The position numbers and the translations under genes are program-made. Below the pieces are notes generated by a model that had not been told where the DNA came from, did not search any database, and was given only the letters and a program-made list of their open reading frames with translations. A stretch of 64,000 nt of DNA from Tetraselmis striata (taxonomy: Eukaryota; Chlorophyta; Chlorodendrophyceae; Chlorodendrales; Chlorodendraceae), in contig VCJN01002741.1 in the NCBI GenBank assembly GCA_006384855.1, forward strand, positions 1-64,000, in the 5' to 3' direction. Position 1 is the stretch's first letter. Each line of letters begins with the position of its first letter. Positions 1-64,000 of this stretch are shown here, in pieces.

Positions 1-852
1 TCAGTCGCACACGTACACTGTTCCACACAGTTTTGGCCCCTACATATATCCCCATGCTCAACATGGCCACTTGCTGTCACTCACCGCCGGAGTTCAGGCG
101 CTGTCCATGGTGGCAGTCTGGGTGGTTGCTTCGCCCCATGTCACCTTCTTGTTTCGGCTGGAGGTGGAGTCGCGGTCAGCAGTGGCCCAGCGCGTCAGTA
201 TCAGCAAGGCCGGCAGTCAACTCCCTGATGCGAGGTGCTGGAAGTGGTCACAACACGTGCTTGAACTCACCAACCAACAGCATTGCCGCCGGAAAGCGTC
301 CCGATGTTCGCCACAATGATCCCCCTGCTGGAGGCTGGCTGACTAGTCTGCTTGCACGGAGGCCACACATCAGTGTGCGGTTCTCTCATGGGCCAATGAG
401 GAACTCGATCCAGATACGAATGATGGGACGCATGCGGGGGGCCCAGGTATGGCCATATGGTCAGCGGAGTGCAGAAAATAGGAATCCAGGGACAGCGCAC
501 CTGGATGGTGTACGTCTGCCCTGGGGCGTAGGCAGTCACAGGCGAGCCGTTTGAATCCGTGAATGTGATGGTGATTTCACTGTTTGGAGAGAAAAGCAGC
601 CAGGGACGGGATCAGCCTTGCTGTGGACATCAAAAAATCCCTGGGTTTCCCGCCCCGCTGGGACAGCTTGGATAATGGGAGCGCGTGTGTGCATGGCTGC
701 ACTTACTCATCTGGAACGGGAGGTCCATGACCGCCAAGGCCAGTGGTGGGTACGGTGCACCCCGTGTAGCGCGCTGGGAAACCGTGTGCGGTGGCAATCA
801 GAGCCAGCAACACGCCGACACAGACAGCAGGCGGGAGTCGCGTGGTCGCCAT
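1..852 (-). pseudogene. Reeler-like secreted protein, copy 1 (partial, frameshifted)
   Basis: Paralogue of the gene at 5981-7516, same orientation, with its last exon beyond the left edge. Exons matched by alignment: 707-852 (start codon at 852, signal peptide MATTRLPPAVCVGVLLALIA), 501-579, 271-338 and 85-157. The first three exons have the same lengths (146, 79, 68 nt) and GT-AG boundaries as the intact copy. Exon 4 is 73 nt instead of 68; the extra bases shift the frame and give a TGA at 94-96, before the segment that in copy 2 reads ATWTAPDSG. Neighbouring intron sequence also carries single-base indels relative to copy 2. This is either a decaying duplicate or sequence error in this stretch; the several independent indels favour decay. 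Function would be as for copy 2. Confidence 0.7.
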
Positions 853-2720
853 CTTTGCACCTGCAAGGGCACGGCAGCTGACGCCTGAGGGTTGTGCAGA
901 CAGAAAAACGCCGTGGCATGGTCTGCTACCAATAGTAGGGAGCCTGACACCCGAGAACCAGGCCCCTACTCCCTTAGCCTCTGGTGCCAGATATCACGGA
1001 AAGCGACGGCGTGACAGGATGCACCATATTTTTAAAATACACTACCCCCTAGACTTGTATCTCTGCGACTTTAGGACCTTAGAAAGATGCCGGCGTCTGT
1101 ATGTAGTCGGTATTGCTGCAGTCACGTTGCTATCCAGCGGCCAGCATGAGCTACGTCCGTACAATTGCCTTCAGACGCTGCTACTCCGGCATCGCTTGGG
1201 GGGTGCTGAGCCAGTGCGACAGGGACTAAATTGCGCATGATACTGAAGCCATCGTGCAACTCGGTGTTGGCATACTGATATACCGCCAACTCGTAAGGGA
1301 TAGAGCGCACTCCATACACCGCACCCCGTATGAGTACCCCGCCGTGTTCACGAGGACGGCCCTGCCGCGAAATAGTGCCGAGTCGCGTATCGACGAATGG
1401 TTATGACGGGCCGATGGGTGATGCGTCACATTCCTGGAGACTAACAGGAGATTTGCACGCCTGAAATCCTTTACAATACCGATTAAAGTGAACGCAGTGC
1501 CGCATGTCGCTGGCGGCTCCTATCAGTAGCGTGCTCGTCAAGTGTTTTGCCGGTCCATCGGCCACCGAACACACCAAGGGGGCAAACCTCAGATACACCA
1601 CCACCCAAAAGCACGCGAACAGCTGCAAATGCACCGGCGAGGTCACTCTTTATGTGCTGCCCCCGATGTTCCCGACTCCGCATCCGTAGCGCTAACGGCG
1701 GCGCCAGTACTTGACCAACGACTATTGTACCGGCTTAGCGCACAGGTACGCCGGTTCGGCGGGCATACTAATTGGCGTACTCGCGCGACTATAGCCGTCG
1801 ACTAGCGACTACTTCCATCGCAATTGCGGACTTCGGACGAACCCGTATAGTGTACGCTAGTCGAGGACGGGAAGAACGCCGCAGTCACACAGCAGTGGAT
1901 CCGTGGTCTTCGATCCATGGCCGGGCCCTCGAGATATCAGCTTCCCCCGGCCTCACGCAGCGCCCGCTGTTCTTTCCCTTGTTTGAATTATTTTGGTGAT
2001 GGGAGCAGCGAGAGACGTGTTCGCCCTCACCGCACGTGCGTACGTAGCCAACGATTCGAAGGGCGGCAGATGACGTGAGAGAGCAGACGAAGATAAAAGT
2101 GGGTGGGGCCTGGGCGGATGTCGACTGCGGGACTGGGTGTGTATGTGTACTGCCGGCGGCGGGGAGTTGGCGATTTATCTGTCACCCGATCTATGTGCTT
2201 ACAGTGTTGTTCAGATACAGTATTCGCAGGAACAAAACCGTCAGAGCAGCAGCTAACAGTTGCGCTGTCGGGGTGCTTGCGGGGCCGCCGGGCAACGTCC
2301 TACGAGTGGCAGCAACTCGATCAACTGCGACCTCGAGCACTGAGCTGCTCACCCTGCCTGGATATGCGATACGTGCACGGTGATAAGGATGTCTCTCAAC
2401 GCCCGCGGCTCGCGGGAGGCTCCGCGTCCTGCCGTGGTGGGATCAAGTGGGTGTGCGACTGGAGCGCGTCGCGCTGCACGAGCTACCTGCTATCGCCTCG
2501 CCAATGCTGCGAGCGAACTTGCGCTTACGAAGCGCATGGACGACGGAGGGTGGCGTGTCAGAAACTTACTTGATGGCTGGGCAGGATTACGCGAGGGGGG
2601 AGGTGTAGCAGTCGGGGGTGCGGGGCGTGGGATTGGAAGTGCCAGCTGTTGCGGCTTGGCACTCGACTTTACGCGACCCGTGCCATTGAGGTGCCATACC
2701 ATTTCCACCGGGGTGATTAG
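1..2720. repeat. Segmental duplication, copy 1
   Basis: About 2.7 kb that reappears in the same orientation at about 6673-9480. It contains the 5' exons of a Reeler-like gene and roughly 1.9 kb of its upstream flank. The two copies can be aligned by eye along the whole length, with scattered substitutions and small indels. I see no convincing second gene in 853-2720: short open frames exist on both strands but none is kept intact in both copies. An AT-rich TATA-like block (about 1026-1040 here, 7690-7703 in copy 2) lies upstream of the Reeler start. Confidence 0.8.
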
Positions 2721-3590
2721 CTGAAAAATTTCCTGGGGGGGGGGGGGCTATACCTATGCCGGGGGTGATGGGGGGTGTTCCAGCGCAGCCGTAGCGACAA
2801 CTCAGCGTACGGGTACTAATTCGACCAATACACCAATAACCAGTAATAAAGTACCAATAACGCCCCTGTACATGCATGCCGCCACAATAGGTACGGGTAC
2901 TAATTCGTGTACTAATTCACCCCAGCGAGGGCTGACAGGCCGCTATTTCGGCGATTTTTTAGTACGGGTACTAATTCGTGTACTAATTCGCCGAATTACC
3001 TGGCATTGGCCAATCATCGCGCGCCAAGGATATAAAATGGAAGCCCGCCGTACAGTTCAGACCGTGGGATGCTGAATTAGTTTATACGGATCTTGGCAGC
3101 GCGCTCAGCTGCCGTCAGATCCCGCCCCGAACCTGACCGAAGCAGCGCCCTTGAGGGGGCAGTACCAGTAGGCAAGCACCTGGGAGGTGGATTTGTTACA
3201 GGGTACTGCCTTTTTGTAATTCACACCAGTAGGCAAGACGAGTTCTGAGCATCTATTGGGCGTCCACTTTCACATAGTGTGGTTTAGGAGACAATCCCCC
3301 CCCAGATTTGCCCCCCCCCCCCCCCCCCCAAGTCAGTTAGACCATCACCCGATTCCTTGTTTAGGGCACTTGCGCACGCAATAATGATGCAACTCCAACC
3401 ATGCATGCTTATTTTATTGAGAGAGATGCTATGGTGCAACAGCAATAATGGTAGTAGGGCAATGCAATGTGCAAAAATGGCACATGTGGCGTTGGGCCAT
3501 GTGCAGAAGCCCTTCAGGGGGTCAAGACATTGGGTGGGGGGAGGGTCTTTTGGCCCTTTTACTTACATGGACTTGAAGGGGATGTCTATG
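2721..3590. other. Intergenic stretch with short repeats, no gene seen
   Basis: Contains a G run near 2736, direct repeats built on GTACTAATTC (about 2811-2990), a TATAAAA at about 3031, and a long C run near 3310-3330. At about 3207-3228 lies, in reverse orientation, the motif TGGTGTGAATTACAAAAAGG. The same motif, or a one-base variant, occurs at about 13427, 41908 (reverse) and 54826, always in repeat-rich DNA, so it may be part of a transposon end. No coding sequence recognised. Confidence 0.5.
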
Positions 3591-3594
3591 CCAC

Positions 3595-4561
3595 TTAAGT
3601 CTCCGCCCTGGGACGCTTCCTAGACACTCCGGTGGCCATGTTGGCCTTGTGTGCGGCTGCCTGCGCCGCATGCGTTGCAATGGCGGCCCTAACATGTGAC
3701 ATCCTGATCCTACTTCTGACAGGATACTTCACACCCTCACCCCTGCACTTGTCACACAACGGCAGGATAGTGCTGAAGGGAATGCCTTCTTCAACAGTGG
3801 CCTCTAAATCACCAACACATTGAGAGCACAAGGAGGGGTTTGACCAAGATGCAACCTGGGGAGTCCGGCCACGCTTGGAGTAAAACTGTGGCTCCACATG
3901 CATATGGCACTCCGGATCCTGGGCAGTGTAAGTGGAAGATGTCGTGGAAGGGATGCTCCTCAGGGAGTGGTTGGCCACCACACACATAGTCTTGGCTGGC
4001 AATAGCATCCTGCAAAACATCCTTTGCAATGCGCCTGCAAGCTGCGATGTCTGCTCTGTTGGGTGGCTGTTCCTCACTGGTATGTGACGGCTGCATCGTG
4101 CTGGGTGCCCTCAGCGAGAAAATGACGCGAGGTTTGGCACACTCCTTGCACTGCACAGTGCCCCTGGCCAGTTGGAAATGGAAGGGTGCGCCTCCGGGTG
4201 TAGAAATATCCAGGCAGTTATCAGGCATCTCTGGTTGGGCTGTACCAACTCTGCCGCCCCGGCCTGTGCGGCCACCTCTGCTCCCACGACCTCCTCTTCG
4301 GCCTCTGCCTCCACGGCCACCAGGTGACTCATGGAATGATGCCTCCTTTGCTTTCTGCTTGGCAACCATGGAGGGTTGATGTTCTATCGTGAAGGGTTGG
4401 AGGCTGCAATCCTCAAAGGACATGTAGCTGAGCTTGTCGCTCTGCCCACCTTCAGAAGCGGCCTTGGGGACAAGGGCTGGCATGCGCATCTTCTGCACTT
4501 GATTTACCATTGTACGCGAATTGTAATAATTTTGGCTCGGTCCATTTTTTGGGGACGGCAT
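3595..4561 (-). pseudogene. Family K transposon protein, copy A: RGG box plus CKPR zinc motif, one frameshift
   Basis: Two overlapping minus-strand frames (3809-4561 and 3595-4077) together match the homologous pieces at 45.2-46.3 kb and 55.1-56.4 kb, so this copy is a single protein broken by a frameshift near 4.0 kb. Order of parts: a basic glycine/arginine-rich segment (repeated RGG, about residues 80-110); a cysteine motif VQCKECAKPRVIFS; a second cluster DYVCGGQPLPEE; then LCSQC and LPLCDKC pairs and a basic tail ending RKRPRAET. Cysteine spacing suggests two or more zinc sites. From memory, a C-x2-C-x-KPR motif followed by CG and C-x2-C recurs in uncharacterised transposon proteins of other eukaryotes; I cannot check this here. 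The RGG stretch suggests nucleic-acid binding. No transposase, integrase or reverse-transcriptase motif was seen in the same frame. Confidence 0.6.
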
Positions 4562-4675
4562 CTGAGGAAAACGGAAAATGTCGCCGCAATTGTAGGCGCG
4601 GCTTTAAGGCTTTGCATAGGTGTACGTACTACGTGATATCGTTGCGTAATATTCGGAAAGACGTCGGCGTGTAGA

Positions 4676-5143
4676 TTGTCTTGTCGACGATCAATTTCAC
4701 GGGCACCCCGGCGGTCCTCTTCCACAGTCCCGCCCACTCACCCCCAGCGCCATTGCCGTCCCAGGGGCTGCTCGCATTCTAATTCGCAAGGCTCCTCTGG
4801 CGACCTTGCTGCTTATCTATTTCATTACATGCATGCCAATACTGAGCGCGCGTGGGATATACTACAGAGTCTTGAACCGGTGTTTGGTCCCGAAACGGCT
4901 ACACGCAGGAGGCGTTTGCTGACTATATTTACCACCCGCTCCTTGGCTTTGGTTCCGGCGGTCCCACCCATCACTCCGATTCCTTCGCACATGACAGCGG
5001 TGCACAGCAAGCTAGCCTTGGTACAAAGGGCCATGCCTCTCCAGCAGAGGCTCCCCCGTCATGGCAGCGAGCGGGGCATCGTCTTTTCATCTCCAGCTCC
5101 CCAGTCTATCTATGGGTCTCCGCCTAAGCTAGGGCCGCAATAA
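4676..5143 (+). CDS. Hypothetical ORF next to family K copy A
   Basis: A 155-residue open frame diverging from the family K protein on the opposite strand. It has an Arg/Ser/Pro-rich start, then a more ordinary stretch (SSGDLAAYLFHYMHANTERA, then DILQSLEPVFGPETATRRRR), then a Pro-rich end. I recognise no family. Because it abuts a transposon it may be a second protein of that element or a chance frame. It has no counterpart near the other K copies. Confidence 0.25.
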   Translation: MSCRRSISRAPRRSSSTVPPTHPQRHCRPRGCSHSNSQGSSGDLAAYLFHYMHANTERAWDILQSLEPVFGPETATRRRRLLTIFTTRSLALVPAVPPITPIPSHMTAVHSKLALVQRAMPLQQRLPRHGSERGIVFSSPAPQSIYGSPPKLGPQ

Positions 5144-5149
5144 CCACCT

Positions 5150-5980
5150 CCCATGTCCGGAGGTGGTACTCTACCGCCCGCATTTCGCACGCGTCTTTCC
5201 GGGAACAGTCCCATAGGGCCAGCAGAACCGTCGCAGAAATCAGAAAGACCGAGCCCTGAGTGGCTACTGCAAGGTAAAGATGACAGAGTGGGAGTCGTGT
5301 ACCACTTTACTTTCGTGTAGCGAAGTAAAGGCTGACACCGTGAACTTCAGCCATAAGCGGCATTACCTCCATCCCTCCGGGGGCACGAAGGTGGGTGTCG
5401 CTATATACCTTGTGTGCCTTTCACGGGTCCTCGCCCAATGCAAGCCAAAGTCACGTGTGTGTAAGGATTGTTTTCTGCGTTCTCGCACGGTTGCAGGAGT
5501 CAATCCGCTTGCCGAGCGCGACTTCGAGCTCTTCTTTTGTAATTGTCAGAAATATGCTGACAGCAATAATTACGCAGGGGCACCCTATGAGTGACGCCAG
5601 AGTTGACCTTCGGCTACGGTAGCCCCCGCTCTCTGTAATCTACCAGCTAGCCATGCTCCATCAGTGATTCGCGGCTACTGCCTGTGAGTATTGGCCGCCG
5701 GCACTGACATCAACATCAAACACGCATGCATTAGCAGGGTGACTTGATTACATCGACGTATTCACTGCACAGCTATTCCGGCATCACATGTTGCAGATCG
5801 GATCCGTGCTAGTGTCGCAAATGGGCGGCACCGGATCGTCCGACAGATGCAGAGCCAAGTTTAGCTACACATCCCGTATCACGTTTGGGGTTTCCGGCAG
5901 AGCACGGCGCTCTCGGCAGTCACTGACGCCCGCATCCAACGTCCGCTCAACATCCGGGCCATGAACCGGCCACCGCGCTT
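5150..5980. other. No gene recognised
   Basis: Short open frames only (for example 5280-5594) with no motif, no good splice signals and no repeat partner found within the window. It lies just beyond the 3' end of the intact Reeler-like gene, so its right part may include that gene's 3' untranslated region. Confidence 0.4.
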
Positions 5981-7516
5981 CTAGAGAAGCAATGCTGCGA
6001 TCGTCCCAAGGCACGTCATGAGCGCCGTGGAGATTAGAATGTGGGGTGCCGCCGAGTCGTCGCCATCAGGGGTGGAGGTGGGCGTAGGGGTAGGGCTATC
6101 CGGGGCCAGAGTGGGGGCAGGCGTGGGGGCCGGGGTGGTTTCGGGATTGGGGGTGGGCTCGTCACCGCCGTCGGTGGTGGGGGTCGGCGTGGGCGCAGGG
6201 GTGGGCTCATCACCGTCTGTGGTGGGGGTGGGCGTAGGGGTGGGCTCATCACCGCCGGCGGTTGCAGTGGGCGTAGGCGTGGGCACATCGACCTCAGGGG
6301 TGGCGGTAGGTGTGGCACCGGGGGCGGGTGAGGGTGTTGCCGCTGGCGTGGGAGCAGGTGTTGCGGCTGGCGTGGAAGCAGGTGTTGCGGCTGGCGTGGG
6401 AGCAGGTGTTGCCGCTGGGGTGGGGGCAGGTGTTGCCGCTGGCGTGGGAGCAGGTGTTGCGGCTGGCGTGGGAGCAGGTGTTGCGGCTGGCGTGGGAGCA
6501 GGTGTTGCCACTGGGGTGGGGGCGGGTGTTGCCAGTGGGGTGGGGGCGGGTGTGCCGGGTGCAGTGCCACCACCGGAAATGGAGGTGAAAGCTTGCCGGT
6601 AATTCTGCGCCGAACCGCTCGCAAAGTTGGTTCCCAGCTCCAGGGTGTCGTCTGCAGTTGTGAGGCACGTATGTCAGTTGCATACGTACACTGCTCCACA
6701 CAGTTTTGGCCCCTACGTACATCCCCATCCTCACATGGCCACTGCAGTCACTCACCGCCGGAGTCAGGCGCTGTCCATGTGGCAGTATGGGTGGTTGCTT
6801 CGCCCCATGTCACCTTGTTATCGCTGGAGGACGGAGTTGCGGTCAGCAGTGCGCAGCGCGTCAGTATCCACAAGACAGGCAGACAACTCCCCGATGCGAG
6901 GTGCTGGAAGTGGTCACAACACGTGCTTGGACTCACCAATCGTCAGAATTGCCGCCGGAGAACGTCCCGATGTTCGCCACAATGATCCCCATGCTGGAGG
7001 CTGGCTGACTAGTCTGCTTGCACGGAGGCCACACTCAGTGTGCGGTTATCTCATGGGCCAATGAGGAACTCGATCCAGATACGAATGATGGGACGCATGC
7101 GGGGGCCCAGGTATGGCCATATGGTCAGCGGAGTGCAGAAAATAGGAATCCAGGGACAGCGTACCTGGATGGTGTACGTCTGCCCTGGGGCGTAGGCAGT
7201 CACAGGCGAGCCGTTTGAATCCGTGAATGTGATGGTGATTTCACTGTTTGGAGAAAAAAGCAGCCAGGGACGGGATCAGCCTTGCTGTGGACATCAAAAA
7301 ATCCCTGGGTTTCCCGCCTCGCTGGGACAGCTTGGGTAATTGGAGAGTGCGGGTGCATGGCTGCACTTACTCATCTGGAACGGGAGGTCCGTGACCGTCA
7401 AAGCCGGTGGTGGGCACTGTACATCCGTCGTAGTAAGATGGGCGACCGTGTGCGGCGGCAATCAGAGCCAGCAACACGCCGACACAGACAGCAGGCGAGA
7501 GTCGCGTGGTCGCCAT
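5981..7516 (-). CDS. Secreted Reeler-domain-like protein with Thr-Pro-Ala repeats and C-terminal hydrophobic anchor
   Basis: Five exons, all with GT-AG boundaries and consistent phases: 7371-7516, 7165-7243, 6937-7004, 6756-6823 and 5981-6651, giving about 343 residues. Residues 1-24 are a signal peptide (SPAVCVGVLLALIAAAHG). Residues about 25-155 resemble a Reeler domain: Tyr-Ala-Pro-Gly-Gln-Thr-Tyr, then IVANIGTF, a Cys restored across the exon 3/4 junction, THTATWTAPDSG, and an aromatic NYRQAFTSI end. Next come about 80 residues of an 8-residue Thr/Pro/Ala repeat, then an acidic Pro/Thr region with PTPTPT blocks. The last ~20 residues are hydrophobic (ILISTALMTCLGTIAALLL), typical of a GPI signal or membrane anchor. 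Likely a cell-surface or matrix protein, with the repeats acting as a glycosylated stalk. Stop codon is TAG. The Reeler call rests on motif resemblance only. Confidence 0.75.
6325..6560 (-). repeat. 24-bp coding minisatellite (Thr/Pro/Ala repeat)
   Basis: About nine imperfect copies of a 24-nt unit, read on the minus strand as an 8-residue Ala-Thr-Pro-Ala-Pro-Thr-Pro-Ala type repeat inside the last exon of the Reeler-like gene. Unit variants (GCC/GCG, GTG/GTA) are interleaved, as expected from slippage or unequal crossing-over. It probably varies in length between strains. Confidence 0.85.
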
Positions 7517-9480
7517 TTGTGCACCTGCCAGGGCACAGCAGCTGACGCCTGAGGGTTGTGCAGACAGCAAAACGCCGTGGCATGGGCTGCTACCAATTTT
7601 AGGGAGCCTGATACCCGAGAACCAGGCCCGTGCTCGCTTAGCCTCTGGTGCCAGATATCACGGAAAGCGACGGCGTGACAGGATACACCATATTTTTAAA
7701 ATACACTACCCCCTAGACTTGTATATCTGCGGCGTTAGGCCCTTAGACAGCTGTCGCTGTCTGTGTGTAGTCGCTATTGCTGTAGTCACGTTGCTATCCA
7801 GCGACCGGCATGAGCTACGTCCGTACAATTGCCTTCAGACGCTGCTGTTCCGGCATCGCTTGGGGGGTGCTGAGCCAGTGCGACAGGGACTAAATTGCGC
7901 ATGATACTGAAGCTATCGTGCTACTCGGTGTTGGTATACTGATACACCGCCAACTCGTAAGGGATAGAGCGCACCCCTTACACCGTAGCCCGCATGACGT
8001 ATGAGTACCCGCCGTGTTCACTAGGACGGCCCAGCCGCGAGATAGTGCCGAGTCGCGTATCGAAAAAGTTATTACGGGCCGATGGGTGCTTCACATTCCT
8101 GGAGACTAACAGGAGATTTGCACACCTGAAATCTTTTACAATACCGATCAAAGTTCGCAGTGTGTCGCTGGCGGCTCCTATCCGTAGCGTGCTCGTCAAG
8201 TGTTCCTTATTGCCGGTCCATCGGCGAGCGGACGAATCTCAGGCGGCAAACCTCAGTCACACCACCACCCAAAAGCACGCCAACAGCTACTAGTGCACCC
8301 GCAAGCTCACTCTTTATGCGCTGCCCCCGATGTGCCCGACTCGGCATCCGTAGCGCTAACGGCGGTACCAGTACTTGACCAACGACTGATGCACCGGCGT
8401 GGCGCACAGGTACGCCGGTTCGGCGGACGTACTAATTGGCGTACTCGCGCGAGCCGTCGGCTACTTCCATCGCAATTGCGGCCTTCGGACGCACCCGCAC
8501 AGTGTACGCTAATCGAGGACGGGAAGAACGTCGCAACCAGACAGCAATGAATCCGTGGTCTTCGATCCAAGGCCGAGCTCTCGAGATATCAGCACCCCGC
8601 GACCTCACGCAGCGCCCGCCGTGCTTCCCCTTGTTTGAATTATTTTGGTGTTGGGAGCAGCGAGAGACGTGTTCGCCCTCACCGCACGTACGTAAGTTGC
8701 CAACGAATCGAAGGTCGGTAGATCACGTCAGAGAGCAGAAGAAGACTGAAGTGGGTGGCGCCTGGACAGATGTCCAGTGCGGGACTGCGTGTGTATGTGT
8801 ACTGCTGGCGGCGGGGAGTTTGCGACATATCTGTCACCATATCTATGTGTTCAGAATTTTGGTCAGATATATACGGTATTAATCGCAGTAACAAAACCAT
8901 AGTAGAGCAGCAGCCAACAATTGCGCCGTCGAGGTGCGTGCGGGGCCGCCGGGCGACGTCCTACGAGTGGCAGCAACTCGATCAACTGCGACCTCGAGCA
9001 CTGAGCTGATCACCCTGCCTGCTGAATGCGATACGTTCACGATGATAAGGATGTCTCTCAACGCCCGCGGCTCGCGGGAGGCTCCGCGTCCTGCCGTAAT
9101 GGGGTCAAGTGGGTGCGATTCGATCGCGCCGCGCTGAGCGAGGTACTGTACCTGCCATCGCCTCGCCAGTGCTGCGAGCGCACCTGCGCTCACGAAGCGC
9201 ATGCACGACAGTGTGTGGCGTGGCAGGAAACTTACTTGTTGGCTGGGCAGGCTTATGCGAGGGGGGAGGTGGAGCAGTCGGGGGTGCGGGACGAAAGGTC
9301 GGGAAGTGGGTCGATGCCGGCTGCTGCGTCTTGGCACTCGATTTCAACGCGACCCGCGCCATATATTGACGACCAGGCGGCGCCATCAGCTAATAGTCGT
9401 CATCCGCGGCGCGGCCATTGCCAGATTGATTTATTTCAAATGGATGAGGTAGGCAAGGGAGATTAGCCGAAACGTGCACA
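6673..9480. repeat. Segmental duplication, copy 2
   Basis: Second copy of the segment at 1-2720, containing exons 1-4 of the intact Reeler-like gene and about 1.9 kb of upstream flank (7517-9480). The offset of about 6.67 kb between equivalent points suggests a tandem duplication whose unit also included the KPR element and the repeat-bearing last exon. In the flank I see conserved blocks between copies but no open frame that survives in both. Confidence 0.8.
7690..7703 (-). promoter_or_regulatory. TATA-like element upstream of the Reeler-like gene
   Basis: An AT block (ATATTTTTAAAATA on the plus strand) about 175 nt upstream of the start codon, in an otherwise GC-rich flank. It is conserved at about 1026-1040 in the duplicate. 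Its position is compatible with a core promoter plus a short 5' leader, but the transcription start cannot be seen. Confidence 0.25.
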
Positions 9481-9799
9481 TGCTTAGTTACACAGAAAGG
9501 GCGGGGATTTTTTATTTTTTATTTTGCAAGGAGCCACAAAAAGGAGGGAGGGCGGGTTGTGCGGGCAGGAGGCCAGCACAAAACTAAGAGAGTGGTCTCA
9601 CCTAGCGGACGATGATGGTTTTCTAAAGTTTGATGGGTAATGGGGTGACCGATGTTTTCGCCGAGGGGGGCACGCAAAGTGTCGCCGCACATCGGCATCC
9701 CAGTGCTGAAGCCTGCCCGCGCTCGAATACTGGCGTGGCGCAGAGGCCGGCACGTACGGGATTTGAATACCGCAGATTGCGGGACCAACCGCCCCAGTG

Positions 9800-9886
9800 G
9801 CGCATTTTGTTAAGGGGCACTCAAGCTGTGTTTGCGCCAGACGCCGCGCCCTTTCGTAAGGAGTGCGAGGTCCACATGAACCCTTC

Positions 9887-9919
<33 letters not shown>

Positions 9920-11400
9920 TTGATGCGGCCGACGGCCCGCTGGAGCTTGTCGCCAAGGTGGAGGCGTTCCACGTAAGGGGCGGGGTAGCACAGTCGCCAA
10001 GGAGCGCCCAGAATGGGCCAGGTTGCTTGACGGAGGGGCCCACCCATATACCGCGTCGCGGTAGGTGATGAAGCGGCGTAGACGGGTTGTGAGGTCCAAG
10101 TGGGCACGGTGGTGGCCGGGATTTGAAGTAGGGGCTTGACCCCGTGTCAACGCTTGAGATGCCCCCCCTTCTCGCGAGTGACGAAGAGGGTGATGTTGTT
10201 GGCGTCGACGGCCATGTCTCTGAGTCGGCAGGGGGGAGGAGGGGGGGGGGCTCGATTGATGCGGCCGACGGCCCGCTGGAGCTTGTCGCCAAGGTGGAGG
10301 CGTTCCACGTAAGGGGCGGGGTAGCACCGTCGCCAGGGAGCGCCCAGAATGGGCCAGGTTGCTTGCTTGGCGGAGGGGCCCACCCATATACCGCGTCGCG
10401 GTAGGTGATAAAGCGGCGTAGACGGGTTGTGAGGTCCAAGTGCGCACGGTGGTGGCCGGGATTTGATGAAGTACTAGGGGCTTGAACCCGTGTCATAGCT
10501 TGCGATGTCCCCCCTTCTCGCGAGTGACGAAGAGGGTGATGTTGTGGGCGTCGACGACCATGTCGCTGAGTCGGCAGGAGACGCTGGACTCACCACGGGA
10601 GTAGAACATCGAGCACACCGCGGCTGCATGCGCCGTATAGCGCCGAAAGATGTTGCCGTATAGTCGGTGTTAGTCGTGGGAAGGGTAGCATGGTCGTCGA
10701 GGATGTCGGTGATGACGTCGCAACGCAAAGGGGCGCGCCAAAGCCCCTCTTTGGTCTTGAGCTGCCGGATGTAAAGCGCGCGCTTCATGTCGACGATGGT
10801 TGGGCCGGTGGCTGGCGGGGCGCAGCATCTCGACCGGTGTGACGCAGGATCGAAGGAAGGTGTTGATGGCCTAGAGATAGGCTTGCACAGAGCCGGCGCC
10901 GATGGTGCCGCGCTACGCAATCTCTCAAGTAGCGGACACATGTAGACTCGGTGCAGTCAAGGCGGAGATGCCTTCCTCGTCGATGCAACACTCAGCGAAG
11001 AGGCGAATTTTGCCTTCGTAGTTTGAGCAGGTGCTGGCCGTGAGCGATGTAGTCAGGAGGTCGAGCACCTTGGCGCCCCACTCGTCCGTGCGTGACGAAA
11101 CGCGCCGTAAGCTGCTGCAAGGATCGACGGCGGTGCTCGTTGGGCGGTGACGACGGGACCATGTGTAGCACGAAGGTGATACCATGAAGGTAAGGTGTTG
11201 TAGCCGTCGATCTCGTAACGGGCGTCGCATCACGAGTACCTGGCCCGTCGGGCCGCATGCGAGAGACCGTTGCGCGAGCGACCAGCAAAGCGCGGGTAAG
11301 CGCGACAGGTAGGGACGGGGGCGCCAGAAAGGGGGAGACTCGCGATTTGGAAGACATAACACAGCCGGAGGGGTAGGCCCCGGCGAGGGTAAGCAAGGGA
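9800..11400 (-). pseudogene. DIRS/PAT-like tyrosine recombinase remnant
   Basis: Overlapping minus-strand frames read, in order, like a retrotransposon tyrosine recombinase. An N-terminal core-binding helix region has SNYEGKIRLFAECC followed, one frame over, by YLRDCVA. Next comes VDMKRALYIRQLKTKEGLWR, then NITLFVTREKGGH, resembling the strand-turn with the 'REKG' signature of DIRS-type recombinases. At least two frameshifts separate these blocks, and the catalytic R-H-R-Y set cannot be followed, so the copy is dead. The 3' portion is tandemly duplicated (see the repeat entry). No linked reverse transcriptase is visible here; an RT fragment of similar type lies at 31.2 kb. Family assignment is from pattern memory. 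Confidence 0.45.
9880..10560. repeat. Tandem duplication of about 343 bp with poly-G spacers
   Basis: The block beginning CTCGATTGATGCGGCCGACG at about 9915 recurs at about 10250. Later anchors (GAGGTCCAAGTG at about 10090 and 10433; CGAGTGACGAAGAGGGTGAT at about 10175 and 10518) give a spacing near 343 bp. A run of about 24 G precedes the first copy and a broken G run the second, so the repeat boundary coincides with the homopolymer. It lies within the decayed recombinase. Confidence 0.75.
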
Positions 11401-11439
11401 AGGACGATGACCCGCGCGGGGGGTGGTCAGGGTGAGCGA

Positions 11440-12090
11440 GTCCCGCTCATGCCGACGACTCTAGTCCAGTGCTACTTCTTCCGCGGGAGAAAGCCCTGCA
11501 ATTTGGGAGAAATACATGCCTATTTCTCCCGCGCGGGAGAAATAGCGACCTAATACATCGCACTGTACTTTCCACGGGCGCGCCGTGCACATCCCGTCGT
11601 CGCTCAGCCTTCGTTGTCGGCGCGTCGTCGTCGTAGAGGCGCCAAGCACGACAAGGCGATGCCATCCCTACGCCCCCACCGCGGCGCGGCGGTGGATGCG
11701 TAGCCGTCGCATCCCGCAGCCTCCCCCTCCTCGGCCTAGTCGACCAGACCCATCGCCTAGCAACACTGTAAAACTTGGCGACGGGTGTTGACGGGAACTG
11801 CGAGTTGCGGCACTGCGGCTCGTCGTGGGTGAGTCGTCGCGACTCCTCTCTCGGTTACGTCCAGCTAGCTTCCCCCACGCCGCCCCTCCCCGCCCCGACT
11901 CAGCCCTCGCAGCCCTAGGCTCCCAGTCAGCCATTCATTTGCATAGCCATGCGTAGCTGACCGGCGTGAGGTGGGGCGGAGATCACCACAGATGAGCGCG
12001 TTGGCTGGGCGGTGCGGTTTGATCCCATCCCAGAGCCAACCCGCCTTGTGTCGAATTGCATCAACTAGCGGCTTCGTTTTGTTCAAATCC
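11440..12090. repeat. Dispersed repeat family Q, copy 1
   Basis: Similar, in the same orientation, to about 28370-28990. Shared landmarks: TTTCTCCCGCG/CGGGAGAAA palindromic blocks at the left; GGCGCGCCGTGC; CATCGCCTAG followed by an AT-rich spot and GGCGACG; and ATGAGCGsGTTGGCTGGGCGG at the right. No open frame is shared, so it is probably a non-autonomous element of about 650 bp. Similarity is moderate, suggesting age. Confidence 0.65.
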
Positions 12091-13269
12091 GTGTTCTAGG
12101 GATTTCCTTTCCCTCCGTTAACAAAAGAGCCGACGTTTTGCTCCCCTGAAAACAAGGTTTATGATGCCAACATCGCTTAACACCGCAACCGTGCATCCAG
12201 TGACCAACCTAACATTTGTTTTGAATCACTGTTTGGCGGACAAATACTGGCCGCCCGATCGATGCGCTATCGACCGCCATGATCCCGCAGCGAAGCGGGC
12301 AGGCGACACGTCGTTGTCCGGCTGGCTACAACTCGTACTTGCGGCAGTCCCCTGTTGACTTGAAAGTTTTATAAATTTTACTTCATAAGTATTGTCCTAG
12401 CATACGGGTGGCACTGCCGATGCACCTCCTAGGACCCATTTTTAGATAATGTGCCATGCCCTTTCCGGCTCAAACTTAGACGAAATGATCACGGATATAT
12501 TACGAATGTGAAAACGCTGTGCCGGCACCCCGATTACTACATCGAATATTCACGTTCTTGTTCACGTTCAAAGTGCGTAACCATACAAAACAATATTAAT
12601 GGCGACTCTGGGTAGTCGTAATACGATCGTTATATCCAGCCGTATCATCAAATTTCGCAGCAGCAGACAGCGTAGTGGGAAACCATCAATTAAATACTAA
12701 TAATGACCCCTTCAATTCGCCCGCGCCGATTGCGCGAGGAGTTGTCGCGCCTTGGCAGGGACTTCGTCAGACGTCAGACCAAATGTTCCCACACTCACTG
12801 TTGCATCAGACGACAACAGCGACTAAATAATCCTTAGACTGTCGTCATAATTATGCTGACTCCCGCACAAAAACGTGATGTCACGACGCCACTATTATTC
12901 CGCATCATAATGTTGGACCTTACTAGAAAGTGTTCTGACATATGTACCAATATGGTCGCTCAGGATAATGGGGGCACAATGGCAACTCCGCATACAAAAT
13001 GCATTAACTATACTGCATACTGTCTTCATTCTATCGTCCGCATATCACATCTGGACGAACTACTACGATACCCGTAGTCGCTACCCATATGATAGTCGCG
13101 CCAGCATATGATGACGTTAATGCCCTCGACGATGACGTTTATATGCTGTATGATCGATTGTTAGTACGTGAACTGCATTTTTCGTATGTCATGTCCGTAC
13201 CTGGTACCCGGACGCAAATATATTTATGGTATGAATAAAATTTACATGATTTTTTAAATACTACTACTG
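12091..13269. other. AT-rich intergenic region, no gene seen
   Basis: Noticeably richer in A and T than its surroundings, with no open frame of note (longest 74 residues at 12853-13077, no motif) and no repeat partner found. Nothing functional could be assigned. Confidence 0.45.
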
Positions 13270-14125
13270 GTATCCCTACTAAGCGGCGCTTCGCGCCGGG
13301 GATTTGTGGAGGTGCCCCTACCTTTAGCGTTAGATTTGTCAGTAATTTATTTTTCAAAAGAGACGTATTATTTTGTAAAACAGATTACATCTGCAAGCCG
13401 CGTAAAAGCGGGCCGCTGACTACTGGTGTGCATTACAAAAAGGCCGGTACCCAACCCACCGCTAAAAGTTGTACTACCCAAAAAAAAAAAAAAACAACAC
13501 TGCAAGATCAGCAATACAGTACAAGCCGCCTACAGGCGGCCCGCATCCCGCACGAGGCCGCGCAGGTCGGGCCGGTCGTCAGGTCTACGGGGCGGGCACG
13601 CCGCGAATCGCCACGCCCGCCGCCTGTACCGGCACCGGACGCCGGCCGCCGTCGCTCGACCGTCGCCCGTCCGTCGACGGACGCCGGGCCCCGGGTCGGC
13701 GGACTGCCCCCGCACCGCGGCGACCCCTTTTTACAGCACCATACTTGGACTACCGTGTGTAGGTAAGGAATAGTCGCTGAATATAGTCTCGAATGCTGAT
13801 TCAGCAATAAAAACGCGCTGCGGTACCGCGTTATTTTGGCGTTTTAGACGAATACATGACGTGCCTGAGCTAGAATACACGCGCATCCATTCAGAATCTT
13901 GCCGTCTTCGGAGGTGTGCCTAGAAATCAAACGAGCACAGATCGAACATATGACGGTTCATACGCGAAGACGCAGCACAGGAGGACGGACGGACGGAGGA
14001 CGGAGGACGGACGCCTAAAAATCCGTGATAAAACCGTATTGTTACCGGTATCAATTCTCACGTATTCCAGGCGATTTCGGACGCGGCTCTCCTTTTCCTC
14101 CGCTCAACCCAAGAGGTAGGGGAAC
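13270..14125 (+). repeat. Dispersed repeat family P, copy 1
   Basis: Matches 41040-42165 in reverse orientation over nearly its whole length. Landmarks in order: GCGGCGCTTCGCGCC hairpin (about 13283), TTTGTCAGTAATTTATTTT, GCAAGCCGCGTAAAAGCGG, TGGTGTGCATTACAAAAAGG, an A-run, GCCGCCTACAGGCGGC hairpin, a very GC-rich core with CCGTCGACGGACG, and an array of GGACGGACGG units followed by CTCACGTATTCCAGGCGATT. The core gives open frames in several registers because of composition, but none looks like a protein. Probably a non-autonomous mobile element. Confidence 0.75.
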
Positions 14126-14496
14126 TCATACATAAACGACGTTGATATTCGTGCACATAAAGTAAGGATTACACAGAGTGACACAGTTGATTATTTAAAA
14201 TCAATGGGGCGGCGGATGCGCGCAGCGCACGAAGACCGCCTCCGCGTGTGGTGCTGGGCGCGCGCAACCGCAACCCGTGCCGCGCGCCGGCATGCCGCGG
14301 ACATGCGGGCGGTCGTCGCCATCGCGAAAGAGAAAGGCGCGCGCCGGGGGGGGGGGGGGGGGGGGGGGTATAAGGCAGGCGGCACGGCAGGGAGTCACGC
14401 CTCAGCAGTGCGGTTGTTTGGTCGACTCCAAACGTGCAACACGGAAGCCAGTTTGGCCATAGCGCTGCCGTGTGCGCGGGCGGCAGCGGCGGCAGG

Positions 14497-17309
14497 ATGA
14501 GGGTCTTCGTGAACCGCTGCGACGGATATGTCGGGGGCGCTGTGGGCGCGGCGTTCGCGGTGAGCAGCACGCAGAGCAGTGCCACCTCTCTCCCGCTTAC
14601 CCCCTGCACCCAGAGCCCTTCTTCTGCTTTCACGTCACAATTGCGTGGCCCAGCCGCCCCCTCGATCTACCGGTAAGCGAGAGACGGGGGGAGGGGGAGA
14701 GAAGGCGTACTTATTTCTTCGATTGTTTAGTTTGGGGGCATCACCCTACCGCCAGAGCAACCAATCGTAGTTGGCTGCAGTCACAGGGCGAGCATGGATC
14801 GAGGCATGTGCTAGCACGCGCTGTAGGTTAATCGCTGTGACAACTGGCCGCCCGACCGCGCACATTACATGCATAGCGGAGCACTCTGCCTCCGCAATTC
14901 AGCGCGGAAAGCGATGGGGCAGGCTGGCGACGGTGCTGGCTATGGGGCCTGGACCGTAGAGTGTGTGGACGACAGGTCATGGCGGTGGTGCCACGAATGG
15001 CAACGGATGCCGACGCACCTGAACCCGCATCAGAAGGCTCAAGTTGGGATTGCAGGCAACCCATAAGAACATTCCCTACACTCGTGGTATACTTTCGTCT
15101 ACATTTGACCTCTGGCAGCCTGGGCAGGTTCTTATTCGCATCGTTCTCATTACCGCGTCGGCACCCTTAGGCGTGCAGCATGGACGGGGACTGTCACATT
15201 TCTAATCCCGCTCTACTGCTACTGCTGCTGCTGATCATCTGTTGCTTAGCCAGGACTTCTCCACCAACTTCCCCGCTTCTCCCCCCCCCCCCCCCCCCCC
15301 CCGCTCGCTTTGACCCCCCCCCCCCCCCCTCCCCTCCCGCGACTTGCAGGGCGCAGGCCATGAGCTGGTGGGGACAGTGGGCGCCCAGGCGCAAAAGCCG
15401 ACGTGGCTGGGGGACACCGTGCTCACGGATGAGACGATGCAGGACGGCTCCGTGATGGAGCTGCTGCTCTCCGCAGATGTGGTCGTTCTGGACCTGGAGG
15501 TGCGGCTCCCCCCGCCAGCCGCCAGCGGACAGGCGCCCCCCTTGGCGATATGCACCGCCGCCCTCGTCAGCTCTAGCGGGGTGGTGCTCCATCCTCAGCA
15601 TGCGGTGCCGCTGCGACAGGGCTGCGAGGCGGCCGCTCGGAAAGCAGCCATGACCATGGCCAACCAGAAGGCCACTGGGAAGGAGAAGGTCTGCCCTGCC
15701 TGCTTACAGCATACATAGCGCCTCCCATCAAAAGCACCGCATGCCATGCTGATCGCAATTCCCCTCCTCCCCGCCCTTCCCGCAATTTTGGCGCCTCCCT
15801 GCTGCATGCCCAGGTTTTCATCGGCATCAGCAACCCCATGACATGGGCGGATACCTCCCTTCCGGACCAGCTCCCGGAGATGCCTTCCTTCATCTCGGAA
15901 GGCATGCCGTTCGCGGGGAGCAACATGCTCCCCCGGACAGGCAGCGCCATGAGCCAGAGGCCTGGCACGTCCACCACTGACAAGCCCGGCACCGCAGACG
16001 CTAACAAGCCCGCCCCCGCGGCGACGAACAAGCCCGGCACAGCGGACAAGCCGGGCACCGGCAAGTCAGGCGCCTCCGCAAAGGGGCAGCCCGAGCCACC
16101 GGCACAGGACGCAGCGGCGGAGGGAGTTATGGACGGCGAGGGGCAGGAGGAGCAGCTGGGCGCGGATGACTCCCTCCACCCAGAGTGAGCCCCCCCCCCC
16201 CCCCCCCCCTCCCCCCAACTCCCTCCCCGCCCTCTTCTATCTGCTGCTCGACCCCACCTCCCCCTGCATCCCGTGCAAGCGCATGGGGTACCAGTCTGTT
16301 TGAGTCTAAACCTCTAAAACGTATGTTTAACTACACTTCCCTAAACTACTAGCGCATGTTGCAATCCTTGTTATCCAGGCGGTGATGATGAGCCGTGGGG
16401 TTTTGCCACCCTTCTAGCGCATTCCGTGTCACCGGTACAGCCGTATCGGAAACGCGAAGGGGATAATATCGAAACCGCTTAAACATGAGGATTACCGCAT
16501 AACCAGTGCATGATAATCGGCAGTCACTAGTTCATGATATTATCGTCTATCGAGCTTTATTAAGGATGACCCGTCGTAAATGATGTCCGTCCAGTAATCC
16601 ATAATCAATCGCCAATGCCGACTGAAACAAGTACCAAGTGGTTTCCGGCATCAATTCGCAATACAACTGTGATGTATCCGTCAGTTGTCTTTCAAAATAG
16701 TCCAAACTGTCAACACATGTTCCATTTCTATTCCTATTCTATGTCTAACTGCCAAACTTCCATCAAAATAGACTGTTTGGTTAGTATGCTTTTACACCCT
16801 CATATTTAGGCCCGGGAATGAATGCGCGCTTCTGAAACCTGTGGGTTGTCCTCTAATCAAGGCACTACACTTGGTGCATATTACGGACTCCGACGCACTT
16901 ACATGAGACCGCAGTACGAGAATTGTTTCGGGTGTGTAGTTGGCGGCGTTTTTCCAGTTTCGCACAATGTTTGTCATATATTTGTTTGGGTTTGGGTGGC
17001 AAAGGGAAAGGCACCTTCTCGTAGAATTTGTCGCTAGTTTCTTCCCAGCGAGCCCTCTTTAGTACGGGTGTATTGATAGTATGACCTGAGACGGAATGCA
17101 CACAACTAACACACGCGGTGTGGTTTCTTACCAGTCAAACGCAAAGAAAACAGCATAATCGAGACCGAACACGCCGATGTAGCGCTGCGCCTGGTACCGC
17201 CGTAGCTTGCACCGTCCTGTAGTTTGGTACCCCCCCAAACCGAGACAAGTCACCATATCGTACGAAGTCGGTATGAGAAAACACCTGTACTGCGCGGCAG
17301 CTGCCCCCT

Positions 17310-17343
<34 letters not shown>

Positions 17344-20300
17344 CCCGCCCGCTAGCTGTACTAAAGGTGTTGGTGGCACAGTGTATATATAGCGCTCTGC
17401 TGGTAGCTCGGATAGCAACCCGATGTCGCTATATACACACTGCGATTCATCAAGCCTGCACATGCCTTGTTGGCTGTCCGCTCGATAGGGCGGTGGTCTC
17501 TTTTACAAGAGGTCCCTGGTTCGATTTCCGATTCTGCCACTTGAAGGCAGTATTGACCAGGCGTGTCCTGCCCGGGTTTACCTGGCTGATGCTGGTTAGC
17601 CTTTGGGGTTGGAATGGGGGAAGAGTCAAATGGCTATGCCAGGCCTACGGCTGCAGTTGGCGCAAGAGGTCAAGCGCTGGGGCGACTTCGGCCGATGACC
17701 CGGGGCGAACTTTACTTCTACTTTTACTTTACTTTAGCACTGCGCCTGGGCTGCGGACGTGGGTGGGTGGCAATTGAAGCTGCCCTAGCGCGCGGCTGAC
17801 GCAGAGGCGCGCCTGTCGCTAGCGCCTTTGGCCCCATGCCGCTCTCAGGCTTCGACTATGAGCGGCGTCAAGGGGCGCCCGGCGCGGCGGCGCTCACGGC
17901 CGCCGAGAACTGCATCCTGCGGGCTGCGCGCAAGAACAAGCTGGCCACCTACATCATCTGCCCCGGAGTGCTGTATGGTGTGCTCCCCCCCCCCCCCCCC
18001 CCCCCGCCCGGCTGATTCTTCAGACACACCCCCCGACATGCCTCCAGCCCTGCAACCTGCACAGTGAATTACAATGCGGGTGCCATTTCACGTCGTCTGA
18101 ACACTCTCATATTTGCTCTCAAGGTTCGAATTATGTCACTGACTGCCTTTTCTTCAGTTTGTCCAATAATGAACACAATTGATAAATGCATTGTCCTCCA
18201 ACCCTGCAGCCTGCACGCTGAACTACAATGCGGGTGCCAACTCACTTCGTCTGAACACTCTCATATTTGCTCTCAACGTTCGAATTATAACATTGACTCT
18301 CTTTCCTTTAGTTTGTTCAGTAATGAATACAATTTCTAAACGAATTGTTCTTAATTTGCAAAAATAAGATATAGCGGTGCGATGAGGATAACATTTTCAA
18401 CCAACCCATTTTATTTCAGTCCAAGGTTCCAATACGCTGTCTTGTTTTAACGAGCACCTGATCGGTTTCTCGCACGGGCTGCAGTGATATAAGGCATATT
18501 TGAGGTGTGTCCCCGCTGTACAAGTTAAAATCACACCATGTCATGTCATTTCCGGGTTTTATGGGTTTCACGGATTTTGATACTCGTCTGCGCATGCATG
18601 CCAGGTGTACTGCTGTTACGCCCGGGGACGGCACACAGGCGTTCGTTCACTGAGTCGCACCCGGCCTGCTGTTGCCGCCTAGGTGCGGGCGAGCGCGACC
18701 ACCTCGGCCTACACCAGTTCTTCCGGGCCGCGTACGAGTGCGAGCCGCTCCGGATGTACGGTGCCGGCGCCAACTGGCTGCCGATGCTGCACGTGAGCGA
18801 CCTCGGCACGTACTGCGCCGCCGTGGCGGACGCCCGCCCGCCCAACCAGTACCTGCTGGCCGCAGACGAGCAGATTGCCACCTTCGGAAAAGTCGTCAAG
18901 GTGACCCCCCCCCCCTCCCGGTCCCAAAACCAACCCCAAATCCGCCGCATATCCCTGCCCTGTCGCGCATCGCCACTGTACTTGTATTGGATTCGCGGCC
19001 ACAACAGCATTGAACTCCTTTTTATTATTTTGAGGCGGAGATTCCGAGCGATATTCGCCAGGTGCTTTCTACAGGTGATGGCCCATTTACTAGAAACATT
19101 TATTAGACAGCGCCCACCCCTCCTCAAATCAGTCGAATATGTATGACAAACGTGTAACAAAGACGGACACAGTGCCGCCAAACACCCCCAAAAAGTACAC
19201 TATGGCCAGTTTCTTATTAAAGGGCGCCGGCAACCGTATGCTCCGATCTCTGATACACTTCCACATATTTTTTTATCTTTTATTTGCACTGGCGATCCCG
19301 GGGGAGGGGGTCAGAAATAATTGCACATCGCAAACCCAAAGTAAACGTGGTCGCGGCAAGAAGCCCCTGCGTTTTCAACCATTGCGGCACGGAATCGTCT
19401 GTTTGGCTGACCACACTGCACGCTGTCCGCCTTGATAACACTGGCAGGAAATCAGCAGCCGCTTTGGTGTCGGTGCGGTGACGCCCGTGCCGTACGAGGA
19501 GATGGTGTTCAGCGCCGACACGCAGTACCTGCAGCTCAACCTGCCGTTCAAGCTGACGTGGGCGGACGAGGCCACTGCGCCAGAGCTCAAGTACAGCCAG
19601 GCGAGCGCGCCTCTCCACCTTGATTGGAACTGCGATCTTCGCCCCCACCTGAGCAAAAGCGCGGAGGTCTGCGACACCACGCAGGACCTACGTGACGGGC
19701 TTTGTCGCGGTGCTGCCACGCAGGGGCTGCTGGCGTCCCTGGATGACATCTACAACGAGTACCTGACCGCCAGGAACCTGTCCCCGCTGCGCGTGCTGCT
19801 GCGCGGTGGGCCTGCGTCAGGAAAGTCGCACCTGGCGGCGCGGTGAGTTTCCCTACCCGATGCCAAGCTCTGAAGCCGAAATGATGATTGTGAAGCCTGT
19901 GGAAAAAAGGATCGTTAGTATTCAAACTAACATTGATTGTCCGATAACCATACTTTGAACACCATTGGGACTACGTTGCATAGACTAGGTCGAGTCTATA
20001 CAATCTATAATACGATTTAGATTGGATATATAGCTTTGATCTATACCATCATTGATATATAGCTTTGATATATATCATTGAACCTAAGAGTATATACGCT
20101 TTAATGCGTGTTGCTGCATGTACTGCTTACCTTATAATTACAAGCACTGCGAGGTATGAAGTGGTACTAGCCAACTAACACAACACCCTACCGGCATGTA
20201 CTTGCAATAGGCTAGTTTGTGATCCAGTGAGGGAAATGTTTTACAGCTCGGTGGTGGGGCGCCTGGTTGAGTGGCGGCGGGGCGCAGGTGGCGGTGGTGG

Positions 20301-23300
20301 CGGCGGTGGTTGAGTGGGAGTGGGGCGCGCGCAGGCTGTCGAGCATGTACGGGCTTCGGCATGTGGACGTGAAGGCGATTCTGGAGCACCGCAATCAGCT
20401 GCCAGACGACGACGAGCTGAAGAAGGAGGTCAACGCGCAGCTGGCGAGCAAAGAGGGGCGCGTGTCTGAGAAGAACGTGCGGCGAGCCGGGCCGCGCGCC
20501 TTCCCCGCCCGGTGTTGTCAGGACTGAGCGGTCGGAAATGGAACGCCCATGGACTGACGCGGGATGCCTTGGCTTGCCACACAGCTGGCGCTGCTGGCGT
20601 ACCAGCTCCTCAACGACATCCGCATCCGCCACAAGGGCTACGTGCTGGACGGCTTCCCGCGGAGCATGGGCACCGTGAAGTGGCTGATGACCAAGCAGCA
20701 GGAAATGAGCGAGGAGGAGCTGGAGGCCTGGCGTGAAGAGCAAGCGGCGGCGGCAGCGGCGACGGGGACCCCGCCCCCCAAGGCGGCCGCCAAGGGCGGT
20801 AAGGACAAGGACAAGGGCGGCAAAGGGGCCAAGGTGTGATCCCCCGCTTCCGTTCCTGGGATCGATGCGTCGCCATATGGACCATTTGGGGGTATGATTG
20901 CGTACTGCAGCAGCCTGATCGAACTGTCCAACGGCGGATAAATCAAGTCAGCGGATCCCCATCGCTCAACAGACAAGGGGACAAACAATCACCAGCGGCC
21001 GCGTGAGGATTTTTGGCAGTCGCGTTGACGGCATCAAACACGGATATTGTTGATAAATGACATGCTGCTAACGTCGCAGCTATCGGATAAAGCAACTCTG
21101 TCGGTCCCAAGAGGCTGCTCGTTGCTTGGGCACCTCTTCTTCTTCTTCACGGCATGCATTCGCGAGCTCGAGAATGTGAAACTTACGGGATGTGGACTCA
21201 CCGACACTGGGCTGTGCCGCAGGGCGGTAAGGGCGACGCCGAGGCGGAGCCGCCCACGGACCATCCGCGGGTGCTGGCCATGGAGGTGATGCCGAACTTC
21301 GCCCTCACGCTCGACGTGGCGGAGGAGCTCATGGCTGAGCGGACCGCCAAGGTGTTTGCGGTCGAGCATGAGGAGGTGCAGAAGCTGATTGCGGAGGGCA
21401 AGGTACGCGCCGGTGGATGCCGTCGCGGCTTTCACGTACCATACGCGGCCGCCACAAGTGACTTGTCAGATTTGCAGTGAATTTAAGCTTTTTGATAATA
21501 ATGATAATAATGCCAATTTAACAATCCTTTTAAATGCAAGGTATTCAGAAGCCACTGATGATTGATAATATTTACAGTTTGGCAGTGTCATCCGAAAGTT
21601 AAAAGAACTATAACACTGGTCGCACTATTAGTACTACAATGTGCACAATAAAGTGAAACTGGGGAATTGAAGTGCCACTAAGCCTAATAATAAGGCAGAC
21701 ATATCGCTCGGCGGGCTGAGCAAGCATTGGCGCCCCTTGTCGAGCCCCAGGTTGACGCCAAGAAGCCGCCGCCGCCCAGTCACCACTGCGATAAGGACTT
21801 CCAACGCCGCCTAGCGGCCTGGAAGGCGCTGCGTGAGGTGGATCAGTCGGATGTCCGGGCCAAGGTAGACGCCATCCGAAGCGTGTACGAGGCCGCGCTG
21901 GCGGAGTACGAGGCGAAGAAAGCCGAGGTGGAGGCTGCGGAGGCGGCGGTCGCAGAGGCGGCTGCCGCCGCCGAGGACGGCGACGTCGACAGGTGAGAGC
22001 CGCGTACGTTTTTCTTCCGCCGAGCCAAGAAAAAACAATCATTGCAAAATGCCGTTTTGATATTTCCAGGCCACTCTTACAGCCCACCAGCAGCACGACA
22101 AGTGAACCCATGATACACGTGGTATTGATGCGAAAACTGAATTCCTAATATGCGGATATCGTTTCCTCTCGTGCCGCGTGTTTCCTTCTTTCGCGCAGCT
22201 CGCCCAACCCGCTGCCGGAGGTGCCCGAGATGCCAGAGCCACCAGTGGAGCCAACATACCGGAGTTTGGCGGCCTGGATGAGCTGCTTCGGACTTGGGGG
22301 GTGCGCTACTTCCCCGCTGAGCAGACGAACGCCGCTTGTACCTTCGAGTAAATCTCTGCACTGCTATACCGATGGGCGAAGAATTAGAGTCGCAGATATC
22401 TTTATAACTGCTTAGATTCCCCAATGAGTGACCGCGTTTTTCTATCCGGCCGGCACACCCATCCGCCTTCTTGTAGTACCTTGAAGCGTTTCGTTATGCT
22501 GGGCAATTGGCATACTTTCCTGAGAATCTCCGGAAATTTTCCGACGAGTCGAGCACAGTTACATGAGAATCCTTGGCAACGAGATCTCATTTTGATATTT
22601 CCCGGCGTGGTTCTCGATAGATTCATGATTGACAGCGGGTGCTGTGGCGAATACTGCCGCAGGTGGACATGGTCGTCATGGATGGCTGGCCGCAGCCGGT
22701 GGTGGAAGAGGAGGCAGCAGCGGAAGGGGAGGACAGCGAGGCGCCTCCCGACTCCGTCAAGGCGGAGAACTCGGCGGGGCTCGTGATGGAGGAGGGCAAG
22801 GGGCTTGTGGGCTTCCAACTCACCTCGGCACGGCGCGCGGTACCCGGCCGAGAGTCGCTGGATGCCATAGGCAGTGTGGCAGGGACTCGGACCCCGACTA
22901 GCGCCCCCCCGATCGAGCTGACGGAGGAGGAAGCAGCAGCGGAGGCGGCGCGACTGGCAGCCGAGGACCCGATAATCCGGAGCAATGAGCTGCTCGAGCG
23001 TGTCAAGGTGCGATGCCTCGCCCTGATACCCTCTCGATTCTGAGGGCGATTTACGCAATATCCGACGCATGGTCCACGTGCCGAAGTTGCGTAGGCCGAC
23101 TAACCCACGAGCCGCCTGCGGTGTTGTTGGTGGCACCTGGTCACCATGCGTCACGCTAAAAGCCATCGCCCCTTCCCAAAGTGACTTTACCGACTTGTCC
23201 CTCGACCCCTGCCCCGACGTACGGACCATTTGATATGAGGACGCCTGCCGGATCGACAATGTTTCACCACACATTTGTATGAATCTTGATATTCCAGTTG

Positions 23301-24675
23301 CACCACTGAGACCAGCCGTTCAATCATCCCTGTGAATTGCGGCGTCCATCGTAGGCGCTGCTCGGCCTGCCGCACAACTACGAGGGCTTTGTCGAGGCGG
23401 CGGAGCTGGAGCCGCCCAATGTTCTTGCCGCGCCCCCTCCCGCCTCCACGGTGGCGCCGTCGGCCTCAGGGATGACCTCGGTGGCGCCCGAGCCGGCGGC
23501 ACCACCGCCCATCCTAGAGCAGCGTGCCCTCCCAGCCTACGCTGCTGCGCGCTCGGCGGACAAGGATCGAATGGCGGCGCCTGTGCTAAAGTATCTGGTC
23601 GACCAGGTCATGCCCATGGTGAGTGCTGCTGTACCCCCCCTTTTCGTAATACATTCGTCGTCGAGAGAGGGATAGGGGGGGGTGTTGGGTGGGTGTGGGG
23701 CCCGGGGGGGGGGGGGGGGAGGGGGGTCGCCCCCATCCGCGCTCGTGAAATTGCGGGGACCATGAAATTGAAGTGAAAATACATTCACGATTATTTTACA
23801 TAGAAGTATACATACTGGAATTTTTTTTTATTTACGCCTTCGCTGCGCGCTCCGACCCTGCTGGTGTGCTTCCTCTTCCCAACCAGCTGAGCAAGGCTCT
23901 GGTGGAGGTGAGCCGAGTCCGCCCCGAGAAACCCCTCGAGTTTGTGGGCAACTTTCTGATCGAGGCCGGCGAGGAGCTCAACGCCGCGTACCATGACCCC
24001 TACGACACCGACATCTACTCCGTCCAGGTACGCACAATCAGCTCGCCATTGAATGCATTCCTCACAGGGCACCACTGACTCTCATATGATATGCAAATGC
24101 TCGCCACCCTGGCGGTCGGACTTCACGCTGCTTCACATCCCATCTGCCTTTCATCACGGCAGATGTATGTCGGCCTGTCGACCGTGTACATACAGAGGGG
24201 GCTTAGTCAGGCCGCTGGATTCCATACATCGGGCATATGAAGAATAGTTGTCAGACGGCACGCTGAAATGGCAACGACGCAAACGCTGCTGTGACGTCGG
24301 ATACATACTCGGTGGCAGTATCGATACTGCTTGGTCTGCTGAGGGGGCTGTGGTTGGCATGGAATGCAGGCAGAGAAGATCCGGATGAGTGCCGCACGGG
24401 CGGAGGTGCGCGCGTCGAAGCGTGCCGAGAAGGACGCTCGGGAGGCCGCCCTCGCCAACGAGCTGGAGATGGCCCGCATGACGAGTCGCAGGCTCACGCA
24501 GGAGCTCAAGGAGGCGGAGCTGGCCGCTCTCGCGGACGCGGCGGCGGAGGTGGCTGGGAGAGGCGGAGCCAGTGCCGGCGGGAAGAAGCCGAGCGGGAAG
24601 GCGACCCCGCCGGCGGCCAAGGGCGCGAAAGGCGGCAAGGCCGACGCCAAGAAGGCCGGAGGGAAGAAAAAGTAA
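14497..24675 (+). CDS. AK7: Adenylate kinase 7, ciliary/axonemal (16 exons)
   Basis: Exons deduced: 14497-14559, 15350-15499, 15599-15688, 15814-16184, 17823-17977, 18683-18900, 19448-19842, 20335-20476, 20585-20833, 21223-21402, 21721-21992, about 22199-22347, 22663-23007, 23355-23618, 23887-24027 and 24370-24675 (stop TAA); about 1160 residues against roughly 720 in animals. The extra length is low-complexity linker. Domain order follows AK7. First an N-terminal Rossmann-like part (MRVFVNRCDGYVGG, VFIGISNPMTW, FDYERR, YGAGERDHLGLHQFF, WLPMLHVSDLG). Then an adenylate kinase core with P-loop GGPASGKS and the nucleotide-binding GYVLDGFPRS. Then a DPY-30-like motif (YLVDQVMP, VRPEKPLEFVGNFL). 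Last a basic Lys/Gly/Ala tail ending KKAGGKKK. Known AK7 interconverts adenine nucleotides (2 ADP to ATP + AMP) in motile cilia, so the host should be flagellated. Phases agree everywhere except around exon 12, where an apparent 1-nt slip lies near 22255. The exon 3 acceptor could instead be at 15620. Confidence 0.88.
17478..17745 (+). repeat. tRNA-derived SINE, copy 1 (inside AK7 intron 4)
   Basis: About 265 bp with a tRNA-like head: CTGTCCGCTCGATAGGGCGG resembles an A-box/D-arm region and GGTCCCTGGTTCGATTTCC a B box. The body ends GGCTATGCCAGGCCTACGGC, then TGCAGTTGGCGCAAGAGGTC, GCGACTTCGGCCGATGACCC and a T-rich CTTTACTT tail. The body is shared with 28083-28330. The head does not fold into a full functional tRNA, so this is a retroposed SINE rather than a gene. 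Confidence 0.7.
18050..18345. repeat. Tandem duplication of about 150 bp in AK7 intron 5
   Basis: Two adjacent copies sharing ACAATGCGGGTGCC, TCGTCTGAACACTCTCATAT and TTTGCTCTCAA, about 148-150 bp apart and diverged by perhaps 15 percent. They lie immediately downstream of the poly-C run that follows the exon 5 donor. No coding potential of note. Confidence 0.75.
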
Positions 24676-25711
24676 AGCGTCGTGTTCGGAGGGATCCTGT
24701 AGTAGATCGGACGCCCAAGCGGCCAGAGGGAAAGGCCGGGCGCTGCATGATGTAACTTCCGTAATGTCCTGCTGATTTAAGTTTCGTCTATCTTGTCCAT
24801 CATGTCCCGTTATGTGCCCAGGGAAGGAACACAAAAGCACCTCTGCAGCTGCATGGCTGCCGGCGGTTGGTGCGCACCGCCCGCTATCATCTATATCTGT
24901 CGCTCATGACCCAATAAGACCACCGCAGTGATAACTGGCTGCTATTTCTATGCTGATGTCACTCAATCGATTCCCCCACCGTTCGCAAGTACGACATCCG
25001 ACATGAAACCATGGCAGGAACGGCCAGTTCCGCTGATCATTTCGAATTCGCGATATATTCTGTGATTTTTCTCATCGGCCGTTGAGCCGCCCTGACTTGG
25101 ACTCGCAAAAAAAAAAACGTGAAAAAGCTGGGGGGAGGGGGAAGGGGGGGGGGGGTCGCGCCATGACTTGCAGTCACGCAGTGCGCACCCCCTATGATCC
25201 CATGCGCCGGATCCCCAGACCCTGGAGTTGTTAACCCATGGGCTGCTCTGCTGGCTGGCCGGCTCTGCGACAAGAGCCTACGGAAGATGCGCTGTGTGCA
25301 CCAGTGCCGTGCCAGCATGCCGGGCTCCGTGATAATCAAGGTACGGGTACGCGGCAAAGGGGTGCCCTCACAACGCACGCTGCGGGGATGTGTCAGGTGG
25401 ACATGGTACAAGAACAGATGTCACGGTGCAGACTCCAGGCAGTGTTGGTTACGGCACCCTCTGCCGCATTGTAGAGAGCGAGAGTGGGAGGCATGCAGGG
25501 ATCTTGCATTCTAATATAACCAAAGGGGTGGGGGGGGTGTGGTGAGAGAGATAACCCTTATCACCCTTAAATACAGTCATCATATAGCAGGTGACCGGCG
25601 AGCATCATCCATGCTCAACTAGGTGCCAGGCTAGGGCCTTGCGAGCATCACCCGCAGAGTAGAAATTATTCGCAAAGCAGCAGGCCTCAGCAAGTGCCGG
25701 GACGGCTAGCT
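24676..25711. other. Region between AK7 and the DUF1769 gene
   Basis: Convergent 3' ends of AK7 (24675) and the minus-strand gene ending at 25712. It holds an A run and a G run (about 25110 and 25150). A possible isolated exon lies at about 25220-25340 on the plus strand: AG before, reading NPWAALLAGRLCDKSLRKMR, with a GTACGG donor after IIK. No partner exon was found, so it is not called as a gene. Confidence 0.3.
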
Positions 25712-27206
25712 TCAGGAGGAAGCGGCGCGCTTTCTGGCTGCGTCTGCCATGGCCGCATGCCAAAGCTCGAAATTCCACAGGTAATCACCTGCGGCACGAG
25801 CAGCGCCTCTCAGTCCGCTGGTTAGTTACATGGGCCACAAAGTGATTGCGGTTATTGGCCAAGCGGCGCACGTGCTGCTTGTGGGTGGATGATGCGTGGA
25901 GGCACGTGGGACGGGAGGGGGGGGGGGGGGGGGGGTTCACCTGTTGACTTCTGCTTGCAGAGCATCCGAAATGGCTGCCCATTCAGTATTGACGCAAGGT
26001 CAAACGACAGCCCGTAACCAAGCTCAAACTTCAGCGTGGTCATGTCGAGGTACCGCTGGTAGAATGAGAAGCTGTACACGAGGTCGGTGCGGAAGCACGT
26101 GGAGCTGCGCTTCTTCCTGTCGCCGTAGGCCTGCACAGGGGAGGGGCGTGGGTCAGAGGACATCATCGCCATCACCACAAGCACGGCGTCATCGATGTCT
26201 CGGCTGCGCCAGTGCCAATGACCCTCCATGCAAGCGCCGATCCAAGTGCGGATACCACAGCAAAACCCCGCTGGAACGAGTGCAAACTCCCATGCCAGTG
26301 CAAATGCGTATGCCAATTCCACTTCTAGCAGAAATTCTCCGACACCTACGCCAATGTCGATGAGGAGGATTGGTGCCAACGCAAACACAACTGCCTATAG
26401 CACTTCCCATGCCAGTCAAAGGGCGTTCACCCGTAAGGAGCTCAAAGCAATGCCAATGCCAGACTGACCACATGCGCGTGAGAAAATTATTGCGCTCTGA
26501 TCCCCCCGCACCTTTTTGCGGACAGACTCTTTGCAGGGTGAGCCTGAGGAGGTTTGAAACTGTGCCCCCAAGACGCGGCAGTCCTCCGCAATCTGTGGAG
26601 GGTCCATGTCTGCGGGTACGCGAGAACAACAGCTCAGATGGCTGGCCGGCAAGCCTGTGGCAGGCGCTCCCTCGGCGCCCACAGCGAAGAGCAATGGCAT
26701 GCTTGGTGAAGCGTGCAGGCAATGACGGGCGGCGCAGTGGGCAGAATGCGGACCGGTGCCGCACCGGCAAGGTTGACGTCCTCCTCCGCTTCCTCCAGGC
26801 TCAGCGAGCCACAGCAGATGAGTGGCGTCAGCATGTAGGGGGTGTCCAGGTCACCAAAGTCGCTGCTGGGCATCAGCTGCTGCCCCATGGCGAGCGCTGA
26901 ATTGATGATCCACTTGCCGGGCACATTCTGAAAGGGGCGGTCAAACTCCTGCAGCCGGCCAGTCCCGGGTGAGACTTGGGACCGCGCACCCGCATGTGCG
27001 ATTACTCTCACGAGCAACGAGCCCTCGCCCTTCGGCATGCACTACGCAGGCACGCATGCGCCCGCCGCCGCACCTGCCCGGTGATGATGTCTGCATGGCT
27101 GAGGCCCTCCTGGAGGAAGCGCCCGCGCACCGTGAACAATGTCTGGTGTCCCTGTCGCCGTTGGATGTGGCGAGAGCGTTAGCGGGTCCGATCAAACGCA
27201 CATACC
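25712..27206 (-). CDS. DUF1769/UPF0590 family protein
   Basis: Exons deduced on the minus strand: one ending at 27206 (5' limit unclear), 27074-27142, 26765-26948, 26512-26609, 25941-26130 and 25712-25788 (stop TGA). All five internal junctions are GT-AG and phase-consistent. The reading gives LFTVRGRFLQEGLSHADIIT, then GQEFDRPFQNVPGKW, DLDTPYMLTPLICCG, then AYGDRKKRSSTCFRTDLVYS, FSFYQRYLDMTTLKFELGYG, LSFDLASILNGQPFRML and YLWNFELWH. This order of 'QGrF', 'EFD.P', 'R..Y', 'NGQP.R' and 'YLWnFeL.H' is what I remember of the DUF1769 (UPF0590) family, found in fungi and algae with no established function. The C-terminal ends are in the expected place, so the gene looks intact. The first exon has no clear ATG; the frame upstream of 27206 reads into a C-run. 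Confidence 0.72.
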
Positions 27207-28082
27207 TTGTTTGCCCGCTGACCGCTTGAGGTTGCTGACAGCTTGGACCAACTGGCCTGGGTGGCTGGACGGCTATGAGGTTTGACGGTGAGGGGCAAGC
27301 AGAGGAAGGGGGGGGGGGGGGGGGGGACATGCACTCATCGAGTCAACGGTGGATCGTTATACAGCGCCACTGCGCTCAATTGACACCAGTAGTGTTTCGA
27401 TTATTGAACGCAGCAGCCTTGGTGGTTAGCAGCTGGTGGAATGGCGGAGGTTAACAGAGGGGCTGAAGGGGCCAGGGATAACTCAGGTGGCTGGACGGAT
27501 TTAAAAAGTTACTGTGGATGACTTTACTCGCGCTTCACGCAGAGCAAGAGTAGTAACCCTCAGTTTCAACTCCAGGCAGGGACTTAGTATCCAATGTTAT
27601 CGAATATAGTTATGTAGCTGTCTCATCTCTTGAGCGTGGCGACCAGATCATGATCGAGTTGCTTCCTACTGGCTGAGACTGCTAACCAACTAAAAGTACT
27701 GGTACCAGTACCAGTACATCTGGTGAAAAATTTCCGCCCCCGGGGCGGCAGGACTGGCAGCAGTGAAGCCCGTGCAGCGTCTCTACGACTACGGGCGTCT
27801 AGGCAGCGATCCAGGTCGCAAAGCCCTGGGTAGCCGACGCTCTGTTTCAGTCATGAAGGAAATTGGCAAAGCGTTCCGCAATAAACATCACTTGCAACAG
27901 CGCCACGACGACGACTGATGTTGGATCACTGTCGAAAAGGTACACGGGTACTTGCAGTACAAAGACGGGAATACACTCGTCCCATACATCCGAGAGCGGT
28001 ACTAGTACGTGCTTTCGTCAGGGTTTCGCTCGGTAAGTTGCGGGTGATTTAGCATTATATCACATATTCAATGTACATTCAT
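27207..28082. other. Upstream region of the DUF1769 gene, no further gene seen
   Basis: Starts with sequence that may include the missing 5' exon of the DUF1769 gene, then a G run at about 27309-27327. The rest has no long open frame or recognised motif. A GGTACCAGTACCAGTAC block lies at about 27700. No repeat partner found. Confidence 0.35.
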
Positions 28083-28330
28083 TGTCCGCTCGGTTGAGCG
28101 GTCGTCTCGTATGCGAGAGGTCCCCGACTAGATTCCCGGCCGATGTATTTTCGGCAATGTCGGCCCGGCGTGTCTTGGGTTTACCCGGTTGATGCATTAG
28201 CCCTTCGCGGTTCGAGTGAGGAAATGGTCTACGGGCTATGCCAGACCTACGACTGCAGTTGGCGCACGAGGTCAGGTGCTGGGCTGGGGCGGCTTCGGCC
28301 GATGTCCCGGGGCGAGCTTTAGTTTTCCTT
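28083..28330 (+). repeat. tRNA-derived SINE, copy 2
   Basis: Same family as 17478-17745. The head TGTCCGCTCGGTTGAGCGGT gives a clean D-arm-like stem (GCTC/GAGC), followed by a TCTCG-TATG-CGAGA hairpin and a degenerate B box (GACTAGATTCC). The body carries GGCTATGCCAGACCTACG, CTGCAGTTGGCGCACGAGGT and GGCTTCGGCCGATGTCCCGG, ending in AGCTTTAGTTTTCC. The shared body shows one mobile family even though the heads differ. Confidence 0.7.
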
Positions 28331-28369
28331 AATAATCTTTGAGCCCATGATGTTCGATTAAGGGAGAAA

Positions 28370-28990
28370 TAAGGACAAATACGGCCAAAGGAAAAATCGC
28401 TACCAGTATTCTCCCGTGGGAGAAAGGCCAGATCCGGAGGCTTACAGGCCTATTTCGTCTCCTGCCACTGGAGAAGTGTTTCCCCCCCCAGGACGTACAT
28501 CGCGCTGTAAGGATTACTTCCCATGGGCGCGCCGTGCGCACCCCGTCGCCAACCATCGTCGGCACGACGACGTCATCGAGGCGCCACGCACAACCCGACG
28601 GGACGAGACCAACCCCACGCCCCCAACCCCGCGCGGCGGAGGATGCGTAGCCGCCGCAGCCTTCCCCTCCTCGCCCTAGTCGACCGCACCCATCGCCTAG
28701 CTATACCGTATAACTAGGCGACGAGTGCTGGCGGGAACTCGGCGAGTCGCGGCCGTCCTTGTTGCGGGTTGTCGCGACTCCTCTCTGTTACCACCTAGTT
28801 TCCACCGCGCACCGCCCCTCCCCGCCCCGCCTCACCCGCGCAGCCCTAGCCTCCCAGTCAGAGGTGTGGAAGCACATCCGGATGTATTTGAGCAGCATGA
28901 GGCAGGGCAGAGATCGACCGCAGATGAGCGGGTTGGCTGGGCGGGGGGGGTCGATCTTATCCCACAGCCTACTTGTCGGACTGTACCCGT
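28370..28990. repeat. Dispersed repeat family Q, copy 2
   Basis: Counterpart of 11440-12090, with the same order of landmarks: TTCTCCCG blocks, GGCGCGCCGTGC, CATCGCCTAG, GAACTCGGCGAGTCGCGGC, ATGAGCGGGTTGGCTGGGCG. It lies directly downstream of the SINE. No conserved open frame. Confidence 0.65.
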
Positions 28991-31222
28991 AGCGGCTCCG
29001 TTTCTCCTGGGATCCGGGCGGAGAAATCGCGATTTCGAATTCAAACTACATGCTGAGCGCTGCGTCTCCGGTACGAAAGCAGTATTTGTACAGTCTTTCT
29101 CCCTGAGGAAGTACACGACGGAGAATATGCACACCGAAGGCATCTTTCGCGGATGTGGCGAACGAACGTGATAGTTCACGTTATATCGAAGAATGTGCAC
29201 ACCGAAGTACTACGGGTAAAGACATGGCTATTTCTCTTTCTCCCTTCTTCCAACATGGGCTTTACCCCTAACTAATATACGAATACCTGGTTGCTAGTAC
29301 TGCGCCACTTGCTACGTACGGTGCTAGAACTAACGTACTAAAGTAGGAAGTGCCTGTAGCTGGAATGGTGAGAATTACAAAAACGCCAAATTTTAGCAAC
29401 GAATCGACTGCTTAGTGTAGACGAAGCAGCAGCGACTACTACTAATCAGGCTACTGTAGTATTATTGTAGGTCCTGGGTAAGCGACCACTACCCGTACAC
29501 ACAACCCGTGTATCAGTAAACTATATCTATACTATGCACCGTGCACACACGAGCAGGCCTGCGGACATACGTAACGTTCTTCTCGAACACCCCGCGATTA
29601 GGGGAACGATTAAAACGGAGAAATAATTTAGAATACAGCACGAATACACGACGAGATATCCGACGGGAAGGTGCAAAACAATTCATTGTTTATGTTGGGG
29701 CTCCGCTAATCGTTAATTCTACGGTACGGATGCACCGTTATGGATACACTGTTATAGACCGCGGATGGTGACGAGGAGCGCGCGCAGCACGCGATGATGT
29801 CCGGCCTGGGTACCAATACCCGTACAGTACCTGTACCATGCGGCGACAGCGACGACGACTACGCAGCACGCGGGGCGCAGTTGTTCGTCGTCGACGCTGA
29901 TGCCGCCGGGAAATAAATAAACGGGACTAATAAAACACTTGAAAAAAGCAAGGGACAAGTGCTTGTATGTACTGGTCCTGGTCGCTAAATGCAGTCGCTA
30001 TGCGTACGGTACCATACCGTGCGGGTACCGGATTAAGGCAACGAAGGCTCCCACCTGCATTCGCTCCTTGCCTGGGGAGTCTGGAAGGCCCGCCACCCAC
30101 ATATGTGCCACGCCCTTGAACAGAGACGTCGCGAACTCTATGCCTTCTCCACTGTTCAGAGGTAGGGAGGGGGCGCAAGGGTTGCTGGATAGTTCCCAGC
30201 GTGGGTGTGGGCGCCACATCATCGGCGACGACCCCTGCAGGAAGTCTGACGGGCTCGGTGACACTGGAAGTACGGACGACGCAGCGTTATAGTGCTTGCC
30301 GTCCGCAGGCTGCACACTTGTCTGCTGCTGCCAGGCTGCCTCCGCCTCGTTCGAGCCAGGCAGGCAAGATGACTGCCGAGCACTGCCGGGAAGCGCCGCT
30401 ACTGTCGCCATGCTTTCTCAGGGGCAAGGAGGGAACCGCTGAAGCTGAGGACCAGTCGGCGCGGCCTGATATGTGCCGCAAAGTGGTTGCGGGTGCAAGT
30501 GGCGCTGCGGCGGCTGACCCGCGGCACAGGGCTTCTATGCCCCACGCCTGTGGAGAACGACCTGCCGGGCCCCTATTCGAGCAGAATCAGATTTCGCAAG
30601 GATACCTGTATGCCACCGCCCGTGGCAAGGGACCCAAAGGCTGTGGCGGAGTCTCCCGCTCACGGGTCTGACGGCGGGGCTCTACGAGTACTCCTGTGGC
30701 GTTTAGGGCCGTTGTGGGGCTGGCAGCTGTGGTGGCAGGAGTACCTACTCGTATTTCCGTATTTATGCGTATTCATAAGTACTGTATGTGCGAGCGCGCC
30801 TCCTCCCCCCCCCCCCCTCCAGGCCAGCCCCTGAATCCCTGATGGCGGGACAGGCCAAGTCGCTACTGGCACTGGCAAAGTATGTACAGGAAAGGATTTT
30901 TCTGTAGATCGAGGAATTTTATTTGCACCGGTCGTACCGATACTGGTACGACTAGGGTGACGAATAATAGCTATGACGCGACCACTAGCAAGTCGCTACT
31001 ACCCTGGCGTATATATCCTAGTATAAATAAGTGCTGGTACAGTGGTTCGGAGAATATCCACGCATATTGTTGGGCGCTAACGTATGGCTAGCAGCCGCGA
31101 ATTCTTTCAGCATTCTTTGTGCCAGTCTGCCCCGCGGCGAATAATAATATCCCCCGCATGGGCGCGGGCGCCGCAACAGCAGTCGTTATTTAATGTTACG
31201 GCGCCTCGTTTTTCGGCGCCTC
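28991..31222. other. Gene-poor region with one weak ORF
   Basis: No gene I can support. The best candidate is a 137-residue minus-strand frame at 29998-30411. It reads like protein in composition (Met-Ala-Thr start; GIEFATSLFKGVAHMWVAGL near the end) but has no family match or repeat partner. On the plus strand 30487-30834 is open for 115 residues and includes a hydrophobic stretch, also unrecognised. The 29200-29970 part is AT-rich with scattered GTACTAG-like words. Confidence 0.3.
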
Positions 31223-31549
31223 TTATCCTCGGGAGCGATTCCAACAGAACCCGTCTTGCATGTCCATCTGCAACATGTAATCACCGAAACGCGCCAGATT
31301 GCGCAAGTGCGAAAGGGTTTCGAAAGATCTTTCCCCAGTTTCGCAGTGTCGGTTCAGCGAGGGGCTAAGGTCAATCAATAAACCTCCAATTATAGAGCCT
31401 CCATTCAATTGTAGCCGGCTTTGGTGCAAGTGGCTAAGGTCAATCAATAAACCTCCAATTATAGAGCCTCCATTCAATTGTAGCCGGCTTTGGTGCAAGG
31501 GGTTAAGGTGAATCAATAAACCTCCAATCATCAACTGCTTCAGTGTCAC
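31223..31549 (-). pseudogene. Reverse-transcriptase fragment with in-frame repeat
   Basis: The minus strand reads GGLLIDLSPSLNRHCETGER, then SFETLSHLRNLARFGDYMLQ and MDMQDGF. This resembles the palm start of DIRS/PAT-type reverse transcriptases (IDLR.LN...E.L..L..L...GDYM...D..DGF). Just after DGF the frame shifts; the next frame gives IAPEDKRR, which would continue the domain. Upstream the segment LHQSRLQLNGGSIIGGLLID is repeated by a 66-bp tandem array, so the copy is dead. It may derive from the same element class as the recombinase at 9.8-11.4 kb. Confidence 0.5.
31366..31530. repeat. 66-bp tandem repeat, about 2.5 copies
   Basis: Units begin AAGGTCAATCAATAAACCTC and contain GAGCCTCCATTCAATTGTAG. 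The first two are nearly identical; the third is shorter and slightly diverged (GGTGAATCAATAAACC). The period is a multiple of three, so the reverse-transcriptase frame stays open through the array on the minus strand. Confidence 0.9.
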
Positions 31550-32316
31550 GTGCGGATACCAGTGATGCGATATTAGTAGATGTACTGCAACATAGCTACG
31601 TTGGCATACAAGGGCCCCTAGACACAGTGTAGAGCAGACCCTATGCGGGTTGATCAGCGGCGGGGCCTTCCCTGATCTCGGGTAAAGATAGCTTGACTGT
31701 CAAGAGAAAGAGCTGGACTCGGTTGGACCTAACAAATTTCGAATTTCAAATTTCGAAATATTGCTCTCATCCCGGTTGGCTGGCTCTACACCCTCTTCCA
31801 CTTCAGCCACGGCGGCCACTTCATGCACCAAGCCGACATCGCCACTAGCCGCTGCGTGATGCTGGTGGCCTCGATAACGTGCGGGTCTGTGAGGGGCGGT
31901 ACTATCTATACATAGATGTCCGCACCATGCGCAACGCCAGGCGAGCCACCGATTAGTAGGTAGGCGATGACTGCAGGTGTGACCACCAAGCATCATGATG
32001 CTGCCTGCGGACCCACGTACCTGCAAACCAGCATGTTCTTTTATCGCTGACTGTTACTTTCAAGTGGGAAGGGCCAACTTGACGCGGTAGCGGTGCTCCG
32101 CTGTCTGATTGAGCAAGGCGGCCCTTAAATGAACGTAATGTCCTTTGACTGTGCCTGGTCCCCGTGCGTGGTAGGCGATTAATGTTTGGCTATGTCCGGC
32201 CACTTCATGGCCGACCAACAGCCAGTGCCACTGAGCTGGCACTCCATCCGTGCTGCGCGGTCATTCACGTTCAATGTAACACATAATCAAATACATACAC
32301 ATATCAACGCCGGCAC

Positions 32317-32318
<2 letters not shown>

Positions 32319-32354
<36 letters not shown>
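32319..32354. repeat. (CA)n microsatellite
   Basis: About 18 uninterrupted CA dinucleotides, followed within 60 bp by a GT-rich stretch (TGTGTGTGTGCGTGTGTGTG, about 32393-32412) that could pair with it. Confidence 0.95.
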
Positions 32355-32358
<4 letters not shown>

Positions 32359-32399
32359 TATACACATGAAGTATATAATGAATTATTGATTTTGTGTGT

Positions 32400-34170
32400 G
32401 TGCGTGTGTGTGCATTAATGTGTAGCGACTGCGGTGGAGACCAAGGAACTTAAAAGCGTTTAATCATCAAACGAGTTCATAGCACTACCACCATAATACA
32501 CCCTTTCACATAAGTCCCATGCACCTTTCTTGCCGAATCCGAGTAGTTTGCAAATAGCAGTAGGGCAGCTGAATATAGGGTTTATGACCTACTGGAATGT
32601 TGCACAAATATGTTCGGCCTTTATCACCGTAGCAGGTCTCGTGTAAACAAGCCCGTTGGCCCTTACATGTGTCCTACTAGTGCCACTTGCGCCACATTCA
32701 GCGTTTCGAGTACCCCCCAACAACGAGGCTTGGTGCCCCGCGATGCCCACGGTCGCCATGCCGGATCCCCCCGTCCACAACATTACTTCCACCAGCGTCG
32801 ACGCATCAAGGTGCACGCCATTTCCGTCCTACTACTGGGCTCACGATGGCGCGGTATGAACATGCGGCTATGCACTGGTATAGAAAGCCTTTGCCCTACG
32901 GCAAGGAGGCCGTGAGGGCCCTACTCTCCCGCATGCGCTTAAATCAATCACACCAGCTACTGTCCATGATTTTTCCACTAAACCATCGTCATCGACACGT
33001 AGGGCTTGGTCCAGATCGTGAATGACTTAATTTCAATGCCCTACGTGTATGGTGGATAGTGATCATACCATACCAAGGGTGATGTGGTGTGTGTACGTGG
33101 GCAGTGGAGTCCCACGCCTATGTATGCACACAAGTGGCGCAATTTGTGGTTTTGAAGCGCTAGAGCCAGCATAAGCCCTGCTTTTGCCTAAATGAAAGTG
33201 ATGGTCGCACACATGGCAATATCGGGTGTATCGCGCTATCGCGGCATTTTCCCCCAACCGGATGACCCTGAGTAACATGCATGCATGCGCGCATGGTCTC
33301 AGTGTAGCTGCGCATGGGCATGTGGATCGAATTCGCAAACCCCATACTTATGTGGAAGGGTGTAGTTTGTGATTGAAACGAACCAAAACATAACAAATGA
33401 TGCACTTACAATGAATATCGGCAAGTCTGTATTGCACAAGTACTGTCAAGAAATCACGGACGATGGACCATGTAGATATACGTGGATTCTCAGGGAACTG
33501 TTTGGGATCATGTTGGGATCCATGTACTGTTTGATGGGGCTACAGTACGACATAGAAACTTTGGATTTTCAGGGTCGTGTCTGGTGTTAATCGGTTTGCA
33601 TTTGAAGTTCTCATGCTTCAGCACTCAGTGCCAGGCCATGCGGTCGACCGCTACTGTCTGCCATGTGGAACCCCCAAAAACAAATAAATGCATCTCACGT
33701 TCCCAAATGGCGCCACCTGGAATCCACACTGAGGCATGCATCGTCCTCTCCTGAAGCAACCCAGCACACTCATTTCCAGCCACAGAAGAGGTTGCAATAT
33801 GTGCAGCCCAACTGTTGACCCGGGGGCCTTTTTTGACATGGAGGCCTATCTAGAGGAAGGGCCCGGATTGTTAGGCATTGGTGTATATTTTGATGAGCGT
33901 TTTGTGAGATGTGCCGAGGAGCGTTGGTAGCCTGATCACTGCCCCGCCGCGTGCCTCTCATTGTCATCGATGAAACGTGTGGCATGCATTCTACATCACA
34001 TGCCCACGCTCAGTGTGCGATAATAATCGTGATGGAATCCCCCCCTCCCCCTAAGAAAAGAAAACGGAATAGCAGAAGCTGATCCGACTAGAACACAAGT
34101 ACAATGCCGGCGCCTCGCTGAAATGCAGCGAAACAACTACTGATCCCGGGGGGGCTGCAAAGGCATTACA
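32400..34170. other. Degenerate mobile-element-like region
   Basis: Several protein-like fragments in changing frames but no complete gene. On the plus strand about 32656-32859 reads NNEAWCPAMPTVAMPDPPVH, and 33736-33930 reads GAFFDMEAYLEEGPGLLGIG. On the minus strand 33063-33338 includes RYCHVCDHHFHLGKSRAYAG, a possible zinc pair. The frame changes and lack of splice logic suggest a decayed transposon. I could not name a family. Confidence 0.35.
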
Positions 34171-34187
34171 ATTGTGTAGTGGGACGC

Positions 34188-34251
34188 ACTCACACTCTCT
34201 CGCACACGCACACGTATACACACACGCTCTCGCACACGCACACGCACACGC

Positions 34252-34321
<70 letters not shown>

Positions 34322-34322
34322 A
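34188..34322. repeat. (CA)n microsatellite with CGCACA variants
   Basis: Over 130 bp of CA/CACG-type repeat, with a pure CA core of about 30 units at 34250-34312. It sits about 190 bp from the 3' end of PSMB3 and probably varies in length. Confidence 0.95.
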
Positions 34323-34509
34323 GAGAGGCTACCAGAGCAGGGCAGCAGGGATGGGAGAAGCATAGCAAGTGTAGGTGTGTGTATGTATGTATGTGTATGT
34401 GTGAGAGAGAAGGGGGGGGGGCATTGAGCGCGGGGTTACAAGAAGCACGCGGCAATGTCGCTGAAAGTACATGCAGCGGCGGCACGAGGACCGGCGCAGA
34501 GGGGCGCGC

Positions 34510-36172
34510 TCAGTCCATGCGGCCCTTGAGGGTGCGCGTGATCGTCTTGTCAGGGGTGATGACGTACACGATGGCGCCCCAGCCTGACAGCGCGTCGCGA
34601 TCCTGCCCCGACATCAGGCACTGCGACAGCGTCTCGAACAGCTCCTCCGCCTCCATGTCCGGCCGCCACGTGGACTCGCACATGCCGTAGAGCGAATCGG
34701 GGGCGGTGCCCTGGCGCACAGGAGGGGGCATCAGCCACGTCAGCGCTCCTCCCCACTCATCACCTGCTACACCTCTTTGTCATGAAGTGAGGCAAGCCCT
34801 GACGCCAGCACCGCCTGCCACCGCCGCACCGTTGAATGCGGGAGCAAAACCTACTGATCAGTTCTGCAACATTGCTTAGATAACTCAGTGGCGGACATGT
34901 GGTGCTTTCTGGTGTATGTCGACAACTGTACACCTGTTTCTTGTTTGGGAAAAAAAAACGGCACTTGTAGGAGAGCCAAATGTGTGTCTACGCTGAGCTT
35001 GAGCAGGCGGGCCGGGGCGGGGCGGGGGGGGGGGGGGGGGGGAGGGGGTAGGACAGCATTGCTCACCGCCACCATGAAGTCAGTGGCGGTTTCCATCGCC
35101 CCAATGGTGTCCATCCCGCACAGGTAGGGCGTCCCGTCGCTCTCCAGCCCCGCAATCACAGGCGAGCAGAAGTACGGCCCGAATCTGAAGCAGTGGGGAG
35201 GAGGGCAGTGCGCGGGCCCGTCAGCGCTGGTGCCGTGGATGGCTTTCAAGGGCACGAGGGCGGCCCAGGCTGTCTGGCGGGACGAAATGCGGTGTTTGCA
35301 TGAGGATGCCTGCGAGCGCCCCCCCGCCCCCCCCCCCCCCCCCTTCTCCCCCCCACCCTCCCCCTAAAAATCCCTCACCCCAGCTACCTTACCCCTCAGC
35401 CCCATTCTTGGGCCATCTGGGCCAAGACCAGAAAGTGGGCAGGCAAGGATGCAGCACAGCCAGAGCGAAATCTCCGCCCCCGTGCCTCTCCCCTCTGCCT
35501 CTCCCCTCAGAGATGTGCCCAGGATGGCAGCACCACTTTTAATACAACTCATTCCCCCCTGCCCTGAGAGACATTCCCAGGTCCACAGGCAAGACTCTGT
35601 TTTCCTCCGCGCGGGCAACTGCGCCTTCACGGAAGACCCCCGCTCCCAAGCCTTCCGAGCCTCCCCCGCACACCCATTCCAAGCGCTGTGAAGCAGGGCG
35701 GCCCGCTGCCTTCCCGGGCGCAGATCCGGCCGCCCAACAGCCGCAGATCTGGTACGCGCCAGCGGGACCCAGATCCCAGGGCCGAATCCGCTGGGAGCGG
35801 ATGCTGTGCGCCGAGGGGACGGGCGGCGAGCGGGGGAGGAAAGAGGGGGCCAGGGCGGGGTGTGGGGTCGGCGTACCGTTTCTCGTAGAGCGTGGAGGAG
35901 ACGAGGTGCCCGAAGGTGGAGGGCTTGATGTTGCGCTCCTCCCGCAGCTTGTACATGTTGTGCTTAAACTGGAAGCGCTGGCTCAGCGTCTGCGCGTCCG
36001 TCCCCAGGCCCGCGAGACCCAGGTACAGGTGGTCGTGGATCTTGTACACCTTCTTGTAGTCCGTGGCCAGTGTCTGGAACTGCACGCCCAGCCGCAGGTC
36101 GGAGCCGATGGCAACGCAGTTCTTGCCGGCCATCGCCACGATGGCCGCGCCGTTCATCTCAAAGATCGACAT
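34510..36172 (-). CDS. PSMB3: 20S proteasome subunit beta type-3
   Basis: Three exons with consistent phases: 35877-36172, 35067-35184 and 34510-34710 (stop TGA), giving 204 residues, about the usual length for beta-3. It begins [20 protein letters not shown], continues [20 protein letters not shown], and after the first junction reads [20 protein letters not shown]; the last exon has LYGMCESTW and ends RTLKGRMD. Beta-3 is a non-catalytic member of the beta ring and has no Thr1 nucleophile, consistent with the absence of a propeptide-Thr junction here. The frame is open upstream of the chosen ATG to about 36505, but homology starts at MSIFEMNG, so 36172 is preferred. Intron 2 starts with GTGAGC and has a poly-C run within 20 nt of the donor. 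A housekeeping gene that should be constitutively expressed. Confidence 0.95.
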
Positions 36173-37315
36173 CCTGCGGCTCCCCCTCCCGGTCCCTGCA
36201 GCGGCGTGTGCTTGCCTGCGAGGAGATGGCACTGTCTTCTCAGATACACACGGAAGCTGCTGCTGTGATTGTGGCTGAGTGCTGCCGGTCGCTGCTCGTG
36301 TGGGCGTGCTGGCGCCTAGAGCGCTGGCCTGATCGGGCTGGTCCTGAGCGAGCACCAGCTTAGTCGCTGCTACAGGAGTGTACCCCGTACCGCAATCCGA
36401 CTGCTCACTGGTGTAGTAGCGGTTCAGGCGACTACGGGAACTACTGCGCGCGAGGCAGGTCAGGCGGGCAGTGACGATGTTGGCTGACTTTCCTGACAAA
36501 ATCACGATGGAGCAGTGCTAGTTACGTACCGAATTAAATATGTGTATTTACTGTGCCTCATTAGTCGATAGTAAATTATATTTATTGTTTTTTCTTTCAA
36601 ATTGCGCATTCAGATGACTGGTTCATCAGAGCGTCTCTGTAGCGACTGGCCCGGGCAACGGGCAGGATAAGAATTATATGCACTACCGGCTGTACGGCTT
36701 CCCACTCGAATAAAATACCGCCCGCATGATCCATCTGATGATACATATACCCGTGCTCGCCGTACTCGTACATGAAGCTTGGCTGTAGAGCAATTTAAGC
36801 AGCTCTACTGCTGACGATGATGCCACACAAATATAACCAGTGCAGCTTGGACAGTCTGTCGTCATTTTAATGCCATGCCATCTGCTGCGACAAGGGCAAT
36901 TGAGTAGGCCTCCCATCACAACATACTCATACAGACCGTGTCACACAGTCATCCAATGATTTGTCTCTAAAATTTTTCATATGAATTGATAAATGAAACG
37001 AAAAGAGTCCCTTGCAGGTACAACTTCTCTATATATACAAATGTATGTTTCTTATTAAATGGACCGGTATTACTGCAAGCCTGCAGCAAATGACCGCTTC
37101 CCGCAGCCAACAGAGCACCGATGGTAGACAATGGTGCTACTATCGCATGCACGGTTGTCGCACGTTGCGACAGGTGGCTGGTACGTCTTGGCTGTCAATG
37201 TTTGGCACTGTTTATTCCGATGAATATAGTCGCCAGTGGAAGCTTCTGTCGCCGCCACGTAGAAGCGTTGTGGCGACGAGTTGCAACACCTGTGGAGAGC
37301 AAGCACCGAGGGTGG
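36173..37315. other. Upstream region of PSMB3, no gene seen
   Basis: The first 330 bp stays open in the PSMB3 frame and may be 5' leader. From about 36520 the sequence is AT-rich with no convincing frame. Short ORFs at 36683-36919 and 37012-37479 have no motif and no repeat partner in the window. Confidence 0.4.
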
Positions 37316-40300
37316 CTACACATGATGTGATGGCTCCTCGCACAGACCGCGCTCAGCCTCCACCAGCCTCTGTCTTAGGCAGGCCACGTGGCGCTCCGCT
37401 GCTTCTAGCTCCTCCTGCGCACGCACATTCAATACGTAGCCATAAGCAATCCTGTGTACTTCGATGTAAATGCGAATAGTGGTCCTGAGATACATCTTGA
37501 TACAGCGCGGTACCATGCCAGGTCTCACGCATCCAGGCAGATTACAGTCGTCAGCGACCTCAATGCGCACGCAAGCACTGCATTTTGGGACACAATACCG
37601 CTATGCAGAGCAAACGGTACAATACAGGGCTGCAAACGGGGGGCTACCCGCAGGTTTCTGATGTGCTGCGCGCTGCTCTCCGCCCGGGATGGGCCTCCTG
37701 CGCAATCATGCGGAGCCTCCACCTTGGCGTGTTCAGCCGAGGGTCGCTCGCAACGGCCGCCAGAGCCCGCTGGCTGCCCATCACGGGCAACGGTGCCTCG
37801 CAGCCCCCGCGCAGATCCCTCAGAGCGTTGACACACCGCGGCGATCTCCGTCTCCTGCGTGTCCTGCGAGTCGGGGATGAGGATGACGTCATCGCCGTCA
37901 CTGTCGACCGTGTTCCTCCTGTCGCTCGTCAGCTCTTCCGGGGGCACAGCGACAGGCTGCGGAGAGGAAACCACCACAGCGTGCGTGTCAGCCGTGGAGC
38001 CGGTCATCCTAACAATTGCAGAGGAGCTGCCTGGCTGCGTCTCCAGGCCGCGTGGTCGCTGCGGGCCAGCGTGGGTGGTCGGGGCCCCCGCCAGCTTGCC
38101 GAAAGCCGCCCAGCCTCCATGCTGCTCCAGGCTCTTGGCAGACGCCAGACGCCAGAGCGGCGCCGCGGGCTGGGAGGCAGCGCATCGCCCTCTGCCAGAC
38201 ACTTGGCTGTCCTCTGCAAATGGCTGCGCGGCAAGACAGGGGCTCCCATCAATGACATGGGCACGCCCGCACCCTTCGCAGAAGAGGCTGCCCACAGCTG
38301 CGCGGACACTCCAATGATATTGCTTGGATTCATTCATGTGAGCATTCAGGGCTCCAGCAGGACAACGACTTGCAGTAGCACGCTTTGCTGGTTTGATGCG
38401 GCGCGAGATACACTGCAGACATGCTTTTGGTTCGCTGTACGTTTCTTGACACCCCCCTTCCCGGGTAAAGAACGAAACCGGATATTCATATAGCATTCAA
38501 AGATTCCAGAATACACCATCAAAACTGCGAAGATGATCTGTCTGTGTGCTGCAATTCGTTATTACTTTGACACGCCACCCCTATTCAATAGTTCGGCACT
38601 CAGTAAGTTACAACTCGTAGTCACAGCTGCAGCCAATGAGAAGGTGGCGCCACGGGATCGGCCCTGCAGTAGCGGGAAAACGCAGGCTGTTACCGGCGTG
38701 CGGAGGTGTGGAGCCTCGGTTCCGTCCACCGCAGCTTGACGCGCGGATGTCCCGCCCTCCACAGACGGATACAGGCATTCCAAAAGCGCTCTCTCCTTGC
38801 CCCTGGTATGCCAGCGCCGACATACAGTCTTTGTCCGCCGACAAAGCCCATGCCAGTATGTGGCACGGGCGCTGGAAAGGAGGCAGCCGTTTGAGAGGGT
38901 TGCCTGTGCGAGGCTGTTGATATGGCGAACAGGGTCAAACACGCCATCTCTCCCCCTGCAACAAGCGCTCACCGGCAGTCCTTTCCGTGTAGCATCGCAG
39001 CGTCAATAGTCGGACCACTCGGCAAGGAGTGGTTGGCAGGTCCCCGCTTCGTCAACTCTGCTGCGCCGCTGCCTGAAGACATCACACAGTGCTGGGCCGT
39101 CAGGGCGGAGGGGGCGGGGCAGTTGAGCCTGGGGACATTGCTGGGGAGAAGGCTTCCTGGCCACACTGCATGGCACCGCCCCGAAGCATGCAGAGGCAAC
39201 GCACCCTTGCCGGCCCCAATCCGAGCCGCTTTGGTAAAAGAGATACCGCTCTTGCTGCTGTCGGCCGCCCTCTTCATGGGGGCGGGTTGCCGTGGAAGTC
39301 CGTTGTCGGCACCGTTCGCGCTGGTTGCTGGCGGGCGGCCTTCCCTCTGGCCTGGTGTGCATTGGTCGTCGGGGCGGCTGGTCCCGTTCGCGTGGCATTC
39401 TGTGCCACCTGGGGTATGCGCCTGGCGAGCTGGGAGCCTACTTGCCGCCGCCAGCAGCTTCCTCCGGGCCCCAAGGGCGACAACCCCCATGGCAACAAGC
39501 GCCGAGTCCGTCACATCGGGCATGGCCTCAAGCCCCACGCCCGCACGCTCCAACACAGGGCCGTACTTGCCGAGGTCCATGCCGTCCAGCCAGGCCTGCA
39601 GCGTCGCAAGGAGGGGGGTGCCAGGGTCGGGAGGCTGGCTGCCCTGCGAGGAGGCAGGCGCTTTGGGAGCCGGCTGGGTGCTGTTGGCAGCGCCGCTCTT
39701 CCCCTTTGACGCACCTGGGGATGGTTGGACAGGGAGCAAGCGGGGTGATTTCTCCTCGTGAGCCGCTCTGTCGCTCGAGGGGGCACATGCAAGCTGCGAT
39801 CCATGACGCAAAACTCATTGTGTGGGCCATCCTGCAGGCTCGCAGGCCCTCACCACACTTCTTCACGTGGTTCACCCGGGCCTGGAACGCGCAGCGCGTC
39901 AGGTCCTTTCCACATGCCACACAGCTGTAGGTGGCCCCCCTGAGGTCCTGCGCCGGCTGAGCGTTCTCTTTCGCTGCGCCAGCCCATCGCGCGCCAGGTA
40001 GCACTGCCTGCCTAGCGGGCGCCAGCGGCACCCCGTACGCTGGCTTCACCGCGGCTGTAGCTACTGCTGCAGCTGCCAGAGGAGCGTCAGCCCTTGAGAT
40101 AGGGCTGGATCCAGCTCGCATTTTGATGGCGTCGCAGCACTGGTTCACGTGCTCCTGGCGGGCCTCCAGGGAGCGACTGGTGAGGTCTACCCCGCAGATC
40201 ATGCACGAAAAGGCAGCCAAGGTGCCACCTGGAAACACCGCAATAACAGGTGAAGCTGAAGCAGACTGTGGAGAAGCGATGGCATCGCTTGTCGGCCTTG

Positions 40301-40688
40301 CAGCAACACCGGCTCACCTGCAGCGTCGGTTGTCTGCGCGGAAGCGGCCGACACTGGTTCTGCGCCAGCAAGGCTGTCCAGGCAGCGGTTGACGTGAGAC
40401 GCTCGCGCCTGCTCATCCATAAGGGTGAGCGCAGTCCCACACACTGGGCATACCTGATAGCGCGGCGGACACAGCAAGGGGGCAGCGTGAGCGCGTCCAG
40501 GCTCGTGTGCCCCGGAAGGCTCGTGTGACGGGAAGCTCGCCTCTTGTGCGTTGTATTTATGTCGTCATTTTCACATTGCCTAAAACCGCGCAGCGCCAGT
40601 GAGCACTTACGTTCACACCACCGGAGTTTCCTGATGATCCAAGGCCCTGCCGTGTCGACTCCATCACGCCGCCGCACTTCACCTTCAT
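37316..40688 (-). CDS. UBZ4-type zinc-finger and SAM-domain protein, probable DNA-repair factor
   Basis: Exons deduced: 40611-40688 (start 40688), 40318-40453, 39854-40228, 38973-39714, one starting at 38903 (3' end unclear), about 37648-38412 and 37316-37414 (stop TAG). Phases agree through the first five. Three C-x2-C...H-x3-C fingers of the Rad18/UBZ4 kind follow each other: VCPVCGTALTLMDEQARASH with VNRC; FSCMICGVDL...HVNQC; YSCVACGKDL...HVKKC. Then a SAM-like helix bundle (LQAWLDGMDLGKYGPVLERA, then LGARRKLLAA), an acidic DDVILIPDSQ that looks like a SUMO-interacting motif, and a C-terminal coiled coil (EELEAAERHVACLRQRLVEA). UBZ4 fingers bind ubiquitin in repair proteins such as SLX4, FAN1 and SNM1; SAM plus UBZ recalls plant SNM1-like proteins. 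No nuclease or metallo-beta-lactamase motif is visible, so a scaffold is more likely. The exon between 38.4 and 38.9 kb is unresolved. Confidence 0.65.
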
Positions 40689-41039
40689 GTTGCGGGTGTG
40701 CAGGAGACAGCACCGCTGCGTGAACGAGGCACACCGGGCACCCTCGCCGCGCGCGTGGCTGCGTATGTGGTTATGAGCCTCGCCCGTCCCGGGGGACGGA
40801 GCTGGACGGCACCGGCCACCACAGGAGATCGCGCCCGCTCACTCCGAGAGCAGGAGCGCCAAGTTCAGGGCGCTGCCCTTGGCCCTTCGTCAGGCGCCCG
40901 GGCCGCACGTTGCCGCCGGGCACCCCTGGGGTGGTCTCTTGAGCAATCAGCCGGACTGGGACTGCACACTCCGCAATCGCGCCGTGACGGCATATGTATG
41001 TTAAGACCCAGCCCAGGTACGAAAATTTTGACCAAGACC

Positions 41040-42165
41040 TATGTATACACAGGGCATTTTCGTACATCGGTCGAAATATATCCAGTTGGAGCGGAGGAAA
41101 AGGAGAGCCGCGTCCGAAATCGCCTGGAATACGTGAGAATCGATACCGGTTGCAATACGGTCTATCACGGATTTTTAGGCGTCCTCCGTCCTCCGTCCTC
41201 CGTCCTCGTGTGCTGCGTCTTCGTGAATGAACCGTCATACATTCGATCTGTGCTCGTTTGATTTCTAGACACTCCTACCCTTGTGGTCCGTTAAAATCCT
41301 GCGACTAAGACGAATCTATCGTGAATTATAACGGAAACATGCTGCAAAAATCACGAATGTACCCCGTCCGTCCTGTCACATACGCCCTTCGCGTATGAAC
41401 CGTCATACGTTCGGTTTTCGCTCGTTTGATTTCAAGGTACTGGTACGTGTACGGTAAGATTCTAAATGGATGCGCGTGTATTCTAGCCCAGGCACGCCAT
41501 ATATTCGTCTAAAACGCCAAAATAACGCGGTACCGCAGCGCGTTTTCACTGCTGAATCAGCAAGCGAGACTATTCGGCGACTATTACTTATACGGTAGTC
41601 AAAGTATGATGCTGTAAAAAGGGGTCGCCGCGGTGCGGGGGCAGTCCGCCGACCCGGGGCCCGGCGTCCGTCGACGGACGGGCGACGGGCGAACGATGGC
41701 GTCCGACGTTCGGCGTCCGGTGCCGGTACAGGCGGCGGGCATGGCGATTCGCGCCGTGCCCGCCCCGTAGACCTGACGACCGGCCCGACCTGCGCGGCCT
41801 CGTGCGGGATGCGGGCCGCCTGTAGGCGGCTTGTACTGTATTGCTGATCTTGTAGTGCTGCTTTTTTTTTGTGGTAATACAACTTTTAGCGGTGGGTTGG
41901 GAACTGGCCTTTTTGTAATGCACACCAGTAGTCAGCGGCCCGCTTTTACGCGGCTTGCAGATTTAATCTGTTTTACAAAATAATACGTCTCTTTTGAAAA
42001 TAAATTACTGACAAATCTAACGCTAAAAGCATTATTACCCGGAAACAACAGTATTACAAGATCAACACTACAAGCCGGCTAAAAGCGGCCCGCATCCCGC
42101 ACCAGGCTCAACCCAAGAGGTATGGGCACCTCCACAAATCCCCGGCGCGAAGCGCCGCTTAGTAT
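41040..42165 (-). repeat. Dispersed repeat family P, copy 2 (inverted)
   Basis: Reverse-complement counterpart of 13270-14125, with the same landmarks in opposite order, including the GCGGCGCTTCGCGCC hairpin at about 42137-42151. It carries about 150 bp that copy 1 lacks at its ends and a duplicated block near 42030-42110 (CTACAAGCCGGCTAAAAGCG). Together the copies form a 28-kb-spaced inverted repeat that could support inversion of the AK7-PSMB3 interval. Confidence 0.75.
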
Positions 42166-42790
42166 ACATATACACACACATATATACATATACACGGGGG
42201 GTTTTTGATATTTTTCATTTTGCTCACGGAGACGACATCGTGACGAGGGCGCTAACGTTTTGCCGCGCGCAGTCGCGCACAAAGGCTCTCATTTGATTTT
42301 TGGAGGGGCTGGGCCACAATCAACTGAGATGCAATAAAACACAGTACATCACAGTGTTTGCTTGAAGTGGCACACTGGCACATGCCGCACAGTGGGTTTA
42401 GCCAGTCTGATTAAACCTTTTGCTTACATCGGTGCTTTAACATATGCGCACTACAACCATAACTAAAAGCAATTGTGAAAGGTTGCATGCAAAATAGAGA
42501 CATGAGCATGAAACCAAGGGTCAAGAAGGAGGGCAGGGAGCCAAGAACCAAGGAAGAGCCAAGGGAACCATGAATGAAGTCGCCAAGCTGCCAAGGAACC
42601 AAAGGGTCAAGGGAAACACCGAAGCCAAAGAACGAGCGACCAAAAGGGGAACATTAAACCAATGGGGGTCACTGCCCAGGGATACTAGGCCATCAGCCGC
42701 GGCGAGTGCGCTTGCAGCCGATGACCCGGGTCATAGCAACACAGCCTGACGATCGAGCGACGCGACGCAGCATGCGCATGAGCACCATCA
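42166..42790. other. Purine-rich spacer, no gene seen
   Basis: The part from about 42480 to 42660 is strongly purine-rich, with recurring CAAGG and GGAACCAAGG words, suggesting a short decayed satellite. No open frame recognised. Confidence 0.4.
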
Positions 42791-43830
42791 CGTGCCGCGG
42801 CCGCCGCCACGACTCACCATTCCAAGAACGTTGTCTGCATGTGCCATGCATGTTGATGAGCAATTAGGAGAAACGGCGGCGCCACGCAGACCCAAGAGCT
42901 CGCTAGTGTGCGTGTGGCTAGCTTTGGCAAGCTCCACCAAGAAGGCCTTAGTGCGTGCGGGGCCAGCGAGCCAAACTCAGAGACAGCGAAAGGAACAAAG
43001 CGAAGCATGCCGGCGGCGTTTCGGACACCCTCGTCATACTTTTGGATTTTGTGGCGCTTTGTGGCCCGCAATGCAGTCGTTGGATCCGAGCTTGTATGGC
43101 GACACTATTACGTCCTTCCTCGAAGATGCAAACGCCGCCGCGGTTTCAACTCTCGCCGGCATTTTGGGTGTTAGCCCCGACCTCATGGAAACGCCCTACT
43201 CCATGCGCACGCAGCTGTCCCTCCCGGTCCAATTTGGCGGCCTCGGCAGCGGCGATAACGCGGTTATCGCATATGCCTCCCGCCACGCCGGCGCTGCGGC
43301 CCTTGTGGTTGGTCAAGCTGTGACTTTCCTCCGCCGTGCTCAACACGACATCCTGAGCGACGCCGGCGCGCTCCTTTCCGAGCCGTCATGCGTATCTAGC
43401 CCTCGTAGCCTCTACCGTGTTGGGGCGTCCTCGATTCACCACTTGGGCCACTCCAGCGTTAGCGCCCGATGCCGACGCCAACGTGTCGGCGCCGATGTGG
43501 GCTGTCGAGCTTTGCGTTGCACATACCCGTGTCGTTGACGAGTGTGGAGACGGGGTGCTCGAGGATCTAGCGGGGGCGTTGGCCTCTCCCCTGATATTGC
43601 TTCCCTCCAACCGCTCTCCCGTTGCTCGTGCCGGCCGCTCGGCCGCTGGGGCTGAGCCGGCGTTTATACGATGCGCTCGGCGGCCGACCTCCAAGCTATT
43701 TCGCATTACTCGGACTTCCCCTCGCACTAGCCAATGTGAGGTGCCGCTATAGCTTCATTAATACTCGATACTATCGAAGAGCAGCCAATACCCTGCTCTT
43801 AGACATGACTCTTGCTCCGCTAGCCTAATC
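42791..43830 (+). pseudogene. LINE-like reverse-transcriptase C-terminal remnant
   Basis: The plus strand has a fairly continuous frame (about 43070-43538) reading MQSLDPSLYGDTITSFLEDA, then MRTQLSLPVQFGGLGSGDNA and YASRHAGAAALVVGQ. The 'QL.LP..FGGLG......A..AYASR' pattern is familiar from the segment after the thumb of LINE-type reverse transcriptases. Upstream and downstream the frame is lost, and no catalytic YxDD is visible. Called as a decayed fragment; the family assignment is from pattern memory. Confidence 0.45.
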
Positions 43831-43989
43831 GCGCAGGGTTTAAGGGTGGGCGGGGGTGGGCGGGGCGAGTAAAAAGCCGGAACCGAGGCGGATATCTTAC
43901 AGACCTAACTAATCATAGTGGGACAAGTAGACCCGTTGCAGGAGTGTGGAATCCAGAGAGCGCCGCAAGGATCAATCGTTGTAGTCGCT

Positions 43990-44230
43990 ACATTATTGTA
44001 CAGCCCCGCGTCCGCCGACCCGCTGACCCGGGGCCCGGCGTCCGCCGTCAAGAGACGCACGGGCGGCGAGGTGGACGGGCGACGGTCGTCCGGCGTTTGG
44101 GTCCGGACGAACGACGGCGTCCGGCGTCCGGTGTCCGGTCCACGCGGTGGGCTTGGCGCTTCACGCCATGCCCGCCACGTAGATCTGACGAACGGCGACG
44201 ACCTGCTCGATCGGCGTGTTTTGCTAGCTA
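43990..44230 (+). repeat. Partial copy of repeat family P GC-rich core
   Basis: Shares the CCGACCC...GGGGCCCGGCGTCC core, CGACGG and GTCCGGTCCACGC-like blocks with the middle of 13270-14125, with considerable divergence and without the flanking AT blocks. A related but different subfamily. Confidence 0.5.
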
Positions 44231-45225
44231 AGCACAATATATTCGTCGCTTAATGTACATATTGCTCGATAGACAAACGTGCTCTACTAAGTTGATATAT
44301 ACATCGATGTGTACATTCGTATTCGTATATACATTCGCTCGTACATCAATACATGCAAGTGCTTGTAGAGTTGTAGTGCAGTGGGCACCCATCATTACAT
44401 ATTTGAGTATCGGTTCGGCAAGTATTTCAGTTCACGCGCACCGTCAAGGAACAGTAATTTAAGCAGTGTATGACAGAAATGGAAATATTTTTTCCGAAAG
44501 AGAAGGAAAGCCCCCCCCCCTTTTCTCCCCAGAATATCCGCCACCCAGAACAACATACATAATCTGAGCCGCCTCTTCATTAGCGAGTGGTCACTATTAT
44601 TGCTGAAGTTCTCCGATCGAGACGCGCCCGCGCCGGCAAATGGGAGGCAGACACTAAGATGACACTAGTACGCGTAGCCTTAGTGTGTAACCGGCGGCCC
44701 GTAAAGGTTGGGAGGCACATGGGTGTTCGATCGCGACTACAGAAATGAAAAAGCAAGGTACCTGGTACCCATAACCGCTGCCTCTCAGCGACTACGTAAA
44801 TGCTTTCATCGGCAGGCCAGCGGTCGTTCAGCAACTTAGCTTCATCCAAAAGGCACAATACTTGGCACAGTTAGTCAAAGCAAGGCATGAGATTCAATAT
44901 TAACTAGTAGCGACTACATGTACCACAGCTGAGCACTCGAGCAGACGCCGCCGCGCGCCGGAACATGGCCGAGCGTGGCAAACGGCGCACATCTCATGGC
45001 GCATGTCTACTTTGCCGGTAGCGCATCCCGGGAGCCACAACTGCTTATATACCCACCGCCATACGAGTCGCCACCACCAGGCAGCCATGGCGGCCGACAC
45101 ACGGCCCGAGCTTGCGGCCTGAATGGCCAGCGTTCGCAATATCTCAGCCGCTACAGGGAGAACAACACGAAGCATGTGCAGACATTCCAACTAGAGGCGG
45201 AGAGGATCGAGCAAACAACACGGGG
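44231..45225. other. No gene recognised
   Basis: Contains AT-rich sequence (44240-44470), a C run at about 44510-44520 and short open frames on both strands. The right end (about 45060 onwards) may belong to the 5' part of family K copy B, since an open plus frame begins at 44975. Confidence 0.35.
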
Positions 45226-45229
45226 AGCA

Positions 45230-46312
45230 TGGGAGCAGATGACCGCGTTATGCCGCTTGTCGCAGATGGCGAGATCGGCCAAGTGCTCAGGACTCTGCAG
45301 CTCTTGGACCCCACACTCCAAGACGTGTCTGTCACCCGGCGTGAGCCGGACAAGTGCACAACGTTGGAGAAGGTGTTACTGAAGGTGTTGCTGTCAGCAC
45401 ACCTTACATGGTGCAGTTCTTGAAAGCTTGCATCAATCAACCCTGCGATTGCACCGCGCGCGCGTGCAAAAAGGGCATTTGGCCTGCCAGCTGCGTCACT
45501 GATCAATATCTATATTGGAAGATTCAGGCGACGCGTATGCCTACTCCCATCCCGAAGCATGTGGACCCCGAGGACAAGGCATCCAAGCTGCACTACCTAC
45601 CACTGCAGAGCACTTATAACCCAACAAGATCATAAAAGCTGCATGGCAGCCAGCAAGGGCAAGCCCGCTGATGGCACTCCTACGGCAGCATCAGCAGGCA
45701 GAGGCGGCAGAGGAAGCATGGGCGGCAGGGGCGGCCGAGGACATGGCAGCGACGCCGTAGTACCAACGTTGCTGACATAGCACTGTATGGAGATCATCAC
45801 GCCTGGCGTGGGCATCTTCATCATCAATAACTGTCCATAGGGATTGTATGTGGAATGCAAGGATTGGTGCAAGCCTGGAATCGTCTACTCAACGCGCGCT
45901 CACAGTAACATGATGCCTCCATACCGTGCAGATGGCGAGCCGCGCAGCATGGCGGCATTAAGGGCATGCTGCCATGTAGCCAAGGATGCGTTTCAAGTTA
46001 GAGGCGCACGACGGTATGATGGATTGCATATGTGGAGGCCAACCCCTTCCAGAGGACGGGGCCACCCCTACCACCCCCACCACAATGTATTCTATGGTGC
46101 TGATGACATGGAATGCCAGCATGCATACATAGGCACAATGCTATGCCAAGCGAGGAAGGCATTCTCTTGCGGCCTCTTGGGCTGATGACGCATTTTGCTC
46201 CAACTGTGCTGGAATCACTCATGAGGTTGGCATCATAGAGTGTGGCATTCCATTCAGAACTGTGTTGCCTCTATTGTGCAAGCCTGCAAAAAGGCAAATC
46301 AAGGCAGGGGGC
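45230..46312 (+). pseudogene. Family K element, copy B, left part (interrupted)
   Basis: Aligns with copy C from 55113 onward. It begins MGADDRVMPLVADGEIGQVL, with the family segment TLQDVSVTRREPDKCTTLEK, a Gly/Arg stretch RGGRGSMGGRGGRGHGSDAV, the zinc motif YVECKDWCKPGIVYSTRAHS (equivalent to CKECAKPR in copy A) and a CG-containing block. Several stops and frame changes. The match to copy C breaks off at 46312, where a DNA transposon has inserted, and resumes at 53865. Confidence 0.7.
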
Positions 46313-46568
46313 CCTGTGAGATTCAGATGTGACGTAAATGTGCCTTACTGGTGACGAACGACGACATACGGGGACGATACGGGACGGACGAGGGACGTGG
46401 ATTTCATACCGAGTAGCGACGACTATCGCGCGCGACCTGTAAAGTACTATATGAATTTATCGTTTCCATAATTTCATCAAATTGATATGCACACGCGGGC
46501 TCGCGTGTCGCCCGCCGACGCGGAGCACCCGGGCTAAGTACAGGCGGATGTACGCACTCACTGCACAT

Positions 46569-46613
46569 CGCCGCACATCGCTGACCCCGCGGTGTGCGGC
46601 GATGTGCGGCACG
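46569..46613. repeat. Subterminal inverted repeat of the transposon
   Basis: CCGCACATCGC on the left and GCGATGTGCGG on the right of a short CG-rich centre. A relative (GCACACCGCCGCACAACGCTG) lies near 52315 in the right half. Such clustered subterminal words often bind a transposase, but that is inference. Confidence 0.5.
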
Positions 46614-46899
46614 ACGGGCGGAGGTGTGGGCGGATGTAGGTGGTACGGTAGGTGGTAGGCGGTAGGTGGTGTTCGTAGATGCGCGTTTAAATGCAGCCGC
46701 CCTAACTGCTGATGATTGTGTAACGCCCCAGCACGCGCATGAAGTACGGGGTCGCCTCACGGTCACCGCCGCTCACCGCTGAATCAAGCGCGGACAGCCG
46801 CGCACTCACATCTGTGTTGCATGCCGGTGGTGGGTTACATCCACCCCAACTCTCAACCCCCCCCCCCCCCCCCCCCGCCCCCCGCGCGCTGCAGCAGGC

Positions 46900-48607
46900 A
46901 TGCCGGCAAAGGGATGGATAGCGAGTGTGTCGAAGGATGGCGTGTACTCATGCAAGCACTGCCGGGGCAACGTGACGGGCACATGTGATAAGATGGCGCG
47001 AGAGCGGCACTTCCTAAAATTCCCGAACTGTAGCCACTCGTTGAAGCGTGCGGCTAAGTTGCGCCGCAAGGCCGCCTTATCACAAGCAGCAGCAGCAGCG
47101 GCAGCAGCAGCAGCAGCAGCAACAGGGGTGGCAGCAGGAGTAGCTGCAGCCGTCGGAAACGGCCCGCCGGCGCCGGTCTTGGACGACGGCGGCTCGAAGG
47201 TGGACGATGTGATGGGCGTGGGGGAGGACCCCGTTGGCGAAGACGGTATGGACATCGACGCGCCTGCGTGGCCGCCGGCGGGCGTGGAACCCGCGATGAG
47301 GGCGTGATACGGGAAGGCGATCCCGGTGACTTCTACATGAAGGTCATCGCCAAGAAGTTCCGGGGAGTATGGCACTACGGCGTGATAACCAGCGTCGTTA
47401 CCGAGTGGGTGTTGGAGATCTACGGCGGGGCGACCCAGTGGCGCGCTGTTTTCGAGGACGGTGACATTGTGGACCTTCTGCGTTCAGAGGTGAGTGGGCC
47501 CGGCCTGCGTGTTGGTGGCACCACTCAACTGCGGTTGTATGGAATCACACGCACCCGTCCGGTCGGCGTGGCAGGTTGTGGAGGCTATGGCGGCTGCCCA
47601 GGAGCACCCCCCTGTGGATGCGGACGGGGATGCTCGCTTGGTAACCGTCCATGAAGGCGATGACTTGTCCAGTGAATCACGCACCTTGCCCGGCGTGCGT
47701 TCAACACAACCCGGCTGGCGGAGGCCAAGCACAACACTGGCTGCCATGGCGTGTGCCATGTGCATGTGGTCCTGGGCTATGTCAGCATGGTCAACCTCTT
47801 CCCCCTCGCGCCGTTCCACCTGTTTTTTTTTGGCTTGAGAAGGGACTTCTGGAGGAAATTTGTCACCGTGCAGGGCCACATTGGATTCCGAGCTATGAAG
47901 CAGGAAGACCGGCGCCAGGCTTTAGTCCCGATACCCAGCAACTTTGGACGCGGGTTGCGCCCTTCGTTTGCAGTGTCCAAGAAGTCGAAAGGTAACCCCC
48001 CCCCCCCCCCCCCCCCCCGGGCGTGGGCGTGGGCGTGGGCGTGACGGCATTCCCCTCCATGACTGCAGGGTCAGGCAAGGTGACGGTGCAGTCCGGCTGG
48101 GTCATGGAGGACTGCTTGCACCACATGGAAACGTTTTCCATTCTTAACGCCGGTCCGCTGTTCGAGGAGGCCCGGGTGAAGGCGATCATGCCCGAGAAGG
48201 AGCTCGCGTCCCCAGCGGTGGTGCGTTCGGTGTCGCGACTGGCGGTGCTTGGGCACATGTACAAGCGCCTGCAAGGAGCTGCGTGGTTCGTCACGCGGTG
48301 GGGGTTGCAGAATGTGGTGACGGAGGAGGACGGCCCCGAGCGCAAGGCGCAGGTGGACGCGCTCACTAGGGAGGGGAGGACTCGATACCCAGCGCGGCGC
48401 CAAGGCGCGGCGGCCGGGGCAGCGCGGCGCCAAGGCGCGGGGGCCGGGGCAGCGCGGCGCCAAGGCGCGGCGGCCGGGGCAGCGCGGCGCCAAGGCGCGG
48501 CGGCCCGGGCAGCGCGGCGCCAAGGCGCGTGGGATGGGCGGGGCAGCGGTTGCTACCGAGTGAGGCGTAGCATCATTTGCAGTAGCAACGCAGCCTTTCG
48601 GGTGTGA
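46900..48607 (+). CDS. Transposon ORF: BED-like zinc finger plus Tudor-like domain, multi-exon or frameshifted
   Basis: First frame from ATG 46900: GVYSCKHCRGNVTGTCDKMA, then ERHFLKFPNCSHSLKR, a C-x2-C...H-x5-C arrangement like a BED finger, followed by an Ala tract. That frame stops at 47307. The next frame carries KVIAKKFRGVWHYGVITSVV and VFEDGDIVDLLRSE, resembling a Tudor-like fold of the 'F.g..y.G.V...YeDGD.EDL' type, ending at a GTGAGT donor (about 47490). A further frame (47751-47990) gives GHIGFRAMKQEDRR and ends at a GTAACC donor followed at once by poly-C. The last part, after an acceptor near 48068, reads GSGKVTVQSGWVMEDCLHHM and runs into a GC-rich ARRQGAAAG repeat. BED fingers occur in hAT-type transposases, but no hAT dimerisation region was seen. 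Function unknown. Confidence 0.45.
48400..48540 (+). repeat. 30-bp tandem repeat (ARRQGAAAGA)
   Basis: Five near-identical 30-nt units beginning GCAGCGCGGCGCCAAGGCGC at the end of the preceding ORF, read in frame as a 10-residue Ala/Arg/Gln/Gly repeat. Directly downstream, two diverged copies of a block with GAGTGAGGCGT and GTAACCCA are separated by a G run (about 48680-48700). Confidence 0.85.
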
Positions 48608-48880
48608 CGCCGCTTGGATGTAACCCAGCAGTACGCGCAAAGTGCAAGTGCAAGCTGCTGATGGCGGGGATCCCGCGGCGGGGGGGGGGGGGGGGGGGGG
48701 CAGCGGCTGTGGGATAGGCGCGGCAGCGGTTGCTACAGAGTGAGGCGTCGCATCGTTTGCAGTAGCAACGCAGCCTTTCCGGTTGCATAGTGTGACACCG
48801 CCTGGATGTAACCCAACAGTACGCGCAAAGTGCAAGTGTTACACGTCCGTGTGCCCCACCCAATGACATTGCGCCCGACC

Positions 48881-49528
48881 TCACTGACGGCATGTCTCGC
48901 TCTCCTTCATCTCCTGGGCCGTCCGCCGCCTCACCATGCGCACCCTACCAGCCGCGCGTGCCTTCTCGGAAGCCTCACACACGGCGGCGCGAGTCGCGTC
49001 GTGGAACGCGTCCCTGACATGGCGGAACTCCGCCCTCACCGTGGCCGTGGTCGGGCAGGGGACTGCCCGCTGATGGGTCGCCATGCATGGGTACTTGGGG
49101 CCGCACAAAGCCGGGGTGCCGTCGCAGCAACACTCCCAGTCCGTCTGTTGGCCGCAGTCAACGCATGACGGGCGTCCGGCCAGGACACGCACATGATAGT
49201 GCATGTGGCCGCCTCCCGCCACTGCTCGTAGTGCTCCGGTCAACATGGCGACGAGCAAGTCGGCATGTCCCGCAGGCAGGTGGCTGCGGGGCGGGTGGCG
49301 CGAGCGCAGCCTCGCTCGCCTCGACAACCCCCTCAGCCCGATCAGTCGCCTCGACCACGGCCTCCTCCGCCTCTTGACGCGGCGCACCAGGCGCATCATC
49401 GTCGCCTGGCAGGGCGTCCCCCCCCGCAACGGCGCCGTCGGCGGTGGCCGACGCCGTCGTGGCGGGGTGTTGTGAGGAGGTGGCCCTAGACATAGGTGGG
49501 GCCGGCACCGCCATGCGTTGCTCCACAT
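48881..49528 (-). CDS. Transposon ORF with piggyBac-like C-terminal cysteine cluster
   Basis: The minus frame ends with HYHVRVLAGRPSCVDCGQQT, then DWECCCDGTPALC and CMATHQR, followed by a helical basic tail (RAEFRHVRDAFHDATRAAVC). The C-x2-C ... C-x2-C...LC...PC...H spacing resembles the zinc finger that ends piggyBac-type transposases. The part upstream of it is Arg/Pro-rich in this frame and Ala/Glu-rich in the neighbouring one (49158-49775), with no DDE motif that I could identify. So this may be the last exon of a transposase, or an accessory protein that captured the domain. Confidence 0.4.
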   Translation of the reverse strand: MWSNAWRCRPHLCLGPPPHNTPPRRRRPPPTAPLRGGTPCQATMMRLVRRVKRRRRPWSRRLIGLRGLSRRARLRSRHPPRSHLPAGHADLLVAMLTGALRAVAGGGHMHYHVRVLAGRPSCVDCGQQTDWECCCDGTPALCGPKYPCMATHQRAVPCPTTATVRAEFRHVRDAFHDATRAAVCEASEKARAAGRVRMVRRRTAQEMKESETCRQ

Positions 49529-49830
49529 GCGGTGCGGTTCCTGACGCGACAGCTCCGTCGCACCAGTACCGGCGCCGGCACCCCACGCTTGCTGGGCTTA
49601 CCACCAACCGGCATGTTTCCTTTGGGAGGCGGTTCATCCGCGTCGGAGGTGAGCGGCGGTGCCTGTGTGGGTGTGGATACTGCCCGGCCATTAGGGCTCC
49701 CGCCGCCTGCCGCTCCGCCGACCACGCCGCGGCGTGTGCTGCGCCCCGCATAGTCGCCTCGAATATATTATACATGACGCGGGGACGGGCCGGGGGGGGG
49801 GGGGGGGGGGGGGGGATTCGTGCGTTTCGT

Positions 49831-50133
49831 ATGTCGGCGGAACGGCGTGCGAAGCTGCGGCTGGCGAAGGCGGTGGAAGTAAGCGTGGCGGCGTCGGCGG
49901 CGTATTACCGTGCGTGCATGCGTGCGCAACCCCGCGGCAGCAAGCGCCGGACTCGGCGTGTGCCGGTGGCAGAGCTGCAAAGCCATGGACACGGTACGGG
50001 ATGCCAAGTCTGGCTAAGCAACTGCCGAGGCTGGCGGCTTAACCCCCATGTCCGGCGGTTGAGGGACGGAAAGTGCGTAGAAGTTGATCGGCAAAGCGGG
50101 CATATAAGCCTTGCTGTGCTAGGTTCCTATTAA
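49831..50133 (+). CDS. Small basic transposon ORF
   Basis: From an ATG just after a long G run (about 49792-49815): MSAERRAKLRLAKAVEVSVA, then YYRACMRAQPRGSKRRTRRV, ending at 50133. Very basic and Ala-rich at first, so probably DNA-binding if real. It is open further upstream in the same frame through the G run. No family recognised. Confidence 0.3.
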   Translation: MSAERRAKLRLAKAVEVSVAASAAYYRACMRAQPRGSKRRTRRVPVAELQSHGHGTGCQVWLSNCRGWRLNPHVRRLRDGKCVEVDRQSGHISLAVLGSY

Positions 50134-50499
50134 GTAATGGCGGTTTGTGCTAAGTAATTCGTAGGGGTGGACCATGCAGCGCAGGTAGGGGGCGGTATAA
50201 ATGAGGCCGGGCACATATACTACTGCTCCACGAAACGACACTGTCGCACGTGTAGTTGAATAGACCCCCCCGCCCCCCCCCCCCCCCCACCCCCCGCCGG
50301 GTCGGCCCGCCGACCGCCACGGCATGTAATATCTGTCATGCATCGCCGGGGTATGTGTGAGTGGATGCCCCGCCGCCACACCCCCCCCCCCCCCCATTTA
50401 CACTTGTGCACTCTTTTGGGCTGGTTTCGGAACAGTACATGTACGTATGTATATACATACAATGGAACGTAGGACCTGCGCGGAAAGAGGCGGGGCTGG

Positions 50500-51730
50500 C
50501 GGAGTGCGTTGGGGGTGCGTAGAGTAGCGTGTTGGTGAGATTCGGGGTGCATCGGACGCCGGATGCCCATCCACCCAGCGTAAAAGACGCGTACGTAATA
50601 TTCACAATGTATATATTCACACGCAAATGTGTGAGAACCGGACATTCCGTGCCGGATGGGTGGGAATACGGCGTCCGATGCAGCCAAAACCCCAGCAACA
50701 CGCTATTCGATGCACCGCCTATGCACTCCGCGAGCACCGCCTCATTCTCTGTCGATTTCGAAAACGCCTTCACATTATCCACCGCTAATTGCAATTGCCA
50801 CCGTGTAATGTTGTCACGATGTGCGCACACAACAACACTTACTACCGGTTCCGACGCGGATGGAGGCGGGGCTTGCGGAGTGCGTTGGGGGTAGGTGCGT
50901 AGAGCAGCGTGCTGCAAATAATTGGGGTGCATCGGACGCCGGATGCCCATCCACCCGGCGTAAAAGACGCGTAGTATTCACACTATATTAACACACAAAT
51001 GTGTGAAAACCGGACATTCCGTGCCGGATGGGTGGGAATACGGCCTCCGATGCAGCCAAAACCCCAGCAACACGCTATTCGATGCACCGCCAATGCACTC
51101 CGCCAGCACCGCCTCATTCTTTGTCGATTTCGATAACGCCTTCACATTATCCACCGCTAATTGCAATTGCCACCGTGTAATGTTGTCACGATGTGCGCAC
51201 ACAACAACACTTACTATCGGTTCCGACGCGGATGGAGGCGGGGCTTGCGGAGTGCGTTGGGGGTGCGTAGAGTAGCGTGCTGCAAATAATTGGGGTGCAT
51301 CGGACGCCGGATGCCCATCCACCCGGCATAAAAGACGCGTACGTAGTATTCACACTATATTAACACACAAATGTGTGAGAACCGGACATTCCGTGCCGGA
51401 TGGATGGGAATACGGCGTCCGATGCAGCCAAAACCCCAGCAACACGCTATTCGATGCACCGCCAATGCACTCCGCCAGCACCGCCTCATTCTTTGTCGAT
51501 TTCGAAAACGCCTTCACATTATCAACCGCTAATTGCAATTGCCACCGTGTAATGTTGTCACGATGTGCGCACACAACAACACTTACTACCGGTTCCGACG
51601 CGGATGGAGGCAGGGCTTGCTAGGTGCATTGGCGGTGCGTAGAGTAGCGTGCTGTAAATACTTGGGGTGCATCGGACGCCGGATGCCCATCCACCCGGCG
51701 TAAAAGACGCGTAGTATTCACACTATATTA
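50500..51730. repeat. 370-bp satellite inside the transposon, about 3.3 copies
   Basis: The anchor GCCGGATGCCCATCCACCC occurs at about 50560, 50938, 51308 and 51678, a period of about 370 bp. Each unit also has CAAATGTGTGAGAACCGGAC, GCAATTGCCACCGTGTAATG and ACCGGTTCCGACGCGGATGG. Within a unit, GCATCGGACGCCGGATGCCC...CACCCGGC is followed about 65 nt later by its imperfect inverse (GCCGGATGGGTGGG...ACGGCGTCCGATGC), so each unit can form a long hairpin. The copies are over 90 percent alike by eye. Confidence 0.9.
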
Positions 51731-52640
51731 ACACACAAATGTGTGAAAACCGGACATTCCGTGCCGGATGGATGGGAATACGGCGTCTGATGCAGCCAAA
51801 ACCCCAGCAACACGCTATTCTATGCACCGCCAATGCACTCCATCCGCAACCCCCGCCTCATTCCCAGTCGTACGTGCTTGTGCACACGCACGGAATGCTT
51901 GCACTGCTCCGAAACCACTGTCACATACCCCGCTCATTGGGTACCGATTGCGGCGCATGCACGGCTAGATATTTGTTTACATAAACCGGGGGGGGGGGGG
52001 GGCACAGTGTCCCGCTACTCACCCTGCATTGGATTAGATAGGGCGACGATTGCAAACAAGACGAGGAGCGAGGCGCGAATGAACTGCTCCGAAACCACGC
52101 GATGTGCCCGGTGACCTCCATATCCAGCACGTCCACCGATGAAAGTAATAAGGACAGGACCCCCCCGCCCCCCCCCACCCGCCAAAGTGGAGGAAGTGTA
52201 GGAGTACAACCGGAGCATGACGTGATCCATTGTCGCTTATTTACAAGCACGGGCGGTCCTGCCAGACCCGATCGTCTACGGCCGATATAATATTCACACT
52301 ATATTAACATCGGTGCACACCGCCGCACAACGCTGCGCGCGCACATTCGTCGCGCACATATACGCGCGCCCTACCGCACATATTATCCCGGATTCACTCG
52401 GTGAAACCGCGTATTCATTACGCCGTGCTACTTCAACAATAATAAACATTGCGAAATTACACCGACACAATGCCGCACCGACTAGCTCTTGACAATACGT
52501 GCATATAAATAGTAGTGGCGCGCTGCTCCTCGCCTCCGATGTGTCGTTGACTGCTGCGGAAGGCGGTCGTCGACTGGGTGTTAATTTCTCCACCTCGGCC
52601 GCCCCCCCCCCCCCCCCCCCCCCTTCACCGCTCACAGCGC

Positions 52641-53236
52641 CATGGCAGACCTCGCCCCCCCGGGCAAAAGTGGGCGGCGAGCCTTGTTGTCTCGCGTGTC
52701 CGCGCCGCCGGCATCGAGGAGGACGAGAAAGACATGAGGAAACGCGTGACAAGGTGGGCGCGCAACAAAACACTCCATCCTCCACATTAGCACGCACCCA
52801 CTCGTGGCTAACTTGTGCTGCGCGCAGGTTCGTCCGGGAGCGCCGTAAGGCCCACCTCAACGCCAAGGCTTCCACAGTGCCAGCGGCGCAACTCGTGGTG
52901 GCCGAGGAGGCCGCATCCTCAGCCGCTTAAAGGCGAAACGATTGTGGCTTGTTGTGGGCGTCTGGGCACAGGGGGCGTCCCGACGCCAAGGTAAGGAAGC
53001 TCATGGCGGCGTCGTCGACGGCACAGCCTCCCGGGGTGGTGAAGACACTGACGGATGACAAGAAGCGGAAGAGGCCAGTGAAGAAGCGCCGAGGTAAGAA
53101 ACTGACGGTCGCGGAGTCGGAGGCGGAGTCGGAGGCGCAGGCGCAGGCGCAGGCGCAGGCGGAGGCGGAGGCGGAGGCAGCGAGATCGTCGAAGTGGAGG
53201 GTCCCCCGGGCACGCAAGAACAAGAACAAGCAGTAG
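52641..53236 (+). CDS. Transposon ORF(s), Lys/Arg/Glu/Ala-rich
   Basis: Two or three plus-strand pieces. The first starts at ATG 52641 (MADLAPPGKSGRRALLSRVS). One frame over, KDMRKRVTR precedes a GTGGGC donor, and after a GCGCAG acceptor the frame reads RFVRERRKAHLNAKASTVPA and ends SSAA (about 52930). The third, 52949-53236, reads DDKKRKRPVKKRRGKKLTVA, then a Glu-Ala-Gln repeat, ending RARKNKNKQ. All are highly charged and low in hydrophobic residues, as in nuclear DNA-binding tails. No family recognised, and the boundaries are uncertain. Confidence 0.35.
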
Positions 53237-53865
53237 CCCCCGCCCCCTTACCCCCCTCCCCTCACTCCCCCGGCGGGAGCGGCGGGCGGCGGGTAAAGCC
53301 CCCCCCCCCCCCCCCCCGGGCCACATTCCCCGATGGCAGCTGTCGCGAATATTGTAATTCAAACATTCTTCGGCAAACCGCTGCCTGCCCCCGCCCTCCC
53401 CCTCGCGAATATTTATGTAACGTGAGCACTCTTTGGCAAAACATGGCAGCCAAACCGCCCGTCTGATGACCTTTGATCGGACGGCGGGCATGCCCCTAGC
53501 CGAATAGTACGGCTGCGATTTGCGCTCCCATGTACTAATAGTCGTAGTTATCCACAGGCTGACTCGTCATCGCGCCCGGGTTCGTACTAGATACCCGGTA
53601 CCGGCTTAGTAAATATATCGCGTACTACCCGGTACTACACGGACAACCTTGTACCTTATACGTCAGTGCCATGTAACACCTCACCGCCCTAGTACGACTA
53701 CCAGAATGATTACAAAAAGGATTTATCGCCCGCCGGCAATAACGCCGGATGTACTCGCACGTAACTGGATGGACGTGCCGCCACCAGCAGCAGCCTTCGC
53801 GGATAAATAATAGTCGCTAGTAGTAGTGCTTCGTCACCCGTAAGTCACATCTGAATCTCACAGTG

Positions 53866-55112
53866 GGGGGCAAATACCCTGAGTGTCAGGTCTATATCGA
53901 ACTAGGATGGATGCGGCCACGCACGGCGGCAGCGGCATAGCATGCATCCAATAGGTAGGGCTGCCCATAGGATTCATTGTAACAAGCAGCATTGCACGTA
54001 GGAATCGTGCGATGGAGGGTAGGGCAGCATACTTAGGACATGTAACAAGCGATGATGCAATGATTTGCGACCTGAGTATCTTGACATATATCAACCGATG
54101 CCCACTGAAACTCTGGGCCCCCCCCCGGGGGGGGGGGGGGGGGGGGGGGGGGGGCGGGTGTTGGATCCATTAGTGGCGTTTGTTTGCCCTAAATGCATGT
54201 GCCCTTTGCTGGAAATTATTGCATAGATGTATCCCTGCTTTTGGTATTTGAAGCATGCTTGGCCGCTCCCATGCATGGCATTAATGTGCAGCTATGTAAA
54301 TGCCTTAATGCCCAAACCAGTCATATGACTGATGGTCTTACGAAGTCGGTGGGCAGTGAAATTCAGTGGGGATTGTCTCCTAAACCACACATCATCCTTG
54401 ACGCCTTATACAGGTTGTTGGGACAGTACCTCGTACAGTCCTGTGGTGTGGTCCTCGGCCCGGTTCAGACGGGTATTCAAGCTCTACAATATCGGATGAT
54501 GACATCCAAGTCCGATCGGCACCCTTTTCGAGCTTGATACCTCAATACAGATATCTCAATTGCCTTTTATTTTGGTGATTTCCGATATCGCCTTCTGCTG
54601 CTAGCTCATGTAATTAAATATCTCAATACAGGTATATGTGCGGCGGGCTAGCCGGCATTTTCAAATGCCGGTAGCCCGGTAGCGTCTCCATAGTTATACT
54701 CCGCATGCTGCGTACAGCTACATCCACGACCATTGAAAGCTCTCATCATCATCAGTTTTCATTATCGATCCGACGCGATGAACGGCCGCGCCCGCCCGCT
54801 TATGGAATCTCTATACTGGTACTGGTGTGAATTACAAAAAGGGCAGTTCCCCAGAACTATACTGGTACTGGTACCGGTATCGACTACCGCCGCCCGCGTG
54901 CTGCTGCGTTCAAACGACGGCGCGCCAAATTTCTGGCGCTTATTCCACCACCTACCTGTACGGGTACCTGCTCGTTGCTGCCCAGTTAATACCGGTCGAT
55001 CGACAAGCCAGGTTAGTCGTAGTAGCTGCGATCTCGCCGCCAACAGCCACCTCTTCGTCCTCAACGTGCAGCGGTAGGGTTTTAGGGTTTTAAAATAAAC
55101 CCTAAAACCCGG
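53866..55112 (+). pseudogene. Family K element, copy B, right part
   Basis: Resumes the family K sequence interrupted at 46312: CAAATACCCTGAGTGTCAGG (53871), the KYPECQVYIE-type segment, and downstream non-coding landmarks GTTGGATCCATTAGTGGCG, TTTGCCCTAAATGCATGTGC and CAAATGCCGGTAGCCCGGTA. It matches 56160-57040 of copy C, except for about 230 bp (about 54425-54650) present only here. A G run at about 54127-54156 corresponds to a shorter one in copy C. The protein is riddled with stops. Confidence 0.7.
55077..55110. repeat. Telomere-like palindrome at the junction of the two K copies
   Basis: Perfect 14-bp arms GGGTTTTAGGGTTT (55077-55090) and AAACCCTAAAACCC (55097-55110) around TAAAAT. Each arm contains TTTTAGGG, the telomere repeat known from Chlamydomonas-type green algae. 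It sits within a few bases of the point where copy B ends and copy C begins. Confidence 0.8.
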
Positions 55113-57040
55113 GGAGATCGGCCAAGTGCTCAGGACTCCGCAACTCTCGGATCCCACACTCCAAGACGTGTCTGTCACCCGGCGTGAGCCGGACAATTGC
55201 ACAATGTTGGAGAAGGTGTTGCTGAAACACACTGTCAGCACACCTTACATTGTGGAGTTCCTGAAAGATGGCATGAATCAGCTCCGCGATAAATTGCACC
55301 GCGTGCAAAAAGGGCATTTGGCCTGCCAGCTGCGTCACTAATCAATATCTATACGGAAAGATTCAGGCGACGCGTATGCCTACTCCCATCCCGAAGCATG
55401 TGGACCCCGAGGACAAGGCATCCAAGCTGCACTACCTATCACTGCAGAGCACTAATAACCCAACAAGATCATAAAAGTTGTAGCCAGCAAAGGCAAGCCC
55501 GCTGATGGCACTCCTACGGCAGCATCAGCACGCAGAGGCGGCAAAGGAAGCATGGGCGGCAGAGGCGGCCGAGGACGAGGCAGCGACGCTGTAGTACCAA
55601 CGTTGCTGACATAGCATTGTATGGAGATCATCACACATGGCGGTGGGCATCTTCATCATCAATAACTGTCCAAAGGGATTGTATGTAGAATGCAAGGATT
55701 GGTGCAAGCCTGGAATCGTCTACTCAACGCGCGCTCACAGCAACATGATGCCTCCATACCGTGCAGATGGCGAGCGAGCCGCGCAGCATGGCGGCATTAA
55801 GGGCATGCCGCCATCTAGCCAAGGATGCGTTTCAAGTTAGAGGCGCATGACGGTATGATGGATTGCATATGTGGAGGCCAACCCCTTCTAGAGGACGGGC
55901 CACCCCTATCACCCCTACCACAAGGTAGTCTATGTCATGGTGCTGATGACATGGAATGCCAGCATGCATGCATGCACATGCACCATGCTATGCCAAGCGA
56001 GGAACGCATTCTCTTGTGGCCTCTTGGGCTGATGACGCACTTTGCTCCAACTGTGCCGGAATCACTCGTGAGGCTGGCATCATAGAGTGTGGCAATCCTA
56101 TCCGCCATGTTCCCTCTATCTATTGTGCAAGCCTGCAAAAAGGCAAATCAAGGCAGGGGGGCAAATACCCTGAGTGTCAGGTATATATCGAGGTGGGATG
56201 GATGCGGCCACTGCGGCAGCGGCAGAACATGCAACCAATAGGTAGGGCTGCCCACAGGTTTCATTGTAACAAGCAGCACTGCACGTATGAAGCGTGCGAG
56301 GGCAGCATAGGACGTGTAACAAGCGATGATGCAGTGATGTGCGACCTAAGCATCTTGACATATACCACTTGATGCCCACTGAAACTCTGGGGGCCCCGGG
56401 GGGGGGGGGTGTTGGATCCATCAGTGGCGTTTGTTTGCCCTAAATGCATGTGCCCTTTGCTGGATATTATTGCACATATGTATTCCTTTTGGCATTTGAA
56501 GCATGCTTGGCCGCTCCCATGGCATTTGCAGCTATGTAAGTGCCTTAATGCCCAAACCAGTGATATAACTGATGGTCTTAAGAAGTCGGTGGGCAGCGAA
56601 ATTCAGTGGGCATTGTCTCCTAAACCACACAACATAATCCTTGACGCCTTATACAGGTAGTTGCGGCGGGCTAGCCAGCATTTTCAAATGCCGGTAGCAC
56701 GGTAGCGTCTCCAGAGTTACTCCGCATGCTGCGTACAGCTACATCCACGACCATTGAAAGCGCTCATCAGTTTTCATCGATCCGACGCGATGAGCGGCCG
56801 CGCCCGCCCGCTAATGGTACTGGTACTGGTACCCGTACAGGGTAGCGACTACCGCCGCCCGCCTGCTGCTGCGTTCAAACGACGGCGCGCCAGATTTCTG
56901 GCGCTTATTCCACTTCCTACCTCCACGGGTACCTGCTCGTTGCTGCCCAGTTGGTCGATCGACAAGCCCAGTTAGTCGTCGTAGCTGCGATCTTGCCGCC
57001 AACAGCCACCTCTTCGTCCTAAACGTGCAGCGGTAGGTGC
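55113..57040 (+). pseudogene. Family K element, copy C (uninterrupted)
   Basis: Tandem duplicate of copy B in the same orientation. The coding remnants run in order: TLQDVSVTRREPDNC, STPYIVEFLKDGMNQLRDKL, the RGG stretch GGKGSMGGRGGRGRGSDAVV, YVECKDWCKPGIVYSTRAHS, DCICGGQPLLED, YAKRGTHSLVASWADDALC (with CSNC) and GGKYPECQVYIEVGWMRP. These align piece by piece with copy A at 3.6-4.6 kb, which confirms a real protein family despite frame breaks here. The 3' part (56400-57040) repeats the non-coding tail of copy B. It provides the empty-site sequence that defines the transposon insertion in copy B. Confidence 0.7.
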
Positions 57041-58143
57041 GCCAAAACAAGACCGCATGACACACGTCAGTCAACGCAGTCACGCATGATCGGCTTGCTC
57101 GCGAGTAGGCACGCGCATCACAGAACCTGTACAATTTTGAGTCGGGTAGTCTAGCGAGTCGGCGTAGCGAAACAAACAGTCGCTAGCAGCGTATGGTTGA
57201 TAAATGAAATACGAGGAATGGCGTGCAGGTGCGCTGATACCCTGTCCGCTTGCCGCCCCCCACCCCCCCCCCCCCCCCCCCCCTCCGCCCCTGTAGGTAC
57301 CCCCCCTCTCCGCACCGAGCTGGCGGCGGTTCTGCCTAAGGTACGTGGAGCTGTGACACACGACGGTCTGTGGCCTGTTGCCTATCTGCGACTCGACAAA
57401 GTAATGTGGCGGGCGAGAGCATAATACATAGGTGTTTCGCAGTCCCGGCACGTCGTGTCTATCGAGGCAGGGCTCTCGGCGCCTGAAATCGGCTATGATA
57501 GCGGCGCCAGTGTCCCGACTTCCAACTAGCGGCCAGCCTGCAGCGCTATGCTCCATCCAACGTCCTCATCCGCGATTAGTTTTCTGTGCCTGCGACACCA
57601 TAACCTGGGAACTCTAGCCACCGGGGCTAGCTATGTGTACTTGTGCCGCTTCGCCATCATCCGGCGGCAGCATTGGCGCATGGAGACGCTGTCGCCTTAC
57701 CAACGGCAGTACTACTCTTACTGCCGCTGCCACTTGGCGTGAACAGTCGGCAGCGCAGGCATTCTACGGGACGGCGCTTATATCCCGGCCGGGCAGATGT
57801 TTTCCCGGCCTGGAGCGACCCAGCAGCGATGCACACTTGTGATCTCCCTGTTGACGGCCTATCGCTACATATACTCAACCTTTTAAAAGCAGAGAAGGGC
57901 GCTTAAGTGCGGCTGCGTGCGAAGGACTCGCGCAGCACCTGGCATCCCACGACAGAATATGACTGGTTATGGTAAATCATACACTAGTACACAAATAATA
58001 ATGCTACAGTATTGCATCTATTTCATGTACGATATGGTGTCTGCCACCCTGCGATGAGGTATCCCGAGAATACTGAGACTGACTGCTTTTTCCCTCTCTG
58101 CAGGACTTCTTATTGAATCTATTCAACTCAGCAGCCAGCGGCC
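57041..58143. other. Region upstream of the sulfotransferase gene
   Basis: A poly-C tract (about 57257-57282) is followed by a CTGTAG acceptor-like site and a short open block ending in a GTACGTG donor-like site (57297-57340), possibly an isolated exon or an exon of a 5' leader. The 194-bp repeat S (57570-57763) lies here. A CTCTCTGCAG at about 58094-58103 could be the acceptor of a 5' untranslated intron just ahead of the sulfotransferase start. No separate gene supported. Confidence 0.4.
57570..57763. repeat. Repeat S, copy 1
   Basis: 194 bp, same orientation and nearly identical (two adjacent differences seen) to 60969-61162 inside the viral remnant. It contains a hairpin CTAGCC-ACCGG-GGCTAG. 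Similarity ends abruptly at both sides. Confidence 0.9.
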
Positions 58144-59484
58144 ATGCCTGCTTCCAAATGGAAGGGGCGTATTCCATCGGTCTCGTTGCGTCTCCTATGC
58201 CTCTGCCTCGGCGTCTATGTGGTTATCGGCATGTCTCAAAGCGCGTCATCCGGGCATAGGGTCCATGTTCGATTCAGCAGTGCACGATCGGAAGTGCTTC
58301 ATAAACTGCATGAGGGCAGGAAGTATCGGCCGGGGAATCTGGAGGCTGCCCACGTGGAGGAGGCGGCGGAGGCCATGCTCAGAGTGCGCTCGCCGGACCA
58401 ATTGGAAGCCTCGCCTGTGGAGGAGGTGGTTGCGGCTGTGCTCGAGGTGGCGCGTCTGCCCGCCGCGGAGTTGCAGCTTGCGCTGGACCAAAGCAGCGAC
58501 AGCGCAGCCTTCAACCTTGGCACCCTCAGCCGCGGCGAGTGCCCGCGGGGTCGCGTGGCCTGGCTCCCCGAGCAGCCACTCGGCGGCCCAGCAGCGCAGT
58601 TCCGCGCCCGTGCGTCTCGGCCGTCCGGCCAGCCACCTGCAATCGTGTGGTATGACCACCTCTCCAAGGCAGGCGGCTCTGCATTCTGCAAGCTGGCCAA
58701 GCGGAACATGGCAAAGTCCGAGGTGCCAGCGTACTGGTGCATGCCGAGCTATCCGGGCATGGTAGATGCGCGGGTGGGGCAATGGTCCAACGACCAGCTT
58801 GTGGGCTACGTGCTCCGCACCAACCACACCCTGGTGGCCAATGAGTGGGAGCCCTTTCCGGCAGAGCGCTTTGACATGGACCCTCGCCTGCTCCAGATGG
58901 TGTTTGTGACCTCGCTGCGGGAGCCGCTGGACCGCCTGCTATCGGCGTATCGCCAGTGGCCGCATCGCCCGGCCCCCAACGACCGGAAAGAGCAGGAAGA
59001 GGATTTCTGGAAGTGGGTGACGCAGCGGCTGGACCTCGCGCGCACCGACAGCAAGGACCCTCGCGGCCTTGGGAAGGGCTGCAACACTGGCGACAACTTT
59101 GTTGCGCGTATCGGTCAGCCAAACTTTGCCACCTGGAAGTTCTCAGGCGGCAAGCTCCCGCCCTTTGGTGCTCCCTTTGACGCTACGCCCGTCGAGCAGT
59201 GGGTGGAGCCCTTTTCCACCGCGGTGTCTACGCTCTCTCGCTTCGACCTGGCTATCCCTCTGGATCTCCTCTCCACAGAGCCGCAAGTGGTAACCGACGT
59301 CCTTGGCTGGCACGACTTGAGCAACTCGCACGTGGTCAACCATGGACCTGTTTACAAGTCCCAGGCCCGCAGCTTCCTGACTGACGCGCATTATGAGGAG
59401 CTGTGGGACGCCAACCGCCTGGATCTCGTGCTCTACGCTTGGGTTCGCGCCGTCTACCTTGCTCGCCTCCACTGCAATGCCTAA
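58144..59484 (+). CDS. Golgi-type sulfotransferase, type II membrane protein, single exon
   Basis: 446 residues, stop TAA. Residues about 14-30 (SLRLLCLCLGVYVVIGM) form one N-terminal membrane segment preceded by Lys/Arg, as in Golgi enzymes. HLSKAGGSAFC (172-182) fits the 5'-phosphosulfate-binding loop, and SLREPLDRLLSAY (257-269) the 3'-phosphate-binding motif (R...S). These two motifs in this order define PAPS-dependent carbohydrate sulfotransferases, which move sulfate from PAPS to a sugar hydroxyl in the Golgi lumen. The C-terminal part (NFVARIGQPNFATWKFSGGK onwards) is typical of the variable acceptor-binding region. The start has a good context (GCCATGCC), with a possible 5' intron acceptor about 40 nt upstream. 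It is the only intron-free gene among the intron-rich genes here, which could mean retroposition or transfer. Acceptor unknown; sulfated wall polysaccharides are the likely context. Confidence 0.88.
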   Translation: MPASKWKGRIPSVSLRLLCLCLGVYVVIGMSQSASSGHRVHVRFSSARSEVLHKLHEGRKYRPGNLEAAHVEEAAEAMLRVRSPDQLEASPVEEVVAAVLEVARLPAAELQLALDQSSDSAAFNLGTLSRGECPRGRVAWLPEQPLGGPAAQFRARASRPSGQPPAIVWYDHLSKAGGSAFCKLAKRNMAKSEVPAYWCMPSYPGMVDARVGQWSNDQLVGYVLRTNHTLVANEWEPFPAERFDMDPRLLQMVFVTSLREPLDRLLSAYRQWPHRPAPNDRKEQEEDFWKWVTQRLDLARTDSKDPRGLGKGCNTGDNFVARIGQPNFATWKFSGGKLPPFGAPFDATPVEQWVEPFSTAVSTLSRFDLAIPLDLLSTEPQVVTDVLGWHDLSNSHVVNHGPVYKSQARSFLTDAHYEELWDANRLDLVLYAWVRAVYLARLHCNA

Positions 59485-60622
59485 TTGGGCAGGTTACTGC
59501 TTCGGGAGGTCTAGGAGCGCACCAGCAGAATGCTGGACACCCGATGCCACACAAATCCGTGCCAAAGTAAATGCGCATTGCAGCGTCATCAATCCGCGTC
59601 AGATGCGCTCATACAAGTAACATGGGGTGGCGGTGCCGAGGCTGAGCATGCGCGCTTCTATCAGCACCTGCTTAGCAGACCGCCGGTGGAGCCTGTCGCT
59701 TCAGGAAAAGATTCTCTGTGTAACAAATCATATTTAAACAAAGAGGTAGGAAGGAGGGCGGGGTATTATCTCATACTGCACTCTCTGCACTCTCCGGACC
59801 TAGGCCAGGGGCCACGCGCATCTGACAGTCGATTCGCAGCCATCAACATCGGTATTGCCACCGCACGCAGCCTGGTGATGGGCGCCCCTTGCAAGGGCTG
59901 TCAGCCGGGTTGATGCCCGGAGCCAGGAGACCACAGGTGGGACCGCCACTACGAGGCCACAGCTGGGCACTTTGTCGCCCGCACGGAAACTGTACCATGG
60001 TGGAAGATCCGATGACACTTCTTGTCAAGTCAAGGCTCGAAGACCCAAAGGTGTAAAATCCGTTGAGTGGTGTGATGACGACCGAGGCGGTGGAGGAGTG
60101 TGGAGATAATTCGCCGATTGGCTTTACAAGGCTGGCTGACGCTGTATGGGGATTGGACTTTATCGTTGCGCACCAGGCAGGTAGTAGCTGTAATTGCGCA
60201 TGGAACACAGATCCAAATATGTTATGTAATTGCGTTGTGGCTCACCTACACCGCCAGCAATACATGTGTAGTTCTGCTAGACACGCAATCTGTGAATGTT
60301 AACATACGCGTAAAGATTGAGGCAGCGCATGCAGTGGTGGCGATATCAGTGCCTGCATTCTCTTGCTTGTCGTTGATCAGGGTAGCATCTGCTGCAAATG
60401 CCCGTTGAACGCTGATGGCGTATCCTGCCTTTTGTCTGAGGGCTAGCCCCCGGCGTTTACATCGGGATTTGAGACCCTTGGGCCATCCTTTGCAATCTGT
60501 GGTGGCAGTTTACAGCTCGCAGCCTGACGGCGTCAGGTACTTGACGTCCATTTCGATTGCGCAGCTCCTGAACCAATCCATGATTTCGAAGTTCGTCAGG
60601 GGCTCTGTCTTCTGTGCATGAG
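59485..60622. other. 3' flank of the sulfotransferase, left flank of the viral remnant
   Basis: No gene supported. On the minus strand 60480-60610 reads PLTNFEIMDWFRSCAIEMDV, then a stop; this could be a piece of the host sequence into which the viral element inserted (the counterpart on the far side is the minus frame 62156-62554). Short ORFs elsewhere (60063-60302, 59800-60018) have no motif. Confidence 0.35.
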
Positions 60623-60870
60623 GACCGCGAGGCACATTAGTACTGCCTCCATTAGTACTATCACCGAGCAGAGGTCAGGCGCTAATAGCATGATCATACA
60701 TCAGTGCTGGCACATATCATGGCGCAATCAAAATCAAAGGACATGTATTCATGCAATGCGGAGAATGCATGTGTATGTTTGCAGATGCATTGTTCATCGG
60801 TGCAAATTGACGAGTAGTTGCGGCATGTACCGGGGGCTTGGGCGTTGCACCATTGTTCAGAGAGAGGTAT
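60623..60870. repeat. 248-bp direct repeat R, left copy, flanking the viral remnant
   Basis: As far as I can see identical base for base to 62062-62309, offset exactly 1439. It starts GACCGCGAGGCACATTAG and ends AGAGAGAGGTAT. It carries a CRESS-origin-like stem-loop near its left end. It may be terminal redundancy of an integrated circular genome, or a target-site duplication of host DNA. Confidence 0.92.
60629..60649 (+). promoter_or_regulatory. Candidate rolling-circle origin stem-loop, left
   Basis: A perfect 6-bp stem GAGGCA/TGCCTC encloses exactly nine bases, CATTAGTAC. CRESS-DNA virus origins present a nonanucleotide of consensus NANTATTAC in such a loop; this loop differs from it at one position (G for T at base 6). 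CATTAGTACT is repeated once more directly after the stem. Same structure at 62068-62088. Shape, loop length and proximity to a Rep gene all fit; the mismatch keeps it a candidate. Confidence 0.5.
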
Positions 60871-60968
60871 CCCTACGTCTCATATGAACTCTATTTTACC
60901 GATTCTACCGACACAGGATCCGTCAACTGGCAGGCCAACGTCGGCGGCGGAGCGACACCTATCTCCAA
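60871..60968 (+). pseudogene. Capsid-like fragment, plus strand (endogenous CRESS virus)
   Basis: 98 bp between repeat R and repeat S. One plus frame reads YELYFTDSTDTGSVNW followed by GGGATPISN and is cut off by repeat S. The last part is nearly the same, at DNA and protein level, as the start of the minus-strand capsid-like frame (GGCGGCGGAGCGACACC at about 60948 against its reverse complement near 61420). So two pieces related to the same gene lie in opposite orientation. Beta-strand-like, Ser/Thr/Gly-rich composition suits a capsid jelly roll but is not diagnostic. Confidence 0.4.
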
Positions 60969-61162
60969 CCGCGATTAGTTTTCTGTGCCTGCGACACCAT
61001 AACCTGGGAACTCTAGCCACCGGGGCTAGCTATGTGTACTTGTGCCGCTTCGCCATCATCCGGCGGCAGCATTGGCAGATGGAGACGCTGTCGCCTTACC
61101 AACGGCAGTACTACTCTTACTGCCGCTGCCACTTGGCGTGAACAGTCGGCAGCGCAGGCATT
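60969..61162. repeat. Repeat S, copy 2 (inside the viral remnant)
   Basis: Counterpart of 57570-57763 (offset 3399). It separates the two capsid-like fragments and replaces the C-terminal part of the minus-strand one. The hairpin CTAGCC-ACCGG-GGCTAG is present here too. Confidence 0.9.
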
Positions 61163-61470
61163 GCGAGAATGGAGTTCTGGCCCGGTGCGACGTCGTCAGC
61201 GAACTGAACGAGCTGTACTTGCACACGTGTGGGAGCCTGCGTAGGTGAGTAGAACGCGAACTTAGCGTTGACTGATTCTAGGAATGACTTGGCCCCTGGG
61301 AATGCTCCGGAGTTCGACACTGTCGAGCCGGAACTGTACTCGGAATGGTCGAGGTACGTAGGATAGTATTGCACTGCCTTGTTGAGGGTGGTGGCCACGC
61401 CGGGACTTTCGTGGTCGGAGATGGGTGTCGCTCCGCCGCCACCCTCTGAGTACCTCTGAGCCAAAAAGGC
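61163..61470 (-). pseudogene. Capsid-like fragment, minus strand (endogenous CRESS virus)
   Basis: About 102 codons open on the minus strand after a TAA at 61471-61473. There is no ATG at the start, so the N-terminus, including any basic DNA-binding arm, is missing. Composition and the pattern NAKFAFYSPTQAP followed by VQLVQFADDVAPG look like consecutive beta strands of a CRESS-virus jelly-roll capsid. It is divergent from the Rep gene, with only about 33 bp between them, and is truncated by repeat S. Ambisense Rep/capsid arrangement is common in CRESS-DNA viruses. Assignment is by pattern and context, not by a database match. Confidence 0.5.
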
Positions 61471-61503
61471 TTAAAAGATCTCCACAGAGAACTAAAGTAC
61501 AAC

Positions 61504-62079
61504 ATGGCCGAGAAGTATAAGACCAGGTTTTTCGTGGTCACCAACTGGAACCTCGATACCGACTACAATGCCTTGATCGAGAAGGGACAGATCCGTTATG
61601 TCATGCACGGACGCGAGACTTGTCCCGAGACAGGGAAACTACACGATCAGTGCGACGTGTATTTTCACAACCAGCGGCAGACCTCTTAGAGAGCTCTCAA
61701 CGATATCGGCAACATGTTCGGTCCTATTCATTGTTATGCAGAGGCAATGCGCGGTACCCTGCGCCAGAACGACGCTTACTGCAGTAAGGAGGATGCGTAC
61801 AACCACGTCGGACTCAAGCCCTCCCCTGGGGCGCGCAGAGACATTGAAGAAGTGAAGGACGAGATCCTCGCCGGAAACATCACTTCGGACGAGGTATGCT
61901 TGGCTAATCCCGAGTTCCACCACAAGTATGGTCGCACCCTCGATCGTATAGAGGCCATCGCTCTACGTAAGCGATTCCGTACATAGATGACAAAGGGCAT
62001 TTGGTACACCGGCCCCACCGCAAGTGGCAAGAGCCACAAGGTTTTCGATGGATTCGATCCCGACCGCGAGGCACATTAG
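61504..62079 (+). pseudogene. Endogenous CRESS-DNA virus Rep remnant
   Basis: One frame from ATG 61504 carries the HUH endonuclease motifs in order: motif I-like FFVVTNW (about 61528), motif II HDQ (61642-61650) and motif III YCSK (61777-61788). They are followed by a superfamily 3 helicase Walker A, GPTASGKS (62011-62034). The frame is broken by TAG at 61687-61689 and TAG at 61984-61986, then runs into repeat R and stops at a third TAG (62077-62079). Walker B, motif C and the arginine finger are absent, so roughly the last third of a normal Rep is lost. Rep of Cressdnaviricota nicks the origin and starts rolling-circle replication; this copy cannot encode an intact enzyme. The HUH plus helicase order is diagnostic of CRESS Rep; genus or family cannot be told. 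Confidence 0.88.
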
Positions 62080-62309
62080 TACTGCCTCCATTAGTACTAT
62101 CACCGAGCAGAGGTCAGGCGCTAATAGCATGATCATACATCAGTGCTGGCACATATCATGGCGCAATCAAAATCAAAGGACATGTATTCATGCAATGCGG
62201 AGAATGCATGTGTATGTTTGCAGATGCATTGTTCATCGGTGCAAATTGACGAGTAGTTGCGGCATGTACCGGGGGCTTGGGCGTTGCACCATTGTTCAGA
62301 GAGAGGTAT
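62062..62309. repeat. 248-bp direct repeat R, right copy
   Basis: Identical to 60623-60870. Its left edge coincides with the point where the Rep frame loses similarity to Rep proteins. A minus-strand open frame (62156-62554) enters it from the right. Confidence 0.92.
62068..62088 (+). promoter_or_regulatory. Candidate rolling-circle origin stem-loop, right
   Basis: Second copy of the GAGGCA/TGCCTC stem with loop CATTAGTAC, 1439 bp from the first. If the element was a circle, the two copies are the same origin present at both ends of a slightly more than unit-length insert. Confidence 0.5.
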
Positions 62310-62554
62310 TTCCGGTCAGCATCTGGCTTGCCATCAGGTGGTGTCTTCCACCAGCTAGTCAGCGTTTCGGCTTTCATCGGGCAGTTCGGATCAATCCATG
62401 CTGCCCCTTGCTGCAGAGTGCCATTCTTTTCCTTCTTCCTGCGCTGATGTAAGTACTCTTTGTTTCCAGCATCTCCGTGACTTGCAGTATGTTTGCTTTG
62501 TTGGCAGGGTCGTACTTGCTTCGGACCTGTCACAGCAGCATACAATTGCGTCAT
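62156..62554 (-). CDS. Hypothetical ORF overlapping repeat R
   Basis: 132 codons. The right part, outside the repeat, reads AAWIDPNCPMKAETLTSWWK, then TPPDGKPDADRKYLSLNNGA and looks protein-like. The left part lies in repeat R and ends CMNTCPLILIAP. No family recognised. If repeat R is host DNA, the frame may once have continued into the sequence now left of 60622. No ATG context or splice logic was worked out. Confidence 0.25.
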   Translation of the reverse strand: MTQLYAAVTGPKQVRPCQQSKHTASHGDAGNKEYLHQRRKKEKNGTLQQGAAWIDPNCPMKAETLTSWWKTPPDGKPDADRKYLSLNNGATPKPPVHAATTRQFAPMNNASANIHMHSPHCMNTCPLILIAP

Positions 62555-64000
62555 TCAACCATAAAACGCATAATGGCAGAGTATTTACTGCACTTTACAT
62601 ACATGTATGGATAGCATGCCACATCGTACTGTCATGTGTCACAGCTGTGTCATGCATTTATTGTCAGTGGCCTGAGATCGAACGTTAGAGGGGGGTAAGG
62701 TTATAACGTACGTTATAAAATTATAACCACACAACTCTTCATTGGTATGTAACATAACGTTTATTGCCCCGGACAATCTGCTGCGCGTCAAGCGCGCCCG
62801 AGCCTGTCGAAAAACCCGTGTCATCTGTGCGCCAAAAGTGTACGACGTTTAAGCTATTTGAATGCGTATACTTTTCTGTAATAACGCATCATTTCCCTCT
62901 TCAAAGGCCATGAGCACTCCACCTCTTCAAAGCTGCTGCGCAGCGGAAACACGTCCAGCCCAGGCCGTACGTTATAAGGCATGTTATAAAATCAACTCTG
63001 GGTGCGATTGTAACTACTACGTTGTGAGTTATGTATTTCGCAGCTTCTGGCAGCAACAAAATAAATGATATTGCATTGTCTTCATGGTATACGCCGACAT
63101 GCATGTCATGCGTATGATTCCGATATGCGTTGATATGATCTTTGATGTAGTCTGTGATATGATGTGATATGATATGTGAATGAGACCTGTACTCTGAGCT
63201 ATGACACGACATAGACCCTACATGACTGATACAATTGCCTATCCTTTTAATGATTATTTGCGGAAACTCCGTTATAGCTCTGCACAGTGTTCATGCTATG
63301 ACAACATCATAGCAAGACTGTGAACCATTACATATTCTAGACATTCTGCATTTATAGGACAAGGATGCATATATAGATAAGGCCCTAGTACCAGTGTCAG
63401 TCGCAGTCTCACACGGCATATCCTGCGCTATGGGACTGATTCAGGGTCCAGGATGGACTGAACACATCATCACGATATGTCACATGCTGTGAGAATTTAC
63501 TGTGCTCACAAGCTGATAGTAGTGTACCCATCCGACTAATATACGTGTCGTTCAGTCACAGTAATAATAAGAACATAATATACGTGATTGCATGCAGTTA
63601 TAATCGACGGCATGCTGACATGCTGCATACTGTGGGATATACATACAGTACCATGGAAATGCTACTAATAATAACTCCGAGCCGCAGTGCTCAGCAGTGT
63701 CCGATCGCCTGACCGTCTGCCTATATTAGTTTTATGATTGCAGACTCACCTTGACCATCACGTTGCTGCCCTTTCAGCGCCCAATAAGGGCATATGCCCT
63801 CATGTTGGCGTGGTCTTTGGTCTTGCTGACGCGCTTGCGCTAACTTCGCGTCGCTCTTTTGCCCTAATGTGCCACCCGTCGTTCCTGATGCCGGCCGGCC
63901 GGCCGACCTGGTGCACTGTCTAGGCTCGACGACCATATTATCGTCGCTCGCACCGCCTCGAACTTGAACTCGTCTACGTCAATACCGTCAGGAAGGTTCT
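62555..64000. other. AT-rich region, no gene seen
   Basis: Contains a palindromic GTTATAACGTACGTTATAA (62699-62717), partly repeated near 62968 (CGTACGTTATAAGGCATGTT), and GATATGAT words around 63120-63180. The last 300 bp returns to GC-rich sequence with short open frames running to the edge. No coding or RNA gene recognised. Confidence 0.4.

Follow-up and report, generated by a model that had tools for sequence, protein, structure and literature searches.

The window analysed here is a stretch of 64,000 nucleotides from the green flagellate Tetraselmis striata (contig VCJN01002741.1, positions 1 to 64,000) and forms part of C2211, one of 2,903 contigs that make up the 224,097,584 bases of the genome searched. 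Towards its right-hand end two direct repeats of 248 bp, R1 (60623-60870) and R2 (62062-62309), start 1439 bp apart and are 100% identical, just as the original prediction described them. Base-by-base comparison gives the order between the repeats as capsid (+), host patch, capsid (-) and Rep (+), and all 1,687 bases of 60623-62309 are attributed to the repeat sequence R, to virus, or to one nearby host template. The segments are listed below; identities of the viral pieces refer to two viral units on contig C660, which are described later.

60623..60870 (+): R1, first copy of the apparent host sequence; its terminal 3 bases (TAT) are common to the adjoining viral piece
60868..60970 (+): capsid-gene piece in the sense of Rep; 100/103 bases as in C660 unit 2
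60969..61162 (+): host patch; in the alignment of 60966-61162, 194/197 bases as in window 57567-57763
61161..61440 (-): capsid-gene piece in the sense opposite to Rep; 269/280 bases as in C660 unit 1
61441..62064 (+): origin and Rep piece; it opens at the expected Rep nick site, takes in the right arm of the origin hairpin and continues into Rep; 613/624 bases as in C660 unit 2
62062..62309 (+): R2, second copy of R; its initial 3 bases (GAC) are common to the adjoining viral piece
57567..57763 (+): host template from which the patch was copied, lying 2.9 kb upstream of R1

The insert sits inside the 147,579-bp contig C2211 with host DNA on both sides. Elsewhere in the window there is a tandem repeat at 50479-51841 (372-bp unit, 3.7 copies, 93% matches), and a proteasome subunit frame at 35630-36505 (-) is the sole Pfam match (PF00227, 4e-20) among ten long frames scanned. 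Scans of the window for tRNA and Rfam families gave no matches.

The Rep frame begins with the ATG at 61504 (+) and runs for 188 codons, interrupted by two TAG stops (61687-61689 and 61984-61986) and truncated by R2 at 62061-62064. The three resulting pieces carry FVVTNWN, HDQ and YCSKE in this order, followed by the Walker A sequence GPTASGKS, so that HUH rolling-circle motifs I-III and the superfamily 3 Walker A motif are all present, as had been predicted. Reading TAG, the codon of both stops, as an amino acid was considered and set aside, since the standard code leaves related frames elsewhere in this genome open. The short pieces from the window matched no Rep or capsid family in Pfam or PHROGs. 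In a search of the PDB the first Rep piece gave one match at chance level and the middle piece four weak ones (E 0.02-0.36), all named Rep or replicase; the middle piece had no match among phage records and occurs at six places in the genome, its own included. The CRESS similarity that the original prediction expected of the Rep frame was found by way of its fuller relative on C660.

This contig (L018:5820-9901 and L019:1-999) carries two tandem viral units with Rep starts 2617 bp apart, and the viral unit length is estimated from the sequence at about 2.6 kb. The Rep and capsid genes are both on the + strand, in the same sense. In unit 1 a capsid frame of 406 residues is open and Rep is broken; in unit 2 a Rep frame of 295 residues is open and the capsid gene is broken. 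The open Rep frame, which has eight matches on five contigs, contains PF00910 at 5.9e-7, above the cut-off, and PF02407 at 0.0052, below it, and matches the solved Rep 7lar, which we take to be that of porcine circovirus 2, at 1.8e-21. Its relatives number 622 at E 0.001 or better. The two nearest, of which one is 96% identical over 80% of the Rep and the other 100% over 73%, bear Tetstr1 names, presumably those of Tetraselmis striata gene models; one of the Tetraselmis models, P0001 (TSEL_043129), is the 96% identical protein. Among the best 120 of the 622, the next eight Reps after these two are 60-66% identical and come from contigs of 1.1-2.8 kb.

The two capsid pieces of the window, 61163-61440 (-) and 60868-60970 (+), both match the open 406-residue frame, the match of the latter spanning 60868-60993 with one TAG. 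The prediction of capsid-like frames is thereby borne out as to their identity; however, within the region taken for capsid some 190 bp (60969-61162) are host DNA. Likewise the predicted orientation opposite to Rep applies to 61161-61440 (-) but not to 60868-60970 (+), which has the sense of Rep. The inverted piece was found at nine places in the genome at E 1 or better, its own included; the weakest match, at E 0.52, falls on the host template of the patch. The open C660 capsid frame has 14 matches on six contigs of the genome, and 12 relatives among the 7,993 candidates that were scored. The best of these is 77% identical, and the longest contig that bears it measures 2,609 nt. The frame matched nothing in Pfam. 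A structure model of the 77%-identical relative P0121 (mean pLDDT 67) matched satellite tobacco necrosis virus (STNV) among solved structures at E 7.8e-5, with 2 of 1,216 matches passing 0.001, and its best match among viral models was a Cressdnaviricota capsid at E 2.9e-16. On this model the 406-residue frame belongs to a family predicted to be a jelly-roll capsid protein of CRESS type.

Further copies differ in completeness and in their Rep genes. The one on C1460 is a fragment running from mid-Rep to mid-capsid. On C2526 (L021:3847-6243) the same capsid gene and the same ends are found with the Rep and origin region replaced by 836 bp encoding another CRESS Rep, and this copy is a natural recombinant. 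Its Rep piece was not recognised by Pfam and gave six PDB matches at E 0.22 or worse, none of them a Rep; the best longer relative of this Rep, 66% identical, carries PF02407. A further Rep type occurs in broken frames on C2672 (L059:2-1092; PF00910, 7e-5), which has its own TAGTATTAC hairpin with a 10-bp stem, beside a left end that agrees with the C660 left end at 85% of positions over 163 bp. C2500 (L023:3765-4358) holds a diverged capsid fragment, 40% identical to residues 170-349 of the C660 capsid, and frames judged by eye to be reverse-transcriptase-like lie near it. IMG/VR scans gave no confirmed relative.

The HUH motifs, the origin hairpin on C660, the jelly-roll capsid modelled for a relative and the host DNA on both sides mark the sequence as an endogenous virus of the Cressdnaviricota. 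With the Rep and capsid matches given above, this confirms the predicted endogenous CRESS-DNA virus in a flagellated alga. In the Circoviridae the Rep and capsid genes lie in opposite senses, an arrangement that C660, with both on the + strand, does not share.

A genome search with scoring of the best candidates found R at two places in the 224 Mb, both at this locus, which excludes chance as the source of the repeat pair and also excludes a dispersed host repeat. Compared with six loci of the virus and with the adjoining stretch of contig, R gave no match longer than 21 bases, and R as viral sequence was ruled out. Since R is absent from the viral copies examined and was found nowhere else in the genome, it appears to be duplicated host DNA, single-copy apart from the duplication. 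The original prediction had left two models, R as an origin-containing terminal redundancy of the virus or as host sequence duplicated on insertion; the former fails on these searches and the latter fits, with the duplication as part of a complex repair event. No long direct flank duplication is present at four other viral loci, C660, C2526, C1988 and C1460 (C2500, C2672 and C554 fell outside this test). This rules out a regular target-site duplication of the virus and makes the duplication of R a property of this single event. The flanks of C1988 share a diverged inverted match of 355 bp (73.5%).

The host patch is 98.5% identical to its source; patch and source both lie on C2211, and the genome search turned up this sequence nowhere else. 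As R and the patch each occur at two places, all in this stretch of C2211, the window element is a scrambled viral composite that was most simply assembled at this very place. R1 and R2 differ at 0/248 positions and the patch differs from its source at 3/197, two of them adjacent and one at a join; the viral pieces differ from C660 at 25/1,007. Judged against these viral differences the insertion looks recent, and the identity of the two R copies itself suggests a recent event. Gene conversion between R1 and R2 could also have kept them identical, and the 25 differences to C660 will mostly be viral strain differences or changes in C660.

Four of the five junctions between segments have 2-3 bp in common: TAT between R1 and capsid (+), CC between capsid (+) and the host patch (six bases with one mismatch on a loose reading), TT between the patch and capsid (-), and GAC between Rep and R2. 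The remaining junction, between capsid (-) and Rep, is blunt. The shared bases number 3, 2, 2, 0 and 3 in the order of the map. Of 40,000 random sets, 0.9% reached a sum of at least 10, and 0.3% had two or more shared bases at no fewer than four junctions.

At the junction that is blunt, TAATATT is followed in the viral source by ACCCTCTGAG, and the window piece begins at the A that comes after TAATATT (61441). The start of the Rep piece therefore coincides exactly with TAATATT^AC, where Rep would be expected to nick the origin hairpin of C660 unit 2; CRESS Reps of this type cut, we assume, at this position. This hairpin presents the nonanucleotide TAATATTAC on a perfect 9-bp stem, and its fold has a z of -4.2; of 200 shuffled sequences, one folded equally well. 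On C660 the loop of the unit 1 hairpin contains additional bases, and the C1988 hairpin is degenerate. No hairpin of this kind with a stem of at least 7 occurs in the window, where only the part from the nick onward is present. The coincidence concerns one of the six viral ends at the locus, and the chance of one exact nick match with six ends in a 2,617-bp unit is 0.0023, a value that is post hoc because other landmarks would likewise have drawn attention. At C660, C2526, C1988 and C1460 every mapped end lies away from the nick site.

From the segment map, the identities, the lack of R in the viral copies, the end at the expected nick site and the microhomologies, all of which are observed, we infer that the locus is probably the scar of one error-prone repair of a double-strand break, with fragments of a replicating CRESS virus as filler. 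Two nicks on opposite strands, about 248 bp apart, would have produced a break with long overhangs, and filling in of both overhangs would have doubled the host stretch into R1 and R2. Before sealing, the ends may have captured a viral replication intermediate whose first base, at 61441, is the 5' end that a Rep nick would leave. Two oppositely oriented pieces of the capsid gene may have come in with it, as well as a copy made from host DNA some 3 kb distant. Most joins would then have been made through 2-3 bp of microhomology by end joining of polymerase-theta or synthesis-dependent type. A filled-in staggered break thus accounts for R, and end joining with filler for the rest of the insert; the features looked for in such repair, a duplicated flank of apparently single-copy host DNA and junctions with microhomology and templated filler, are those found. 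The end exactly at the nick points to a replication intermediate cut by Rep as one possible filler. Integration of CRESS viruses is described as likely Rep-mediated, with a citation, in the available part of one study (PMC7493932). Against the break-repair reading, 248 bp is a considerable length for an overhang to be filled in.

The same break repair might have copied its viral pieces from endogenous copies resident in the nucleus rather than from replicating virus. Chromosomal templates were in use, as the host patch indicates; endogenous copies 92-98% identical exist, and the two stops in the Rep piece would allow an origin from a resident dead copy. An end exactly at the nick site, however, is unexpected from a chromosomal template, and none of the copies examined is identical to the window pieces. 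We consider this source unlikely.

A succession of several events would yield an identical map, which by itself does not fix the order of the joins. A viral insertion, a later templated patch and a still later duplication of R are nevertheless very unlikely as separate events, because with 0/248 differences in R and 3/197 in the patch every one of these steps would need to be recent.

Recombination could also give R-insert-R, the expected product if an extrachromosomal circle of 1,439 bp with R and the viral pieces had entered by homologous recombination at R. This is highly improbable, as R, the three viral pieces and the host patch would all have had to be on one circle beforehand, and no trace of such a circle was seen. 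An assembly artefact, for which the 100% identity of the R copies would speak, is extremely improbable: unique sequence flanks each copy within the 147,579-bp contig and the internal junctions would need to be false too. The circular viral DNA of about 1.44 kb that the original prediction saw integrated as slightly more than one unit, with R as its terminal redundancy, explains the direct repeats around Rep and capsid frames but can practically be discarded, like any head-to-tail integration of more than one unit, since the unit is about 2.6 kb against a spacing of 1439, R is absent from the viral copies examined, and the insert is rearranged and composite, with host DNA within it and capsid pieces inverted relative to each other.

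Besides the break-repair scar, which we prefer for the window, the fuller copies may point to another mode of entry. Both C660 units and the C2526 copy have left ends reading ACGGGTACC then YYAGGCGTTACG and right ends reading GGTCTAN then ACGGGTACC. Allowing up to 3 mismatches, the left-end pattern occurs at four sites genome-wide (C660 twice, C2526, C2672) and the right-end pattern at four (C660 twice, C2526, C554); a reversed control pattern occurs at none. The left end at C2672:1059-1092 reads CGGGTACC. The right end at C554:304476-304510 belongs to a contig of which just 41 bp match the virus and whose ORF list has no evident viral gene, which speaks against fixed ends. So do the diverged left end and degenerate right end of C1988, and the C1460 fragment, which has no such ends. 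The C660 units are separated by a 51-bp spacer between two ACGGGTACC copies. ACGGGTACC is either viral sequence at both ends or target sequence with GTAC as a 4-bp duplication. The C660 and C2526 ends at ACGGGTACC, the right end on C554, the left end on C2672 and the variation of the Rep module between copies lead to a tentative and rather doubtful proposal, that one CRESS lineage enters by two routes, as nick-start fragments at breaks in the manner of T-DNA and as whole genomes of about 2.6 kb at a fixed site. If true, these would be proviruses that integrate site-specifically and swap modules; having no integrase gene of their own, they would rely on a recombinase or nuclease of the host.

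A two-gene CRESS lineage is now placed in a green flagellate. The scar itself is unusually readable, with each base assigned and one end on the expected Rep nick, and it therefore bears on whether Rep-nicked DNA enters host chromosomes. In T-DNA integration a strand nicked by an HUH-type enzyme keeps its 5' end exactly, the other end is ragged, and filler appears at the joins. The window locus resembles this in its 5' end exactly at the expected nick and its filler at joins; it differs in having no transfer machinery and an exact end in one fragment only.

Repair-mediated capture of nearby chromosomal DNA is described in the part of PMC2671141 available to us, and duplications at breaks with overhangs, with patch-mediated repair in rice cited, in that of PMC8355091. 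Short linked duplications at repaired breaks and templated inserts are common to those cases and to the window. In contrast, viral pieces are among the fillers here, and R, at 248 bp, exceeds the small duplications treated in that part of PMC8355091.

The literature searched, partial for each source, holds no earlier report of a two-gene CRESS lineage in a green flagellate that we could find, and the available text of PMC10675990, PMC10581178, PMC10120064, PMC7493932, PMC5014472, PMC8355091, PMC7758297 and PMC2671141 has no endogenous CRESS sequence in Tetraselmis. CRESS viruses associated with the green seaweed Ulva are described, in the excerpts at hand, as not endogenous (PMC10581178); the likeness lies in the association of CRESS viruses with a green alga. 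The endogenous geminiviral sequences of yam, as presented in the accessible part of their report, consist of tandemly arranged units that measure about 2.6 kb and carry a TAATATTAC hairpin (PMC5014472), and are similar in both respects to the copies in this genome. However, the yam units so described have no detectable coat protein gene, whereas Rep and capsid are both present here, in the same sense. Endogenous CRESS viruses of Entamoeba and Giardia (Naryaviridae and others) include whole and tandem integrations, according to the portion of that study available (PMC7493932). The resemblance lies in CRESS Rep and capsid genes within a protist genome; the present host, unlike those, is a green alga, and the window copy is a scrambled composite between stretches of apparently duplicated host DNA.
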